DNA of 64,000 bases from Acidobacteriaceae bacterium (GTDB lineage: Bacteria > Acidobacteriota > Terriglobia > Terriglobales > Acidobacteriaceae), in NCBI GenBank assembly GCA_003139095.1, contig PLHW01000028.1, positions 1 through 64,000 of the forward strand, read 5' to 3'. Numbering within the stretch: position 1 is the first letter of the stretch; every line of letters begins with the position of its first letter. The notes beneath the pieces were generated by a model that worked only from the letters and a program-made list of their open reading frames with translations, did no database searches and was not told where the DNA came from. Below, one piece after another: positions 1-64,000 of the stretch. The position numbers and the translations under genes are program-made.

Positions 1-33
1 ATTTCAGGCTGAACCAAGACAATTCTGCTTGGA

Positions 34-726
34 ATGGTGGTCACCACTCTCATTGTGTGGATTGTGCGCGACCAAGAGGCCCTTACGGAACACTTAAAGT
101 CAAATATCGCCATCGTGATAGCTGGAGGTGTCTGTTCTTGGGTTCTCATTCTTCTCTGGTACGTAATAGCTGAACCATCAATGCAGTATCTGGCTATCAC
201 TGGGGAAGCTAATCGCGATACAAGCGAAAAAAGAATGGCCGCGATTAGCCAGCAGGCAGCGGAACGGCAACGAGATGAAATTGCTACGCAATTGAAGGAA
301 TGTAATAAGGGAGTAAACGGTCTAAAGCGCCCGTTGTCCAAAAGCACTGAAACGAACAGCCCTCCCTCACAAGTACCAGCCCCAATCGTGGCGCACGTTA
401 GAATTGCAAGCCAAAAAACTATTCCTTCGACGAATCCGAAATTCCCTTACTTGCTAGAAGTCGTGATTCAGACTGACACAATTATTGATCCTGTTGCGTT
501 CTCGGTAGAGTGCAGCGGTGAAGTCGGTTCAGGGGTAGCCGTTCCAGTTAATGGCGGAATTATGGGAGATTGGATCGCGGGGGCTTTGCAAACCCCAAAT
601 TCATTTATGTTTGAATGGAGTTCGCATCCTTTTGTTCCCACCGAACCGATTAAGATCACAATATCCTCGAAGAAATATGTTCGCGTTACGAAGATAGAAC
701 AATCTACATTTGTGACGCCGCCCTAA
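34..726 (+). CDS. hypothetical membrane-anchored protein
   Basis: This 230-residue protein is not recognised. The N-terminus is hydrophobic (residues 3-10), followed by a clear membrane segment at about 26-47. A polar, Lys/Glu/Gln-rich stretch at 60-100 may be a coiled coil, and a soluble C-terminal half of about 110 residues could lie outside the membrane. An in-frame stop at 10-12 limits the N-terminus, and the ATG has a weak TTGGA just before it. The gene is visibly richer in A+T than the rest of the window and uses codons such as AAT, ATT and CAA that are rare elsewhere here. It is followed by a transposase remnant, so recent acquisition is likely (inference). Confidence 0.6.
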   Translation: MVVTTLIVWIVRDQEALTEHLKSNIAIVIAGGVCSWVLILLWYVIAEPSMQYLAITGEANRDTSEKRMAAISQQAAERQRDEIATQLKECNKGVNGLKRPLSKSTETNSPPSQVPAPIVAHVRIASQKTIPSTNPKFPYLLEVVIQTDTIIDPVAFSVECSGEVGSGVAVPVNGGIMGDWIAGALQTPNSFMFEWSSHPFVPTEPIKITISSKKYVRVTKIEQSTFVTPP

Positions 727-739
727 AGTTTTGAGGTTT

Positions 740-1012
740 TCAATTTGCAAGTAATTCTCCTATTGTCCAAGCGTGATCCGTAAGCCCAGCTGCCATCGCA
801 GGCGTTTTCTTTACCGCTTGATTAACACGGCAAAAATTGTAAAACGCGATATATAGCGTCACTGCCGCTTGCATGTTCGCCAACGTCTTGCTGTGAGCGT
901 TCGTCAACCGCGTGAATCTGCGAAGGTGCATTCTCACGCTTAGGTTTGTGCGCTCAACATGCGAAGTTGAGATTCGGCTGAACGCAGTATTAGGACAGTA
1001 CCTAATTTCTCG
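740..1012 (-). pseudogene. IS1-family transposase, 3' remnant
   Basis: The frame encodes the last ~90 residues of an IS1-type DDE transposase. It includes the conserved STSHVERTNLSVRMHLRRFT and RLTNAHSKTL segments, then FYNFCRV and the PAMAAGLTDHAWTIGELL ending. The reading frame has a stop at 1013-1015 and no start or upstream catalytic part, so only the C-terminal part survives. The family half was recognised by motif; the fragment cannot transpose on its own. It separates the AT-rich ORF at the window start from the GC-rich backbone. No inverted terminal repeat was recognised, probably because one end is lost. Confidence 0.75.
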
Positions 1013-1053
1013 CTAAAATACTGATTCTAAAAGATCGACCTCATGCGATTTCA

Positions 1054-1311
1054 TCAATCTATATACATGTCATCCACGTAGCACCAACGCCAGTCTTCCC
1101 CCGGTTCAAACGACTGGATAATCGGGTGCTTCGTCTTCTGGAAGTGCGCCCGCGCATGCTTGTTCTTCGACGAATCGCAGCACCCCACGTGCCCGCATTC
1201 CAGGCATAGCCGCAAGTGTACCCACGTGTCGCCCATCTCCAGGCATTCTTTGCACCCCTTGCCGCTTGGCGTTACCTTCCGTATTTCCTTCACGTGACTG
1301 CACGTTGCCAT
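1054..1311 (-). CDS. UBP-type zinc finger protein
   Basis: The 85-residue protein is made almost wholly of a ZnF-UBP domain. The zinc ligands are visible: Cys4, the CxxC at about 20-23, CLECGHVGCC at 36-45 and the His series of HARAHFQKTKH at 52-62. The C-terminal W-R-W-C-Y-V-D-D segment is typical of short bacterial members. In eukaryotes the domain binds the ubiquitin C-terminus. Free-standing bacterial versions have no established role, so the function is unknown. The ATG has a good GGAG eight bases upstream. It stands alone downstream of the aldo/keto reductase on the same strand. Confidence 0.85.
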   Translation of the reverse strand: MATCSHVKEIRKVTPSGKGCKECLEMGDTWVHLRLCLECGHVGCCDSSKNKHARAHFQKTKHPIIQSFEPGEDWRWCYVDDMYID

Positions 1312-1374
1312 AGCTCTACTCCATTCAAGTCTTGTCGAGGTGTGAATCGGCTTCTCGTGTTCGGCAGGCGCGCT

Positions 1375-2409
1375 TCACGCCGCCAGAATCTTGTCCCGCA
1401 GCCCGCCGTACCGGAACGCCTTCACCATCTCAATCGCGTAAAAGTCGTGCGGGAATCCCATTTCAATCGCGCTCGCCTTGTCCAGCGCCGCCACCTGTTC
1501 CGGCGTGAGCTGCAACTCCAGGCTCGCCAGGTTGTCCTGCAACTGCTCCATGCGCCGCGCTCCAATGATCGGAATCACCGGAATGTCGCGGTGTTGCAGC
1601 CACGCCAGCGCCACCTGTGCCGCCGGCCGCCCCACCTGCCCGCTCACCTCTTTCACCGCGCGCACGATGCGATCCACTTGCTCTCCCGTGCGTTTGAACG
1701 TGCTCCCGCTCTCGGTCGAAAGTCTCGCATCCTTCGCCTGCCCTGCCTGATATTTGCCGCTGAGCAGACCGCCCGCCAGCGGCGACCACGCCACCAGGCC
1801 CAGGTCAAACGCCTTCGCCATCGGAATCAACTCGCGCTCCACCGTGCGCTCCACCAGCGAGTACTCGATCTGCAGCCCGATAAACGGCGTCCATCCGCGC
1901 AACTCCGCCATCGTATTCGCCTGCGCGATCCACCACGCGGGCGCGTCTGAAACCCCGATGTACAGCACCTTCCCCTGCCGCACCAGGTCGTCAAACGCGC
2001 GCATCACCTCCTCGGCGGGAGTCATCTCGTCCCAGTTGTGCAGCCAGTACAGGTCGATGTAATCCGTCTTCAGCCGCCGCAACGACGCCTCCACCGCCTG
2101 CATCATGCTCTTGCGGTGATTCCCGGCGGCATTCGGGTCGTCTCCCGGCGCCGCGTTCGTAAACTTGGTCGCCAGCACCATCGACTGCCGATGATCGCGC
2201 ATGAACTCGCCCAGAAAGCTCTCGCTCGTTCCGTTGGTATAAAGGTTCGCGGTATCGATAAAATTTCCGCCCGCCGCCCGGTACGCGTCATAGATCTTCC
2301 GCGCTTCATCTTTAGCGGAACCCCAGCCCCAATCTTCCCCAAACGTCATCGTCCCCAGCGAAATCTCGGAGACGCGTAGACCGCTCTTGCCATACAAACG
2401 ATATTTCAT
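1375..2409 (-). CDS. aldo/keto reductase
   Basis: This 344-residue NAD(P)H-dependent (beta/alpha)8-barrel oxidoreductase belongs to the AKR superfamily. The catalytic tetrad is readable as Asp52 and Tyr57 (FIDTANLY), Lys82 (ATKF) and His124 (WLHNWD). The C-terminal PIIGARRMEQL segment is the usual cofactor-phosphate-binding region. The frame is open further upstream, but the ATG at 2409 is preceded by GAGGTG at the right distance and begins the conserved MKYRLYGKSGLRVS, so it was chosen. The substrate cannot be told. The additional upstream codons are produced by a 15-bp tandem repeat and are not part of the protein. Confidence 0.9.
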   Translation of the reverse strand: MKYRLYGKSGLRVSEISLGTMTFGEDWGWGSAKDEARKIYDAYRAAGGNFIDTANLYTNGTSESFLGEFMRDHRQSMVLATKFTNAAPGDDPNAAGNHRKSMMQAVEASLRRLKTDYIDLYWLHNWDEMTPAEEVMRAFDDLVRQGKVLYIGVSDAPAWWIAQANTMAELRGWTPFIGLQIEYSLVERTVERELIPMAKAFDLGLVAWSPLAGGLLSGKYQAGQAKDARLSTESGSTFKRTGEQVDRIVRAVKEVSGQVGRPAAQVALAWLQHRDIPVIPIIGARRMEQLQDNLASLELQLTPEQVAALDKASAIEMGFPHDFYAIEMVKAFRYGGLRDKILAA

Positions 2410-2502
2410 GAATTCACCTCGGAATGTACGAATTTGGATTCTGTTGCCGCCGGTTGCGATCCACAAAGTTTGGACCGTTGCGAGGAAAATTACTTGGCTT
2501 GC

Positions 2503-2573
2503 GATTCGTTCAACTGATTCGTTCAACGCTGATTCATTCAATAATGATTCGTTCAATGCTGCTTCGTTCAGTG
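2503..2573. repeat. 15-bp tandem repeat at the 3' end of trxB
   Basis: About 4.7 copies of a degenerate 15-mer, consensus TGATTCGTTCAACGC, with variants at a few positions. The last copy covers the trxB stop codon and the rest fills the gap before the aldo/keto reductase. On the minus strand it reads through as an ALNES-type pentapeptide repeat, which looks accidental. Confidence 0.8.
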
Positions 2574-3512
2574 TCCCGCCTCTTCCAGATATTTTTCCAC
2601 TTCCAGCGCCGCCATGCAGCCCGAACCGGCCGCGGTAATAGCCTGCCGGTAGCGCCGGTCTTGCACATCGCCGCATGCGAACACTCCCGGCACTTTCGTG
2701 AGCACATTTTTCTGCGTGATCAGGTACCCGTCCGCATCGGCGTCGAGCTGCCCTTCAAATATCTTTGCGTTCGGAATGTGCCCGATCCCCAGAAACATCG
2801 CGCTGGTCGGGAACTCCCAGCTTTCTCCGGTCTTCAAATTGCGCAGCCGCAGCCCGGTCACTTCCTTCTTCCCGACGTCGAGCACTTCATCGACCACCGT
2901 GTCGGTCATAAACTCAACCTTGGGATTGGCTCGCGCCCGATCCAGCATGATTTTCGACGCGCGAAATTGTTCTCGCCGATGAATGAGCGTCACTTTGCTC
3001 GCAAAGCGCGTCAGAAACGTCGCTTCTTCCATGGCCGAATCGCCCCCGCCAATCACCGCGATTTCTTTGCCGGAAAAGAAAAACCCGTCGCAGGTCGCGC
3101 ACGATGACACGCCGTGGCCGATCAGCGCATGCTCGCTCGGCAGCCCCAGCCACCGTGCCGACGCGCCGCTCGCGATAATCAGCGTGCGCGTCCAAATCGT
3201 CTCTTTGCCGACCGTCAGTTCCAGCGGCTGCCTGCTCAAGTCCGCCTTCACCACATGGCCCATGTGATATTCCGCCCCAAAACGCGCCGCCTGCTTCCGC
3301 ATGTTTTCGATCAGCTCCGGCCCCTGAATGCCGTCCGGAAAGCCGGGAAAATTTTCCACCAGCGTGGTCAGCGAAAGCTGGCCGCCCGGCTCGTGCCCTT
3401 CGATGACCAGCGGTTTCAGATTGGCGCGCGCGCTGTAAAGCGCCGCAGTATGGCCCGCGCAGCCCGAGCCGATGATGACCACGTTGCGGATGTCCATATT
3501 GGAGGTGTTCAT
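2568..3512 (-). CDS. trxB: thioredoxin reductase
   Basis: This FAD/NADPH-dependent enzyme passes electrons to thioredoxin in the cytoplasm. At 314 residues it is the usual low-Mr length. The FAD-binding loop reads GSGCAG at 15-20, where most homologues have GSGPAG. The redox pair is C138-A-T-C141 followed by Asp. The NADPH loop is GGGDSAMEEA at about 155-164. The C-terminal FAD motif VFACGDVQDRRYRQAITAAG is intact. The ATG at 3512 has no strong ribosome site; a second ATG at 3497 is possible. It is transcribed toward the aldo/keto reductase and ends in the 15-bp repeat. Confidence 0.93.
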   Translation of the reverse strand: MNTSNMDIRNVVIIGSGCAGHTAALYSARANLKPLVIEGHEPGGQLSLTTLVENFPGFPDGIQGPELIENMRKQAARFGAEYHMGHVVKADLSRQPLELTVGKETIWTRTLIIASGASARWLGLPSEHALIGHGVSSCATCDGFFFSGKEIAVIGGGDSAMEEATFLTRFASKVTLIHRREQFRASKIMLDRARANPKVEFMTDTVVDEVLDVGKKEVTGLRLRNLKTGESWEFPTSAMFLGIGHIPNAKIFEGQLDADADGYLITQKNVLTKVPGVFACGDVQDRRYRQAITAAGSGCMAALEVEKYLEEAGH

Positions 3513-3565
3513 TAAATAGATTCACGCCCAGCGATTTCGTTGCAACGCGCCAAACTTCCGCAAAC

Positions 3566-4351
3566 TTACGGCGACTTCTTGCTCTTCCCATTGGCTTTCG
3601 CCGGCACGCCCACGCCGAGTCGAGCCAGTTCCTGCGGCACAATCCGCTGCACTCCCAGCGCGCTGCGATACCGGTTCATGATGCCCGAGGCCGCGTGGAA
3701 GATCGGCTCATACTTGCTTTGATCCACTGCCGGCCTGCCTTCCTCGGCCAAGCACCGTGCCAGCGCCACCGACGACTTCCCAAATCTCTCCAGCCGGATG
3801 CGCGACACCGGCGTTTCCGACCCGAGCATCGCGCTCGCCGAGGTCACCGCCGACGCGTTGTCCTCAATCGAAATCTGCATCACGTCCTTCGGATCGCGCA
3901 CTCGCAAAACCAAAGTCTCAATCATGTTGGCCGCGTCCACGCTGAATGAGTACTGCACATTGCTGAACAACGCGGCGTTCGGGAACTCGCGCCGCATCCT
4001 CACCCAGTCCGCCACCGCCGCGTCGCTCGGCGGCAGCGACTGCATTCCCGGCACTGGCATATTGGGATCGAGCGTCGAGTGTCCGCGCGCCACTTCAAAA
4101 TCCTTGCCAAATACGGGCTTGTTCGGAACCTCTGCCAGAGCCGCGGAAAGTTCTTTTTGCTCCTCCCCCGAAGGTGTGCACACATTCAGCACGTTCACCT
4201 TCACCGGAGGCTGCTGCGAACCCGCCGCTGGCGGCGCGGCTGCCTGCTGCGAATCCGGCGCCTGCGACTGCGCCGTCAACGGCGTCTGCCGCGCACAAAC
4301 CGCCGCGCACAATCCTATCGTCAACCCAATCAGAATTTTCCGAGAAGACAC
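3566..4351 (-). CDS. secreted protein of unknown function
   Basis: The 261-residue protein begins with a Sec signal peptide (basic MSSRK, hydrophobic core to about residue 22). A Pro/Ala/Gln-rich linker follows at 25-48, then a folded domain of about 190 residues with cysteines at 58 and near 196. The C-terminal tail is Lys-rich. No family was recognised. The start codon is GTG, since no ATG lies in the signal region. It lies 53 bp upstream of trxB on the same strand and could share its promoter, but nothing in the protein links it to redox work. Confidence 0.65.
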   Translation of the reverse strand: MSSRKILIGLTIGLCAAVCARQTPLTAQSQAPDSQQAAAPPAAGSQQPPVKVNVLNVCTPSGEEQKELSAALAEVPNKPVFGKDFEVARGHSTLDPNMPVPGMQSLPPSDAAVADWVRMRREFPNAALFSNVQYSFSVDAANMIETLVLRVRDPKDVMQISIEDNASAVTSASAMLGSETPVSRIRLERFGKSSVALARCLAEEGRPAVDQSKYEPIFHAASGIMNRYRSALGVQRIVPQELARLGVGVPAKANGKSKKSP

Positions 4352-4379
4352 GGCGGAATTGTATCAGGGGAAATCACAA

Positions 4380-4561
4380 GTTCGAGGTCAGAAGGCAGAA
4401 GTTCAAAGTCAGGGAAGGTCTGATTAAATCCTTGGTATCCACTTTTTGCTCGCGCGTAATCAGAGCTCCCCCAGAAATCAGAAGCCAGTCTGGAGAGGTC
4501 AAATCGCCCGCCGACTAAAGGGTTTTTACTTCTGACCTCTGCCTTCTAACTTCTAACTTCG
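4380..4561. repeat. mirrored short-repeat element (AGAAGTC family)
   Basis: The left arm (4380-4412) contains AGAAGGCAGAAGTTC-type units. The right arm (4526-4561) contains the reverse complement, ACTTCTGACC and CTTCTAACTT-type units, with period 7-8. About 113 bp lies between the arms. The right arm ends two bases before the stop codon of the next minus-strand gene (4564). Confidence 0.75.
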
Positions 4562-4563
4562 CT

Positions 4564-5223
4564 CTACTCTTCCTCTTCCACCGCTCCATGCCGCCGCAAC
4601 AACTGTGGCAGATTTTGCGAGAACGCCGAGCGCGGCAGCACCATATCGCAGCCCACCTCGTGCGCTTTTTGCTTCAGGTCTCCCTGCACGTGCGAGAGGA
4701 AGCCGATGATCGACGTCCCCTTCTTCAGCTTGCTCTTCAGTTTCGGAATCAGCGTCAACGGCTTGGCATTGACGTTGTTCAAGTCGAAGATGATCAGCGA
4801 AGGCTTCTCCTCGCCATTACTCTTCATGCGCTCGACAAGCTCTTTTTCCGTCTTCACAAATTCCACTTTCACATTCATCTTGCGGCCCGTGTCCTGAATC
4901 TTGGACAGGAAGAACAGGTCCTCGACAAATGCGAATACGCGCGAAGCTGCATCCTCGGCCGGGACCGGAAGCGGCTCCGGTTCCCCGATCGGATACGCCG
5001 CCTGAAATCCGGGTCGCCGCGCGACGCCCTTGTTCCCGTTGTCCCCGCCATTCAACGCGGCGCGATAGCTGTGGTCCATGGGTGCGGTGAAGATCCCTTG
5101 ATGTTCCTGCTTCGGGCGGCCCGCTCCTCCTCCGCCTCCACCGCTGCGTCTTTGCGAGCGACGCCCTCGGCGCCGTTTGTGCTTCCCGCCTCCCGAAGAG
5201 GCGTGTCCGGGTCCTACATTCAT
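4564..5223 (-). CDS. response-regulator receiver-like protein
   Basis: This 219-residue protein has a very basic, Gly-rich N-terminus (residues 8-35, many Arg/Lys) suited to binding nucleic acid or acidic partners. A receiver-like alpha/beta domain covers about 88-212. The fold is suggested by VFAFVEDLFFLSKI, then SLIIFDLNN, GTSIIGFLSHV and CDMVLPRSAF, which match receiver beta strands 1, 3, 4 and 5. The phospho-acceptor region is IFDLNN, so an Asp is present, but the usual acidic pair after beta-1 is weak (VED). It may be a pseudo-receiver. The ATG is preceded by a short AGAG. No neighbouring kinase was found. Confidence 0.65.
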   Translation of the reverse strand: MNVGPGHASSGGGKHKRRRGRRSQRRSGGGGGGAGRPKQEHQGIFTAPMDHSYRAALNGGDNGNKGVARRPGFQAAYPIGEPEPLPVPAEDAASRVFAFVEDLFFLSKIQDTGRKMNVKVEFVKTEKELVERMKSNGEEKPSLIIFDLNNVNAKPLTLIPKLKSKLKKGTSIIGFLSHVQGDLKQKAHEVGCDMVLPRSAFSQNLPQLLRRHGAVEEEE

Positions 5224-5629
5224 ATGTTTTCTCTTGTTAATCCCCGGCCCGGATCGATGATCGCAGGCCTGATTGTTTCCTATTCTCTTGCGTCTCCGCC
5301 GGTGTAGTGACTTGCGACCTGATGAACACCGGCCAGCGACTGGCCGAACCCACCTTCGGCTGGATGCTACTTGAGAACGATCCTACTTGAGAACGACGCT
5401 ACTTGAGAGCGATGCTCAACTCTATCGGCTCTTTGGAGTTGTTCTGAGCGCGAACGGCAGCGAGAAGCAAAGCCGTTGAGAACACCTTGATGTTACCCAC
5501 GAACCGGCAACTTGCGCAAGGGGCAAAGCCATTACTTTTCCACATTTTGCCCATTACGATAGAAACAACCCACTGCCCAAACAACTTCCCTCCTGAAGCC
5601 CAACCGCCCCATTGCCGATAAGCACTAAG
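5224..5629. other. intergenic gap with a 16-bp triplicate
   Basis: This 406-bp divergent region lies between the receiver-like gene and the EAL/HDOD gene. It holds a palindrome CGGCCAGCGACTGGCCG near 5331-5347 and three 16-bp tandem units at 5366-5413. A short minus-strand ORF at 5399-5584 was judged non-coding. Promoters for both flanking genes must be here, but no confident -35/-10 pair was seen. Confidence 0.6.
5366..5413. repeat. three 16-bp tandem units
   Basis: Three direct copies with consensus GCTACTTGAGAACGAT, differing at one to three positions, without spacers. They lie about 215 bp upstream of the EAL/HDOD gene and about 140 bp upstream of the divergent receiver-like gene, where iterated operator sites could lie. 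Confidence 0.85.
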
Positions 5630-6883
5630 ATGAAACCCGAACTCAGCGAAGACCCCTCCGCTCTCAACGCACTAGCCGTCCCCGGCCAGCGTTTCGTGGC
5701 GCGCCAGCCCATTCTCGATCGGGCGCAAAACGTTTTCGGCTATGAACTTCTGTTTCGCAACGGAATTGAAGACTTCTTCAATGCCGATTCCGATTCCGCC
5801 GCCCGTTCCATGCTCGACAGTTCGTTGTTGTTTGGCATGAGCACGCTTTGCCACAACCGCCGCGCCTTTGTGAATTGCACCCGCGAAATTCTGCTCAAGG
5901 ATCTCATTACCCTCCTGCCTCCCACCCACACCGTGGTCGAGATTCTTGAAACCGTAGAGCCGGAAGACCGCGTCGTCGCCGCCTGCGAACGCCTCAAAAA
6001 AGCCGGCTACATGATCGCTTTGGACGACTTCGCTCCGGACGATCCGCGCCTCCCTCTCTGCCGCTTCGCCGACATTATCAAAGTCGACCTCCGCGCCACC
6101 AGCATCGAAGAACGTGTCGCCATGATGCACCGCTTTGGCTCGCCAAAATGCAGGATGCTCGCGGAAAAAGTTGAGAACCAGCACGAATTTCATGAAACCC
6201 GTGAGGCTGGGTTTGCTTACTTCCAGGGCTATTTCTTCAGCAAGCCGGAAATCGTCGTCGGACGCGAAGTTCCCGCCAACCGGCTGCACTACCTGCGCCT
6301 GCTCGAAATGGTGTCGCGTCCCGAAATCGAGTTGCGCGAATTGGAGAAAATGCTCAAGCAGGAAGCGGCCATCTGCTATCGCCTGCTGCGCTATCTGAAT
6401 TCTCCACTCTTTGGTATGGCCCTGGAAATCAAGTCCGTTCGCCACGCCATGGCCATCCTCGGCGAGCGCGAATTGCGCCGCTGGATTCGCCTCGTCGTCA
6501 CCATCGGCGCCGCCGAGCAATGCTGCAGCGAACTCGTGCTCATGGGCATGACCCGCGCCCGCTTTTGCGAACTGCTCTCCTCCGAGCTCGAATTCAAGAA
6601 CGATCTTTTTTTCATGGGATTGCTCTCGGTCATGGACGCCATTCTCGAAGTCGACATGACCACTCTTCTCTCCCAGGTCCCCGTCGATCAGGAGATGAAA
6701 GCCGCCCTCCTCGGGCAGGCCGGCACCCTTCGTCCGCTCTATCAATTGATGCTCGCCGAGGAATCGGGCGAATGGGATCCCGCCGCTGAACTCGCAAAAC
6801 GTCTTCGCCTCACCGAAGACGCGGCCCGCGATGCCTGGTGGAAGGCTCTGACCTGGGCTCAGGAAGTCACTGGAATCCTCTAA
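5630..6883 (+). CDS. EAL and HDOD domain signalling protein (YuxH-like)
   Basis: The 417-residue cytoplasmic protein joins an N-terminal EAL-type domain (about 20-215) to a C-terminal HDOD domain (about 215-410). The EAL signature is degenerate: ELLFRN where active c-di-GMP phosphodiesterases have EALxR, and DDFAPDD where they have DDFG. It is therefore more likely a c-di-GMP or partner-binding protein than an enzyme (inference). The HDOD part shows LLRYLNSPLFG and the SVRHAMAILGERELRRW motif. An in-frame TTG lies 18 bases upstream; the ATG at 5630 was preferred. YuxH-type proteins are common in Acidobacteriota, often connected with motility or pili. Confidence 0.88.
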   Translation: MKPELSEDPSALNALAVPGQRFVARQPILDRAQNVFGYELLFRNGIEDFFNADSDSAARSMLDSSLLFGMSTLCHNRRAFVNCTREILLKDLITLLPPTHTVVEILETVEPEDRVVAACERLKKAGYMIALDDFAPDDPRLPLCRFADIIKVDLRATSIEERVAMMHRFGSPKCRMLAEKVENQHEFHETREAGFAYFQGYFFSKPEIVVGREVPANRLHYLRLLEMVSRPEIELRELEKMLKQEAAICYRLLRYLNSPLFGMALEIKSVRHAMAILGERELRRWIRLVVTIGAAEQCCSELVLMGMTRARFCELLSSELEFKNDLFFMGLLSVMDAILEVDMTTLLSQVPVDQEMKAALLGQAGTLRPLYQLMLAEESGEWDPAAELAKRLRLTEDAARDAWWKALTWAQEVTGIL

Positions 6884-6984
6884 CGCGCTTCAGCTCCAAA
6901 AGGCCGAGCCCAGCCCGCGCAAAACCAAGCCCTCGGAATCTTCCATCTTTAGTCTTCACCGAACACGTCGTCCTCTCCAGCTGC

Positions 6985-7020
6985 CCTGACTGAAAACTGA
7001 CGACTGATAACTGAAGACTT
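6985..7020. repeat. ACTGA-type heptamer array beside the hpf stop codon
   Basis: About four imperfect copies of an ACTGAAA/ACTGACG/ACTGATA unit, period 7-8, ending directly at the hpf stop codon (7021-7023). In the sense of hpf it reads CAGTTATCAGTCGTCAG after the stop. Confidence 0.65.
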
Positions 7021-7614
7021 CTACGGCGCTTCAATCAGCTCCATCTTCCCATCGCGTCTGCGATGCAGCACCATCAACTTGCCCGCCGGATCGCGAAATA
7101 CGAACACGTCCCGGTCGCGGAAGTGTGCCTCTTTGATCGCCTCTTCCAGCGTCAGCGGCCGCAGCGAAACCGACTCCGCCGAGCGCACCAAATGCACCTC
7201 CGTCGTCTTCGCCACCGACGGGAATTTGTGCACCATCACCGAAACCGTTGTGCTCTGGTCCAGCCCCAGCGCCGGCGCCATGTTCTCCTCCAGCGCCTCG
7301 CCATCGAATTTCTTGACCGCCTTCCGCTTCTTGCTTACCCACTTCGTCTTGTACTTCAGCGCCTGCTTATGCAGGTGATCGAGCGCATTGTTCACGGCCG
7401 AACCCATGTCTCCCGCCTGCGCCTCGCCCACAATTGTCCCGTGCGGCGGGTTAATCGTGATTTCCGCCTTGTGCCGGTGCTTCTCCACCGTCAGAATCAC
7501 CTTCGCTTCTAATTTGTCGCCTAAAATCTTGCTGATCTTATTGAGGCCGGTTTCAACTTCTTTGCGGATATGAGTAGGAATTTCGTACTGCCGACCGGTG
7601 TACTCCACATTCAT
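7021..7614 (-). CDS. hpf: ribosome hibernation promoting factor, long form
   Basis: This 197-residue long HPF/RaiA protein binds the 30S decoding region and promotes 100S ribosome dimers in stationary phase. The N-terminal S30AE domain (1-105) shows MNVEYTGRQYEIP and the conserved VEKHRHKAEITIN. The C-terminal dimerisation domain (about 138-195) shows KPLTLEEAI-like RPLTLEEAIKEAHFRDRDVFVFRD. The ATG has a strong AGAGGTGG site. It is the last gene of the lptCA-lptB-rpoN-hpf operon, the same pairing as in proteobacteria, but it is separated from rpoN by a mirrored octamer hairpin. Confidence 0.93.
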   Translation of the reverse strand: MNVEYTGRQYEIPTHIRKEVETGLNKISKILGDKLEAKVILTVEKHRHKAEITINPPHGTIVGEAQAGDMGSAVNNALDHLHKQALKYKTKWVSKKRKAVKKFDGEALEENMAPALGLDQSTTVSVMVHKFPSVAKTTEVHLVRSAESVSLRPLTLEEAIKEAHFRDRDVFVFRDPAGKLMVLHRRRDGKMELIEAP

Positions 7615-7634
7615 TGAGCCACCTCTGTTTTTTT

Positions 7635-7714
7635 AGGTTTCAGAGTTTCAAGGTTTGAAGGTTTCAAGGAATCGAGGCAACTTTGAAACCTTGAAACTTT
7701 GAAACCTTGAAGCC
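7635..7714. repeat. mirrored octamer element between rpoN and hpf
   Basis: The left arm (7635-7668) holds four GTTTCAAG-type octamers and the right arm (7680-7714) four copies of the complement, CTTGAAAC type. Only about 11 bp separates them, so nearly the whole rpoN-hpf spacer can form one stem-loop. The right arm abuts the rpoN stop codon at 7715. The other end lies just upstream of the hpf ribosome site. Confidence 0.88.
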
Positions 7715-9757
7715 TTATTTTTTCACTCTTCTCTGGTGCGTACTCGGAATCTTCATGTCTTCCCGGTATTTCGCCACCGTGCGCCGCGTTACATCGATCC
7801 CCTGCGATTGCAGAATGCGCGTAATCTGCTCGTCGGTCAGCGGCCGCGCCGGATCCTCATCCTCGATCAGCTTCTTCACCCGCCGCTTCAATATCAGCAG
7901 CGACGTGCCGCCCCCCTCCGGGCCCTGCACGCTCTCCGAGAAGAAATAGCGCAGCTCGAACACACCCTGCGGCGTATGTACATACTTGTTGGCCACCGCG
8001 CGGCTCACCGTCGAGGGATGCACGCCAATTTCTTCGGCCACTTCCTTGATCATCATCGGCTTCAGATGATCGATTCCGCGTTCCAGGAAGTCCTCCTGCC
8101 GCGCCACGATCGAATAGCACACCTTCGTGATTGTCTGTTTCCGCTGCTCGATATTCTTGATCAGCTGAATCGCCGATTTATAGCGGTCTTTGACGTAGTT
8201 GCGCGTGTCTTTGTCGTTGCCCTCGCGCGTCAGCAGCCGCTTGTACGCCGGGTTCAGCCGCAACTGCGGCATGTCCTCGTCGTTCATGATGATCAGCCAC
8301 TCGTCCCCGTGCTTCACGAAGGCCACATCCGGCTCAATCAGCCGCGCCGGCGTTTTGTTGTACTGCAAACCCGGCCGCGGGTCCAGCGTGCGCACGTATT
8401 CCAGCGCCGTCTGCACCGCTTCCACCGGACGCCCCATCGCCCGCGCAATCTCCTTGAACTGCTTCAGCGTGACCGCATGCAGATGCCGGTCCACCACCGC
8501 AATGGCATCGTTCAAAACCTGTTCGGTCGAGCCATCGCCATTGCGCCCGTGCTCCAGTTGCTGCATGTGATAGTGCAACTGCCGCAGCAGGCATTCCCGC
8601 AGATCGCGGCACGCAATGCCCGGCGGATCCATCTCCCGCACCACGTCCAAAGCTTCGTGCAGATCGGCCAGCGTAAAGCTTACGGCCGGCTGCGTGTGCG
8701 TCGCAGCAGTAGATGGAGAAATGGCGGCATGACTCGCAGCCGTCGTGGGATTCCGAGCGGTCGCCGTGGCCGGACTCATCGTGGTCTGCGCCGTCCCCGT
8801 TGCCGATTGAGCCATCGACGCCCCATTGCTAGCCGCCGCGTGTGCCGCACTCATCTCCGGCGAGCCCATCTCCATCGTCGTTCCCAATTGCGATGGAGCA
8901 TCCTGCGCCGCACTCGCCGTTCCCACTCCGACAGCGCTCTCCGGAGCAACATCGCGCTGCATCGTCGCTCCCACCGCTCCGTACGCTGAACCACTCTCCA
9001 TCGCGTACGCCGACGCCCCGGTTTCCAAACCAGAACCATTCGTTCCCGAGTCCGCCGGCGAAAAATCGCTCACGCCGGAATCGACTTCCGCGATCGGCTC
9101 CAAACTCTCCGCCGCGGCCGCGGCCTCCGCCTCCCGCGCCACCGCAGCAATCCCCAGCGCCTCCGCCTGGCCCACGATCTTCGCCTGCACTTCGGCGTCT
9201 TCCTCGGGTGCGGCGACCGGCGCAACTCCCAGCAACTCCTCGTCGCTGGCAATTAAATATCCTTCCTCATTCAGGTTGCCGATAATCGACTCGGCCGCTT
9301 CGTGCACCGGCGGCCGCACCGAAATCGCACCCAGTTGCCACAGCAGGTAGTCGGTCAAGTTCCCGGGCTTCGACAAAAAATTCTCGAACGACGGCTTCTC
9401 GATCTCCTCCATCTCCCCCGAGCTGCGATAGCCCGGATCGAGATAGTCCTGGAAGAACGAGCCAAAATCGATCTCTTCAAACGGGTCTTTCTTTTCCGCC
9501 GCCGTGATGGGATTCTCTTCCGTCGTTGCCTTCGAGGCGATGCGATCCCGCTCTTCTTCCTGCCGACCCACGTCGTCGAGCATCGGTACCGCGTCTTCCA
9601 GTTCTTCGAGAACCGGATTCTCCACCATCTCCGCGGTAATCATGTCCTTGAGCTCGAGCTTATTGAGCGCAAGCACCGAGACCATCTGCACCAGCCCCGG
9701 CGTAAGAATCTGCCGCTGCGACAGCTTGACGTTTAATCTGTGCTGAAGAAGAACCAT
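7715..9757 (-). CDS. rpoN: RNA polymerase sigma-54 factor with a long insertion
   Basis: Sigma-54 directs core polymerase to -24/-12 promoters that need AAA+ activators. Region I is typical (LNVKLSQRQILTPGLVQMV, 8-26). The acidic region II follows. The core-binding domain resumes with DPPGIACRDLRECLLRQL at about 377-394. The HTH (EEIGVHPSTVSRAVANKY) and the RpoN box TRRTVAKYRE (657-666) are intact. The protein is 680 residues against about 480 in E. coli. The excess is an Ala/Ser/Thr/Gly-rich low-complexity stretch at about 180-358 inside the core-binding domain. The ATG has an AGGA site. It lies between lptB and hpf, its classical neighbours. Confidence 0.95.
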   Translation of the reverse strand: MVLLQHRLNVKLSQRQILTPGLVQMVSVLALNKLELKDMITAEMVENPVLEELEDAVPMLDDVGRQEEERDRIASKATTEENPITAAEKKDPFEEIDFGSFFQDYLDPGYRSSGEMEEIEKPSFENFLSKPGNLTDYLLWQLGAISVRPPVHEAAESIIGNLNEEGYLIASDEELLGVAPVAAPEEDAEVQAKIVGQAEALGIAAVAREAEAAAAAESLEPIAEVDSGVSDFSPADSGTNGSGLETGASAYAMESGSAYGAVGATMQRDVAPESAVGVGTASAAQDAPSQLGTTMEMGSPEMSAAHAAASNGASMAQSATGTAQTTMSPATATARNPTTAASHAAISPSTAATHTQPAVSFTLADLHEALDVVREMDPPGIACRDLRECLLRQLHYHMQQLEHGRNGDGSTEQVLNDAIAVVDRHLHAVTLKQFKEIARAMGRPVEAVQTALEYVRTLDPRPGLQYNKTPARLIEPDVAFVKHGDEWLIIMNDEDMPQLRLNPAYKRLLTREGNDKDTRNYVKDRYKSAIQLIKNIEQRKQTITKVCYSIVARQEDFLERGIDHLKPMMIKEVAEEIGVHPSTVSRAVANKYVHTPQGVFELRYFFSESVQGPEGGGTSLLILKRRVKKLIEDEDPARPLTDEQITRILQSQGIDVTRRTVAKYREDMKIPSTHQRRVKK

Positions 9758-10128
9758 TTTTCCTAAAGTTTCAATTCCGAAGTTTCAAGGTGCTAAGGTT
9801 TCAAAGTTTCAAAGTCCCGAACTTCCAGAGCTTTCAAACGTTTCAACGTCCCCGTTCAACTCCAGCTTCATTCCGCATCCGACGCCGAAGACCTTGAAAC
9901 TTTGAAACCTTGAACCTTTGAAACCCGCTCTTGCTGCCTTCTCTAACTTCTCACGCACGATGCCCTTCCGACTCGTCACGAAGGTCCAATCCGTCTACGC
10001 CTTGGTAACCAATCGCGCCACCAGTGGTCAGTTGCAAACCGTCAGTCATCAATTGCCGGTTGCCAGTTTTCATTCTCCGATCAAGAACTCGCTGGCAACG
10101 GATAGCTGGCAACTGGCAACTGCTTCCC
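9758..10128. repeat. rpoN-lptB spacer filled by two short-repeat elements
   Basis: This 371-bp gap contains no gene. At 9767-9820 there are GTTTCAAG-type octamers and at 9893-9927 their complement, CCTTGAAAC type, with about 70 bp between them. At 10028-10075 come CAGTTGC-type heptamers and at 10088-10124 their complement, GGCAACT type, around a 12-bp core. The second element ends four bases before the lptB stop codon at 10129. Two mirrored elements of different families therefore lie end to end inside one operon. Confidence 0.8.
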
Positions 10129-10857
10129 TCACACCAGCGAAAAGCTCTCGCCCAAATAAACCCGCCGCACCTCCGGGTCGCCGCCCAATTGCTCCGGCGT
10201 CCCCGATCGGAAAATCCGCCCCTCATTGATGATGTACGCCCGGTCCGTCACCGAAAGTGTTTCGCGAACGTTGTGGTCCGTGATCAGAATCCCAATCCCG
10301 CCCGCCCTCAAGTCCGAGATGATTTTCTGCAGGTCCAACACCGCAATCGGGTCAATCCCCGAGAACGGCTCGTCCAGCAGAATGAAAGTAGGACTGATGC
10401 ACAGCGACCGCGCAATCTCCACGCGCCGCCGCTCCCCACCCGACAACGCATATCCCCGGTTCTGCCGGATGTGTTCCAGCCCGAGCTGGTCGATCAGCTT
10501 CTCCGCCTTCTCCCGCCGCTCGTGCCATGAAATCGATTGCGCCTCCAGCACAGCCAGGATATTCTCCTCCACCGTCAGCTTCCGGAAAACTGAAGCCTCC
10601 TGCGGAAGGTAGCTGATGCCATATTGGCGCGCCCGTAAGTACATGGGAACGCTGGTGATATCTTGATCGTCGTAGAGAACCCGGCCCGTGTCGGGGGGAA
10701 TCAGGCCTACAATTGCATAAAAAGATGTGGTTTTTCCCGCGCCGTTGGGACCCAGCAGGCCAACGACCTCGCCTTGCAGCACTCGCAGGCTTACCCCGTT
10801 GACTACGCGCCGGCCACGATAGGTTTTGCCGATCTCGTCGGTTGCCAGCGTATGCAT
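10129..10857 (-). CDS. lptB: LPS export ABC transporter ATP-binding protein
   Basis: LptB is the cytoplasmic ATPase that powers extraction of lipopolysaccharide from the inner membrane with LptFG. At 242 residues it is full length. Walker A is GPNGAGKTT (36-44), the signature is [15 protein letters not shown], and Walker B is [12 protein letters not shown], followed by the H-loop ITDHNV. These are diagnostic for LptB among ABC ATPases. Its ATG follows directly on the stop codon of the LptC/LptA gene with no spacer, so the two are translationally coupled. Confidence 0.95.
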
Positions 10858-13245
10858 TTATCGTGCCACTTGCGTCCGGGTAACCGCTGGGGACGTTGTT
10901 CTTCCTTCCACGAGCACCCTATCATCGCGTTTATAGAAAGTCAACGAATCGCCTGTGATTTTGCCGCGTTCGGCATCAAAAATGCTAGGCGGTCCGCCCG
11001 TCAGCACAAACTTCTCGTCCGCCGCCGTATATACCAGCCGATCTCCCGTCGCTCGCCTCGCCGGCTCCTCGATCACCACATCTTTCTCCGCCACAATCCT
11101 CTCCACCTGCCCCGCCCCCATCTGCCCAACTCCCGCCTGCCCTGCCACCGCCTGACCCGAGGTCGTCCCCCGGCCTGCCCCGCTGTGCGGCTCCGCTCTC
11201 GAAACCAGGTACACGGTCATCAGTCGCGCCGTCATCGTCGCGTCCGCCCCCTTGGCCGTCACCCCGCCGGTCAGCACTATCTTTCGTTCCGCATCCGTAT
11301 AGGTCAGATTCGCCGTGGTGATCGTCACCGGCGTAGCTTTGCCGCTCGAATCCACCTGCACCAGCACCGTCTTCACCGTCTGGCTCGCATTCGCCTCGGC
11401 GGCCAGTGATCGCCGGTCCCGATTGAATTCCAACGTCGGCGCCTCCACCACATTGCTGTTCTGCCACAGCTTGGCATTGCCCGTATACACGGCTACCGCC
11501 GACGAACGATGCGCCGTCATGCTCCGGCTCACCACATGAATCGGATCCGATGCCGCCAGCATTCCTCCGTCCGGCTGCGGCTTCAGGTCCGAATACGTGC
11601 TCTTCACGTTGCCTTCGGCCACCGCATCTCCGGTCGTGCGGTTAAACCGAATCGTCTGCGCCGTGGTCGTCATGCTCCCGTCCGCCACTCGCGGCGCCCC
11701 CGTCAGCTGCAGCGTCTGGTCCGCTTCCGAGTACGTTCCCCGTTCCGCCCACGCTTTTTGTGTGCCGCTCACATAGACCAGCCCGCCCCCCTGCGTGACC
11801 GTCGAGATGCCACCCTGCGGCTGAAACTGCACATCCAGCGTCGGGCTCGTCGAAACTCGATCCGGCTGCCCCGCCACGCTCTCCACAATCTTTGTATTCG
11901 GCTCCCCGTGCAGCAGTGACAGCCGATTCTGCTCGGTAAATTTCCCCGTGAACCGGTCCGCCGTCACCACCGTCTTCCCGCTCGTGCCCGGCTGCGTGAT
12001 TACGATTTCCGGCGGCCCGCTCGTCTCCGCGAATTCCACCTGGTTGCCGTTCTTCACCACAAAGTCCATCGTCGGCGCCGTCATCTCGATGTCTTGCCCC
12101 GACCCCGTACCGCGTCCCTGCGAGTTCGCGATCAACGAAGATGGCGCCGCCGATCCCGACGCCGGCGCCGATCCCGAAACCGCACCCAATCCCCCGCCCA
12201 CTCCGCTCCCGCTCCGCCTCTGTTCCAGCCGCACGCCTTCATCCGCATGCACCGTTTTCAGCACCTGATTCGCCCCAAAATGCAGCGTCGCCCGCCCCGC
12301 ATCCGCCTCCGCTGCTTGCGCTCCTTCGCCCGTGATCCGCACGTTGCCGCTCAGCGTCACCGTCGTCAGCTGGTTCCGCGTTCCCGTCAGCAGCAGTTCG
12401 GCATGATCCGACCGCGTGTGTGCCTCCGACTTCCCCGCAAATGCCCCCTCCACGTCGCCATCGGCCACTACGCGCTCCACCGTGTTGTCATTCCGCAGAA
12501 AAAATGTCGCCTGCTCCGCCTGAAGTTGCTGCTGCTCGCGCTTCACCTGCGCGCCGCTCAGCACCACCGTCCTCGATCCCTTGTTGATCACTCCATGCTC
12601 CGCGGTGATTTGATACGGGTGCGGCGAGTGCACGCTCACCACCACCGACGACCGCAGCGTCATCGTCCCCGTCTTCGAAACGTATTCCACGCCCACCGCC
12701 GACCCCATTGCCTCCGGCGTCTCAAACACCACGCGCCCGTTCGATGAGCCGTCCCCGGTGTTTTTGTTGAAGACCAGCCCGTCGCTCTCCAGGTGAATCG
12801 GCTTGCTCTCGCGCGCCGGCGGCGCCTGGTCTGAACTTTTCATCCCTTCGGGGTTCGCCTCCAAATCGATCAGAACTCTGCCGTGCGCCGTCACGTCTCC
12901 CGTGCGCGGGTCGAATTCGAAATCGTCGCCCACAATGCGGTCAAAGCGGCTCGCATCCTTGCCGTACACCACGATCTTCACGTCGTGCAGTTCCGCCCGC
13001 CCGCCTTCTTTAAATTGCACCGCCTTGGATGCGCTGACCGTGAACTCGGTGCGCCCGCCTTCCGACTTGGAGATGGAAAAGCCCTCCGCCGTCTGCTGAA
13101 TATTCAGGCCCAGCTTGGCGGGAACCATGTGCACGGCCTTGCTCACGCGCCAGCGCGCGTAGAAATACATTCCGGCAACAATCGCAATCATCAGAATCGC
13201 GCCCGCAGCAAACCACCGCCGCAGCCGCCGTACAGGGAGGGGCAT
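10858..13245 (-). CDS. lptC: LptC-LptA/OstA fusion, LPS transport bridge protein
   Basis: The 795-residue protein starts with a basic tail and one membrane anchor (residues 12-30) like LptC. LptC/OstA-type beta-jellyroll repeats follow: 'FDPRTGDVTAHGRVLIDLE', 'FNKNTGDGSSNGRVVFETPE', 'FNRTTGDAVAEGNVKSTYS', 'YTDAERKIVLTGGVTAKG' and 'YTAADEKFVLTGGPPSIFD'. LptC is about 190 residues and LptA about 185, so this is a fusion with extra jellyroll units that could form most of the periplasmic bridge. A Gly/Ala/Ser-rich linker occurs at about 345-385. It is directly upstream of lptB, the classical order. Calling it lptC alone is a simplification. Confidence 0.85.
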   Translation of the reverse strand: MPLPVRRLRRWFAAGAILMIAIVAGMYFYARWRVSKAVHMVPAKLGLNIQQTAEGFSISKSEGGRTEFTVSASKAVQFKEGGRAELHDVKIVVYGKDASRFDRIVGDDFEFDPRTGDVTAHGRVLIDLEANPEGMKSSDQAPPARESKPIHLESDGLVFNKNTGDGSSNGRVVFETPEAMGSAVGVEYVSKTGTMTLRSSVVVSVHSPHPYQITAEHGVINKGSRTVVLSGAQVKREQQQLQAEQATFFLRNDNTVERVVADGDVEGAFAGKSEAHTRSDHAELLLTGTRNQLTTVTLSGNVRITGEGAQAAEADAGRATLHFGANQVLKTVHADEGVRLEQRRSGSGVGGGLGAVSGSAPASGSAAPSSLIANSQGRGTGSGQDIEMTAPTMDFVVKNGNQVEFAETSGPPEIVITQPGTSGKTVVTADRFTGKFTEQNRLSLLHGEPNTKIVESVAGQPDRVSTSPTLDVQFQPQGGISTVTQGGGLVYVSGTQKAWAERGTYSEADQTLQLTGAPRVADGSMTTTAQTIRFNRTTGDAVAEGNVKSTYSDLKPQPDGGMLAASDPIHVVSRSMTAHRSSAVAVYTGNAKLWQNSNVVEAPTLEFNRDRRSLAAEANASQTVKTVLVQVDSSGKATPVTITTANLTYTDAERKIVLTGGVTAKGADATMTARLMTVYLVSRAEPHSGAGRGTTSGQAVAGQAGVGQMGAGQVERIVAEKDVVIEEPARRATGDRLVYTAADEKFVLTGGPPSIFDAERGKITGDSLTFYKRDDRVLVEGRTTSPAVTRTQVAR

Positions 13246-13527
13246 AGCTCAAGTCTAAAAGAAATTCAGAAAAGAGGTTCGAGGTCAGATTGCCGAGCGA
13301 AGTAAGAAGGCTTCAAGGCTTCAAGGTGCCAAGGTTTCAAGGTGCCAAGGTGTCAAGGTGTCAACGAGATTGCTTCCGGCGAGGTTGCTCACTTCTTTCC
13401 TCTAGTCCACTCTTAGGGACTCTACTTTGGGGGGATTGCATTGCTGCGCATCGGCGTTGACGATTTGACTAGCTTCCGCCATGAGCATCGCATGGCGGGG
13501 CACGGCATCCCGGTTTCCAAGGGAGTT
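13246..13527. other. region upstream of the S23 gene, holding its left array
   Basis: This 282-bp space lies between the divergent LptC/LptA start and the S23-type gene. It contains seven perfect-period octamers at 13307-13362. The remaining 165 bp before the S23 start shows no recognised gene or promoter. The GGGAG just before 13528 serves as the ribosome site. Confidence 0.6.
13307..13362. repeat. left octamer array of S23 cassette 1
   Basis: Seven tandem octamers with consensus AAGGTTTC or AAGGTGTC, in exact 8-bp phase, upstream of the S23-type gene. They match the reverse complement of the right array at 13956-14011. Confidence 0.92.
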
Positions 13528-13893
13528 ATGGCGCGTTCTTATCGCGAACTGGTGGTCTGGCAGAAGGCGAAAGCTCTTGCTGTTCACACCTACGCCGCTA
13601 CGGCGAATTTTCCCAGAGCCGAAACCTATGGCTTGACCTCACAAATTCGGCGATCCTCGGTTTCAGTGGCCTCCAACATTGCAGAAGGACAAGGTAGACT
13701 GACCCGGGGCGAATTCCGCCATTTCCTGGGACAAGCCCGCGGCTCCCTACTGGAAGCTGAAACGCAGCTCGCGATTGCCCGGGATCTGGGATTCCTCGAG
13801 CAGAATGCCTTTGCGTCGTTGGATGAGGAATCTTATCGAGTGCTCGGCCTGCTGGATCGCCTGTTGAGTTCACTGCAAAGAATGCCCGCATGA
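13528..13893 (+). CDS. four-helix-bundle (S23 / 23S rRNA IVP) family protein, copy 1
   Basis: The 121-residue protein is all-helical, of the family first seen in intervening sequences of 23S rRNA genes and related to the Avd accessory proteins of diversity-generating retroelements. Diagnostic parts are SYRELVVWQKAKALAV, GLTSQIRRSSVSVASNIAEG and GEFRHFLGQARGSLLEAETQ. The frame is open to 13441 but the ATG at 13528 has GGGAG upstream and begins the conserved region. The molecular role is unknown; other family members form pentameric basic barrels. It is bounded on both sides by octamer arrays in opposite orientation and interrupts the space between lptCA and an RDD gene. Confidence 0.9.
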   Translation: MARSYRELVVWQKAKALAVHTYAATANFPRAETYGLTSQIRRSSVSVASNIAEGQGRLTRGEFRHFLGQARGSLLEAETQLAIARDLGFLEQNAFASLDEESYRVLGLLDRLLSSLQRMPA

Positions 13894-13955
13894 AGCAAGC
13901 CGGATTATCCAGCTTTGAAGCCCTGCCAACAAGAGCCCGACCTTCGCGGCCGGAA

Positions 13956-14011
13956 CCTTGAAACCTTGAAACTTTGAAACCTAGAAACTTTGAAACCTTG
14001 AAACCTAGTTT
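13956..14011. repeat. right octamer array of S23 cassette 1
   Basis: Seven tandem octamers, consensus CCTTGAAA with CTTTGAAA and CCTAGAAA variants, in exact phase. They are the inverted counterpart of 13307-13362. The last copy contains the stop codon of the RDD gene (14005-14007). Confidence 0.92.
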
Positions 14012-14718
14012 CTCCTCACCAACGTTCCCGCCATCATGTCGTGCAATCCCTGCTTGCGCTCCGTGAACCCGACCATGATGAACCCGATGCCGAGAATCAT
14101 CGCGGAGACGATCTTCGCGAAAAGTCTACCCGTGGCCCGCGCAAACGAAATGCGGTTGCCGTAAAGGTCGGTGACCTTCATCCCCAGAATCATCTTGCCC
14201 AGCGTGGCCTGGTACGCGGAGCTTTCCATCAAAGCCTCATACAGCCAGGACGCCCCGACCGTAACCAACGCGAGCACGCCGCCTCCGAAAATCATGTAAG
14301 GGAGCGCGAATCCCCGGTGAAATCCATTAAAGTCGAAGCCGCTCGCCGCCAGTCCACCCAATCCGAATAGCGCCTTGAGCGGGAAAAGCACGACGCGCAC
14401 GATAAAAAAATCGATGATCGCGGCCAGCACCCGAATCCAAAACCCTCCATACTGAACGCCCACCGCGCCGTAAGGCGCTGCGCCAGGATAAGGTGTCCCC
14501 CCATACGGAGTCGCGGCAGGCTGAGGCGCACTCGCGCCCGGGTAAGGCGTACTCGGGTTATAAGGCGCGCCCGCCGGAAAGCCACCCGCCGGCGGCGCCG
14601 GAGGCGGACCGGGCGAAGCCACCGCCGCCGGATTCAGCGCCGTCCCGCATCGCCCGCAAAACTGCGCCGTCGCATCGTTCGGCGCCCCGCACTTATTGCA
14701 GAAAAGTGTTCCACTCAT
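14005..14718 (-). CDS. zinc-ribbon RDD family membrane protein
   Basis: The 237-residue protein begins with a zinc ribbon (FCNKCGAPNDATAQFCGRCG, two CxxC pairs). A Pro/Gly/Ala/Tyr-rich linker at about 30-85 follows, then an RDD domain with three or four membrane segments (FWIRVLAAIIDFFIVRVVLF, LPYMIFGGGVLALVTVG, FAKIVSAMILGIGFIMVGF). The RDD signature Arg and Asp residues are in RVLAAIIDF. RDD proteins are inner-membrane proteins of mostly unknown transport role. An upstream GTG (14727) is possible; the ATG at 14718 was chosen. The stop codon lies inside an octamer array. Confidence 0.88.
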   Translation of the reverse strand: MSGTLFCNKCGAPNDATAQFCGRCGTALNPAAVASPGPPPAPPAGGFPAGAPYNPSTPYPGASAPQPAATPYGGTPYPGAAPYGAVGVQYGGFWIRVLAAIIDFFIVRVVLFPLKALFGLGGLAASGFDFNGFHRGFALPYMIFGGGVLALVTVGASWLYEALMESSAYQATLGKMILGMKVTDLYGNRISFARATGRLFAKIVSAMILGIGFIMVGFTERKQGLHDMMAGTLVRRN

Positions 14719-14794
14719 GGCGGGCACTATAAGTCTTTCCCCGAAATCTGTAAAGGCTCAGTTTGGAGCATGTTCAAGTCTTGCCGCTCACGAC

Positions 14795-16693
<1,899 letters not shown>

Positions 16694-16854
16694 TTTCGGA
16701 AGCCCATCAGATTAGCAGCAAAGGACGTGTCCCGCCGTCCAGTGCCTTGTCCCGCATGGCGGGTCCCACCGTTTTGCGCCATGTCCCGCCGTAGCGTCGC
16801 GCCTGGCCGCGGCTCAGTCGCCTGATTCCCCTCAAGCGCTCCCCGCAATTGCCG
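16694..16854. promoter_or_regulatory. divergent recJ / HDOD intergenic region
   Basis: This 161-bp space separates two divergent genes and should hold both promoters. It contains a palindrome CCCGCATGGCGGG near 16754-16766, flanked on both sides by copies of TGTCCCGCCGT (about 16728 and 16787). Iterated GC-rich sites of this kind could be an operator, but no regulator is identified. Confidence 0.4.
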
Positions 16855-17727
16855 ATGAATGCTTTGAGACAACCTATGGCCTCCGCCCCCTCTAAAGCGA
16901 TGCAGCCCGCCGCGCCCGCCTGGAAGCCCGAGACCCTGCCGCCTTTCCCGGCCGTTGCTGTCAAGGCGCTCAACCTCATCGCCGGTCGCGATACCTCGCT
17001 CCTCGAACTCTGTAACCTGGTCCGCTCTGACTCGGCCTTCACCGTCGCCATTCTTAAAATTGCCAACTCGCCGCTCGTCGCCTTTTCCGGAAATATCACC
17101 AGCCTCGTGCAAGCCGCCACCTTGCTCGGCTTTCGCCGCATGAAAAGCATTCTGCTCACCGTCGCGCTCAAAGACTATCTCAAGACCCCATTCAATCCAC
17201 TCCTGCGCTCCTGCTGGCGTCACAGTGTGGCCTGCGCCATCATCGCCGAGCGCGCCGCCAAATCGTCCGGACTCGACAACGATTTTGCGTACACCGCCGG
17301 GATCCTCCACGACATCGGCCGCGCCGCCATGGCCACCGCCATGCCTCAGCCCTATCTCCACATGCTTGAGGCGGAGGTGGATCGGCCCCAGGATCTCCTC
17401 CCGCGCGAACGCGAATTATTCGGAGTCGATCATTGTCAGGCCGGCGCGTCGCTCGTCATCGCCTGGAATCTGCCCGCTATCTTTATCGACATCACCTCGG
17501 CCCACCACCATCCCCCATCGACCGCGCACGACGCCGCCTCTCTCCTCCCTCCCAGTTGCTGCATGGCTGACACGCTGGGTTTCGGCGTGGCCAAATATCG
17601 CGCCCCAGTCCCCTATGCCGACATCATCGCCCAATTGCCCGAGCCCGCCCGCGCCCACTTCCCACCCGACCCCAAAGACTTCGTCTCCGAGATGGTAAGC
17701 GAAATTATGCTGATCGAATCGGTGTGA
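16855..17727 (+). CDS. HDOD domain protein
   Basis: The 290-residue protein is a stand-alone HDOD domain (about 25-230), a relative of HD phosphohydrolases that usually lacks the full metal site. Seen here are LNLIAGRDTSLLELCNLV, ILKIANSPLVAFSGNITSLV, the HSVACAIIAERAA helix and GILHDIGRAAM, which keeps an HD pair. HDOD proteins act in signalling, often together with c-di-GMP or chemotaxis proteins, without a known reaction. A TTG two codons upstream and an ATG seven codons downstream are alternative starts. It is divergent from recJ with no operon partner. Confidence 0.85.
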   Translation: MNALRQPMASAPSKAMQPAAPAWKPETLPPFPAVAVKALNLIAGRDTSLLELCNLVRSDSAFTVAILKIANSPLVAFSGNITSLVQAATLLGFRRMKSILLTVALKDYLKTPFNPLLRSCWRHSVACAIIAERAAKSSGLDNDFAYTAGILHDIGRAAMATAMPQPYLHMLEAEVDRPQDLLPRERELFGVDHCQAGASLVIAWNLPAIFIDITSAHHHPPSTAHDAASLLPPSCCMADTLGFGVAKYRAPVPYADIIAQLPEPARAHFPPDPKDFVSEMVSEIMLIESV

Positions 17728-17807
17728 TCGCGTCAGTCTAGCCCTGAGGATTTACCGCACTGGAATGGGGAACGGAAGGAAATAACGAAATACAGGAACA
17801 AGTGGTT

Positions 17808-17872
17808 TTACTTCTGCAATCTGACTTCTGACTTCTGACTTCTGCATTCTACTTCTGACTTCTGACTTCGAC
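17808..17872. repeat. CTTCTGA octamer array
   Basis: Direct TTCTGACT-type octamers (about seven, with two degenerate), ending a few bases before the stop codon of the minus-strand gene at 17874. On that gene's sense strand it reads AGAAGTCAGAAGTC after the stop. Confidence 0.85.
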
Positions 17873-17873
17873 C

Positions 17874-18362
17874 CTAGCTTTCTTCGTCCTGCCCCGTCTC
17901 GTCAATCAAAAAGCCGCCCGAATCCTCCGCCAGCTCCCGCAGATGCTGATAATGCTCGTACCATTCCGTGGCCGCTTCATACACGAACATGCATCCCTGG
18001 TACGCCCATCCCAGTTGCACAAAGCCCGTCTTGCCGATGTAAGTCTTCAGCCACCGGCCTTCTTCCAGGTCCGCGTCGCTTGAGTAGTCGCCATCCGACA
18101 GTCGTTCGATCAGCCGGTCGTACTCGTCCCGGTCAAACGCCCACGAATGCATGGTCAAAAACGCCGCGCTCGTCGACTTCGCCAGTTCCACGAAATCCTT
18201 CCAGCCATCCGGGTTCTGCTCCGAATCCCAAAGCACGCTGGGCACTTCTTCACACTCGACATAGCCAAAAAAACGGCGCATGCCCAGGCCTTCAATAAAG
18301 GCCGTCATATCGTCTTTCATGCCGGTCAAGTCGTCTGGATGCGGAGACATGTTGACTGTCAT
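17874..18362 (-). CDS. hypothetical acidic cytoplasmic protein
   Basis: The 162-residue soluble protein was not recognised. It is rich in Asp/Glu and aromatic residues, has no signal peptide or membrane segment, and its C-terminus (YQHLRELAEDSGGFLIDETG) is strongly acidic. The segment WLKTYIGKTGFVQLGWAYQGCMFVYEAATEW resembles a compact alpha/beta fold. A second ATG (18350, MSPHPDD) is an equally good start. It is divergent from the DUF507 pair, and its end lies against an octamer array. Codon use fits the host, so it is probably real. Confidence 0.65.
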   Translation of the reverse strand: MTVNMSPHPDDLTGMKDDMTAFIEGLGMRRFFGYVECEEVPSVLWDSEQNPDGWKDFVELAKSTSAAFLTMHSWAFDRDEYDRLIERLSDGDYSSDADLEEGRWLKTYIGKTGFVQLGWAYQGCMFVYEAATEWYEHYQHLRELAEDSGGFLIDETGQDEES

Positions 18363-18401
18363 TGTAAGGCTTGCGCCCCGAACCCGCCAACACGCACCCC
18401 G

Positions 18402-18453
18402 AGCTTGCTCGAAGCTCGAAGCTCATGCCTCGAAGCTCACGGCTCGCGGCTCC
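18402..18453. repeat. TCGAAGC heptamer array
   Basis: About seven heptamers with consensus TCGAAGC, some changed to TCACGGC or TCGCGGC, in 7-bp phase. They lie in the divergent space between the hypothetical gene at 17874 and the first DUF507 gene. Confidence 0.85.
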
Positions 18454-18487
18454 ATGTGTTAAACTTTTCGTTCGAAGAATTGCCGTC

Positions 18488-18766
18488 ATGCTCTTTTCCA
18501 AAGAATATGTGGGCTACCTCGCCCGCGAGGTTTCCAAAAAACTGCTTGCCAGCCGTCTTATCGAGACCAAGACGCCGCCTGCCCTCACCGAAAAGGTGCA
18601 CGCCGCGCTCCTCGAAGAGCTGACCCTGGAAGACCGCATCAACGACGAGGTCCGCGTCATCCTCGAGGCCTATTCCGAGGAGATGCAGAAAAGCGGCGCC
18701 AACTATCAGGAAATGTTTCGCAAGGTAAAATCGGAATTAGTTCGAAAATATAAGGCCGTTCTCTGA
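18488..18766 (+). CDS. DUF507 family protein, first of a tandem pair
   Basis: This 92-residue, highly charged, helical cytoplasmic protein is of the DUF507 family. LFSKEYVGYLAREVSKKLLAS opens it and YQEMFRKVKSELVRKYKAVL closes it. No function has been established for the family. The frame is open further upstream, but the ATG at 18488 starts the conserved part. A paralogue follows after 48 bp on the same strand. The pair is probably one transcription unit and may form a heteromer (inference). Confidence 0.85.
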   Translation: MLFSKEYVGYLAREVSKKLLASRLIETKTPPALTEKVHAALLEELTLEDRINDEVRVILEAYSEEMQKSGANYQEMFRKVKSELVRKYKAVL

Positions 18767-18814
18767 AATAGAGATTGTTTTGGATTCCAACTGGTTCGTA
18801 AGGATGCCCCCGCT

Positions 18815-19090
18815 GTGCGCTTGAGCCGCGACAAAATCAACAAACTCGCGCATGTCGTCACCGATGCCGTCGCCGACATGCCCAGCGTCGGTTTCACCCA
18901 GGACCGCAACACCATCCGCCTCGAAGTCCGCAAAATTCTCGAAGAACTCCTCATGCAGGAAGCCCGCATCGATCAGGCCGCGCGCCAGAAAATCGAAAGC
19001 CAGCGCCGTACCATCATCGAAGGCTCCGAGGAATGGATCATCCTCTACCGCAAGTATTACAACGAGGAAGTAAAAAAACTCGGCCTGTGA
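18815..19090 (+). CDS. DUF507 family protein, second of a tandem pair
   Basis: The 91-residue paralogue of the preceding gene has the same order of elements: RLSRDKINKLAHVVTDAVAD, a central RLEVRKILEELLMQEARID and the C-terminal EEWIILYRKYYNEEVKKLGL. The start is GTG; the only nearby ATG is out of frame, and an AAGGA lies about 11 bases upstream. Both proteins are all-alpha and lack cysteine. The sequence of this copy diverges well from the first, so the duplication is old. Confidence 0.85.
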   Translation: MRLSRDKINKLAHVVTDAVADMPSVGFTQDRNTIRLEVRKILEELLMQEARIDQAARQKIESQRRTIIEGSEEWIILYRKYYNEEVKKLGL

Positions 19091-19124
19091 AGCCGGCCGC
19101 GAGCCGCCAGTCCCCCCTGCACCT

Positions 19125-19182
19125 GACAACCGACACTTCAGACCTGAGAGCTAAAAGCTAAAAGCTGACGACCGAGAACTAA
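19125..19182. repeat. AGCTAAA / ACTGA short-repeat patch
   Basis: A degenerate run of 7-bp units around AGCTAAA (two perfect copies at about 19150-19163) with GACAACC and GACGACC variants before and after. It lies between the DUF507 pair and sppA. Confidence 0.55.
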
Positions 19183-19226
19183 TTTCCCAAAGAGTTACAC
19201 TTCCTTTATCCGTTCAGGAGGCATTC

Positions 19227-20999
19227 ATGTCCAAGGTGATTGTGCGTTTTTTTGCCATCTTAGGTGCGCTATCGCTCGCGGGAATGGTGATCGTGCTGGT
19301 CGCGGTGATTGGCGTCAAGGGAAGAGTTCCGTCGAAAACGATTCTTGAGGCCGACCTGGAGAAATCGTTCCTGGAAGATGTGCCCGACACGCCCGCGTCT
19401 CGGCTGATGTCAACCGAGCGGCAGACGTTGCGCGATGTAGTGGACGCGATCGACCGCGGAGCGAATGACGATCGGGTCGTTGGCATGATTGCGCGGATCG
19501 GCGCCGCTCCCATGGGCATGGCGCAAACCCAGGAGATTCGCGACGCCGTCCTCCGATTCCGCGCCCACAAGAAGTTCGCGGTCGCGTACTCGGAGACATT
19601 CGGCGAGTTCGGTCCCGGCAATGGCGCGTATTATCTCGCGACCGCGTTTGACCAGATTTATCTTCAGCCTTCGGGAGATGTGGGATTGACGGGAATCATC
19701 ATGGAATCGCCGTTCGTGAAAAACACGCTGGGCAAGCTGGGAATGAGCTTTCACGGCGATCATCGCTACGAGTACAAGGCCGCGCTCAACTTTTATACCG
19801 AGACCAAGTACACCGCGGCGCACAAAGAAGAGATGACCGCAATTATGAATTCCTGGTTCAACCAGATGAAAGATGGAGTTTGCCAGGCGCGGCAGATTCC
19901 TCCGGAAAAATTTCAATCCATTGTAGATGCGGGGCCGTACTTGGGGCAGGAGGCGGTAGCGGCGAAGTTGGTCGATGGCGTCGCTTATCGCGATGAAGTT
20001 TATGGCAAGGTGAAGCAGCAGGCGGGCAAACACGCGGAACTCCTCTACCTGGATAAATATTTGGATCGCGCCGGGAGGCTGCACGACCACGGAGAGAAGG
20101 TCGCGCTGGTGTACGGAGTGGGCGCGGTAACACGAGGCAAGAGCGATTTCGATCCGGTGGAAGGCAGCGTGACCATGGGATCGGATACGGTTGCGGGCGC
20201 GATTCGCGCGGCCGCGGACGACAAGGACGTGAAGGCGATTCTGTTTCGCGTCGACAGTCCCGGCGGATCCTACGTTGCCTCCGACGCGATCTGGCGCGAA
20301 GTCGTTCGCGCGCGGCAGGCGGGAAAACCGGTGATCGTTTCCATGGGGAACCTCGCCGGCTCGGGCGGATATTTTGTGGCCATGGCCGCGGACAAAATCG
20401 TCGCGCAGCCGGGAACCATTACGGCGTCGATTGGAGTGCTGGGCGGAAAGGTTCTGACCTCGGGCTTTTGGGACAAAGTCGGTTTGACCTGGGACGAGGT
20501 GCATAACGGCGAGAAGGCCACCATGTTTACTGGGACCGAGGATTACACGCCCGCGGAATGGGGACGATTTGAAGCCTGGCTCGATCGCGTTTACGTCGAC
20601 TTCACCGGCAAAGTCGCCGACGGACGAAAAATCCCGAAAGAAAAAGTGCTGGAGATTGCAAAAGGGCGAATCTGGTCGGGAGAAGATGCGAAAAATCTGG
20701 GGCTGGTGGACGAACTCGGCGGATTCGATACCGCGCTGAAGCTGGCGAAAAAAGCGGCGGGAATCGCGGAGTCCGACGAGGTGAAGCTGGTGGTGTATCC
20801 GCGACAGAAGGGATTTCTCGAAGCGCTGCTGCAACGCAACGAGGCGGACAACAGCGACAAGGAAGCCGTGGGCCTGGCGCTGGCGCGCGTTTTGCAGGAC
20901 GTTCAGCCGGCGGCGCGCGAGTTGAAGGCGCTCGGCGTGGCGGCAAAAAAAGATCAGGAGGATGTGTTGAAGATGCCGGAGATGGAAGTGGGAAGGTAA
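19227..20999 (+). CDS. sppA: signal peptide peptidase SppA, 67-kDa type
   Basis: SppA is a membrane-anchored serine protease that clears cleaved signal peptides. One N-terminal membrane anchor covers about 8-30. Two tandem ClpP-like domains follow. The catalytic Lys is placed at K184 (RYEYKAALNFYT) in the first domain and the nucleophile at S379 (MGNLAGSGGYFVA) in the second, as in the E. coli long form. Length 590 fits that form (618). The ATG has an excellent AGGAGG site seven bases upstream. It stands alone after the DUF507 pair. Confidence 0.95.
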   Translation: MSKVIVRFFAILGALSLAGMVIVLVAVIGVKGRVPSKTILEADLEKSFLEDVPDTPASRLMSTERQTLRDVVDAIDRGANDDRVVGMIARIGAAPMGMAQTQEIRDAVLRFRAHKKFAVAYSETFGEFGPGNGAYYLATAFDQIYLQPSGDVGLTGIIMESPFVKNTLGKLGMSFHGDHRYEYKAALNFYTETKYTAAHKEEMTAIMNSWFNQMKDGVCQARQIPPEKFQSIVDAGPYLGQEAVAAKLVDGVAYRDEVYGKVKQQAGKHAELLYLDKYLDRAGRLHDHGEKVALVYGVGAVTRGKSDFDPVEGSVTMGSDTVAGAIRAAADDKDVKAILFRVDSPGGSYVASDAIWREVVRARQAGKPVIVSMGNLAGSGGYFVAMAADKIVAQPGTITASIGVLGGKVLTSGFWDKVGLTWDEVHNGEKATMFTGTEDYTPAEWGRFEAWLDRVYVDFTGKVADGRKIPKEKVLEIAKGRIWSGEDAKNLGLVDELGGFDTALKLAKKAAGIAESDEVKLVVYPRQKGFLEALLQRNEADNSDKEAVGLALARVLQDVQPAARELKALGVAAKKDQEDVLKMPEMEVGR

Positions 21000-21059
21000 C
21001 GGCCGGCGGGAGTTCTACGACCGATCCACACCCGGATGAATTCGGGGCCGTACGGATTG

Positions 21060-23489
21060 TTACTCGAGCAATCCCATCCGCCGCAGCAGGTCCGCAAATC
21101 GCGGATCGGCCCTTAGAGAATCCAGCGCGGGATAGCGCACCGCGGCTGGCAACTCGTCGTCTCCGTCCCCGTAAGCTTTTTCAAGATATTGGAATGCCTG
21201 ATCTCGCTGCCCGTTGAGCGCCAAAGCGACCGCAACGGCGGACGAACGGTCCGTGCCCCGCAGTTGCTCTGTCAGTTCCAGATAGCCTTTCGCGTCACCG
21301 CTGACGGAGCCCGATTTGCCAATGACTTTTTGTATCTCGCGAACCGCGTCGCCAAAACGCCCAGTCGTGGCGTAAAGCTGAGACAGTTTGTAATGCGCCG
21401 GGGCGAAGTTCGGATCGCGTTCCAGCACCTTTTGAAATTCCGCCTCCGACTCCGAATACCGCCGCATCTCCATCAGCGCGAGTGCATGGTTCGCGTTCAC
21501 AATCGACGACATCGGATCCAGCGCCAACGCGAGGCGGTATTGTTCCATCGCCTCCTCAAATCGCTTCTGCGGCGCGAGGCAGGTGTGGGCATAGAAATAG
21601 TGCGACGCCGCGCTGTTGGGATTCAATTCAATCGTGCGCCGGAATTCCGCATCCGCCTCTTTCCAGTTCCACTCGTTCGCCTGCGCCAGTGCGCGCGCCG
21701 CATGCGCCTCGGGCAGCGATGAATCGAGATCCAGCGCCTTGCGCGTAGCCTCGTCCGCCAAAAGCCGCCCCTGCTTCGACGTAATGCCAATGTCGTAACT
21801 CGGCCCGATGTTGTAAGTGTCCGCCAGCCCCGCATACGCCAGCGCATATTTCGGATCGGCTGCGATCGCCTGCTGAAACAGACCGATGCTCTTCTTCAGT
21901 CCGTCCGGCGTGCGCCCGTACCAAAGTTGCCGCCCTTCCAGATACAGGCGATACGCCTCCGGATTCGTGGTGCCCGCGCGCCCCACGCGCTGCTGCTCGG
22001 TTTCGCTGAGTTGAATGCGCAACTTGGCCGAAATGTCGCGCGTGATGTCGCTCTGCACCTGCGTGATGTCGGCCAGGTCGCGGTCGTAGTGCGAGCCCCA
22101 GATCTCCGTCCCATCCGCGGCGCTCACCAGGTCGGCTTCAATCGCCATGTGATCGCCATGCTTCATGATTCGCCCAGTCAACAGCGCGCCCACTTGCAGC
22201 GCCTGGCCGATCTTCTGCGGATCATCCTCTTTGCCCTTGTAGCGAAACACCGTGCTGCGAGCCATCACCTTGAGGTTGGGCAGTTGCGAGAGGCTGCTGA
22301 TCAGGCTCTCCGTCAGGCCGTCGCTCAAATATTCGTTATTCGGATCGGCCGTTCCATTCACGAAGGGCAATACTGCGATGGAACTGATCTTGCCGGCATC
22401 AGATTTTCCACGCACGAAATATGCGCCGGCCGCCGCCGCAATCAGCACCGCCGCAATCCCTGCGATCCACAGCCAGCGCGAACGCGGTTGCACCGCAGAA
22501 TTGCCCGATGAAGATGCCGAAGTCTGCGCAACCCCGCTTGCCGCAACGGTTTCTCCCACACTTCCCGCAACGCCCCCGGAAGAGACTCCGCTCGCGAGGA
22601 ACGCGCTTGACGAACGCCCAGTGTCCACGTCCCGCTTCAATCGCGCCAGGTCGGTGCGCAAGTCGGCCGCGCTCTGGTAGCGCAGGTTCCGGTCCTTCTC
22701 CAGCGCCTTGTTGACGATCCGCTCCAGTTCGGCCGGCGCATCCGGATTCACCCGCGGTATCGGCGTGGGTGCTCCATCTAAAATTGCTTTGAAAATCTCC
22801 GCCGAACTTCCGCCGCGAAACGGCAGCGAGCCTGTCGCCATCTCATAGAGCACCGCGCCAAACGAGAACAGATCGCTCCGCGCATCCAATTCTTTCGCGC
22901 GCGCCTGCTCGGGAGACATATACGCCACCGTGCCGATCGTCGACCCCGGACTCGTCAGGTGCGCATCCGTAATCGTGGCCGTCATCGTGTTCGCCGCCTG
23001 GCTTCCCGACCCGCCGGTGGGCAGCGCTTTCGCCAGCCCAAAGTCCAGCACCTTCGCGTGGCCGCGCTTGGTTACAAAAATGTTCGCCGGCTTAATATCG
23101 CGATGCACAATCCCCTGCGTGTGCGCCGCGTCCAATCCATCGGCGATTTCAATCGCCAGCGACAGCAGCGTTTCGTTCTCCAGCGGCCTGCCGGAAATCA
23201 GGTGCTTCAGCGTCACGCCATCCAGGTACTCCATAGCGATAAATGTCTGATCGCCGTGTCGGCCGACTTCATGAATCGTGCAGATATTCGGATGGTTAAG
23301 CCCCGATGCCGCCCTCGCCTCGCGGCGAAAGCGCTCCAGTGCCTGCGGGTCGCGCGCCAGTTCATCCGGCAAAAACTTCAGCGCGACAAATCGTCCCAGT
23401 TCGGTGTCTTCGGCCTTGTAGACCACACCCATCCCGCCGCCGCCCAGCTTTTCGACAATGCGGTAATGAGAAATAGTTTGGCCAATCAT
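21060..23489 (-). CDS. Ser/Thr protein kinase with TolB-like and TPR C-terminus
   Basis: The 809-residue protein has an N-terminal Hanks-type kinase (1-275). The Gly loop is GGGGMG (16-21), the ATP Lys is K38, the catalytic loop is HRDIKPAN (D131), and DFG is at 149-151. A Ser/Gly-rich linker and one membrane segment (about 338-358, [20 protein letters not shown]) follow. The C-terminal half has a TolB-like domain ([20 protein letters not shown]) and then TPR repeats (about 540-790). This arrangement is widespread in Acidobacteriota and resembles a one-component sensor whose input is unknown. Nothing in the neighbourhood identifies a substrate. Confidence 0.93.
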
Positions 23490-23646
23490 CCGAGCGAGGC
23501 TCCCCCAGGTCGCTCTATCTTACGGAGCAGTATTCGGTGCGTCAATGCAAACTCCCGCCCACGTCCCATCACCGGTGCAGCAACAAAGAATATCTTCAAT
23601 CAAAATCCCAACTGGAGCCTTCGCCGGTTCCGCGATACCATCGGTG

Positions 23647-24303
23647 ATGATGCTCCGCGAAGCCACGGTTGAACCTCGTCAGGAAATTCTGCGCGCCGCC
23701 GCCCGCCTCTTTCAGCAGCGCGGCTACGATGCCACGTCCATGAACGACGTCGCCGCCGCTCTCAAGCTCTCCAAGGGCGGCCTCTACCATCATTTCCAGT
23801 CCAAGGACGAGATCCTGTTTCATATCATGTCGCACGCCATGGACATCACCGAGGAGCGCGTCATCAACGTCGCGCGCCGCGTCGAAAATCCCGAAGAGCG
23901 CCTCCGCACCCTCATCCGCCTGCACATTGAAGTCGTACTCAGCGAGGAAGACCGCGAAATCACCGTCATGCTGCACGAGAACCACCCCTTGCCGCCCGGG
24001 CTTCGCCGCAAAATCAATGGCCGCAAAAAGGACTACGTGCATTTTGTCGAGAACCTGATCGCCGACGTGCAGAGAGATGTTCAGAGAGATGTGCAGAGAG
24101 ACGCCCAGAGAGATTTTCGACGCGACACGCCGCGCGATACGCCGCGGCCAGTGACAACATCCATCGCGCCGCGCGCTGCCGCCTTTGCCCTGCTCGGCAT
24201 GATCAACTGGATTTATCAGTGGTATAGGCCCGGCGGCACGCTCAACGGCGACGCCCTCGTCCGCCAATTCACAGAGATCTTTTTCCACGGCGCAATCGGA
24301 TGA
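23647..24303 (+). CDS. TetR/AcrR family regulator with a QRD repeat
   Basis: The 218-residue repressor-like protein has an N-terminal TetR HTH (EPRQEILRAAARLFQQRGY, then SMNDVAAALKLSKGGLYHHF), with a QacR-like C-terminal ligand/dimer domain that ends in WIYQWYRPGG. A run of seven tetrapeptides (VQRD x2-3, AQRD, FRRD, TPRD, TPRP) at about 141-168 interrupts the helical domain and comes from a 12-bp DNA repeat. The frame is open 34 codons further upstream (ATG at 23545), and neither ATG has a strong ribosome site. It is divergent from the kinase. Its target is unknown; the cupin gene downstream could be one. Confidence 0.85.
   Translation: MMLREATVEPRQEILRAAARLFQQRGYDATSMNDVAAALKLSKGGLYHHFQSKDEILFHIMSHAMDITEERVINVARRVENPEERLRTLIRLHIEVVLSEEDREITVMLHENHPLPPGLRRKINGRKKDYVHFVENLIADVQRDVQRDVQRDAQRDFRRDTPRDTPRPVTTSIAPRAAAFALLGMINWIYQWYRPGGTLNGDALVRQFTEIFFHGAIG
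24067..24138. repeat. 12-bp in-frame repeat within the TetR gene
   Basis: Four near-identical 12-mers, consensus GTGCAGAGAGAT, followed by two degenerate copies, in frame with the TetR reading frame and encoding an XQRD-type tetrapeptide run. Confidence 0.9.
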
Positions 24304-24347
24304 GCGAGAATCCAAAAGCTAACAACTAGTAGCCAGGGAGTTGGACA

Positions 24348-24668
24348 CTGCCTTTCTTCCACATCCGCGACATCGCCCGCCAACACGCCGCCGCCGGCAA
24401 ACTCTACCTCGAGTTCCTGCGCGTTCCCGCCATGAGCGCCGGCATTTACGTGTTACCGGCCGGCGCCACCGATCCGCAAAAGCCTCATCGCGAAGATGAG
24501 CTCTACTACATCATCCGCGGCCGCGCGCACATGCAGATCGGCTCCGAGCACCAGGAGGTGCAGGCCGGTTCGCTGATTTTCGTCGAGGCCCTGCGTGAGC
24601 ACCACTTTTACGACATCGCAGAAGAACTGGAAGCGCTGGTCTTCTTCGCCCCCGCCGAGCAGGAATAA
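24348..24668 (+). CDS. cupin domain protein, probable CTG start
   Basis: The 106-residue single-domain cupin shows motif 1, PQKPHREDELYYIIRGRAHM, followed by VQAGSLIFVEALREHHFYDI as motif 2, with His and Glu metal ligands. The nearest ATG is at 24432, but the frame upstream encodes a typical cupin N-terminus (FHIRDIARQHAAAGKLYLEF) back to an in-frame stop at 24330-24332. The only initiator that keeps it is CTG at 24348, with GGGAG seven bases upstream. The reaction is unknown. It lies 44 bp downstream of the TetR gene on the same strand. Confidence 0.8.
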   Translation: MPFFHIRDIARQHAAAGKLYLEFLRVPAMSAGIYVLPAGATDPQKPHREDELYYIIRGRAHMQIGSEHQEVQAGSLIFVEALREHHFYDIAEELEALVFFAPAEQE

Positions 24669-24723
24669 CCCCGCAGGTGAAAGCCCGATTGCCGGCAGTC
24701 TCGCGGCGCGCCGCCTCTCGCGC

Positions 24724-25434
24724 CTACGTCGAGTGCCTGGCCAGTTGGTGAGGGAGCTCCCTTTGCAGCCGATCCGAGAGCCATTTATCGAGCTGGTACT
24801 GCGAGCTCTGCGGCACGCCAATAAAGCGCACGCCGAAGTTTCCGCCTCCATCCATCCACGCGATTTGCCCCTTCAGTTGCAGCGATGCGCTCGATGCCGG
24901 CAACGTGAATCGCAGCTCAACTTCGGCGTCCTTCGGCACTTTCGCAGCAATTCGCACCGCCATGCCGCCCTCGCTCAGGTTGGTCGAGGTACCGGCGAGC
25001 TTTTGCCCCTTGGGAAGCGTGATCTGCACGGGAATTTCCACCGGATACCGGAAATAACGCCGCCGCTCGCGCACCATGAAATTCAGCGCCGCGTTAAAGC
25101 AACGTGACGCGTGCAGCGGCGTCAGCGGTTTTTGCAGCACGAAATTCGCGCCCTTTTGAAACGCCTCCAGCGTCGTCGTCTTGCCGTTGAGCACAGCAAA
25201 CGCGACCGACTTTGCATTGCTCCGCGTTGCCCGCATGTCTTCCAGCAAGCTGCTGCCGCCCGGCAGGTCGTCGCAATCGATAATGACGGCATCGTATTTC
25301 GTCTTCGCCAGCAATCCGAGCCCCGCCTCCCTCTCCGGGCAGACCTCAATTGCCACGGAAACCTTCTCCAACGTCGGCTCCAGCACACCAAGCAGACTCG
25401 GGTCCCGGCTGATGAGAAGAGATTCGAGCTTCAT
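24724..25434 (-). CDS. receiver-like plus PilZ domain protein
   Basis: The 236-residue protein joins an N-terminal receiver-like domain (1-120) to a PilZ domain (about 125-225). The receiver part keeps SLLISRD and DAVIIDCDDLPGG (phospho-acceptor region) and the VLQKPL loop with a conserved Lys. The PilZ part has RRRYFRYPVEIPVQI, an RxxxR-type c-di-GMP motif, and the downstream NLSEGGMAVRI, equal to the D/NxSxxG motif, so c-di-GMP binding is plausible. The ATG overlaps the stop of the upstream small ORF (ATGA). Together with the EAL/HDOD and PilT-like genes nearby, a motility or surface role is likely. Confidence 0.88.
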   Translation of the reverse strand: MKLESLLISRDPSLLGVLEPTLEKVSVAIEVCPEREAGLGLLAKTKYDAVIIDCDDLPGGSSLLEDMRATRSNAKSVAFAVLNGKTTTLEAFQKGANFVLQKPLTPLHASRCFNAALNFMVRERRRYFRYPVEIPVQITLPKGQKLAGTSTNLSEGGMAVRIAAKVPKDAEVELRFTLPASSASLQLKGQIAWMDGGGNFGVRFIGVPQSSQYQLDKWLSDRLQRELPHQLARHST

Positions 25435-25613
25435 TCCGCTTCATGGTACCCCGGCCTTTTGGGAAGACGAAAGTAACCGAGGTACCAGTCGCGGCCGTAC
25501 GTAACCACCTCCCAAAGTTTGCTTTTGCCCCGCTCCTTCGCGATCGCTTCCCAACTATCGCTTGCGAACGACCGCGCGCATCCCCTGCAATCCTCAACAT
25601 TGGCCGGATTCAT
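25431..25613 (-). CDS. small CxxC protein coupled to REC-PilZ
   Basis: The 60-residue frame has MNPANVEDCRGCARSF near the start, with a C-R-G-C pair, and ends in DWYLGYFRLPKRPGYHEAE. No family was recognised. Its TGA overlaps the ATG of the REC-PilZ gene (ATGA), as in translationally coupled pairs, and the composition looks coding (aromatic, charged residues in an ordered pattern). The frame continues to 25763, but the first codons look non-coding. GTG codons just before this ATG could be used instead. The pair might bind zinc. It is included with moderate confidence. Confidence 0.5.
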   Translation of the reverse strand: MNPANVEDCRGCARSFASDSWEAIAKERGKSKLWEVVTYGRDWYLGYFRLPKRPGYHEAE

Positions 25614-25756
25614 CACTTTTTTCACGTTATCCACGTCACAGGCTTCGCCGTGGATTGCGATTAGGCTGAGGAAATTGCCGGGAAATGCGGCGCGAGCGCT
25701 CAATCGTGCATTGCTTCGCACGCGACTTTGCCCGGCGGTCGTGAGGTGGGCCTCCC

Positions 25757-26602
25757 ATGCCAATCGCAGACTCGATCAAGACGCTGCTCAACCGCCCCGG
25801 AATCCAATCCATTTCGCTGCCCCTGATCAATGGCTTCGCGCGGCTGCAAGGGCACGGCGTGCGCCAGATTTTTCCCGACGACGGCGTCTGGGTGCACCGT
25901 ACTTCGCGCGGATATTTTGCCTATCACCAGCCCTACCTCCGCTTGGATTTCGCCCGCCTCGATGAATTTGCGCGCCGCAATTTCTTCTGGGGCTACACGC
26001 CCAAACCCGGTGACGTCATCGTCGACATCGGCGCTGGCGTGGGCGAGGAGGCCCTGACGTTTGCCCGCGCCGTCGGCGAGCGCGGCCGAGTCATCTGCAT
26101 CGAGGCCCATCCCCGCACCTATCGCTGCCTCGAAAAGCTGGTGCAATATAACCGCTTGCACAGTGTGATCGCGATTCACGCCGCCGTGACCGAGCCCGGC
26201 CGTTCTGCCGTTACCATTGGAACAGACCCGAACTATCTGGCCAGCCGCTTGCACGCTTCCTCCGGAACTTCCGTCCCCGCGTCCACCATCGACGAGATTC
26301 ATCGGCGATTGCAGCTCGGCCGCGTGCATTTTCTGAAGATGAATATCGAGGGATCGGAGCGCCTCGCCATTCGCGGCATGGCCGAGACTGTACGACAGAT
26401 CGAAATCTTGTGCATCAGTTGTCACGACTTCCTTTCGACCTCGCCCGATCGAGACGAGCTGCGCACCAAAAATTCGGTGCGCGAATTCCTTCGGCAGAAC
26501 GGCCTCGAGCTCGTCGAGCGCGTCGAGGCGGGACTGCCTCCTTATTTAAGGGATCAGGTATGGGCGTACAACCGGCGACTCCTGCGCAAGCCGGCGGCGT
26601 AA
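25757..26602 (+). CDS. FkbM family methyltransferase
   Basis: The 281-residue SAM-dependent O-methyltransferase is of the FkbM type, which often acts on sugars or polyketides. The SAM loop is VIVDIGAGVGEEALTFAR at about 90-107, followed by VICIEAHPRTYRCLEKLVQ, the typical acidic residue after beta-2. FLKMNIEGSERLAIRG carries the FkbM family 'K-x-D/N-x-E-G' signature. The N-terminal 75 residues are extra. Its start overlaps nothing; the ATG at 25757 has GTGGG upstream. No glycosyltransferase lies next to it, so the acceptor is unknown. Confidence 0.9.
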   Translation: MPIADSIKTLLNRPGIQSISLPLINGFARLQGHGVRQIFPDDGVWVHRTSRGYFAYHQPYLRLDFARLDEFARRNFFWGYTPKPGDVIVDIGAGVGEEALTFARAVGERGRVICIEAHPRTYRCLEKLVQYNRLHSVIAIHAAVTEPGRSAVTIGTDPNYLASRLHASSGTSVPASTIDEIHRRLQLGRVHFLKMNIEGSERLAIRGMAETVRQIEILCISCHDFLSTSPDRDELRTKNSVREFLRQNGLELVERVEAGLPPYLRDQVWAYNRRLLRKPAA

Positions 26603-26628
26603 AAACGAATGAGCTCCCAACTGGCCCG

Positions 26629-27771
26629 CTAGATCCTCGCCAGTTCCTGCCCGAGCACCGTTGCGTTGCTCGCGAAACAGAGCGCGGTATCCGGATCGAC
26701 CAATCCCGCGCGCACCAGTTTTGCGATTTCCGCGTCGAAGTGCTGCATGCCCTCGGTTTCTCCCACCTTCAGGCAATCGAGAATCGTCCGTCCCGGGCGT
26801 TCGCCCTGCTCGATGCAATCCCGCGTGCGCGAATTCGACTTCAGGATTTCGACGACCGGAATTCGTTCCCCCGCGCCGGCCAGCGGAATCAGCCGCTGCG
26901 CGATGATGCAGCGGAACGTTTTCGCCAGCCGTTCGCGCACCAGCTGCTGCTCGCCCGCCGAAAACGATCCCACGATGCGCTCGATCGTCTTCGATGCGTC
27001 GACCGTATTCATGCTGGAGAGAATCAGATGACCGCTCTCGGCCGCTTCCAGAAGAATTTCCAGAGTCTCCCGGTCGCGAATCTCTCCCACCATGATGACG
27101 CGCGGCGCCTGCCGCAGCGCGGCCCGCAACGCCAGCCGGAAATTGGGCGCGTCGCTGTGCAGTTCGCGCTGGTGTACCGTCGATTTTTTGTGCTTGTGCA
27201 GAAATTCGATCGGATCTTCCACCGTCAGAATGTGGTAGCTGCGCTCGCTGTTGATGAGGTCGATCAACGCCGCCAGGGTGGAGGATTTCCCCGTCCCGCT
27301 TCCTCCGGCGACCAGAATAATTCCGCTTGGCGCATGCGCCGCTTCGCCCAGTTGCGGCGGCAGCCGCAGAGAGCGCAATGTCGGAATTTCCGTGGGAATC
27401 ACCCGCATCACGATCGCGCAGCTTCCGCGCTGAATAAACACATTCACGCGAAAGCGCGCCGTGCCCCGCAATCCGTATGAGACGTCGCACGAGCCCTGCT
27501 CGCGCAGTGTGCTGATGGCCTGCTTGTTGGTGCCGATCAGGTCGGCCGCGATCCGGCGCGTGTCGTCGGCTGTCAAAGCGCTCGCGCCCGGAATCTCCAC
27601 GGTGATGAGCTGTCCGTGTACTTCGACTTGGGGCGGTCGCCCCGGAGAAAAAATCAGGTCACTCACCTTTTCTGAGGCGCGCAGCATCTCCGCGAGCAGC
27701 ACCGAAGTTGGTATCGGTCCGCTTACACCTTCGAAGGGAATCGAAATTGGAGATTTCCCCGGAGCTGCCAT
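26629..27771 (-). CDS. PilT/PilU-type pilus retraction ATPase
   Basis: The 380-residue secretion ATPase belongs to the PilT group. Walker A reads AGGSGTGKSST, less common than GPTGSGKSTT, and the Asp box is TVEDPIEFLH. The His box region is RALRQAPRVIMVGEIRDRETLE, and GHLILSSMNTVDASKTIERI matches the PilT C-terminal motif. PilT hydrolyses ATP to depolymerise type IV pili at the inner-membrane base. Two further in-frame starts lie upstream (27786, 27840), but GGGAG precedes only the ATG at 27771. No other pil gene is next to it, so whether it acts as PilT or PilU cannot be told. Confidence 0.9.
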   Translation of the reverse strand: MAAPGKSPISIPFEGVSGPIPTSVLLAEMLRASEKVSDLIFSPGRPPQVEVHGQLITVEIPGASALTADDTRRIAADLIGTNKQAISTLREQGSCDVSYGLRGTARFRVNVFIQRGSCAIVMRVIPTEIPTLRSLRLPPQLGEAAHAPSGIILVAGGSGTGKSSTLAALIDLINSERSYHILTVEDPIEFLHKHKKSTVHQRELHSDAPNFRLALRAALRQAPRVIMVGEIRDRETLEILLEAAESGHLILSSMNTVDASKTIERIVGSFSAGEQQLVRERLAKTFRCIIAQRLIPLAGAGERIPVVEILKSNSRTRDCIEQGERPGRTILDCLKVGETEGMQHFDAEIAKLVRAGLVDPDTALCFASNATVLGQELARI

Positions 27772-28085
27772 TGCAAAAACTCCCATTCGCGCAACGTTCC
27801 ATTGCCACAGGGGAGAGCCAGCCGAAGGCCGAAGGGTCAAACAACTGCGATGAAACTATGTCTTGAATGTAGCGCGATTGCGGGAGCGAGCGAAGAACAA
27901 GTTGGCCATAGACTACGGTAATCGACTCTGGAAAAGGAAGGGTAGCGCTGAGGCCTCGCGCATTTTCACCGCATGGAATGCGCCTTCCAGCGGCGCGCAA
28001 AAGTGCCGCAAGAATCCAGGCCTGACGACCGCACTGGAGGAGGCGGCGCGGTCGAAAGGCCGCGCCCCTTTTCGCACGTACGGCG
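27772..28085. other. gap between the TPR protein and the PilT-like gene
   Basis: This 314-bp space lies between two minus-strand genes. No coding frame here has protein-like composition. It holds no short-repeat array, unlike many other gaps in the window. A GC-rich inverted patch near 28040-28080 could be part of a terminator, but no clear stem with a T-tract was seen. Confidence 0.5.
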
Positions 28086-29231
28086 TTACTTTTTCACCGT
28101 TTTCTTCTTGGTTCCGAACCCGGTCTCCACCGTCGCCCCGATGGTGGCCAGCATATCTTTCGCCGTCTGCGCCATCGGGCCGTTGGGATCGAGCTCAATA
28201 TATTTCTGGAAGGCCTCAGCCGTGCCATCGGGCGCGGTCATTTTGTTGTCCTTCCCCACCGTCGCCTTGCCGATCAGGTTGATGCCCTTCCAATAGTAGG
28301 CGAGGGCTTTGTTGGGATCGGCCGCAATTACTTTATTGAATGCCGTAATGGCATCGTCCGCCTTGCCCGCGTTGGTCAGCACCGCGCCCTCGTTGAAGTA
28401 GTACGTCGCGGCGGCATCCGGCGCCACTTGCGCGGCCTGGTTATATGCGGCGATGGCATCGTCGGTTTTGTTTTCCTTGGCCAGCGATTCCGCCAGATTG
28501 TTGTAATAGGCGGCCAGCTTCTTATTCGTGTCCGCCTCTTTCTGCGCCTGCTCCGAACCCTTGCGCAGATCGATGGCCTTCTGATAATCGGCGACCGCCG
28601 TTTCGTAGCGCTTTTTCTTTTCGTCGGGATCGGTCTGCTTGGGCGCCGACAGCCGGTAGGCATCGCCCAGCTTGAACCAGAGCAGATCGCGCGTGCTATC
28701 CATCGCAATCGCGTCGTTCAGGGTGGCGATCGCCTTGTCGAAATCGCCCGCCGTAATGGACGCGTTCGCATCGGTGATTTTTTCGTTGAGCGCCTTTACC
28801 GTGTTGTTTTCCTTGAGCGCCTTTTCGTGCTGCTCTTGTTCCGCCTTGAGTTGTTCCGGCGTCTTGCCCTGTCCCGCCGCGGCATTGGCCTGTTCCTTTT
28901 TCAGGTCGATGTCGGTCGGCGCAGCCTGATCGCCGGAGGTGAGCGTTACGCCGGTGATGTGAAATATTTCTTTGCCGTCTTTGGTGAGCGTCACGTTGTA
29001 CTTACCCGGCGCGAGGCCGAGCGAGAAATACTCTCCATTTTTGTTCGTCTTGAGCGTCAATTTGCGCCCCGTGTCGACGCTCTGCCACTCCACTTCCGCC
29101 CCGGCGATGGGCTTTCCGTCAATGTCTTTGCAAACTCCTCGCACGTTGGCGGTTTGCGAAAACGCCAGCGGAGCCGACAACGCCACGGCCAGCGCCAGCA
29201 GCAGGGAAATAAAGAAATACTTCTTCATCAT
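28086..29231 (-). CDS. secreted TPR protein with carboxypeptidase-regulatory-like domain
   Basis: The 381-residue protein starts with a signal peptide (KKYFFISLLLALAVALSAPLAF). A CarboxypepD_reg-like beta domain (about 28-95, GKPIAGAEVEW, GEYFSLGLAPGKYNVTL) follows, then a charged coiled region (120-160) and TPR repeats (about 165-345). The TPRs show ITAGDFDKAIATLNDAIAMD, WFKLGDAYR and TDDAIAAYNQAAQVAPDAA. It is probably a periplasmic scaffold. The MM start has GGGAGGCTC just upstream. It is the next gene downstream of queC on the minus strand, but 60 bp away and functionally unrelated. Confidence 0.85.
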   Translation of the reverse strand: MMKKYFFISLLLALAVALSAPLAFSQTANVRGVCKDIDGKPIAGAEVEWQSVDTGRKLTLKTNKNGEYFSLGLAPGKYNVTLTKDGKEIFHITGVTLTSGDQAAPTDIDLKKEQANAAAGQGKTPEQLKAEQEQHEKALKENNTVKALNEKITDANASITAGDFDKAIATLNDAIAMDSTRDLLWFKLGDAYRLSAPKQTDPDEKKKRYETAVADYQKAIDLRKGSEQAQKEADTNKKLAAYYNNLAESLAKENKTDDAIAAYNQAAQVAPDAAATYYFNEGAVLTNAGKADDAITAFNKVIAADPNKALAYYWKGINLIGKATVGKDNKMTAPDGTAEAFQKYIELDPNGPMAQTAKDMLATIGATVETGFGTKKKTVKK

Positions 29232-29293
29232 GAGCCTCCCGGCAGAAAAAAATTCTGTACGGCTGAATCGAAACTCTCTAAGAACCGAATCCA

Positions 29294-30025
29294 TCACTTG
29301 GCGGCCGGCGCATACGGAATCGGATCCTCGGCGCCCGCCTCGCGAAAAGCGCGCAGGCGCAGCAAACAGCTGTCACAAACACCGCACGCCCGATCTTCGC
29401 GTTGATAGCATGACCACGTTAAATCGAACGGCGCATTCAGTTCAAGGCCAAGCCTCACAATTTGATGTTTGCGCATGGCGATGAGCGGCGTCACGATCTG
29501 AATCGTGCCGTCCCGCGTGCCTGTGCGCACCACTTCATTGAACGCGCTGTAGTATTCCGGGCGGCAATCGGGATAACCCGAACTGTCCGGCTCGACCGCT
29601 CCAATATAGATTTTTGTCGCCCCCAAAACTTCCGCCCAACTCACGGCGACGGACAGAAAATGCGCGTTGCGGAAGGGCACATAGGTGACGGGAACGCTCG
29701 CGCTGGTCGGCTCGATGCTCTGCGATTCGATGCTCTGCGATTCGATGCCGTGCGATTCGGGAACGGCAATCGAAGCGTCGGTGAGGGCCGAGCCGCCGAT
29801 CGCGCGCAAGGCTTCATTACGGACGATAAGGCGATCGCGAATGCCGAGCCGGTCGCAGATGGCCTCAAAGGCGCGCCGCTCGCGGAGTTCGGTGCGCTGT
29901 CCATAGCTGACGTGGACAGCCGCTGCATGGCAGTCGCGGGCAGCGAGGGCCGCGCACACGCACGAGTCCATTCCTCCGCTCAGCAGAACCACGCATGCAA
30001 TTCGGTCATCAGGAGATCTGGTCAT
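29294..30025 (-). CDS. queC: 7-cyano-7-deazaguanine synthase
   Basis: QueC converts 7-carboxy-7-deazaguanine to preQ0 with ATP and ammonia for queuosine. The PP-loop is LLSGGMDS at about 14-21, and the C-terminal zinc site is [17 protein letters not shown]. Length is 243 against about 230 for the family. The extra residues come from a 15-bp in-frame repeat (29712-29756) giving ESQSI units. The true start is uncertain: ATG codons at 30025, 30049 and beyond lie in or near a GGGTGATC-type repeat, and the chosen one is closest to the conserved core. It lies downstream of queE and the S23-type gene. Confidence 0.93.
29712..29756. repeat. 15-bp in-frame triplicate in queC
   Basis: Three direct copies, consensus TCGATGCTCTGCGAT, in 15-bp phase with the queC reading frame. 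They encode an I-E-S-Q-S pentapeptide (minus strand) in the variable loop before the ligand-binding helix. Confidence 0.9.
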
Positions 30026-30165
30026 CGGGTGATCGGATGATTGGGCCATCTGAGATTTTACGCCGGACAAACGACGCCAGGCAGTGGAGTTCCGCACCAA
30101 ATTTAGAGGACAGCAGAACCGTTTTTTAGATGACCCGATGGCCCGATCGCCAGATCACCCGATGA
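30008..30165. repeat. GGGTGATC-family element between queE and queC
   Basis: Mirrored degenerate octamers: 30008-30050 reads GTCATCGGGTGATC-type units, and 30129-30165 reads GACCCGATGG and ATCACCCGAT-type units. The second arm ends at the queE stop codon (30166-30168), and the first covers the queC start region. The same family recurs at 62100-62150. Confidence 0.75.
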
Positions 30166-30876
30166 CTAGACTCCCTTCGCCGCCGGATCCCAGATAAATT
30201 TATGCAGTTGCATGCTCAGGCGCGCGGGGACGTTGTCGGCCAGAATCCATTGCGCGAGTTCGGCTGGATTAAGCAGACAGTGTGAGGCATCGCGCGCGCC
30301 GCTCGCGTCTTTGCGAAAAGCCGGTGAAAACAGAATGGCATGGACTCGTTCGGAAAGCTGATGCTCGCGAACAAAGTCGCGCGCGAATTCATAATCCGCG
30401 CGGTCAGAGAGAACGAATTTCAGTTCGTCGTGCGGCCCGAGCGCTTTTAGATTCTCGATCGCGAACGTCTCCGCCGCGCCCGAGTGCGGACATTTCACGT
30501 CGACAATTTTGATGACTTGCTTCGGAACCGCTCCCAGCGCCCGTTCTCCGCTGGTTTCAAGCAGAATTGTATAGCCTGCCGAAATCAGCCGCTCCATCAA
30601 TGGAACGACTTCCCGCTCCTGTAGCATCGGCTCGCCACCGGTGATTTCGACCAAGCAGTTAACAGTTGCCAGTTGCCGGTTGCCAGTTGGCGCATGCAAC
30701 TTGTCGACCTCGGCAAGGACCTCATCGACCGGCATCTTCTTCCCGCCATAAAAGCTGAACTCGCTGTCGCACCAGGTGCAGCGCAGGTTGCAGCCCGTGA
30801 GGCGAACAAAAACACAAGTCAATCCAGCGTAGGTGGATTCGCCTTGCAACGATTTGTAGATTTCAGTGATCAGCAT
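30166..30876 (-). CDS. queE: 7-carboxy-7-deazaguanine synthase, radical SAM
   Basis: QueE rearranges 6-carboxytetrahydropterin to CDG in queuosine synthesis. The radical SAM cluster motif is CNLRCTWC at about 30-37 (C-x3-C-x2-C), the substrate loop is GESTYAGLTCVFVRLTG, and the SAM-binding GGEP follows. A dozen residues (PTGNRQLATVNC) immediately before LVEITGGEP are the translation of a CAGTTGC heptamer array inside the gene (30655-30690), so the protein is slightly longer than usual. The ATG has no ribosome site because another array begins seven bases upstream. It is between the S23-type gene and queC. Confidence 0.92.
   Translation of the reverse strand: MLITEIYKSLQGESTYAGLTCVFVRLTGCNLRCTWCDSEFSFYGGKKMPVDEVLAEVDKLHAPTGNRQLATVNCLVEITGGEPMLQEREVVPLMERLISAGYTILLETSGERALGAVPKQVIKIVDVKCPHSGAAETFAIENLKALGPHDELKFVLSDRADYEFARDFVREHQLSERVHAILFSPAFRKDASGARDASHCLLNPAELAQWILADNVPARLSMQLHKFIWDPAAKGV
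30655..30690. repeat. CAGTTGC heptamer array inside queE
   Basis: Five 7-bp units of the CAGTTGC family (CCAGTTG, CCGGTTG, ACAGTTG variants) lie in frame in queE between the AdoMet cluster and the GGEP motif. Confidence 0.85.
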
Positions 30877-30882
30877 GGAAAG

Positions 30883-30914
30883 CAGTTGCCAGTTGCCAGT
30901 CGCCAGTTGCCAGT
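30883..30914. repeat. left heptamer array of S23 cassette 2
   Basis: About 4.5 heptamers, consensus CAGTTGC with one CAGTCGC, in exact 7-bp phase, between the queE start and the S23-type gene stop. Inverted counterpart at 31333-31360. Confidence 0.92.
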
Positions 30915-30936
30915 AAACCCTGGCTTGGAAACGCGA

Positions 30937-31314
30937 TTATGATTGTCCCTCGTTGGGCGGCTTGCAAATGGATGCCAGGAGCCCATTCAAAATTCGCCCG
31001 ATCTCGGCGCACGCCTTCAATAACGTCCCGGTTTTTTCCGGTTCCAGGTAACCAAGATTCTGTGCAATCTGCAATTGAGTCTCAACTTCCATTAGCGATC
31101 CGCGAGACTGCCCCAGAAAATATCGGAATTCCTTTTCTGACAAGCGGCCTTGCCCCCCCGCGATGTTGCTGGGAATTGAAACTGCCGCGCGTCTGACTTG
31201 CGAGGTTAGACCAAACTGCTCGTCTTTTGGGAAGTGAATCGTCGCACCATAAATGGCTGTGACCAAATCCATCGACTTCTGCCAAGCAACCAGGTCTTTA
31301 TAGGATCGCCCCAC
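30937..31314 (-). CDS. four-helix-bundle (S23 / 23S rRNA IVP) family protein, copy 2
   Basis: This 125-residue member of the same family as the gene at 13528 shares SYKDLVAWQKSMDLVTAIY, FGLTSQVRRAAVSIPSNIAGG and FRYFLGQSRGSLMEVETQLQ with it. The conserved Asn before IA, the basic VRR and GSLxEVETQ helix are all present. The start is GTG with AGAGGA six bases upstream. It is inserted into the queD-queE-queC operon, which has no known need for such a protein. It is bounded by mirrored CAGTTGC arrays on both sides, the same arrangement as cassette 1 but with an unrelated repeat family. Confidence 0.9.
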   Translation of the reverse strand: MGRSYKDLVAWQKSMDLVTAIYGATIHFPKDEQFGLTSQVRRAAVSIPSNIAGGQGRLSEKEFRYFLGQSRGSLMEVETQLQIAQNLGYLEPEKTGTLLKACAEIGRILNGLLASICKPPNEGQS

Positions 31315-31332
31315 TTTTTCCTCTCAATTCAG

Positions 31333-31360
31333 GCGACTGGCAGCTGGTGGCTGGCAACTG
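31333..31360. repeat. right heptamer array of S23 cassette 2
   Basis: Four heptamers, GCGACTG, GCAGCTG, GTGGCTG and GCAACTG, in exact phase and in inverted orientation to the left array. The last copy ends directly at the queD stop codon (31361-31363). Confidence 0.9.
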
Positions 31361-31738
31361 CTACTCGCTGTAGGTCGCGGTGGTGGTATCGGTTTCGAAG
31401 ACCGTTACGTCCTTCACGCGTACGCGTCCGTTGGTCACGCCTTTCAGGCGGGTGTTGGTCTGGTCGTAAAAATATTTGGACAAATTCTCCGCGGAAGGAT
31501 TGAGAGTGGTGAAGGGCTCAATCTCATTGAGCATCTGATGATCGAGGCGCTCGATGACGTGCTTCATCACATCCTTCAGATCCTTGAAATCGAGCAGCAG
31601 TCCTGCCTTATCAAGCTCGGCGCCGGCGAGCGTGACGCGAATTTTATAGTTGTGGCCGTGCGGGTTCTCGCACTTCCCCTTGTAGTTGCGCAGGTAGTGT
31701 CCCGCGGCAAAAGTGTCCTCTACGGTTACTTCATACAT
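31361..31738 (-). CDS. queD: 6-carboxy-5,6,7,8-tetrahydropterin synthase
   Basis: QueD makes 6-carboxytetrahydropterin from dihydroneopterin triphosphate, the first queuosine-specific step. It is a T-fold protein of the expected size (125). The zinc histidines are visible in FAAGHYLRNY and ENPHGHNYKIRV (H at about 13, 28, 30). The catalytic region LDHQMLNEIEPFTTLNPSAENL is intact. It heads the minus-strand que operon. No preQ1 riboswitch was found upstream. An S23-type cassette follows its stop directly. Confidence 0.95.
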   Translation of the reverse strand: MYEVTVEDTFAAGHYLRNYKGKCENPHGHNYKIRVTLAGAELDKAGLLLDFKDLKDVMKHVIERLDHQMLNEIEPFTTLNPSAENLSKYFYDQTNTRLKGVTNGRVRVKDVTVFETDTTTATYSE

Positions 31739-31960
31739 GGAATCAGGCGGCCTCGACAGGCTTCATTGTACCTTTTGAGGCCTGGAGAGACACATCATTC
31801 AACTGCCTGCCGTCGTTCGACTGCCCGGGGCCTTTGCTCGCAGGCCTGAATTGTTCCGGGCGGCAAGCGGGGTTCGGACGAGATGGTGGAAGTGTCGTAA
31901 GTGGGTTTCTCAGGAACAATTAACAAGAGCGGTACACCGTTATCGGCTAAACTTTCTTCT

Positions 31961-32362
31961 ATGCCTCGAATTGATCGGGTCATTCCCCTCCTCGTTTACC
32001 GGGACATCGCCGCTGCCCACGATTTCCTGGTCAGGGTATTCGGCTTTGAATCGGGAATCATCGAACGCTCGCCTGATGGCCAAGTTGTCCATGGCGAGGT
32101 GCAGGCGGGGCGCACGACCATTTGGCTACACCGGGCCAGTGTCGCACAGGGGCTTGATACCGGAACTAGCTCTGACTCCGGGTTGGTCATCCATGTAGAC
32201 GACGTGGATGCACATTTTGAGCATGCCCGGGCCGCTGGAGTCCAGGTTGAAAAAGAACCGGTAGACCAGCCCTATGGTCAGCGAGAATACGGGGTTCGCG
32301 ACCTCGAGGGACACCGATGGTGGTTCGCAACTCCTTTAAACGTCTTTAAGGAACCCGAATAG
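31961..32362 (+). CDS. VOC / glyoxalase-like protein
   Basis: The 133-residue protein is of the vicinal-oxygen-chelate fold. Paired beta-alpha-beta-beta-beta modules are suggested by RVIPLLVYRDIAAAHDFLVRVFGFE and SGLVIHVDDVDAHFEHARAAGV, with GVRDLEGHRWWFATPL at the end. This last segment is typical of the bleomycin-resistance-like/PhnB subgroup. The true start is the ATG at 31961; the frame extends 20 codons upstream without good sequence. It is divergent from queD. The substrate is unknown. Confidence 0.85.
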   Translation: MPRIDRVIPLLVYRDIAAAHDFLVRVFGFESGIIERSPDGQVVHGEVQAGRTTIWLHRASVAQGLDTGTSSDSGLVIHVDDVDAHFEHARAAGVQVEKEPVDQPYGQREYGVRDLEGHRWWFATPLNVFKEPE

Positions 32363-32512
32363 GCGCTCGGCGCCGAAATCAACTGTGGCAAACAGGTTCC
32401 CGCTCTCGCGCAACGGCCGCGCGAGAATGGGGCGCGGTGGTGCACCTCGCTTTTCGTATCGTACGTTTTGAGAGCGGTCCCCCCACACTTCGGAGGAGGC
32501 CGCCAACTGCAT

Positions 32513-32537
32513 ATCCCTCGCGTTGCTCGGGATGACA
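32513..32537. repeat. short hairpin repeat (ATCCCTCGC...GCTCGGGATGACA)
   Basis: A small palindromic element with arms ATCCC and GGGAT, followed by GACA. It ends two bases before the GNAT start codon. A longer relative is at 60190-60227, and the GGATGACA end is shared with the elements at 33098 and 47767. Confidence 0.7.
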
Positions 32538-32539
32538 TC

Positions 32540-33025
32540 ATGGATAAAACGGAGATCACAATTCGCGAGGCAGGGGCGGCAGATATTGAGACCATCCTGC
32601 ACCATCGGCGGTCGATGTTTCGCGACATGGGCGAGGGAACGGCTGAGGAATTGGATCGCATGGTGGAGGTGGCGCGGCCATGGTTCGCGCGGGCGTTGGC
32701 GAATGGGTCGTACCGGCACTGGCTGGCGATGGATGCGTCCGGCGGCGTGGCGGGTGGCGGGGGCGTGCTGTTGTGTCCGTGGCCGGCGAATCCCCACGAC
32801 CCTTGCACCGAGCGGGCGGTGATTCTCAATGTGTATACGGAAGGCGAGTTTCGCCGCCGCGGAATTGCGCGGCAGGTGATGGAGGCGATTCTGGCGTGGG
32901 TTCAGGCGTATGGGCTTCGCAGTGTCAATCTGCACGCCAGCGCTGACGGGCGAGCTTTATATGAGAAGTTGGGGTTCGCGCCGACGAATGAGATGCGGCT
33001 ACGGTTTGAGCCGACGAAGCCTTGA
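32540..33025 (+). CDS. GNAT family N-acetyltransferase
   Basis: The 161-residue protein is an acetyl-CoA-dependent N-acetyltransferase of the GNAT fold. The acetyl-CoA pyrophosphate loop is present as RRRGIARQVMEAILAW (about 106-121), the V/I-x-x-x-x-R-R-x-x-G/A pattern. Motif B follows at GLRSVNLHASADGRALYEKLGF. The N-terminal part begins ITIREAGAADIETI. The ATG lies at the end of a repeat, and the frame upstream of it has no protein-like sequence. The substrate is unknown. Confidence 0.88.
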   Translation: MDKTEITIREAGAADIETILHHRRSMFRDMGEGTAEELDRMVEVARPWFARALANGSYRHWLAMDASGGVAGGGGVLLCPWPANPHDPCTERAVILNVYTEGEFRRRGIARQVMEAILAWVQAYGLRSVNLHASADGRALYEKLGFAPTNEMRLRFEPTKP

Positions 33026-33349
33026 CCGTCGCGGACGAGGCTATCTGGAGACGGGCGCCGTAATGCCTTGCGGCGGTGCGAGCGGTGCGGAGAGTGCAGG
33101 GGTCCTTCGACTCCGCACAATCATCGCTTCGCGATGCATCGTGCTCCGCTCAGGATGACAGCGAGAAAAAGTCACGCACGCTCTCAGGATACCGCCGCGT
33201 CCACATGCCACCGCGTCACACATGAGCTGTCTTGCCACTGTTAAGCAAACCAAGGGCCACTTCCTTATAATCTGCTAACGTTCCTCGTATTCGTTCGTCC
33301 ATCTCTGTGTAACGCGAGGTCAGTTTACTTGTAGAGGACAGAGACGAAA
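33026..33349. other. gap holding a TCCTTCGACT-type hairpin repeat
   Basis: The 324-bp space before the ECF sigma gene contains no gene. A dispersed repeat runs from 33098 to 33165. The rest should hold the promoter of the sigma operon; a TAACG-like core at about 33275-33280 was noted but not supported further. Confidence 0.55.
33098..33165. repeat. dispersed hairpin repeat, TCCTTCGACT...GCTCAGGATGACA
   Basis: It starts GGTCCTTCGACTCCGC, has a small inner palindrome (ATCGCTTCGCGAT) and ends GCTCCGCTCAGGATGACA. A second copy of the same design lies at 47767-47831 inside mfd. Confidence 0.85.
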
Positions 33350-34051
33350 ATGCCGGCCGATTCTTACGCGGTAGCAATTGCGGTTGGCGAAACGGCCCGG
33401 TCGAGGCGGGCGGAACAGGCGAGCGGCACCCAGGACCCCACCGTGATGAGGGGCGCATTGGCAGCGCAGGGCAACCGCATTGACGACACGACGTTAATCC
33501 GCGAGGCGCAGCAGGGAAACCGCGCAGCCTTCGAGGTGCTGGTGCGTCATTACGATCAGTCGGTGCTGCGGCTGGCGTTGCATCTGACGGGATCGGAGTC
33601 CGATGCCCAGGATGTTTATCAGGAAGCCTTCCTCAAGGCCTACAAGAACCTGGGCAGCTTTCGCTTCGAGTGCTCCTTCTACACGTGGATTTACCGCATC
33701 GTCACCAATCTTTGCCTGGACCACTTGCGGAAGAGAAACGTGCGCAAGGAAGACGCGCCGGTGGCGGTGGACAGCTCGGGCGAGGAATATAGCCTGATTG
33801 AGCAATTCGCGGACGTACGGGCGGGCGCGAATCCGGAACGCGATCTGATGCGCCGCGAACTGGGCCGGAAGATCGCGAAAGCATTGGAGCGCCTGACGCC
33901 GCGGGAGCGCATGGTGTTTGAGCTGAAGCATTACCAGGGACTTAAGCTGCGCACGGTGGGCGAGATGCTGAATACGACGGAGGAGACGGCGAAGAACACG
34001 CTGTTCCGCGCCACGCAAAAACTGCGCAGCGCGCTGGCGGAGATGCGATGA
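33350..34051 (+). CDS. ECF sigma factor
   Basis: The 233-residue RNA polymerase sigma factor is of the extracytoplasmic-function group. After a ~45-residue N-terminal extension, region 2 reads LVRHYDQSVLRLALHLTGSE and DAQDVYQEAFLKAYKNLGSF, with YTWIYRIVTNLCLDHLRKR. Region 4 has ALERLTPRERMVFELKHYQG and GEMLNTTEETAKNTLFRATQ. The next gene, 130 bp downstream, encodes a zinc-finger anti-sigma protein. The pair therefore forms a signal relay from the envelope to transcription. Its stop codon is directly followed by a short-repeat array. Confidence 0.95.
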   Translation: MPADSYAVAIAVGETARSRRAEQASGTQDPTVMRGALAAQGNRIDDTTLIREAQQGNRAAFEVLVRHYDQSVLRLALHLTGSESDAQDVYQEAFLKAYKNLGSFRFECSFYTWIYRIVTNLCLDHLRKRNVRKEDAPVAVDSSGEEYSLIEQFADVRAGANPERDLMRRELGRKIAKALERLTPRERMVFELKHYQGLKLRTVGEMLNTTEETAKNTLFRATQKLRSALAEMR

Positions 34052-34052
34052 A

Positions 34053-34163
34053 AACAGTTGTCAGTTGCCGGTTGCCAGTTGCTCGATGAAAAGCAGCTGC
34101 GGGCTATGAGCTATGAGGGCAAGGTTTCAGAGTTTCAAGGTTTCAAAGTTTCAAAGATTCCCC
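34053..34163. repeat. three-family short-repeat block
   Basis: Directly after the ECF stop come CAGTTGC heptamers (34056-34081). A few CGGGCTATGAG and CTATGAG units follow at about 34098-34116, then GTTTCAAG octamers at 34122-34158. Three families are joined head to tail in one 110-bp spacer. Confidence 0.8.
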
Positions 34164-34180
34164 GAAGAGGGGGCACGACA

Positions 34181-35128
34181 ATGAAATGTGATTGGGTAAA
34201 GCAAAACATACTTTTCTACGTTTATAACGAGCTGGAAGACGATGCGCGCTACGAGGTGGAGCAGCACCTGGCGCGGTGTCCCGAGTGCGCGGGCGAACTC
34301 AAGTCGGCGCGGCATTTCCACAGCACGATGTCGCAGCATGTGGTGCCCGAACCCACGCCGAACCTGCTGGCTTCGTCGCGCATGCGTCTGCAAGAGGCGC
34401 TGGAAAGCACGTCGCAGGGCGGCTGGTGGCGGCGGCTGATCTTCGAGCCGGCTACCTGGCTGCGGCAAATTCGCATGTCTCCCGCGCTGGCAGCCGTGAT
34501 TTTCGTGGTCGGATTCGGCGGCGGCATCGGCGCCACTTACAACTTTCTGTCCAATCGCCAGCCGGGCGACGTTGCCGCAATCGAGCAAAATTCCGCGCAG
34601 ACTCCCCTCGAAGCGTCCACCGTGACCGGCATTCGCTCGGTGACGCAAGAGCCGGGAACGAATCACGTCAGTATCAAGTACGACACGATTTCGACGCAGG
34701 AGGCGCAAGGCTCGCTGAACGATCAGCGCATCCAGCAATTGCTGCTTTTTGCGGCGCGAAATAATTACAACTCCGGCGTGCGCATGGACTCGGTGGATGT
34801 GCTGACGCAGGAGCCCAACGACACGCGCGTGCGCGAGGCCTTGATGTATGCGCTCCAGAACGACACCAACGCGGGCGTGCGGGTGAAGGCGCTGGATGGG
34901 CTGAGCGGATTCGTTCGTCAGGATGAGCAGGTACGCGACGCGGTGCTGCAGGCGCTGGTCAACGACAGCAATCCCGCCGTCCGGCTTCAGGCTTTGCGGC
35001 TGGTCGAGCCGATGAAGGCGGATAGCAAAGTGCGCGCTGTGCTGATTCGCCTGTCGCGCACGGATCAGAACGTTTCGCTGCGCTCGCAGGCGCGAACCAT
35101 GTTAGAGCAGACGCCGGAATTGGATTAG
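34181..35128 (+). CDS. zf-HC2 anti-sigma factor with HEAT-like repeats
   Basis: The 315-residue protein begins with a zinc-binding anti-sigma domain (residues 1-48, EQHLARCPECAGEL, His-x3-Cys-x2-Cys) that should hold the ECF factor in the cytoplasm. One membrane segment lies at about 105-127 (MSPALAAVIFVVGFGGGIGA). The outer part has a ~60-residue linker and HEAT-like repeats: VRMDSVDVLTQEPNDTRVREALMYAL, VRVKALDGLSGFVRQDEQVRDAVLQAL and VRLQALRLVEPMKADSKVRAVLIRL. HEAT repeats on an anti-sigma factor are unusual and would make a protein-binding sensor. The ATG begins the zinc domain; upstream frame is repeat sequence. Confidence 0.9.
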   Translation: MKCDWVKQNILFYVYNELEDDARYEVEQHLARCPECAGELKSARHFHSTMSQHVVPEPTPNLLASSRMRLQEALESTSQGGWWRRLIFEPATWLRQIRMSPALAAVIFVVGFGGGIGATYNFLSNRQPGDVAAIEQNSAQTPLEASTVTGIRSVTQEPGTNHVSIKYDTISTQEAQGSLNDQRIQQLLLFAARNNYNSGVRMDSVDVLTQEPNDTRVREALMYALQNDTNAGVRVKALDGLSGFVRQDEQVRDAVLQALVNDSNPAVRLQALRLVEPMKADSKVRAVLIRLSRTDQNVSLRSQARTMLEQTPELD

Positions 35129-35130
35129 AA

Positions 35131-35236
35131 GATCGTCGTTGGTCGTTAGTCGTCGGTCGTTAGTCGTTCGTGGTTCAACGCAGGATTGGAGCTCTTGCTA
35201 ACGACTATCGACTCACGACTAGCGATCAACGACTAC
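35131..35236. repeat. mirrored GTCGTTA heptamer element
   Basis: The left arm (35131-35173) has GGTCGTTAGTC-type units starting three bases after the anti-sigma stop codon. The right arm (35199-35236) has AACGACTA-type complementary units, with about 25 bp between. The DUF4097 start follows 30 bp later. The spacer RNA can fold into one long imperfect hairpin. Confidence 0.85.
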
Positions 35237-35268
35237 GGGCGCGAATTACAAAACTAAGGAGCCATTCA

Positions 35269-36465
35269 TTGAAATACGCAATCAAACTCGCTGGCCTGCT
35301 CGCCGCCATCTTTGCGCTGGCATCGCTGGCTCTCGGCCAGCAGGGCCGGATTTACCGGGAAGGCAGCAACTGGGTGCAGGAAGTCACGGGCGAGCTCAGC
35401 GCCGCGAAAAATCTTCGCGTCAAACTCGACAGTGGATCGGTGAAAATTCAGGGCGGATCGCAATCGACCATTACATACGTTATTCATCGCCATGCGTATA
35501 CGTCATCGGAACAAAGCGCGCGCCACGAATTCGATTCGAACCGGCTGAACGCCGCCATTAAAGGCGACACCGCCTGGATCGTGGCGGAACGCAGCGGCAA
35601 CAATCGCAAGTGCTCCGACGATCTCGTGGTCAATGTTCCGCGCCAGCTCGAGTTGGCCAAGGTGGAGACGGGCGGCGGCGCGGTGACAGCGACTGCGCTC
35701 GCCGGGCGCGTGGAGATCGAAAGCGGCGGCGGCGCTATCCACGTCGACGATGTGGCCGGTGCAGTGCGCGCCGAAACCGGTGGCGGAGTGATCGACATCG
35801 GAACCGTCGGCGGCGATGTGGAGGTGGAAACCGGCGGCGGCAATATAAAAATTGCGTCGGCCAAGGGCGATATTAAAGCCGAGACCGGCGGTGGCAGCCT
35901 GGTCGTCACCTCCGGCCTTCAAGGGGCGGTGCTTGAAACCGGCGGCGGCAGCATCCGCCTCGGAAAGTGCAACGGCCATGTTAAGGCCAGTACCGGTGGC
36001 GGCAGCATCGACCTCGGCGAAATCGGTGGCCCCGTCGAAATCGAGTCGGGCGCGGGCAGTATCCGTCTCGCGTCGGCCCAGGGCCGAGTCGAAGCGCAGA
36101 CCGGTGGCGGCAGCATTCAGCTCGATGGAGCCACTTCGGTGCGCGCCGAAACCGGCGCCGGCGGCATCATCGTCAAACTGCTCTCGTCTTCCGACGTGCA
36201 CAGCAACTCCACGCTTGAAACTTCGGCGGGCGACATCACCGTCTACCTCGCCAACAATATTCCCATCACCATTCGGGCCGCCATCGACATGGCCGCAGGC
36301 CACACGATACGCACCGACTTCAACGACATTCGCGTTTCCAGCGAAGGCGGCAATTGGCCCGGCCCTCGCACCATCACGGCCGAGGGGCAGTTGAACGGCG
36401 GCGGCCCGACTTTGAAAGTCCGGACTAGTTCCGGAAACATCACCTTCCTGCGCCTCAATCATTAG
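35269..36465 (+). CDS. secreted DUF4097 beta-repeat protein
   Basis: The 398-residue protein has a signal peptide (KYAIKLAGLLAAIFALASLALG) and a right-handed beta-helix-like series of about ten 18-20-residue repeats containing ETGGGS or ESGGGA (for example VEIESGGGAIHVDDVAGAV). This is the DUF4097 family, of unknown function, often beside zf-HC2 genes. The start is TTG at 35269, with AAGGAG seven bases upstream; no ATG lies near the signal peptide. It is in the operon after the anti-sigma gene and before the PDZ protein, so an envelope-stress role is suggested by context only. Confidence 0.85.
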   Translation: MKYAIKLAGLLAAIFALASLALGQQGRIYREGSNWVQEVTGELSAAKNLRVKLDSGSVKIQGGSQSTITYVIHRHAYTSSEQSARHEFDSNRLNAAIKGDTAWIVAERSGNNRKCSDDLVVNVPRQLELAKVETGGGAVTATALAGRVEIESGGGAIHVDDVAGAVRAETGGGVIDIGTVGGDVEVETGGGNIKIASAKGDIKAETGGGSLVVTSGLQGAVLETGGGSIRLGKCNGHVKASTGGGSIDLGEIGGPVEIESGAGSIRLASAQGRVEAQTGGGSIQLDGATSVRAETGAGGIIVKLLSSSDVHSNSTLETSAGDITVYLANNIPITIRAAIDMAAGHTIRTDFNDIRVSSEGGNWPGPRTITAEGQLNGGGPTLKVRTSSGNITFLRLNH

Positions 36466-36501
36466 GCCGGGAAGCCACGATCTGAAACTAGGGAGGAATT
36501 T

Positions 36502-37596
36502 ATGCATCGCTTCCTGCTCTGCGCCATGTTTTTCTGGCTTGCGGCCGTCATCGCCGCACCGGCCGCACAACGCGCCACCGACGGCAACAACGAAAGCTGG
36601 GTTTTCAGCTCCGACGAAGCGGGCGGGGGAACTTCGTACCTCGGGGTCGATATCGCCGACGTCACCACCGAACGCCTGTCTGACTTGAAGCTCAAAGAGG
36701 AACACGGCGCCGAGATCACCATGGTCGATCAGGATGCCCCAGCCGGCAAAGCGGGGCTGCATGAGCACGACGTCATCCTCACCCTGAATGGAACCTCGGT
36801 GGAGAGCGCCGCGCAGTTGCGGCGGATGATCAAGGAAACCCCGTCCGGGCGCGTCGTCACACTCGGCATCAGCCGCGACGGCCAGCCGCTCACGCTGAAG
36901 GTCCAGCTCGCCGACCGAAAGAAGTCGGTCTCCTGGACTCCCGACAGCCACGAGTTTAATTTTCAGATGCCGAAATTTCCCTCGCTTCCTGACATCGACA
37001 TCCCTGTCTCGGTGGTGATCGCGCACTCCTCGGTGCGGAGCGGGCTGATGGTCGAAAACATCACACCCCAACTCGGAGATTTTTTCGGCGTCAAAGACGG
37101 GAACGGAGTTCTGGTGCGCTCGGTGGAGAAGGGTAGCCGCGGCGAAAAGGCCGGCTTCCATGCCGGCGATGTGGTCATGAAGGTCAACGGTCAGAACGTG
37201 CACGACACGTCCGACTTCACGCACGCGTTGCGCGACTCACAAGGCGGGACTGCCTCGATCACCGTCATGCGCGAGAGGCATGAGCAGACTTTGACGATCA
37301 CGCTGCCTCCTAAGAAAGACTCGGGAAAATTGCTGGAAGATAGTTTGGACCTTGGAGACATCAGCGCCGAGACCGAATTGGCAATCCGACAGGCCCAAAG
37401 CGCAGTAGCAAAAATTTCGCAGGCCGACATTTTGGAAAAGGCGAAACAGGCCGAGCTCGCCTACAAAAGCGCGCAGAGCGCTTTCCAAAAGCGCCTCGAA
37501 GATCAGCAGAAGGCAATGCGCGACCGCCAGAAGATGATGAAGGATCAGCAGCAGAAGTTGGAGCGCGAACTCTCCGGCGCATGGGCCGAGATCTAA
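36502..37596 (+). CDS. secreted protein with two PDZ domains and a coiled-coil tail
   Basis: The 364-residue protein has a signal peptide (1-22), then PDZ domain 1 (about 45-135, with TSYLGVDIADVT and DAPAGKAGLHEHDVILTLNG) and PDZ domain 2 (about 170-270, GSRGEKAGFHAGDVVMKVNG). The C-terminus from about 285 is a strongly Gln/Lys/Glu-rich helix that should be a coiled coil. No Ser-His-Asp protease domain is present, unlike DegP/DegS. It may be an adaptor that binds misfolded outer-membrane protein ends (inference). It follows DUF4097 after 36 bp with GGAGG upstream of the ATG, so it is the last gene of the ECF sigma set. Confidence 0.88.
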   Translation: MHRFLLCAMFFWLAAVIAAPAAQRATDGNNESWVFSSDEAGGGTSYLGVDIADVTTERLSDLKLKEEHGAEITMVDQDAPAGKAGLHEHDVILTLNGTSVESAAQLRRMIKETPSGRVVTLGISRDGQPLTLKVQLADRKKSVSWTPDSHEFNFQMPKFPSLPDIDIPVSVVIAHSSVRSGLMVENITPQLGDFFGVKDGNGVLVRSVEKGSRGEKAGFHAGDVVMKVNGQNVHDTSDFTHALRDSQGGTASITVMRERHEQTLTITLPPKKDSGKLLEDSLDLGDISAETELAIRQAQSAVAKISQADILEKAKQAELAYKSAQSAFQKRLEDQQKAMRDRQKMMKDQQQKLERELSGAWAEI

Positions 37597-37695
37597 TCAA
37601 TAGACATTGCGCGATTTTGGAGGCGTGGCCGCCGTTTTTGTGAATTGCCAGACGGTTGCCCGGTCGGCGTTCGAATAGGACTCCGCAGCCGGAGG

Positions 37696-37941
37696 CTAGC
37701 CGGCGCGGCGTTTTTGCAGATCCTTGTTGGCTTTTTTTGTGGCTTTGCGCTGCTTCTTTTCGTATTTCTTGGCGGCCTTGCTCTGCTTCTTGTTGGCCTT
37801 ACGCAACATTTTCTGCTGCTTCTTGGCGTCTTTGCGAGACTGGCGCTCGGCCTGGTCAACCGTCATGCGCTGGGCGTGCGCGGGGGGAACGCATGTCAGG
37901 CTGAGGAGAGCGAGCAGGACGAGGGCGGCGAGTCGTTTCAT
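37696..37941 (-). CDS. small secreted Lys/Gln-rich protein
   Basis: The 81-residue protein has a signal peptide (MKRLAALVLLALLSLTCVPPAHA) and a mature part of about 57 residues, of which over a third are Lys or Arg (KKQQKMLRKANKKQSKAAKK). The mature part is probably a single amphipathic helix or disordered. No family was recognised. GGAGC lies just before the ATG, and the signal peptide argues that the ORF is real. It may bind nucleic acid or acidic polymers on the surface (inference). It is convergent with the PDZ gene. Confidence 0.7.
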   Translation of the reverse strand: MKRLAALVLLALLSLTCVPPAHAQRMTVDQAERQSRKDAKKQQKMLRKANKKQSKAAKKYEKKQRKATKKANKDLQKRRAG

Positions 37942-38108
37942 GGAAGCTCCGTGGGTCTTGCGGCGATTTTACACCGCGGGAGTGCGAGTCTCATTAGTTA
38001 GAACGGCACGGCAGGACATGTCTTGCGGAGTGCAGTTTGCCCGGAGCGGAAAGTCCGCCCGGATCGCCGTTTACACAGATGTATCATCGAGCCTACAGTG
38101 CCCATGGC

Positions 38109-39434
38109 TCACTTCCCCTGATAGCCGCTGACGCTGCCGACGCCGGAGCAGTAATCCCATCCGGACGCGGCGAAGTAGCCGGCATAGTGATAGCAGGTGC
38201 CGGATACGATGTCGGTGAACCCGATGAATTGCCCGAGGTCGGAGTAGATTTGAGTAAGTTCGGCGGAGCTGGAGGCATAGAAGCTTCCGGCAGAGTTGAT
38301 AACGCCGGCCAATGAGGGCGCGGCGATGCTGGTGCCGCCGACCACGCGCCATCCGGGTTTACCCCGCGCCGGATAAGTGTCGTAAATCCAGACTCCGGTA
38401 TGGGGGTCGGCGTCGAAGACCAGGTCAGGTGTGGCGCGATGCTTGCCGATGATGCCCGCCAGCGGAGCCTGATAGCTGGGGATGGCAAAGAAAGAACTGG
38501 GCCCGCTGCCGGTATTGGCCCATACGACCTCCTGTTGGAAAGAGCCAGTCGCGGGATTGCGGCTCACGGTACTGCCACCCGCCGAGACAATGTTTGGCGA
38601 GACGCTGGGCCAAATCTGGCCGGGGCTGTCACCGGACCCCGCGAGATAAACCACGGTCGGCGTTTGAAAGTAGGACTCGTCGCCCACTTCCTTGGCGAAT
38701 TCACTGCTGCCCCAACTCATCGAAACTTCGCCGCCTCCAGCCTGCGCCACCAACTGGTTGGCCACGGAAACCGCCGAAAGCAGGTCGGTGTTCTTGTCCG
38801 AAGCGGCCTCCACCAGGAACAGCGCGGCGTTGGGAGCCATGGCGTGAGACCACTCGATGTCGAGCGATTCCTCAATTTCCCAGCCGCCCGTGGGATCGAC
38901 GGGCGGCTTGGTGCCGCTGGCATATACCACCTGGAAGTTGGCGGAGGCGATTCCGAACTGCGTGTCAAACGCGGCGAGATCGGCGGCGGCGTCAGGGTCG
39001 TCGTAGGCGTCGACAATGGCGAGGGCGCGGCCTCCACCAATCGGCAGAGCCGTGGCGACCGCGGGCGAGCATCCGGCAACCGGCGGGGTCAGGCCGTAGA
39101 CGCAGGCGAGGGACGCGGGCGTTTCAAAAAAGTTGCTGCCTGGGCCGGCCGCTGGAATACCAGCGCTTTGGCGCGAGCGAATGCTAGCGCTTGTTTCCGC
39201 GCCGTTAGTGGAAGCACGGGTGCTCTCGCCCGCAAAAGGGCGCGGCGGCGCCAGCGGCTCACGCAATTCGTAGAGGAGAATGTTGGTATGCGAGCGGTAA
39301 CCGATGTCCTCGGGCTTTTCCGTGCTCGATTCCGGGACCACGACGGTCCCCGATGCGGCAAACGATTGCGCATGGACGGCGGAAAACGCGAGGCAGATTC
39401 CGCACCCGACAATGGCGGTAAGGGCGAGTTTCAT
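38109..39434 (-). CDS. S53 family (sedolisin-like) serine peptidase
   Basis: The 441-residue secreted peptidase has a signal peptide (1-23). The S53 catalytic residues are E188 and D192 (EIEESLDIEW), the oxyanion Asp in AGSGDSPG, and Ser in GGTSIAAPSLAGV. The calcium site is FTDIVSGTC with GWDYCSGVGS at the end. S53 enzymes are usually made with a ~180-residue prodomain; here only about 100 mostly low-complexity residues precede the catalytic part. The cysteine pairs (about 111 and 122; CYHY and DYCSG) suggest disulfides. It lies alone on the minus strand. Confidence 0.88.
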   Translation of the reverse strand: MKLALTAIVGCGICLAFSAVHAQSFAASGTVVVPESSTEKPEDIGYRSHTNILLYELREPLAPPRPFAGESTRASTNGAETSASIRSRQSAGIPAAGPGSNFFETPASLACVYGLTPPVAGCSPAVATALPIGGGRALAIVDAYDDPDAAADLAAFDTQFGIASANFQVVYASGTKPPVDPTGGWEIEESLDIEWSHAMAPNAALFLVEAASDKNTDLLSAVSVANQLVAQAGGGEVSMSWGSSEFAKEVGDESYFQTPTVVYLAGSGDSPGQIWPSVSPNIVSAGGSTVSRNPATGSFQQEVVWANTGSGPSSFFAIPSYQAPLAGIIGKHRATPDLVFDADPHTGVWIYDTYPARGKPGWRVVGGTSIAAPSLAGVINSAGSFYASSSAELTQIYSDLGQFIGFTDIVSGTCYHYAGYFAASGWDYCSGVGSVSGYQGK

Positions 39435-39566
39435 GACGCGTGTCCTTAAAGCGAGCGCCGCAGGGTTGGGAATTCGAGCGTTAGCGCTGCGCCGGCTAAG
39501 ATATTACCCGGTTCGGCCGGGGACGCAAATAGCGCGAGGGTGGGCAGCCGGGAGGGGAAGGTTCGA

Positions 39567-40505
39567 CTAGCGTGCGGAGGCGATGGCGATGGCAGCGGCG
39601 GCGGTGTCGTGGATGGGGGTCTCGATTCCGGCGAGACGTCCGATTCTCGAAACTGCGCCGCTCAGGTCTTCGATCTCGGTGGGGCGGCCGGCCTCGAGGT
39701 CGTACAGCAGGCTTGGTTTGTTGGTCTCGGGAAGCGAGTCGCAGAATTTCAGGATGCGATCGACATCGTTTTCGTCGAGAGAGATGCCGCGCGCGCGGCC
39801 GACTGCGACTACTTCGCGAATGCCGCGCTCCAGTAAAAGCCGGCCGAGCGGGGTTGCGCGTACGCGCCCGATTGGTGAGCGGGCCAATCCACAGGCCGCA
39901 GCTAACGGAGCGAGGAAGGCAAACTTTCGCCAGAGGTCGGCGCGAATATCGCTGGAGACTCGCGCGTCGACGCCCGCGATGCGGAATGCGGCGACAATTT
40001 GTTGGACGCGCTCGCCTCGTGCAGGTGCGCCGGCGTCAGGCTTGGCCTCGTCAAACTCACCGATCGCAATCTGCTGTACCTGGCCGCGGCGCTCAAAAAT
40101 TCCGGGAGCGATGCGCACGACGCTGATCGTCGTCAATCCACCGAGCACGTTATGTTTGGGAACGCCCAGCTCGATCAGGCGATCGGCGATGTCAACCCCA
40201 TTGAGGAGCGGAACGATGAGCGCGCCCTGTTGCGCGAGAAGCTGGGCCGCGGGAGCGATCTCAGCCAGCGAATAAGTTTTGACGGCGACGATGGCACAGT
40301 CCAACGGCGGAAAATGTTTTGCGTCGTCCTCTGCCTTCACCGCAACCACGAACGACTCTTCCGGCGTGCGAACTTCAAGCCCCTTTTGGCGGAGGGCAGC
40401 GAGATTCTCTCCTCTCGCCAGCATGGATACATCGTTGCCGGAGCGCGCCAACATGCCGCCGTAATAACCTCCGATGCCGCCAGCTCCCAGAATCGCAATT
40501 CGCAT
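39567..40505 (-). CDS. panE: 2-dehydropantoate 2-reductase
   Basis: PanE reduces ketopantoate to pantoate with NADPH for coenzyme A synthesis. The Rossmann start MRIAILGAGGIGGYYGGMLARSG is diagnostic. PLLNGVDIADRL, LWRKFAFLAPLAAAC (catalytic Lys in the WxK motif) and PSLLYDLEAGRPTEIEDLSG (with the Glu of the C-terminal domain) follow. At 312 residues it has the family length. ATG has AGGAACAG upstream. No other pan gene is in the window, and paralogous ApbA-like enzymes with other substrates exist, so the specificity is tentative. Confidence 0.88.
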   Translation of the reverse strand: MRIAILGAGGIGGYYGGMLARSGNDVSMLARGENLAALRQKGLEVRTPEESFVVAVKAEDDAKHFPPLDCAIVAVKTYSLAEIAPAAQLLAQQGALIVPLLNGVDIADRLIELGVPKHNVLGGLTTISVVRIAPGIFERRGQVQQIAIGEFDEAKPDAGAPARGERVQQIVAAFRIAGVDARVSSDIRADLWRKFAFLAPLAAACGLARSPIGRVRATPLGRLLLERGIREVVAVGRARGISLDENDVDRILKFCDSLPETNKPSLLYDLEAGRPTEIEDLSGAVSRIGRLAGIETPIHDTAAAAIAIASAR

Positions 40506-40552
40506 GATCTGTTCCTGATTCGATTCTCAATCCGAAAGCAACGTCGAACAGA

Positions 40553-41812
40553 CTAATGGATCGTCTTGGTCTTGCGCGACATGTAGTCCATCAGCAGATA
40601 CTGGCCGAGCGTATAAGGCGTGGTGAAGTAGGCTTTGCCGCGGCACATTTGCGTTACTTTCTGGACGAATTGAACTAAGCCGTAGTCGCTGGCGAGCATG
40701 AAGGTGTTGATGAGGACGCCGGCTCGCTTGCACTTGGAGACTTCTTCCAGCGTTTCGCTGACGACCAGCGGGTCGAGGCCGAAGGCGTTTTTGTAGATGC
40801 GGCCGTCGTCTAACGTCAGGGCGCTGGGCTTGCCGTCGGTGATCATTACGATCTGCTTCATGTCCTTGCGCTGGCGTTGCAGCAGGCGCTGCGCCATGCG
40901 CAGGCCTTCGCGCGTGTTGGTGTAATAGGGGCCGACTTTGACGCGCGCGAGTTGCGAGAGCGGGACCTCTTCAGCGGAGTCGTGGAAGAGGACGAGGGAG
41001 AGCGAGTCTCCGGGATACTGCGTGCGAATGAGGTGCGAGAGCGCCATGGCAACTTTCTTTGCGGGCGTGAAGCGGTCTTCGCCGTAGAGGATCATCGAGT
41101 GCGAGCAGTCGAGCATGAGGACCGTCGCGCAACTGGACTGGTACTCGCATTGGTGGACTTGCAGGTCGCGGTACTCGAGATTGAGGGGCAGGCCGAGGCC
41201 TTCGCGCTGAATGGCGCTGGAGAGCGTGGCGGTGATGTCGAGGTTGAGCGTGTCGCCGAATTCGTAGGGCTTGGAGGCGCCGCTGGCTTCGATGCCGGTA
41301 GCCATGTCGCGCGTGTCGTGGCGTCCGAAGCTGGATTTGCCGAGCGAGCCGAGCAGGTCGCGCAGGGCTTTGAAGCCGAGAAAGTCGAGGCTCTTGTCGG
41401 TGATTTCGAATTTCGCCTGCGGCTGATTTTCGCCAACCTGGCCGCCGACGCTGGAACGGCGGGCGGGGTCGTGCGGCTGGGCTTCCCAAGGACGATCGAT
41501 GGAGATGTAATCTTCTTGCTGCATGCGCTCGATTAGTTTTTCGATCAGCTCTTCCATCTCCCCGTTCATGGCCCTTTCCTGCATGCGCTCGCGCATCTCT
41601 TCGTCGAACTGGTCGCTGTCGAGGAGGGCTTGCTCGAGGGCGCGGCGGAGATCGTCGAGGGTCTGCTCGCCTTCGCCATTCTGCATTTCGTACCAGAAGT
41701 TCTCGTTGAATCCGCTTTGGAGGAGGTAGTCGGAAAGCGCGCCGAGCAGGTCCTCCATGCTCATTTCGCCGGCGGGATCGGGGACGTATTTGCTGTAGCG
41801 AATGCGTTTCAT
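40553..41812 (-). CDS. VWA domain protein (CoxE-like)
   Basis: The 419-residue cytoplasmic protein has an N-terminal acidic helical region (20-130, many Glu/Gln/Met) and a von Willebrand A domain from about 225. The metal-ion site is DCSHSM (DxSxS) with a downstream T (YTNTREGL) and D (MITDGKPS). It pairs with the AAA ATPase encoded upstream, the usual MoxR/VWA association used to activate or remodel other proteins. Nothing shows the client. No GTP-like domain is present. The ATG start is preceded by a GAGCTAC/GTCGTTA-type array in the 80-bp gap. Confidence 0.88.
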
Positions 41813-41892
41813 AAAGCAAAGCTTCGAGCTTCGAGCCGCGAGCTACGAGCTAAACCAGCGAACAACTAATAGCGATCGACGACGAATAGCGA
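41813..41892. repeat. two-family short-repeat spacer between AAA and VWA genes
   Basis: 41818-41852 contains GAGCTTC/GAGCTAC heptamers, and 41858-41892 contains complements of the GTCGTTA family (AACTAAT, GACGACG, AGCGATT). The second arm abuts the AAA gene stop at 41893-41895. The arms are not complementary to each other. Confidence 0.75.
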
Positions 41893-43425
<1,533 letters not shown>

Positions 43426-43695
43426 GCAGGAACTCCTGGGGTTAGCTTATGCGGATTATACGCTGGGAAATCGGTTGCCAGTTGCCGGTTGCCAGTTCTC
43501 AGTTTCAGCACTCAGCACTCATTCTCAGCTTCAGCTCTCAGCTTCAGTTCTCAGCTCCCAGCTCTCAGCTCTCAGCTCTCACATTGGATGCGTATGGGAA
43601 ACATTGAAGCTAAGAGTTTTGGCGCATGGATGGGAAATGAACTTTGAACGCACGCGAAATCAATTCGACTGATGACAGAAGGCTGAGAGCTTAAC
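43426..43695. repeat. short-repeat block between LonN and AAA genes
   Basis: 43473-43497 contains CAGTTGC heptamers. 43494-43582 contains about twelve AGCTCTC/AGCTTC units of 6 or 7 bp. The tract from 43583 to 43675 is unique. A short inverted piece (GGCTGAGAGCTT) at 43681-43692 ends just before the LonN gene stop at 43696. Two families are joined, and the second has mixed unit lengths. Confidence 0.85.
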
Positions 43696-44280
43696 TTAAT
43701 TCCAGCGAGCTTTGGCGGCTCGGCGGAGGCCGGGGAGAACGGCTTCGAGGTAGCCTACTACGGCTTCGAGGCGTTTCGTTTCCGAGAGGGTGGCGAGGAG
43801 ATTTTGCTTGAAGTCGAGGTCGAGGGGAAGCGTGCCGGCGAGTAGGAAGGAAAGATTGGAGGCGGTTTCGTCGGGGCCGGCGAGTTGAGCGCCGGCTATT
43901 TTTACGATTTCGGCGTGGAGGCGGACAGCCTGCTGGACGAGGGGCGCGGCGGGCGCGGCGGTCTCGTCGTCCTCGACGAGAGAAATTTCGGCTTGCAGGA
44001 AGGCGCGGTCTTCGTGGACCTCGAGGACTTCGAAGCGCTCGACACCGCGGGTGAGGATGTCCATGCGGCCGTCGTCGTATTTTTTTGTGACGGAGACGAT
44101 CTCGGCGGTGCAGCCGATGCCGGCGACACCTTCATCGGAGGCGCGCACGATGCCGAAGGGCTTATGCTGCTCGAGGCATTCGGAGATCATCTCTTTGTAA
44201 CGCGGCTCGAAGATGTGGAGGGGCAGCGGGGCTCCGGGGAGGAGAACGAGGTCGAGCGGGAATAGGGGAAGGAGCGTCAC
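43696..44280 (-). CDS. Lon N-terminal substrate-binding domain protein
   Basis: The 194-residue protein is a stand-alone LON-SB (PUA-like) domain without the ATPase or protease parts. LLPLFPLDLVLLPGAPLPLHIFEPRYKEMI opens it; this is the family signature. RGVERFEVLEV and LLATLSETKRLEAVVGYLEAVLP follow. Such stand-alone proteins are common in Acidobacteriota and are thought to bind unfolded substrate; no activity is proven. The start is GTG, and no better ATG lies upstream. It is followed on the same strand by the AAA and VWA genes, although with a long repeat spacer. Confidence 0.88.
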   Translation of the reverse strand: MTLLPLFPLDLVLLPGAPLPLHIFEPRYKEMISECLEQHKPFGIVRASDEGVAGIGCTAEIVSVTKKYDDGRMDILTRGVERFEVLEVHEDRAFLQAEISLVEDDETAAPAAPLVQQAVRLHAEIVKIAGAQLAGPDETASNLSFLLAGTLPLDLDFKQNLLATLSETKRLEAVVGYLEAVLPGLRRAAKARWN

Positions 44281-44462
44281 AGGGTCAAGGTTTCAAGGTT
44301 TCAAAGATGCAAAGATGCGAAGTTTCAATGTTTCAAAGTTTCACGCACCATTTTGCCGGATACTTCACCGCTTCTGGTCCGATGTTTCCGACCGGCTATG
44401 GTCAGATTCTAGCAGCCCGCGCTGTATTGACTCGGCGGGTTGGGAGGCGATACAAGGACAGG
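44281..44462. repeat. divergent gap with GTTTCAAG octamers
   Basis: 44285-44345 contains direct GTTTCAAG/GATGCAAA/GTTTCAAT octamers in 8-bp phase. The remaining 115 bp carries the promoter region of the SDR gene; nothing else was recognised. Confidence 0.75.
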
Positions 44463-45242
44463 ATGACGATGAATGGGAAAGTTGCGGTGGTTACGGGCGC
44501 GTCGATGGGGATTGGGGAGGCGATTGCGAAAGTGTTTGCTGACGCGGGGGCGAGCGTGGTGCTGCTTTCGCGGGATGTGAGCCGGGGCGAGGAGGCGCGG
44601 CGGCGGGTGGGATACGTGGAGCGGACCCTGGCGCTGGCTTGCGATGTGCGCTCGCGCGATGCGATCGACGCGGCGGTGGGGGCGACGATCGCCCGGTTTG
44701 GGCGGATCGATGTGTGGGTGAATAACGCGGGGATTGGGATTCGGGACCGGGTGGCTGAGATGGACATGGCGGCGTGCCGCGAATTGTTCGAGACAAATTT
44801 TTTTGGCGCGGTGGCTTGCATGCAGGCGGTGGCTCCGACGATGAGCAAAGCGGGCGGGGGAACGATTATTAATATTTCGAGCGTGGCGGGGCATGTGCCG
44901 GTGGCGTTCATGGGGGCTTATTGCGCGAGCAAATTCGCGCTGAATGCGATTGGCAAGGCGGCGCGAGTGGAGTTGAAGCGCGGCAACATCCGCGTGCTGA
45001 CGGTGTGCCCGGGATATGTGCAAACCGATTTCGGCACGCATCTGGTCACCAGCAAAGTAGGCAACATCCGTCCGCAATCGGTGAAGGGCATTACGGTGGA
45101 GCGGGTGGCGCGGGCGACTTACAACGGATATCGCAAGCGCAAGCGCGAGGTGATTGTGCCGTGGACGATGATTCCGGTGGTGAAGCTGTATCAGCTGTTG
45201 CCGGGGGTGGTGGAGTGGGGGATGGGAAGGATGATGAAGTAG
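44463..45242 (+). CDS. short-chain dehydrogenase/reductase
   Basis: The 259-residue classical SDR has the Rossmann motif VTGASMGIGEAIAKVF (TGxxxGxG) at about 10-25. NNAG is at about 87-90, and the Ser of INISSVAG and Y-x3-K (YCASK) form the catalytic set. The C-terminus (VIVPWTMIPVVKLYQLLPG) is hydrophobic and probably membrane-associated. This type often acts on lipid or steroid-like substrates, but specificity is not visible. Frame extends upstream; the ATG at 44463 has AAGGA seven bases before it. It lies convergent with mfd. Confidence 0.9.
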   Translation: MTMNGKVAVVTGASMGIGEAIAKVFADAGASVVLLSRDVSRGEEARRRVGYVERTLALACDVRSRDAIDAAVGATIARFGRIDVWVNNAGIGIRDRVAEMDMAACRELFETNFFGAVACMQAVAPTMSKAGGGTIINISSVAGHVPVAFMGAYCASKFALNAIGKAARVELKRGNIRVLTVCPGYVQTDFGTHLVTSKVGNIRPQSVKGITVERVARATYNGYRKRKREVIVPWTMIPVVKLYQLLPGVVEWGMGRMMK

Positions 45243-45329
45243 GGTTTGAGTTCCAGGTTTCAAAGTTTCAAGGTTTCAAGGGTTCAGGGTTTCAAGGTTG
45301 CAGAGTTTCCAGGTTTGACTAAGGCTCGA
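45243..45329. repeat. GTTTCAAG octamer array between SDR and mfd
   Basis: An 80-bp direct array of GTTTCAAG/GTTTCAAA octamers (several imperfect, e.g. GGTTCAGG, GTTGCAGA) starts two bases after the SDR stop codon and ends at the stop of the convergent mfd gene (45330). All units share one orientation. Confidence 0.85.
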
Positions 45330-48944
<3,615 letters not shown>

Positions 48945-48964
48945 GTTGAGTTGATTCTATCAAG

Positions 48965-49012
48965 GGAGGAGGCGGAAGTAGAAAGTCAGAAGGCAGAAGG
49001 CAGAAGTAAAAA
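48965..49012. repeat. AGAAGGC-type repeat patch
   Basis: Several GTCAGAAGGCAGAAG-type units in direct orientation (48978-49003) lie between the mfd start and the DDAH-like gene stop. Only one arm is seen. Confidence 0.65.
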
Positions 49013-49020
49013 CGCCGGCG

Positions 49021-49890
49021 CTACTCGCGGAGGAGCGGCCGGGTGAGGCAAGTGGGGCCGCCGTTGCCGTTTTGGCAGAGTTCGGAGCCGGGGAAGGTCT
49101 GGACATTGAAGCCTGCGTTGCGGAGGCGGGCGTTGGTGCGGGGGTTTTCCTCTAATGCGATCAGGCGCTTATTGCCGAGGGAGAGGACGTTGCAGGCCAT
49201 GGTGTCGCGCTCGGAGTCGTCGATTTCGATCAGGCGGAAGTTGCGGGCGCGCAGCAGTTCGACCGTCTCAGCGGCGAGCCAGGGGAGATCGACGAGGATG
49301 GTGTGCTCGTCGAGCATGCTCAGCAGCGACATGAGATGAAGGCAGGCGGATGGGCCGGAACCGTGGGGGAGCGGGGCGGGGATCACTTCGATTTGGTAGG
49401 GCGCGAGGAGAGAGCGGAGTTGGTCGATGCCGGCGCGGTTGGTGCGGTAGCCGCGGCCGACGAGGAGGGTGCGGTCATCGAGCCAGACTATGTCGCCGGC
49501 TTCGGTGGTCGCGGGAGATTGAATTTGGGCGAGGACGGGGAGGTTAAGCGCGGCGCAGAAGGCGGCTTGGGCCTGGGCTTCGGGGATGCGGGTGGTTTTG
49601 CCGGGGCGCATCAGGATGAGACCGTGGTTGGTGGGGAGCGAGGCGTCATGAGTGTAGACCGCGTCGAGGGTTAGATGCGCACTGGCAGGGAGGGTCAGGA
49701 CTTCAGCTCCGGCTTCGGCGAGGAGATGGCAGAGGTGCCCGTACTGGGCTTCGGCCGAGGCGACGTCGGGCGGGTGGTGGAAGCCAAGGTCGCGCCAGGC
49801 GGCGGATTTGGAGGGGTCGCTCCAGCCGGCGTGGCTGGGCGGGCAGACCAGCACCTGGCGGAGCGGAGCGGTCATGGACTGGGCGGTCAT
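49021..49890 (-). CDS. amidinotransferase-fold hydrolase (DDAH-like)
   Basis: The 289-residue enzyme is of the pentein fold (amidinotransferase/arginine deiminase superfamily), closest by look to dimethylarginine dimethylaminohydrolases. The catalytic Cys is in GGPTCLTRP near the C-terminus and the His is in GSGPSACLHLMSLLSML. The acidic substrate residues are in YTHDASL and EAGDIVWLDDRTLLVG. It would hydrolyse a modified arginine or similar guanidino compound to citrulline. Two ATG codons are near the start. It lies alone between mfd and the TonB receptor region. Confidence 0.88.
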   Translation of the reverse strand: MTAQSMTAPLRQVLVCPPSHAGWSDPSKSAAWRDLGFHHPPDVASAEAQYGHLCHLLAEAGAEVLTLPASAHLTLDAVYTHDASLPTNHGLILMRPGKTTRIPEAQAQAAFCAALNLPVLAQIQSPATTEAGDIVWLDDRTLLVGRGYRTNRAGIDQLRSLLAPYQIEVIPAPLPHGSGPSACLHLMSLLSMLDEHTILVDLPWLAAETVELLRARNFRLIEIDDSERDTMACNVLSLGNKRLIALEENPRTNARLRNAGFNVQTFPGSELCQNGNGGPTCLTRPLLRE

Positions 49891-50321
49891 TGATTATATG
49901 GTAGCGGGGTAGCGGGATCAGCTTCGAGCTACGAGCTACGAGCTACGAGGCTTGCTTAAGCAATCTAGACAAAGTCGACCCGGAGTGCAATGTCGAAAAT
50001 CTAAACCGGAGTCGGCGTTGCGGGGCGGTCGAGGACGAGGGCTACGCGCGGGGCGCTACCTTTAATATGTTGAAAATCGAGACCGGCGGGGCGCGATTCG
50101 GGTGCTGGCCGGGCGGTAATCTAGGTTATCGCTTGCTTATATAGGCTCCTCTGGGTATACATATCTCCGGTATTTTTTCCGAACCAAGTTTGCGTGATGC
50201 AGGTCGATTGCAGGAGATCGAACGGTTTGAATCTGTCTGCTTGAATGGGCGTCGGCCCCCTTTGACTGCGCGCAGGGCAGGGGTGCCACGCCACATTTTT
50301 ATGGCAGACTCCAGGAGCCTT
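49891..50321. other. gap before the TonB receptor
   Basis: This 431-bp space holds a GAGCTAC array at 49922-49949 and a perfect 12-bp palindrome TTGCTTAAGCAA at 49952-49963. The rest should contain the promoter of the TonB-dependent receptor; a TATATAGG at about 50138-50145 is a possible -10 region. No gene was seen. Confidence 0.55.
49922..49949. repeat. GAGCTAC heptamer array
   Basis: Four heptamers (TTCGAGC, then TACGAGC three times, the last one imperfect) in exact 7-bp phase, 32 bp upstream of the DDAH-like start and right before a 12-bp palindrome. Confidence 0.9.
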
Positions 50322-53300
50322 ATGAAAGCTACGCGGGTTTTGTTGGTTGGCATTCTTTTGACGATTTCACAATTGGCGCTGGGACAGGGTTCGGCGACCG
50401 GCGATCTGCACGTCACGGTGAAGGATCAAAAAGGTGGCGTGGTGACCGATGCCACCGTAACGGTGCGCGATGTAGCCAAGGGCCTGGAGCGCACGGGCAG
50501 CGGGGACGGGCAGGGCGGGTATAGCGTACGGCAGTTGGCCCCGGGCACGTACACGGTATCGGTAGCGGCCGCGGGCTTTGCCACGGTGGAAGCGCCGGCA
50601 GTGAACATCACGGTCGGACAAATTGCCGAGCTGCCAATCGGGTTGACGGTGGCGGCGGGCAAGGAAGTGGTGGAGGTGACGTCGCAGGCGGAGTTGGTGG
50701 AGACTTCGCGGAGTTCGACGACGGACACGATCGGAGAGCGGCGGATCGAGAACCTGCCGATCAATGGGCGGAATTACATCAACTTCACGCTGACCGATTC
50801 GCAGGTGCAGCGCGATAACGCGCCAAGCCTGGGCGGAGCGGCGCCGACATCGGGACTGAACATGAGCGGGCAGCGCGGACGCTCAAACCTGGTGAACGTG
50901 GACGGAACGGACGCGACCGACAATTCGACGAACGGCGAGCGCTCGACGGTTTCGCAGGAAGACGTGCAGGAATTTCAGATCATCACCAACAGCTATGCGG
51001 CCGAGTACGGGCGAGCCGCAGGCGGGGTGGTGAACATCATTACGCGGTCGGGTTCGAACGCATTTCATGGCGACGTGTATGGATACTTGCGGAATCGGAA
51101 TTTTCAGGCGGTGAATCCGTTCTCGACGACGTCGAACCCGGCTTACACGCGGGTGCAGGCGGGCACGGCGTTTGGCGGGCCGATCGTGAAGGATAAGACG
51201 TTTTATTTCTTCTCCTACGAAACGACGCGCCGGCACGAGACGGGATTTTCGAGCATTGGGCAGGGAAATTTTGGGCTGATCCCATTTAATACGGCGAACA
51301 CAGCGGGAGGAGCCGTGCCGCTGCCGTTTGGGACGATTCAAATCACACCGCAGCAGGCGGGATTTTTGGCAGGGTTAACGCCGGCGGAGGTAGGAGCGAT
51401 CGGACTGACGAACCTGGAGAACTACGAGGTGCTGGTGGGCGCGTCGTCCGGGCAAGCGATCAACGGCCAGTGGCCGACACAACTGGTACAGGGATTGACG
51501 GGAGGATTGCTCCCCGGCTGGGCCGGTTTTCCAACCTCTTGCGTGCCGGGAGATTGCCCGGCGACGGCGATCTTCGGGCTGAGCAACGCTCCCTCCTCGT
51601 TCCAGACGCTGGCTTCGCAGGAGGGCAACTTCCCGGTGTTTGAGGGAACGAGCTTGTACTCGTTTCGCATCGACCACAATATAAGCGCTGCCAACCGGCT
51701 GTCGCTGAGCGTACATGCGAGCCCGAGCACGGTCACGGGCATCGAGGTCAGCGGGCAGGATCAGCCGTTTGGGCAAAACGCATATTCACGGACATCGCAG
51801 ACGACGTATCGCGACGTGGCGGGAATCGTGCAGGACACATGGACGCTGGGCAATAACAAGGTCAACGAATTCCGGTTCCAGTACGCGCGGCGCGGGCTGG
51901 AATATTTTTACAACACGAAGATTCCGGGAGGATCGGACCCGGCGGTGAACATTCCGGGATTTGCGTATATCGGACGCGAGCCATATTCCTACATCCGGCG
52001 CACCGAAGAACGTTATCAGTTCATGGATAATTTGGCGTGGACGATTGGACACCACGACACGAAGTTCGGCGGCGATTTCAATTATCTGCCGCTGACTGCG
52101 ACCTTCCCCGTGAACTACGGCGGCGTGTATGACTTTGGCAGCCTGAGCGCCAGCGACTTGAGCCTGCCGACAGGCTTTCCGGGATTATCGGCGGTGCAGG
52201 CGTATGGCGCGGGAGTGCCGCAGGACTTTATTCAGGGACTGGGCAGTCCGAGCGATTCGTTCCACAACATTCCGATCGGAGTGTTCTGGCAGGACAGTTG
52301 GCGGGCGCGGCATAATCTGACGGTTAACTATGGCGTGCGCTATGACGTGGAGAAGCCGCCCTCGTTTACGCCGCCGCAGGGATTGGCATTGCCCGCGTAC
52401 AACCTGCTGGGATTGCAAAAAGGAATTCAGGCCGACAAAAACAATATTCAGCCGCGACTGGGAATCGCATGGGATCCGTACGGGGATGGAAAAACCGTGG
52501 TGCGCGGGTCGTATGGAATTTTCTATGACCATCCGCTGCTGGGTCTGTATTTCCTCGGCGACGCGTCTGACGGCTCCTCGAGCGGACAGCTCGCATTCGG
52601 GCCGGGGTCGGTTTGCGCGGGCGCCGGGAACCCGGGGAATCTGAATGCGGTTGCGACCTTCCAAGGGCTGCTGCCGGCGGCAAACGGGTCGCCGGCTTCG
52701 CCGTGCTCACCGGCAACCAGCACGACGGCGCTGGGGTTGCTGAACTACGCGCCGAACCAGCAGCGGTTTTCCTGCCCCAACGGCGATCAGAATTGCGGGC
52801 TGGCGATACCGCCGTCGAGTTCGATCTTCCTGACGCAGAATTACCTGAATCCGGCGACGTTCCTGCCGCTTGGCTTTCAGCCGTTCGGATATCCGCAGGG
52901 GAAGAATTTCGTCTACGCCTATTCGGAGCAGGCGAACCTGACCATTGAGCGCGACTTGGGGAATAACTATTCATTGAGCCTGGCATACAACTTCAACGGC
53001 GGGCACCATCTGAATCGGCCGATCAACGCGAACACGGTTCGCGGGGATCTGCTGGTGAACAATTACAACGCAGCGGTGGCGGCGGGACAAACCCCATCCA
53101 GCCCGCTGACGGTGGGCACCGGATTGGTGCCTTGCGGATCCGGATCATTGGGACCATGGGTGAGCGCACCTCTCATGAACTTCTTCCGCCCGGGCGGGCT
53201 GAACCCATCGTTTGCGGCGTTCTATGGGCAACTCGCGCCCGGGTGCCTGGCGCTGGCGCAGCAGATTGTGGGCAGCCTGAAAAGCCAGGGATTCAATACG

Positions 53301-54098
53301 GCTTGCGATCCGGCGACGTACGCGGGTTGCGTGCCGTTCGGCGACATGGACGCGAACTACTCGAATGGGAGTTCGGTGTATCACGGGCTGACGGCGAACC
53401 TGCGCAAGCGTTTCAGCCAGCACTACGAATTCCAGGCGTCATACACCTGGTCGCACGCGATCGACGATTCGACGGATTTGCAGTCGACGCTGACGCCGCA
53501 GGACAGCTACTTCCCCAGTGCCGACCGGTCGACGTCGCTGTTCAATCAGAAACATCGGTTCGTATTCAACGGCGTTTATCAGAGCGGAAAATTGAGCGGC
53601 ACGAGCTTTGCGAAGAAGTTCTTCAGCAATTGGACGATTGCCCCGCTGATCGAGTTCGGCTCGGGGCGGCCCTTCAACATCATCACCAGTTCCGACGATA
53701 ACTTCCAGTTGTCGTCGCTGACCGTGCGTCCGAATGTGGTGCCGGCGGGAACGCCGGTCAGCGCCTGCGGATACGCGCCGGTGGCGTCGAAATATTCTCC
53801 GACGGGCTACTTCCAGGAGTCTTGCTTCCTCACCAATTTCAATGGCACGCTCGCGTCGCTGGACGGAAATCTGGGGCGGAATGCGGGCGTCACGCCGTGG
53901 ACGGCGTTCAACGATGTGCGGCTGGCGAAGCGGATCAGCTTCAACGAACGCTACAGCATGGATTTGATTACCGATATGTTCAACATCGCAAACGTGTATA
54001 ACGTGGCGGCGGTGAGCCCGCTGTTCGCCAATGCCGGGCAGGCGACGGCGGCATACGATCCACGACAGTTTCAGTTTGCGATGAAGATCTATTGGTAA
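50322..54098 (+). CDS. TonB-dependent receptor, Oar-like with regulatory-like N-domain
   Basis: The 1258-residue outer-membrane protein has a signal peptide (MKATRVLLVGILLTISQLALG). A carboxypeptidase-regulatory-like beta-sandwich (about 30-110, DATVTVRDVAKGLERTGSGD, YSVRQLAPGTYTVSVAAAGF) follows, then the plug (RRIENLPINGRNYINFTL, QEDVQEFQIITNSYAAEYGR) and a long beta-barrel. The last residue is an aromatic, as for BAM substrates (FQFAMKIYW). Such receptors take up carbohydrates or siderophore-like molecules in Acidobacteriota, and the ligand cannot be told. AGGAG precedes the ATG; the frame upstream has no signal sequence. A terminator follows at 54192-54217. Confidence 0.92.
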   Translation: MKATRVLLVGILLTISQLALGQGSATGDLHVTVKDQKGGVVTDATVTVRDVAKGLERTGSGDGQGGYSVRQLAPGTYTVSVAAAGFATVEAPAVNITVGQIAELPIGLTVAAGKEVVEVTSQAELVETSRSSTTDTIGERRIENLPINGRNYINFTLTDSQVQRDNAPSLGGAAPTSGLNMSGQRGRSNLVNVDGTDATDNSTNGERSTVSQEDVQEFQIITNSYAAEYGRAAGGVVNIITRSGSNAFHGDVYGYLRNRNFQAVNPFSTTSNPAYTRVQAGTAFGGPIVKDKTFYFFSYETTRRHETGFSSIGQGNFGLIPFNTANTAGGAVPLPFGTIQITPQQAGFLAGLTPAEVGAIGLTNLENYEVLVGASSGQAINGQWPTQLVQGLTGGLLPGWAGFPTSCVPGDCPATAIFGLSNAPSSFQTLASQEGNFPVFEGTSLYSFRIDHNISAANRLSLSVHASPSTVTGIEVSGQDQPFGQNAYSRTSQTTYRDVAGIVQDTWTLGNNKVNEFRFQYARRGLEYFYNTKIPGGSDPAVNIPGFAYIGREPYSYIRRTEERYQFMDNLAWTIGHHDTKFGGDFNYLPLTATFPVNYGGVYDFGSLSASDLSLPTGFPGLSAVQAYGAGVPQDFIQGLGSPSDSFHNIPIGVFWQDSWRARHNLTVNYGVRYDVEKPPSFTPPQGLALPAYNLLGLQKGIQADKNNIQPRLGIAWDPYGDGKTVVRGSYGIFYDHPLLGLYFLGDASDGSSSGQLAFGPGSVCAGAGNPGNLNAVATFQGLLPAANGSPASPCSPATSTTALGLLNYAPNQQRFSCPNGDQNCGLAIPPSSSIFLTQNYLNPATFLPLGFQPFGYPQGKNFVYAYSEQANLTIERDLGNNYSLSLAYNFNGGHHLNRPINANTVRGDLLVNNYNAAVAAGQTPSSPLTVGTGLVPCGSGSLGPWVSAPLMNFFRPGGLNPSFAAFYGQLAPGCLALAQQIVGSLKSQGFNTACDPATYAGCVPFGDMDANYSNGSSVYHGLTANLRKRFSQHYEFQASYTWSHAIDDSTDLQSTLTPQDSYFPSADRSTSLFNQKHRFVFNGVYQSGKLSGTSFAKKFFSNWTIAPLIEFGSGRPFNIITSSDDNFQLSSLTVRPNVVPAGTPVSACGYAPVASKYSPTGYFQESCFLTNFNGTLASLDGNLGRNAGVTPWTAFNDVRLAKRISFNERYSMDLITDMFNIANVYNVAAVSPLFANAGQATAAYDPRQFQFAMKIYW

Positions 54099-54147
54099 AG
54101 TCAGGAGTGAGAAGTTAGAAGGCAGAAGTTCTCAGGTCTCAGGACTT
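54099..54147. repeat. AGAAG/CTCAGG repeat patch after the TonB stop
   Basis: Directly after the stop codon, AGTCAGGAGTGAGAAGTTAG, AGAAGGCAGAAGTTCTCAG and CAGGTCTCAGG-type units are arranged in direct orientation. The AGAAG units match the family at 4380-4561 and 17808. Confidence 0.7.
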
Positions 54148-54191
54148 GCATTTGACGAGTTCGGACTTTCATCGATTTGCGTGCCGACTTT

Positions 54192-54217
54192 GGGCGGGCT
54201 TGGGTGCCCGCCCTTTT
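54192..54217 (+). terminator. rho-independent terminator of the TonB receptor
   Basis: Stem GGGCGGGC / GCCCGCCC around a TTGGGT loop, followed by TTTT. Eight perfect G-C pairs. It lies 94 bp after the receptor stop. Confidence 0.85.
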
Positions 54218-54524
54218 CCATTCAGCTCAGCTTGGGAAGATCGAACCCGCGACGCCTCTTTAATACCGCTTCCGCTTTTGCTTCCGCAATTACGCTTCTT
54301 TACAGAAACTTTTCTCTGCAATACGGGTTAATCGCATCTTACCAACCGGAGTGTATCCGCACTGGTTATTGGCTGGTGCGCGAAATGCGGAGGCCGCGCG
54401 TGTTACGCTGAGAAAGAAAAAGCCAATTCCTTCGCCTAGTCAGGTGAGACCGCATGTCTTCACCGAGAGGTTCAAAAATTCAGGGCTTTACAACCGAGGC
54501 CCGAAGAAATCCAGGAGAGATGTC

Positions 54525-56141
54525 ATGACGCTATCGAATCTGTCGCGCTCGAACCGGTTCATTCTGCCTTTTGCCCTCTTCGGCCTGGCCATGCTGGCGG
54601 CCTGCGGGAACGGCAACGGCTCGGTGGGCTCACCGAACCAGAACGGCTTTACCAATACCACTCTGAGCGGCACGTACGTGATCTCGATGGCCGGCGAGGA
54701 TGTGAACCTGGGCGCGAGCACGGCGTCCTATTTCGCGGTGGTGGGAACGATGACGACCGACGGGAAGGGGAACATCACGGGTGGAACCGTCGACATCAAC
54801 GATCCGGACCTCGGCGGGACGGGCGTATTCACAGGGCAGGCGCTAAGCGCTAGCACATACAGCGTGTCGCAGGACGGGCGCGGGACGGGCGCGCTGGTAA
54901 CGCCGGAGGGCACGCTCACCATCGATTTTGTGCTGACGACGAGCAGCCACGGGCTGATTACGCGCTTCGATACGGGCGGCAGCGGAAGCGGCACGATCGA
55001 TCTCCAGTCGACCGCGACGCAGGCTAATCTGACGGCGCTGGCATTCTCGGTTTCGGGCTCGGACTTCAGCGGAGGCGGTCTGGGAGAAGTGGGTGGGTTC
55101 TCGCTGGATGTGAACGGGAACATCACAACGGGAGTTTCCGACTTCAACGACAACGGAAGTTCGGCCGGCTTGGTGGCGCTGCCGCTGACGGGGTCGGTGG
55201 TTCTCACTTCAGGAACGAATGGCACGGCCACGTTCATCACGTCGAGCGCGTTTCCCACGCTCACGTTCGACGTTTGGGTCATCGATCCGACGCATTTGAA
55301 GCTGATCGAGACCGATACGTCAGGAACCAGCCTGTCGGGCGATGCCTACGCGCAGCAGACTTCGTTTACCGCGGGGCAGTTGGTTTACACGCTGGGCGGA
55401 GCGGACTCGAGTGGCAATCCATTTGTCGCCGGCGGTTACGCTACCACTGACGTGAACGGAAATCTCACCAGCGGGATTGAAGACTACAACGATGCGGGCA
55501 CGACGGGCTCGTCTTCGGCGGTGACCGGAAGCTGCACAACGTTTGCGGCGGGCCGGTGCCAGTTAGCGTTGACCGGCTTCAGCAACGGCGCGGCGAATAA
55601 CTTTACGTTTGCGGCCTATCCGTCGAGCGGCGGGGTGCTGCTGCTGGAAGATGACAGCCTGGGATTTGCCGAGGGCGCAGCCTATGCACAATCGGCGACC
55701 GCTTTTGGCGCCGCAGGTTATGGATTCAATCTGTCGGGGGCAAACCAGAGCGGCATCGCGAACGGCGAGGTGGATGACATTGCGCAGTTCAATGCCACGA
55801 CCTCGGCCACCAACAACATGACGGGCGTGCTGGACGAAAACGACGTAACCAAGCCGATCTCTGACGTGGCGTTAACAGGCACATATACGCCGGATTCGCC
55901 GGCAACGGGGCGGGGAGGGATCAGCGCGACCACGACCGGGACGTTTGTCGGGGGACTGACCCTGGAGTATTACGTGGTCGACTCTTCGACGGTGCTGTTT
56001 ATCGAGGGCGATACGACCCAGGTTGCGCTGGGAATCTTCCAGGCGCAGAGCGCCTCGTCGGGCGCGGCAAGGGCGGGCAGAGCGATCTCGCTGCCAAGGC
56101 CCTTTGTCCGGGCGCACGCGCTGAAGAAGCGCGCCGAATAA
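54525..56141 (+). CDS. putative lipoprotein with beta-repeats
   Basis: The 538-residue protein has a lipoprotein signal with lipobox LAAC (Cys at about 25), so it should be anchored in an envelope membrane. The mature part is Gly/Thr/Ser/Asp-rich with at least three repeating ~100-residue modules. Each has a TYVISMAG/VYTLGGAD-like strand, DxNGNITxG and DxNDxG turns (DVNGNITTGVSDFNDNG, DVNGNLTSGIEDYNDAG). This suggests beta-propeller or beta-sandwich folding. No enzyme motif was found. AGGAG precedes the ATG. It lies between the two TonB receptors on the same strand as the first, so it may be an accessory binding protein. Confidence 0.8.
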   Translation: MTLSNLSRSNRFILPFALFGLAMLAACGNGNGSVGSPNQNGFTNTTLSGTYVISMAGEDVNLGASTASYFAVVGTMTTDGKGNITGGTVDINDPDLGGTGVFTGQALSASTYSVSQDGRGTGALVTPEGTLTIDFVLTTSSHGLITRFDTGGSGSGTIDLQSTATQANLTALAFSVSGSDFSGGGLGEVGGFSLDVNGNITTGVSDFNDNGSSAGLVALPLTGSVVLTSGTNGTATFITSSAFPTLTFDVWVIDPTHLKLIETDTSGTSLSGDAYAQQTSFTAGQLVYTLGGADSSGNPFVAGGYATTDVNGNLTSGIEDYNDAGTTGSSSAVTGSCTTFAAGRCQLALTGFSNGAANNFTFAAYPSSGGVLLLEDDSLGFAEGAAYAQSATAFGAAGYGFNLSGANQSGIANGEVDDIAQFNATTSATNNMTGVLDENDVTKPISDVALTGTYTPDSPATGRGGISATTTGTFVGGLTLEYYVVDSSTVLFIEGDTTQVALGIFQAQSASSGAARAGRAISLPRPFVRAHALKKRAE

Positions 56142-56170
56142 CCCGGGTTACATAACGCGGTGATCAAAAG

Positions 56171-56200
56171 GGCGTGACTTGTTTTGAGTCACGCCTTTTT
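56171..56200 (+). terminator. rho-independent terminator of the lipoprotein gene
   Basis: Perfect nine-base stem GGCGTGACT / AGTCACGCC, seven-base loop TGTTTTG, then TTTTT. It lies 29 bp after the stop codon. It could also serve the convergent TonB gene at 56303, since an A-run precedes the stem on the other side. Confidence 0.92.
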
Positions 56201-56302
56201 GTTGTCGGTATCGGTCTCAGCCCCGTCGCTCATATTTGGCGGGCGGCCGCGGGCAAGGTCGCCCTCGGCAACATCACTGCCACATCAATCAGATCCACAT
56301 CA

Positions 56303-59300
56303 TCAGAAGGTCACGCGAAGGGCCAGCTGCAAGACCCGCTCGCTGTGGCCTCTTGACGAGGAGTTGCCCTCGGCCGCGTTGACGTCCGTGTCGGTGATCT
56401 GACCGAAGGTGGAGCTGAAAATGTTGGTGTCTGGATTGTCGAACTCGGTGTGATTGAGGAGGTTGAAGGCCTCGACACGGAATTCGGTTTTCACTTGTTC
56501 GCCGATGGGAGTGGTTTTGGCCAGCGCCAGATCGAAGTTGGTACGGTGCGGCCCGCGGAAGAAGTTGCGGGGCAGGCCGTAGCCGCTGCCGGGAACGTCG
56601 GGAATTTGAACGAAGGCGCCGCAATCGAAATAGAGATTGCCGGTCTGGGTCGAGCCCGTGTTGGAATTGTTGCAGGTTCCCTGATGATGCGGGTTGAGGA
56701 CGGTGAGATTGCTGTAGCCGGGCGCGAAGATGGCATTGGCGAGATTGGAATCGCCCGCGCCCGACGGGCCCGGATCGGAGGGATCGAAAGAAGTGACGTA
56801 CTGACTGGAAATGGTGAGCGGAAAGCCGGTGCGCCAGCTCACGATGGGATAGAGGCTCCAGCCTTTAGAGATGAGTTTGGGGGCGGAGTCGACGGCGCGG
56901 TCAAAAGGAATATCCCAGCCGCCGCTGAAGGTGATGCGGTGAGTGAGATCGAAATCGGACGATGCGCGGAAAATACGGTGATCGTAAAACGGAACGTTCG
57001 AGGAGCGATTGCGAAATCCCGAGGCGTTGTCGATGCTGTGGCCGTAGGTGTAGCCCAGGGTGTAATAGGTGTTGCCGATGTAATGATTGTCGCCGTTCTG
57101 CTTGGTGAGAGAAGCTTCCAGGCTGTTGAAATTGGCGAAGCTGATGTTGTTGAACTCCTCGATATTCTCAAATGGGCAAGCGGCGGCAGTGATGCCAATC
57201 CCGGCACAGTAATTTTGCAGATCGAGACTCTGATTGAGGTTGAGGCCGCGAGTGGGATTGCCCGCGGCGACCGAACTCAGCAGGATGGGATTCACGTCCT
57301 CAAGCGAGGTGAGGCCTTTCGAGTTGCTCCCGACGAAATTGATCTGCAGGGTCGTATCTTTCGCAACCTCTCGCTCCAGGCTCAAGTTGTACTGGTAGGT
57401 GTAGGGCGTGTGGAGATGGGGATTGACGAAGTAAAGGCCGCCTCCGCCGAAGGGAAGTGAGTTGCCGGTGGCGGTGTTAAAGGCGCTGGCAGGGGTCGGC
57501 GGCTGCGAAGGAAACGGGTTGCCGGGGAAGCCGGCGGAAGCCCAAGGCTGGCTGTAGAACGTGGCCTGGCCGGGATAGCCCGGATTGGATGCGCTGCCGG
57601 CAGTGCAGTAGCCGGTGGTGGGATCGACGTTCTGCGATGGGCAAGAATAGTAGGCACTTTGCTCGCTGTAGAAGGGCGGAGCGCCGTTGAACTGGAGATT
57701 GTCTTCGCCTTTGAGGACGTCGTAGAAGATGCCGATGCCGCCGCGGATGCTCGTCTTGCCATTGCCCTGGGGATCCCAGGCAAAGCCGAAGCGCGGAGCG
57801 AAATTCTTTCTGTTGGGGAAGTTGACGCCGCGAGGTGCGCCCTTATCAAAGGGGAAAACCAGGCCGAGGGGCGCGAGGGGAAAGCGCGTCGACTGATCGC
57901 CCGGGACAATCGAAAAAGATCGGCCCTGGGTGTCAAGTTTCGGCGTGCTGTATTCATAGCGGAGGCCGAGCGAGAGCGTGAAGTTCTTTCTCACACGCCA
58001 TTCGTCTTGAGCGAAAAGGTAAGTGGCCTTGCTGCGGAGATTGTTGGCGGCGTTGGCGGCCTCGAAGAAGTTGTTGGGGATGCCAACCAGGAAGTCGGCA
58101 AAGCTGTTGCCGGTGCCGATTCCGCCGGAGCTATAGGGGCCGACAAAGGAAAACTGGCCGTCGCCGTAAAAATCGTAAATCGTGTTGTTCTCGTAGGCGG
58201 AGAAGCCGGCGCCGAATTTCCAGGTGTGCGGGCCGCGCACCCAGGTAACCGTATCGGTGTAGGCGAAGGTGTTGCCGATCAAGAACGCCGGACCCTGATA
58301 GTCGGTGCCAAAGGTCAGACCGTTGTCGAAGTACATGCTGGGCGGGCCGTTGGGAAGATCGGACAAAATGCCGAAGCCGAGTGAAGCAGCGGTGGGAAGT
58401 TGCGTGGTAGGAAGGTCATGCGTGTCGTTGTGGCGCTGGGCGGTGACGCGGAACTCATTGAGTAAGGAGGGCGAAAAGGTGCGGGTATAGGCGATATTCA
58501 AAAAATAATTATTGGTGATGTTCTTCGAAGGGAAGCCGGTGACGGTGTTGTCCTCCTGAGCGAAGGGATCGATCAGCGGATTGCGGAATCCGCCGAGGGT
58601 GACCGCAAGCTTGTCCTTGGCGCTGAAACTGAAATCGAGTTTCGCGGTGAACTCGTTGTTGTTGTCGGAGGCGGCTCCCTGCTGGGAGAGCGCGTTACTG
58701 GGATTGGCGGTTGAGGGCACGAGGCCGAGTTTGATGTAGGCCTGGGCGGCGGGATCGATCTTCGTCGGATCGATGATGGCCTGAGCCGCCAGCGTGGCGT
58801 TCGGCTGGAAGTAGGGATTGGCGAGGAGGAAGGCGGCGACGTTCGGATCGGGACCGGGATTCGACGCGTTCGAAAAATCCCCGTTGAGTTCAGCGGTGGT
58901 GAAGGCCGTGGTCGTCTGCACCACGGATTGGGTTTGGCGCTGGCCCTGATAAGCGACAAAAAAGAAGTAGCGATCTTTTCCATTGATCAGGTGCGGAATT
59001 GTAATCGGGCCGCCGAACGTGGCCCCGAACTGGTGGCGCTTAAGGTCGTTTCTCGGCAGGCCATTCTCATTATTGAAATAAGAGTTGGCGTCAAACGCGG
59101 TATTGCGGGCGAATTCGAAGGCGCTGCCGTGGAACTGGTTGGTGCCGGACTTGGTGACCACACTGATCACACCGGCGCCGTTGCGGCCATATTCCGCTGT
59201 GTAGTTGCTGGTCAGGATGCGGAACTCGGCGATCGTGTCGGGATTGGGATTGAGCACGACGTTGTTGCCCATCAGGTCGTTGTTGAGACCGCCGTCGAGC

Positions 59301-59866
59301 AGAAAGGTGACGGAATCGGCCCGGCCGCCTCCGACGCTGAAGTGACCGGCCCCGGTATCGTCGGGATTGTCTTCGGTGACGCCGGGCTGCAAGAGGGCGA
59401 GGTCGAGAACGTTGCGGCCGTTGAGCGGCATGTTGACAATCGGACGGCTGGTGACGGACTCGCCCAGCGTGGGATTGACGGTTTCAACGTTGCTGCCCAC
59501 ACCGCTGACCTCGACGGTTTCGGTGTGCGTGCCGACCACGAGGTGAAGGTCCATGCGCTCCTCCTGATTGATCTGGAGCGTGCGAGGAGCGGTGACCAGC
59601 TTGGAGAATCCCTCGTGCTCGGCGGACACCGTGTAGGCGCCGATGGGGAGAGCGGAGACGCGGTAGTCCCCTTGGAAATCGGTTTCGGTCTTGTAGACGA
59701 CCTGCGTGGCAACATTCGTCACCGCGATCCTAACTTTCGGGACGGCTGCACCCTGGGAATCGGTGACGCGGCCGAGGATGGTCGCGGTCGCGGACTGAGT
59801 CCAGGCGGAGGAATGAAAGATGGAAAGGGAGAGCGCGAGCAACAAAACAAACCGTAAAGATCGCAT
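56303..59866 (-). CDS. second TonB-dependent receptor, Oar-like
   Basis: The 1187-residue protein has a signal peptide (MRSLRFVLLLALSLSIFHSSAW). A carboxypeptidase-regulatory-like domain (about 25-105, GRVTDSQGAAVPKVRIAVTN, YRVSALPIGAYTVSAEHEGF) follows, then a plug (NMPLNGRNVLDLALLQPGV, NPDTIAEFRILTSNYTAEYGR) and barrel. The C-terminal segment RVLQLALRVTF ends in Phe, as barrel proteins do. It is paralogous in design to the gene at 50322 but clearly different in sequence. AAGGGG lies six bases before the ATG. It is divergent from the Ala-rich gene at 60291, and convergent with the lipoprotein gene. Confidence 0.92.
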   Translation of the reverse strand: MRSLRFVLLLALSLSIFHSSAWTQSATATILGRVTDSQGAAVPKVRIAVTNVATQVVYKTETDFQGDYRVSALPIGAYTVSAEHEGFSKLVTAPRTLQINQEERMDLHLVVGTHTETVEVSGVGSNVETVNPTLGESVTSRPIVNMPLNGRNVLDLALLQPGVTEDNPDDTGAGHFSVGGGRADSVTFLLDGGLNNDLMGNNVVLNPNPDTIAEFRILTSNYTAEYGRNGAGVISVVTKSGTNQFHGSAFEFARNTAFDANSYFNNENGLPRNDLKRHQFGATFGGPITIPHLINGKDRYFFFVAYQGQRQTQSVVQTTTAFTTAELNGDFSNASNPGPDPNVAAFLLANPYFQPNATLAAQAIIDPTKIDPAAQAYIKLGLVPSTANPSNALSQQGAASDNNNEFTAKLDFSFSAKDKLAVTLGGFRNPLIDPFAQEDNTVTGFPSKNITNNYFLNIAYTRTFSPSLLNEFRVTAQRHNDTHDLPTTQLPTAASLGFGILSDLPNGPPSMYFDNGLTFGTDYQGPAFLIGNTFAYTDTVTWVRGPHTWKFGAGFSAYENNTIYDFYGDGQFSFVGPYSSGGIGTGNSFADFLVGIPNNFFEAANAANNLRSKATYLFAQDEWRVRKNFTLSLGLRYEYSTPKLDTQGRSFSIVPGDQSTRFPLAPLGLVFPFDKGAPRGVNFPNRKNFAPRFGFAWDPQGNGKTSIRGGIGIFYDVLKGEDNLQFNGAPPFYSEQSAYYSCPSQNVDPTTGYCTAGSASNPGYPGQATFYSQPWASAGFPGNPFPSQPPTPASAFNTATGNSLPFGGGGLYFVNPHLHTPYTYQYNLSLEREVAKDTTLQINFVGSNSKGLTSLEDVNPILLSSVAAGNPTRGLNLNQSLDLQNYCAGIGITAAACPFENIEEFNNISFANFNSLEASLTKQNGDNHYIGNTYYTLGYTYGHSIDNASGFRNRSSNVPFYDHRIFRASSDFDLTHRITFSGGWDIPFDRAVDSAPKLISKGWSLYPIVSWRTGFPLTISSQYVTSFDPSDPGPSGAGDSNLANAIFAPGYSNLTVLNPHHQGTCNNSNTGSTQTGNLYFDCGAFVQIPDVPGSGYGLPRNFFRGPHRTNFDLALAKTTPIGEQVKTEFRVEAFNLLNHTEFDNPDTNIFSSTFGQITDTDVNAAEGNSSSRGHSERVLQLALRVTF

Positions 59867-60290
59867 GGGGGCCCCTTGGTCGATAGTCTGTACTGGCAAC
59901 TTGCCCAGAAACGCTGTTTCAGTGCTGCCTTGTTAGTGAACCGGAAATTGTGGAGCCGGTGGAGAAGAAATGCAACTGTTTTCAGCAGAGAACTGACTGG
60001 CAGGCAGGTTCGAGTTGCGGAAGGTGCAAAGGCCAGTCGCAAGAACCAGCGCGGCGTTTGGTTGCCGAGCGGAGAGATCGCACAGAGAGAAGCCTTGCAG
60101 GCGAGTAGTGGCTCAGTTTGAAAAGGAAGCGAGCCAAACGCGCCAATAATGCGGCGCAAAAAACGCGCCGCGTGGCGCGGCTCGCCCAGATCCCTCGCTG
60201 CGCAGAGAACGCTTGCTCGGGATGACAACCAAACTGAGCCACTACCAGCAGGCGCTCGCGATTGCGGGCGAAGGTTATACTCTGGACATT
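59867..60290. other. divergent gap with a hairpin repeat
   Basis: This 424-bp space separates two divergent genes, so it should hold both promoters. A hairpin repeat at 60190-60227 is followed by GATGACA. A plus-strand frame runs through it without protein-like sequence. No confident promoter was found. Confidence 0.5.
60190..60227. repeat. hairpin repeat ATCCCTCGC...GCTCGGGATGACA
   Basis: Arms ATCCCTCGCTGCGC and GCTTGCTCGGGAT face each other around AGAGAAC, followed by GACA. Same family as 32513-32537; its GGGATGACA end resembles the 33098 and 47767 elements. Confidence 0.75.
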
Positions 60291-61595
60291 ATGAGAAGTT
60301 GGCGCGCGAACGTGGGCATCTTGCTGGTTGCGTGTGGGCTGTTGGGCGGGAACTATTTGTTGGGGCAGATCATCGGCGGCGCGCCGCCGGGCGGGGCTTC
60401 AGGAATTGGCCGGCCGGCCGGCGTCAATGAAAAAGACGAATTGAAGGACTTTCACCGCGCGATGGCATTGCAGGCGACGCCGCCGCAGGCGGACGAATTC
60501 CGCGCTCTGCTGAAGAGCACGGATGCCGCAAGCCGCGAGTTCGAGGCGCTGGCGAAGAGCGCGGGCGATTCAACCGCCGCCGCCAACGACGCGAATGAAG
60601 CGCGTGCGCGGGGCTTTCAGCAGAAACTTGAGAAGGCGCGAACTGGAACCAACCAGTTCCTGGACGCTTTGTCTCCGGCGCAAAAAGCGGGCTTGAGAGA
60701 TGTAATCGCGAAGCTGTCGCGCGCCGGAGCGGAATTGGGCGAGCAGTTGAAGATGCTCGATGCCGGCGACGCTCGCGACGAGGCCTCACAAATTGCGGCG
60801 CGCGCGGAAAGTCTTCGCAAAGCCCTCGCCAACTTCCGCAACGAACAGGCCAGTGTGGCGCAGGAAATGGGAATTGTGGAGGCGGAGAGCGGGACCGAAA
60901 CCGCCTTCAAGATTCCGGTCAGCAAGAGGTCGGTGAAAATTGGCGGGCAGACGGTCGAGCTGACGAGTTCGACCGTATTGAGTCGGCCGGCGAGTGGCAA
61001 CGACCTGTACAAAGTGGAGGCGACAACGGAACTCGAGGAATTGCAAGGGAACCTGAGCGCAATCCTCGCGGCGATGCTCGACAAGCAAGAGCGGTGCGGA
61101 GAGCGGATTGCGGTGCGGGAGGCGACGCTGGAGCCGCAGATTCCCTGGGCGGTGGCGATGACGCGTCTGCGCTACGAGCGCTGGCTGTGCAGCCGCGGGT
61201 TGGCGGGCGAAGCCTCGCACGAGATGGCGGAAGGCAATGCGACGGTCGAAGTCAAGCTGACTCCCCGCGTGAGTGCGGATGGGAAACTGGAGTTTGTGAC
61301 CGAGGTCGGACGTGTGGACGCGGAACGATTCCTGACCGATCTGTTGCGTTCCGGCGGCCTGGGAGATGAGCTGCGGGAGAAAATCTCAAACGCAGTGTTG
61401 GCGGCGATTCCGGATTTGAAGACGGCACTGGGCGCGGTGGGGGAATCGGCGACGGTGCAGGGCATCAGATTTCAGAGCCCGCGCGAGGACGAACTGAATG
61501 TGGTGGTGAACGGAGAGGTGCGCATGACTGCGGCGCAGGCCAAGGAAATGGAGATGAAGGCGAAGGAGATGGTGGAGGCGGGCAAGGCGCAGTAG
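60291..61595 (+). CDS. membrane-anchored Ala/Glu-rich protein
   Basis: The 434-residue protein has an N-terminal signal or anchor segment (MRSWRANVGILLVACGLLGGNYLL) and was not recognised. A helical region (about 50-210) rich in Ala, Glu, Gln and Arg (QAGL-like heptads, NEARARGFQQKLEKARTGTN) probably forms a coiled coil. A mixed region with a Cys pair (about 267 and 302) follows, and the C-terminus has MEMKAKEMVEAGKAQ. The frame begins upstream but only the ATG at 60291 starts a signal segment. It is divergent from the TonB receptor. The best guess is an envelope structural protein. Confidence 0.6.
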   Translation: MRSWRANVGILLVACGLLGGNYLLGQIIGGAPPGGASGIGRPAGVNEKDELKDFHRAMALQATPPQADEFRALLKSTDAASREFEALAKSAGDSTAAANDANEARARGFQQKLEKARTGTNQFLDALSPAQKAGLRDVIAKLSRAGAELGEQLKMLDAGDARDEASQIAARAESLRKALANFRNEQASVAQEMGIVEAESGTETAFKIPVSKRSVKIGGQTVELTSSTVLSRPASGNDLYKVEATTELEELQGNLSAILAAMLDKQERCGERIAVREATLEPQIPWAVAMTRLRYERWLCSRGLAGEASHEMAEGNATVEVKLTPRVSADGKLEFVTEVGRVDAERFLTDLLRSGGLGDELREKISNAVLAAIPDLKTALGAVGESATVQGIRFQSPREDELNVVVNGEVRMTAAQAKEMEMKAKEMVEAGKAQ

Positions 61596-61638
61596 AAGGA
61601 GTGAAGTTCGGGGCACGCGGCGCAATCCAGTTCGCGCG

Positions 61639-62100
61639 CTAAACGGCGGCGTGATTTCCGAGGCGCGCGGCCGAGGAAAGCTCGCGAATATCTTGAATGG
61701 ATGAAGTGACGATCGGATTCTTGTATTCGGGGTGCGCGAATTCCAGGCGCATCCCGCGTCCCACAAAATGGCGCTTCAGCATCGAGCCTCCCCAGGTTGA
61801 ACCCGAGATGGCGACCAGCACCGGTTGCGGGCAGTACTCGGGATGACCGGAGATGAGCGCGGAAGCGTCGTCGACCAGCACCGCCGTATAGAGATGATGC
61901 TGGGTCTGGATTTGCAGAACGGTTTCGGGCGGAAGGTCCTTGAGAAAAACGCCGCCTTCGATCTCCGACTGAATGATGTGGCGATTGATCTCATCGCTGA
62001 GGTTGAAGTGCGGCGCGAAAGAGGGCAGATCGTCCACAAGAAGGTGATGCCGGTCACAGTATAGCGTGACCTGGCAAATCGGGCCATCACCGATGGACAT
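61639..62100 (-). CDS. hypothetical protein
   Basis: The 153-residue soluble protein begins [20 protein letters not shown] and was not recognised. It has a compact alpha/beta appearance with a Gly-rich loop ([12 protein letters not shown]) and ends [15 protein letters not shown]. The frame is open for 39 more codons to 62217, but that part is the in-frame translation of a GGGTGATC-family repeat (62100-62150) followed by poor sequence, so the inner ATG was chosen. It is divergent from blaI, with which it shares a palindrome-rich gap. Confidence 0.55.
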
Positions 62101-62150
62101 CAACCATCGGGCCGTCGGGTGATCGGGCCATCCGGTCGTCTCGTCAGCGG
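62100..62150. repeat. GGGTGATC-family patch
   Basis: Degenerate ATCGGGCC/GTCGGGTG/ATCGGGCC/ATCCGGTC octamers in about 8-bp phase, covering the start of the hypothetical gene. Same family as 30008-30165. Confidence 0.8.
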
Positions 62151-62215
62151 CGGTTCGGCGAAAGTTAAACGACACACTGCGATTTTCGCACGCAACCAAT
62201 TTGTGCCCTGCCTGC

Positions 62216-62231
62216 AACTAAACAATTAGTT
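62216..62231. promoter_or_regulatory. candidate BlaI operator
   Basis: A perfect-arm palindrome AACTAAACAATTAGTT (six-base arms, four-base centre) lies 45 bp upstream of the blaI start. Its size and A+T-rich centre resemble the BlaI/MecI operator (known sites are of TACTACANNTGTAGTA type). It is placed where autoregulation of blaI and control of the divergent gene would be expected. Confidence 0.6.
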
Positions 62232-62237
62232 ACCTTT

Positions 62238-62249
62238 CCCCACGTGGGG
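62238..62249. promoter_or_regulatory. 12-bp palindrome upstream of blaI
   Basis: Perfect CCCCACGTGGGG. It is next to the candidate BlaI operator, six bases downstream. It might be a second regulator site or a chance GC-rich palindrome. Confidence 0.5.
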
Positions 62250-62275
62250 CGTCTAAGAGGAAAAGGAGTCGCGCG

Positions 62276-62659
62276 GTGCCACCCAGACAGTCGGAAACGT
62301 TGACCGAAGCGGAACTGCGAGTGATGAGGATTTTGTGGGAGCGCACCTCCGGCACCGTCCAGCAAGTGCTTGATTCCATTGGCACACGCCCGGCTCTCGC
62401 ATACAACTCCGTGCTCACCACCATCCGCATTCTGGAGCGCAAGGGCTATCTTAAACACATTAAAGATGGGCGGGCCCATGTGTACGCCCCCGTCGTCCGG
62501 CAGGAGGAGGCGTCGCGCTCGGAGATCCGCCACCTGGTGAGCCGCTTTTTCGGCAACTCGCACGAGGAACTCGTGCTCAACATTCTGGAAGATCGCGGCG
62601 TGGAGCGGGAAGAACTGGCGCGTCTGCGCAAGATGCTGGATCGGAGCGAGGCGAAATGA
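62276..62659 (+). CDS. blaI: BlaI/MecI/CopY-type winged-helix repressor
   Basis: The 127-residue repressor is a winged helix with LTEAELRVMRILWERTSGTV at 9-28 and the recognition part ALAYNSVLTTIRILERKGYL, followed by the wing KHIKDGRAHVYAPVV. The C-terminal dimerisation helices follow (EIRHLVSRFFGNSHEELVLNIL). In BlaI the repressor is cleaved or released after a sensor protease signals. The start is GTG with AAGGAG upstream. The stop TGA overlaps the ATG of the M56 protease gene (ATGA), the classical blaI-blaR1 arrangement. Its target in this organism need not be a beta-lactamase. Confidence 0.93.
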   Translation: MPPRQSETLTEAELRVMRILWERTSGTVQQVLDSIGTRPALAYNSVLTTIRILERKGYLKHIKDGRAHVYAPVVRQEEASRSEIRHLVSRFFGNSHEELVLNILEDRGVEREELARLRKMLDRSEAK

Positions 62660-64000
62660 CGCTGCCCGGAATGCACCTCGTCGGCGTGGGGTTCGGGAGC
62701 ACGAATTTTTTCGCCTCTGGGGCGGCGCAGCCGCTGTTTGACCATTTCGCGCAGGCGGCAATTGAGCGCGTCATCAATTCGTTGCCGGAAGGCATTTTGA
62801 TTGCGCTGTTTGCGTGGGCCGTGCTGCGCGTTTTGCCCAGGCAGAACTCCCGCACGCGGTTTGCAGTCTGGTTCGCGACGCTGCTCGCGGTGGTGGCCTT
62901 GCCGGTGGTGGAAGGGCTCGGGCTTGACCGGCTGAATTGGATCGGCGTCACGGCTCGGAAAATTTTCGGCGAAGGAATTTTTGGCCCTCATATTTTTGAC
63001 GGCGCAGTCGCCTCGAATCACGCCGCATCGACGCTCGCGCTGCCCGCTCATTGGGCTCCGATCATTTTTGTTCTCTGGTTGCTGGCAGCCGGCGTGGCAA
63101 TCGGCCGCCTCGGCGCGGCGGTGTGGCACGTCCGCAACCTGCGGCGCAACTGCACTCCCGTCGATACGGCGACTCTTGATCCCGTGCTGCGCGAAACGAT
63201 GGAAAGCCTGAATGCCGCGCGGTCGGTTGGGGCGAGGCGCGTGACGCTCGCCACATCGGACCGGGTGCGCGTGCCGGCGGCTCTCGGCCTGGGGAAGCCG
63301 ATGATCGTGCTGCCCGCATGGACGCTCGGGGAAATGCCCGCCTCCGACCTCAGCATTATTGTGCAGCATGAATTTGCGCACCTGCGGCGCTGGGACGACT
63401 GGACGAACCTGGTGCAGAAGCTGGCGCGCGCCGCGTTTTTTTTCCATCCCGCCGTGTGGTGGATTGAGGGCCGCCTGTCGGTGGAACGGGAAATGGCTTG
63501 TGACGATGTCGTGCTTGCCCAATGCGGCAATGCGGCTGGGTATGCCAGCTGTCTGGTAACCCTCCTGGAAAGAAGTCTCGCGCAGCGTGGATGGATGATG
63601 GCGCAAGCGATTGTGCACCGCGCCCGCGAGGCTTCGATGCGGCTGACGAGGATTCTCGACAAAAACCGGCCCGTTGAAACCCGGCTTTCCAAGCCGGCTT
63701 TGGGCCTGGTGGGGACGTTTGCGCTGCTTTGCATTGTGATGCTGCCGCAGACGCCGAAGTTTGTGGCGTTCGATCGTCCGGCAGTGGATGAGGGCGGGGC
63801 GATTGCTTTGAGCCAGCGGGCGGGTTTGCGAAATGCGGAGGCACGCGAGTCATTGCGAGGGGCGGCCGTCATTCCGGCGGGACTTAAGTATGAGGCACGC
63901 GCGACCAGTGCGGCGGCGGAAGTTGGAGTGGCGGAGGTTGGAGTGGCGGAGGTTGGAACGGCGGAAGTTGCGGCGACGCGAAAGAGCGCGGTGTTTGCGC
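62656..64000 (+). CDS. M56 family BlaR1-like membrane metallopeptidase (3' end cut)
   Basis: The frame starts at an ATGA overlap with blaI and stays open to the window end (448 residues seen). Four membrane segments are suggested: about 46-58, 74-86, 134-152 (HWAPIIFVLWLLAAGVAIG) and 353-367. The M56 zinc site is HEFAH (238-242), with the third ligand in VEREMACDDVVLAQ. The start of the sensor/C-terminal extension shows a GVAEV pentapeptide repeat (about 424-438). M56 proteases cleave or inactivate the BlaI partner upon a signal. The C-terminal sensor is missing, so the ligand cannot be read. Confidence 0.92.
   Translation, partial: MTLPGMHLVGVGFGSTNFFASGAAQPLFDHFAQAAIERVINSLPEGILIALFAWAVLRVLPRQNSRTRFAVWFATLLAVVALPVVEGLGLDRLNWIGVTARKIFGEGIFGPHIFDGAVASNHAASTLALPAHWAPIIFVLWLLAAGVAIGRLGAAVWHVRNLRRNCTPVDTATLDPVLRETMESLNAARSVGARRVTLATSDRVRVPAALGLGKPMIVLPAWTLGEMPASDLSIIVQHEFAHLRRWDDWTNLVQKLARAAFFFHPAVWWIEGRLSVEREMACDDVVLAQCGNAAGYASCLVTLLERSLAQRGWMMAQAIVHRAREASMRLTRILDKNRPVETRLSKPALGLVGTFALLCIVMLPQTPKFVAFDRPAVDEGGAIALSQRAGLRNAEARESLRGAAVIPAGLKYEARATSAAAEVGVAEVGVAEVGTAEVAATRKSAVFA

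Follow-up and report, generated by a model that had tools for sequence, protein, structure and literature searches.

The window analysed here, a DNA stretch of 64,000 nucleotides, carries a small gene between two mirrored octamer arrays (cassette 1), located between an LptC/LptA-type gene (10858-13245, minus strand) and an RDD gene (14005-14727, minus strand). Its parts are as follows:

13307..13364, plus strand: left arm of cassette 1, tandem octamers of the AAGGTTTC type (flank alignment score, TRF, and period scan)
13528..13893, plus strand: S23/IVP gene (PF05635, TIGR02436), 121 aa, four-helix bundle (profile matches and AlphaFold2 model)
13954..14011, minus strand: right arm of cassette 1, reverse-complement octamers, extending across the RDD stop codon

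The left array (13307-13362) is composed of AAGGCTTC (two copies), AAGGTGCC (two), AAGGTTTC (one), and AAGGTGTC (two), its period continuing to position 13364, and the right array (13956-14011) of seven octamers of the reverse-complement type, the final one of which, CCTAGTTT, is degenerate. Both arrays were recovered by TRF and by period scan, confirming, together with the sequence itself, the initial annotation of an S23-type gene at 13528-13893 enclosed by seven plus seven mirrored octamers. One detail of that description was corrected: the arrays are real, but their unit is a family of related octamers rather than a single repeat sequence. The block lies between the LptC/LptA-type and RDD genes, and the stop codon of the RDD gene falls within its right array. 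The proposed S23/IVP four-helix-bundle identity is borne out by matches to PF05635 (120 bits, E 6.5e-35) and TIGR02436 (“four helix bundle protein”; 113 bits) and by an AlphaFold2 model, built from a 12-sequence alignment, with four helices and a pLDDT of 94. As to domains, the gene carries PF05635 only, with no Y1 (HUH) tyrosine transposase domain, and a search for a catalytic motif in S23 found none. Foldseek ranked 2GSC (XCC0516) and 2RLD highest for the model, followed by Avd (4DWL) and the ribonucleoprotein of a diversity-generating retroelement (DGR; 8UB7), to whose chains the model aligns with TM scores of 0.75-0.81 and E values of 0.02-0.4, at 9% sequence identity to Avd. The kinship of PF05635 and Avd has already been published (PMC10053308).

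To score mirrored arms, the 400 bp to the left was aligned locally with the reverse-complemented 400 bp to the right, and an inverted-arm score of at least 30 was taken as the threshold. Cassette 1 scores 54, and 600 other positions of the window score at most 27. For the RNA of positions 13300-14018, the predicted fold pairs the arms at its base (-273.6 kcal/mol; z -3.4 against 20 shuffles). The S23 gene is antisense to both neighbours, so in its coding sense the stem would lie outside the RDD-lptC transcript; the other six S23 loci of the genome are co-oriented with their neighbours, as named from translations.

The source genome (5.53 Mb in 75 contigs) has seven PF05635 genes. A second one lies in the window, together with arrays that have no S23 gene:

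30883..30914, plus strand: left arm of cassette 2 (locus L002, score 35), heptamers of the CAGTTGC type
30937..31323, minus strand: S23/IVP gene of cassette 2, stop-to-stop open frame, with the PF05635 match at 30982-31299
31336..31363, minus strand: right arm of cassette 2, degenerate GCAACTG type
30656..30689, plus strand: extra CAGTTGC array, in frame within the queE-type gene adjoining cassette 2
7637..7716, no strand assigned: S23-less mirrored octamer hairpin, unit family of cassette 1
9787..9922, no strand assigned: S23-less mirrored octamer arrays, unit family of cassette 1
30024..30163, no strand assigned: S23-less mirrored arrays, ATCGGGT type
35135..35233, no strand assigned: S23-less mirrored heptamer hairpin, GTCGTTA type
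44285..44343, plus strand: single octamer array, cassette 1 family, without a mirrored partner of comparable score
45257..45299, plus strand: single octamer array, cassette 1 family, without a mirrored partner

The extra array at 30656-30689 has the same unit as the cassette 2 arm and adds about nine residues relative to the syntenic L008, which has no array. Mirrored arrays with units of 7 or 8 bp surround all seven S23 genes of the source genome, six by score (54, 35, 35, 50, 54, and 33) and the seventh, L007, by inspection, its score of 25 being under the threshold. The arm types are AGCTCCA, CAGTTGC, TCTCAGT, GTCGTTA, AAGGTTTC, TTATTGAG, and TTTGTAA: the unit changes from locus to locus and the two arms of each locus agree. 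The number of repeat units also varies between loci, and the seven S23 copies are mutually diverged. A 400-kb sample of this genome (20 segments of 20 kb each) yielded three S23-less hairpins (L208, L221, and L224) and many single arrays; over the window and this sample, hairpins and single arrays without S23 are more numerous than S23 cassettes, and their units recur elsewhere as S23 arms. Arrays of the strength seen at sites scoring at least 30 in the 400 kb have mostly period 7 (12 arrays) and period 8 (one), with three of period 12. The window itself is denser in 7/8-mer arrays, with 14 rows (score at least 14) in 64 kb versus 13 in the 400-kb sample.

Among the source genome and 20 relatives, 17 of 21 contain PF05635, as compared to none of 14 control genomes. 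From this genus and order set, 68 of 70 loci were taken (two weak PF05635 matches were left out), and L014 and L019 were dropped at a contig end, leaving 66. The check proposed with the initial annotation, a search for mirrored arms near S23 genes in relatives, bore out the association: 58/66 loci score at least 30 versus 5/2520 background positions in the 400-kb sample, which fall at three sites and reach a maximum of 34. The 58 include L028, a 100-bp inverted match with no tandem array; the eight loci below threshold are L017, L035, and L023, plus L033, L007, L065, L030, and L016, the last five of which have arms recognisable by eye. When the 66 loci are collapsed into 27 synteny groups, the group median is at least 30 in 24. 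Left arms paired with right arms from another synteny group reach 30 in 43 of 2000 pairings, and controls shifted by 1150 bp to either side within the scored loci do so in 2 of 144. An eight-genome set, whose genes overlap partly with the earlier sets and from which L273 and L278 (cut) and L277 (under the Pfam cut-off) were left out, gave 17/21 loci with a score of at least 30.

The association extends through the phylum and beyond it. Across Acidobacteriota, PF05635 occurs in 75 of 149 genomes, and when the best copy from 29 of these 75 was scored, 28/29 loci reached the threshold. A GTDB-wide set, obtained with an acidobacterial query and made up of the best 80 among 572 confirmed relatives (hence no random sample), lost L071, L115, L132, and L136 to short flanks; of the remaining 76 scorable loci, 51 score at least 30 and 25 fall below, with Acidobacteriota, as judged by record title, contributing 12 loci (10 hits) and other phyla 64 (41 hits). 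Outside Acidobacteriota, these best 80 of 572 include Planctomycetota, Verrucomicrobiota, Chloroflexi, Bacteroidota, Pseudomonadota, Elusimicrobia, and Patescibacteria. Inward G+T-richness was counted in 102 of 133 left arms, after L028, L077, L089, and L121 had been removed by hand. An Rfam scan placed none of 40 S23 loci in rRNA, ruling out an rRNA location for those scanned. Array content was also compared with S23 content: four S23-lacking genomes of the same family, which share one genus and therefore amount to one contrast rather than four, have no 7/8-mer arrays in approximately 327 kb sampled (two calls, in L299, were runs of N and were excluded), and five S23-bearing genomes have 38 arrays in 800 kb (5, 0, 15, and 5 per 100 kb, and 13 per 400 kb). 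The zero belongs to G159, which has three S23 genes but no arrays in the 100 kb sampled.

Candidate partner enzymes were sought by profile. The source genome has three Y1_Tnp matches, which keep a RAYT acting in trans a candidate there. RVT_1 has no match in that genome, with its seven S23 genes, or in G004, G005, G008, G011, G012, and G013, which have two to six S23 genes each and some of which are incomplete; a reverse transcriptase acting in trans was rejected as a candidate for these seven genomes. Neither Y1_Tnp nor RVT_1 is matched in S23-bearing G004, G008, and G013, the first two of which are incomplete; G013 is 98% complete and has four S23 genes, three of them with array arms. Separately, the Y1 transposase genes found in genus relatives (L285-L288) have long inverted repeats on both sides that contain REP-like palindromes.

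Plasmids allowed filled and empty sites to be compared. When searched by tblastn, the S23 protein of the window was matched in 26 plasmid records out of 72,556, most of them from cyanobacteria, and 50,697 phage records gave no match. Eight of 12 plasmid loci score at least 30; in L235 and L238, the right arm was seen by eye to overlap the end of the S23 frame, and in L228 and L230, mirrored arms were not seen. Four sites in Nostoc plasmids are occupied in some records and unoccupied in others: site A (filled in L235, L240, and L243; empty in L239, L241, L242, L244, and L250), site B (filled in L239; empty in L235, L240, L241, L242, L243, L244, and L250), site C (filled in L231 and L232; empty in L246, L247, and L248), and site D (filled in L236; empty in L249). 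The empty versions lack the arms and the S23 gene alike, indicating that the arms arrive together with the gene. The insertion point at sites A-C follows the stop codon of one gene and precedes the start of the next, and at site D, it falls between two genes that both lie on the other strand. Thus, arms and gene were inserted as one unit, usually in the gap that separates a stop codon from the following gene, in agreement with the reading of the block as a cassette. Some target bases are altered or lost at the junctions, and no consistent target-site duplication was found at sites A-D or at the nested insertion described below, the short candidates being TTCTA (site A) and ATG (site B). At site B in L239, the right arm is separated from the following start codon by 30-odd bases (1895-1937) that are absent from the empty site and could act as a ribosome-binding region.

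On Aulosira, Trichormus, and Scytonema plasmids, the 412-bp element of site A is matched over its full length (from query positions 1-12 to 412) by relatives with 78-81% identity. The element occupies three mutually unrelated places (site A, L238, and L251/L252), and in alignments that include the flanks, the similarity is bounded by the arms. These alignments support movement of the S23 element to new sites with fixed ends in cyanobacterial plasmids, though not for cassette 1. The terminal inverted repeats are kept between copies of this cyanobacterial family and differ across the loci of the source acidobacterial genome. The suggestion that the cassette is mobile therefore stands for the cyanobacterial element, found at three unrelated sites, but not for the cassette 1 copy itself, which is one of seven diverged copies and has no counterpart at the same gap in sister genomes: among 20 loci of the genus at which the RDD-lptC gap was read, S23 is there in the source genome only. 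Directly after the RDD stop codon, L330, L332, L338, and L341 have S23-less array hairpins with other units, and the gap contains palindromes resembling those beside Y1 transposase genes in L333, L334, and L339 and is 110 bp long and repeat-free, as judged by eye, in L343. Hairpins of different descent thus land in this gap, which may attract or need hairpins in general.

Elements without an S23 gene insert as well. The S23 gene of L243, otherwise near-identical to that of L235 and L240, is interrupted by a 182-bp S23-less insertion that has its own mirrored heptamer arms and no evident duplication. An identical 31-nt arm is shared by this insert, three more copies (L253-L255), and the S23 element of L251. 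L251 is a plasmid locus of Trichormus/Anabaena variabilis ATCC 29413, with WP_011316862.1 as its S23 protein. By blastn, the S23-less element occurs at 101 places on 43 plasmids; 27 records contain it at a coverage of 80% or more, and this Nostocales element was observed at four sites at which flanks were compared. S23-less derivatives with shared arms therefore exist and have inserted elsewhere, and the S23-bearing and S23-less forms look like autonomous and non-autonomous versions of one element. No Rfam family matched the S23-less cyanobacterial element at seven loci. Its interior has further palindromes (L243, 765-960).

The STRRs of cyanobacteria are an orphan heptamer repeat family. Others include GGGAATC repeats in Xanthomonas, with 70-75 convergent inverted pairs (in Xanthomonas campestris, 186 repeats, of which 70 pairs are convergent) and described without a partner gene, and GGGGA(C/T)T repeats in Nostoc (both PMC4692102), as well as TAACTGA repeats in Beggiatoaceae and others (PMC4679880). 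Like S23 arms, these families consist of 7-bp tandem arrays dispersed between genes; the term S23 is absent from the main text of PMC4679880 and PMC4692102. S23 would be a new link as the partner gene of such families, a link tested in one genome with GGGAATC arrays. Perfect triple GGGAATC was found in one of 369 gammaproteobacterial genomes (G583, eight matches), and the single PF05635 gene of G583, a partial family match located between accB- and accC-type genes as read from translation, has GGGAATC-type units on its left and GATTCCC-type units on its right. The prediction that GGGAATC arrays go with S23 held in this one case.

Co-variation of the two arms was followed at one syntenic position, the gap between dprA and topA, where S23 cassettes occur in 11 genus-set genomes and in other genera too. 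In a family-level comparison (dprA matched in 43/45 genomes; 30 loci), S23 was matched at 12 loci (weakly in L185), and remnants with arms were recognised by eye at L181, L195, and L204; others are empty, with gaps down to 71 bp (L183) and 74 bp (L188) versus approximately 490-660 bp when filled. The units at this single position include AGTTATC, AGCTCTT, TAGCTAC, CCGCTNT, and GGGTGCC. Over 21 loci, the median arm score is 42 within a locus versus 18 between loci, and 40 of 420 foreign arm pairings score as high as or higher than the own pairing. The two arms thus match each other while the unit drifts from locus to locus. Median dN/dS of S23 at five syntenic loci is 0.073 (eight sequences), 0.105 (five), 0.094 (four), 0.057 (three), and 0.148 (four), with dS saturated or undefined in some pairs. 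S23 at these loci is, by these ratios, under purifying selection, and some copies are therefore old residents rather than recent arrivals. Such selection at loci fixed across a genus is odd for a purely selfish element.

Cassette 1 shares traits with several known systems and belongs to none of them. The 23S rRNA intervening sequence (IVS) of Coxiella is approximately 428 nt long, has a 28-bp stem that is cut by RNase III, and has tandem heptamers upstream of its open reading frame; IVSs of Coxiella and Leptospira are present sporadically, and a mobile origin has been proposed for them (PMC4990558). As in cassette 1, an S23 frame lies in the loop of a terminal inverted-repeat stem. The original view that such a unit was not known is to be qualified accordingly: an S23 frame in an inverted-repeat stem, with heptamers in Coxiella, is already known in rRNA (PMC4990558), but S23 genes linked to mirrored tandem arrays outside rRNA were not found in a search of one open-access (PMC) collection of papers. 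The IVS is situated inside 23S rRNA (helix 9, 25, or 45), and cassette 1 is situated between lptC-type and RDD genes; moreover, the cassettes, unlike the IVS, have tandem-array arms specific to each locus, S23-less relatives, and a distribution over many loci and phyla. RAYT/REP systems (REPtrons) resemble S23 cassettes in having a small gene between inverted copies of a dispersed repeat, numerous gene-less repeat copies between genes, and a preference for gaps near stop codons, but their gene is a Y1 (HUH) transposase rather than a four-helix bundle, their repeats are single palindromes rather than 7-8-bp tandem arrays, and the four Y1 loci examined carry other repeats. The DGR accessory protein Avd (4DWL; 8UB7) has the same four-helix-bundle fold (TM 0.79), in a setting unlike that of the source genome, which has no RVT_1 match. 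MITEs paired with autonomous transposons are comparable in that the ends of the short S23-less elements are identical to those of S23-bearing elements; in contrast to MITEs, S23 elements have no transposase, no consistent target-site duplication, and tandem-array ends. Cassette 1 is, in sum, neither an IVS (it is outside rRNA), nor a RAYT (no Y1 domain), nor a DGR (no detectable reverse transcriptase).

We propose, with a probability of roughly 60%, that cassette 1 is a copy of a widespread element of approximately 420-710 bp whose S23 protein acts on the element's own arms and promotes their copying or insertion. The element consists of an arm of tandem 7- or 8-mers, the S23 (IVP) gene, and that arm in inverted form. 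In the transcript, the two arms would base-pair and enclose the S23 frame as the loop of the resulting long stem, an arrangement known from the 23S rRNA IVS, and by analogy with the latter, RNase III may cut the stem out, in which case insertion into an operon would be cheap. S23, as an Avd-like, nucleic-acid-binding type of bundle, would act on its own arms in the form of an RNA stem or a DNA hairpin and would promote copying or insertion of the arms, in trans also for S23-less arrays, much as a RAYT transposase acts on REP sequences. Copying between paired arms, together with slippage, might keep the arms alike while their sequence drifts. The RNA stem, the action of S23 on its arms, and arm-to-arm copying are the inferred steps of this model.

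Four other explanations were weighed. An unlikely one is that the arrays are independent hairpin repeats spread by RAYT/Y1 proteins, slippage, or recombination, with S23 as a passenger in hairpin loops. The numerical excess of S23-less hairpins and single arrays over S23 cassettes, the hairpins with other units at the RDD-lptC gap of relatives, the three Y1_Tnp matches of the source genome, and the replacement of helix tetraloops by 23S IVSs (PMC4990558) are all consistent with passengers. However, the arrays are missing from the empty sites; G013, at 98% completeness, retains array arms at three of its four S23 genes with no Y1 or RVT_1 match; the four S23-lacking genomes of the family have no 7/8-mer arrays in the sample; and the four Y1 genes examined are flanked by inverted repeats of another kind. 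Somewhat less probable still is a domesticated RNA-binding regulator of the operon, with cis-regulatory arms kept by compensatory change and with rare, incidental movement. Such a role would fit the dN/dS medians of 0.057-0.148 at five syntenic loci, retention of the dprA-topA locus across the genus and its presence in other genera, the co-orientation of six of the seven copies in the source genome with their neighbours, and the Avd-like fold. Against it, the unit differs from locus to locus, so that it offers no constant sequence to bind; in cassette 1, S23 runs antisense to the neighbouring genes; some copies at dprA-topA have decayed (L195 and L204, by eye); loci and presence differ among close relatives; and S23-less arrays spread as well.

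A DGR-like retroelement, in which the S23/Avd-like protein would recruit a reverse transcriptase in trans to copy the stem-loop RNA, draws on the fold shared with Avd and the DGR ribonucleoprotein subunit and on one survey in which PF05635 was the most frequent Pfam near DGR reverse transcriptases (PMC10053308); the lack of any RVT_1 match in the source genome and its six S23-bearing relatives, some of them incomplete, makes this improbable. The window is rich in arrays, and S23-less arrays exist, as would be expected if mirrored arrays around S23 were a coincidence of repeat-rich genomes, but such chance pairing was ruled out by the window, genome-background, shifted, and cross-group controls: rates of 58/66, 28/29, and 51/76 (among the best 80 of 572) stand against 5/2520 and 2/144, and cross-group arm pairs reach 30 in only 43/2000. 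We regard coincidence as having a negligible chance of being correct.

Beyond cassette 1 as a copy of an S23 element, a broader proposal is put forward tentatively, with somewhat less than even odds: S23/IVP genes may be the hallmark of an unrecognised class of mobile elements with arms that are matched rather than fixed, which would spread by means of an Avd-like protein with no recognisable transposase or reverse transcriptase, throw off S23-less arrays in trans, and be the source of orphan heptamer families in cyanobacteria, xanthomonads, and others, with 23S IVSs as the few copies that landed in rRNA helices. If this is true, most S23 copies would be unrelated to rRNA and part of a mobile element of unusual design, whose ends are set by repeat pattern and mutual complementarity rather than by fixed sequence. 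Dispersed heptamer repeats, known for decades, would gain a partner gene, making their origin testable; Avd-type proteins would gain a role outside diversity-generating retroelements, and the IVS would become a small corner of an unrecognised element class.

Two further observations concern the diversity of S23 genes and their settings. A second, divergent S23 subgroup (L006, L007, L035, and L051-L062), in which ANYRA replaces NIAEG and which scores 45-65 bits to PF05635, has mirrored arms too and occupies loci of its own, namely nrdR-icd and nuoD-nuoE. In addition, S23 lies between cas6 and cas4 of CRISPR loci in L233 (a Pseudanabaena plasmid), where it is found within long heptamer arrays, and in L234 (an Anabaena plasmid), where cas1d of type I-D comes next. 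A CRISPR-linkage figure in PMC10910872 shows a “23S rRNA IVP”, whose appearance there may be explained by S23 at such cas6-cas4 positions.
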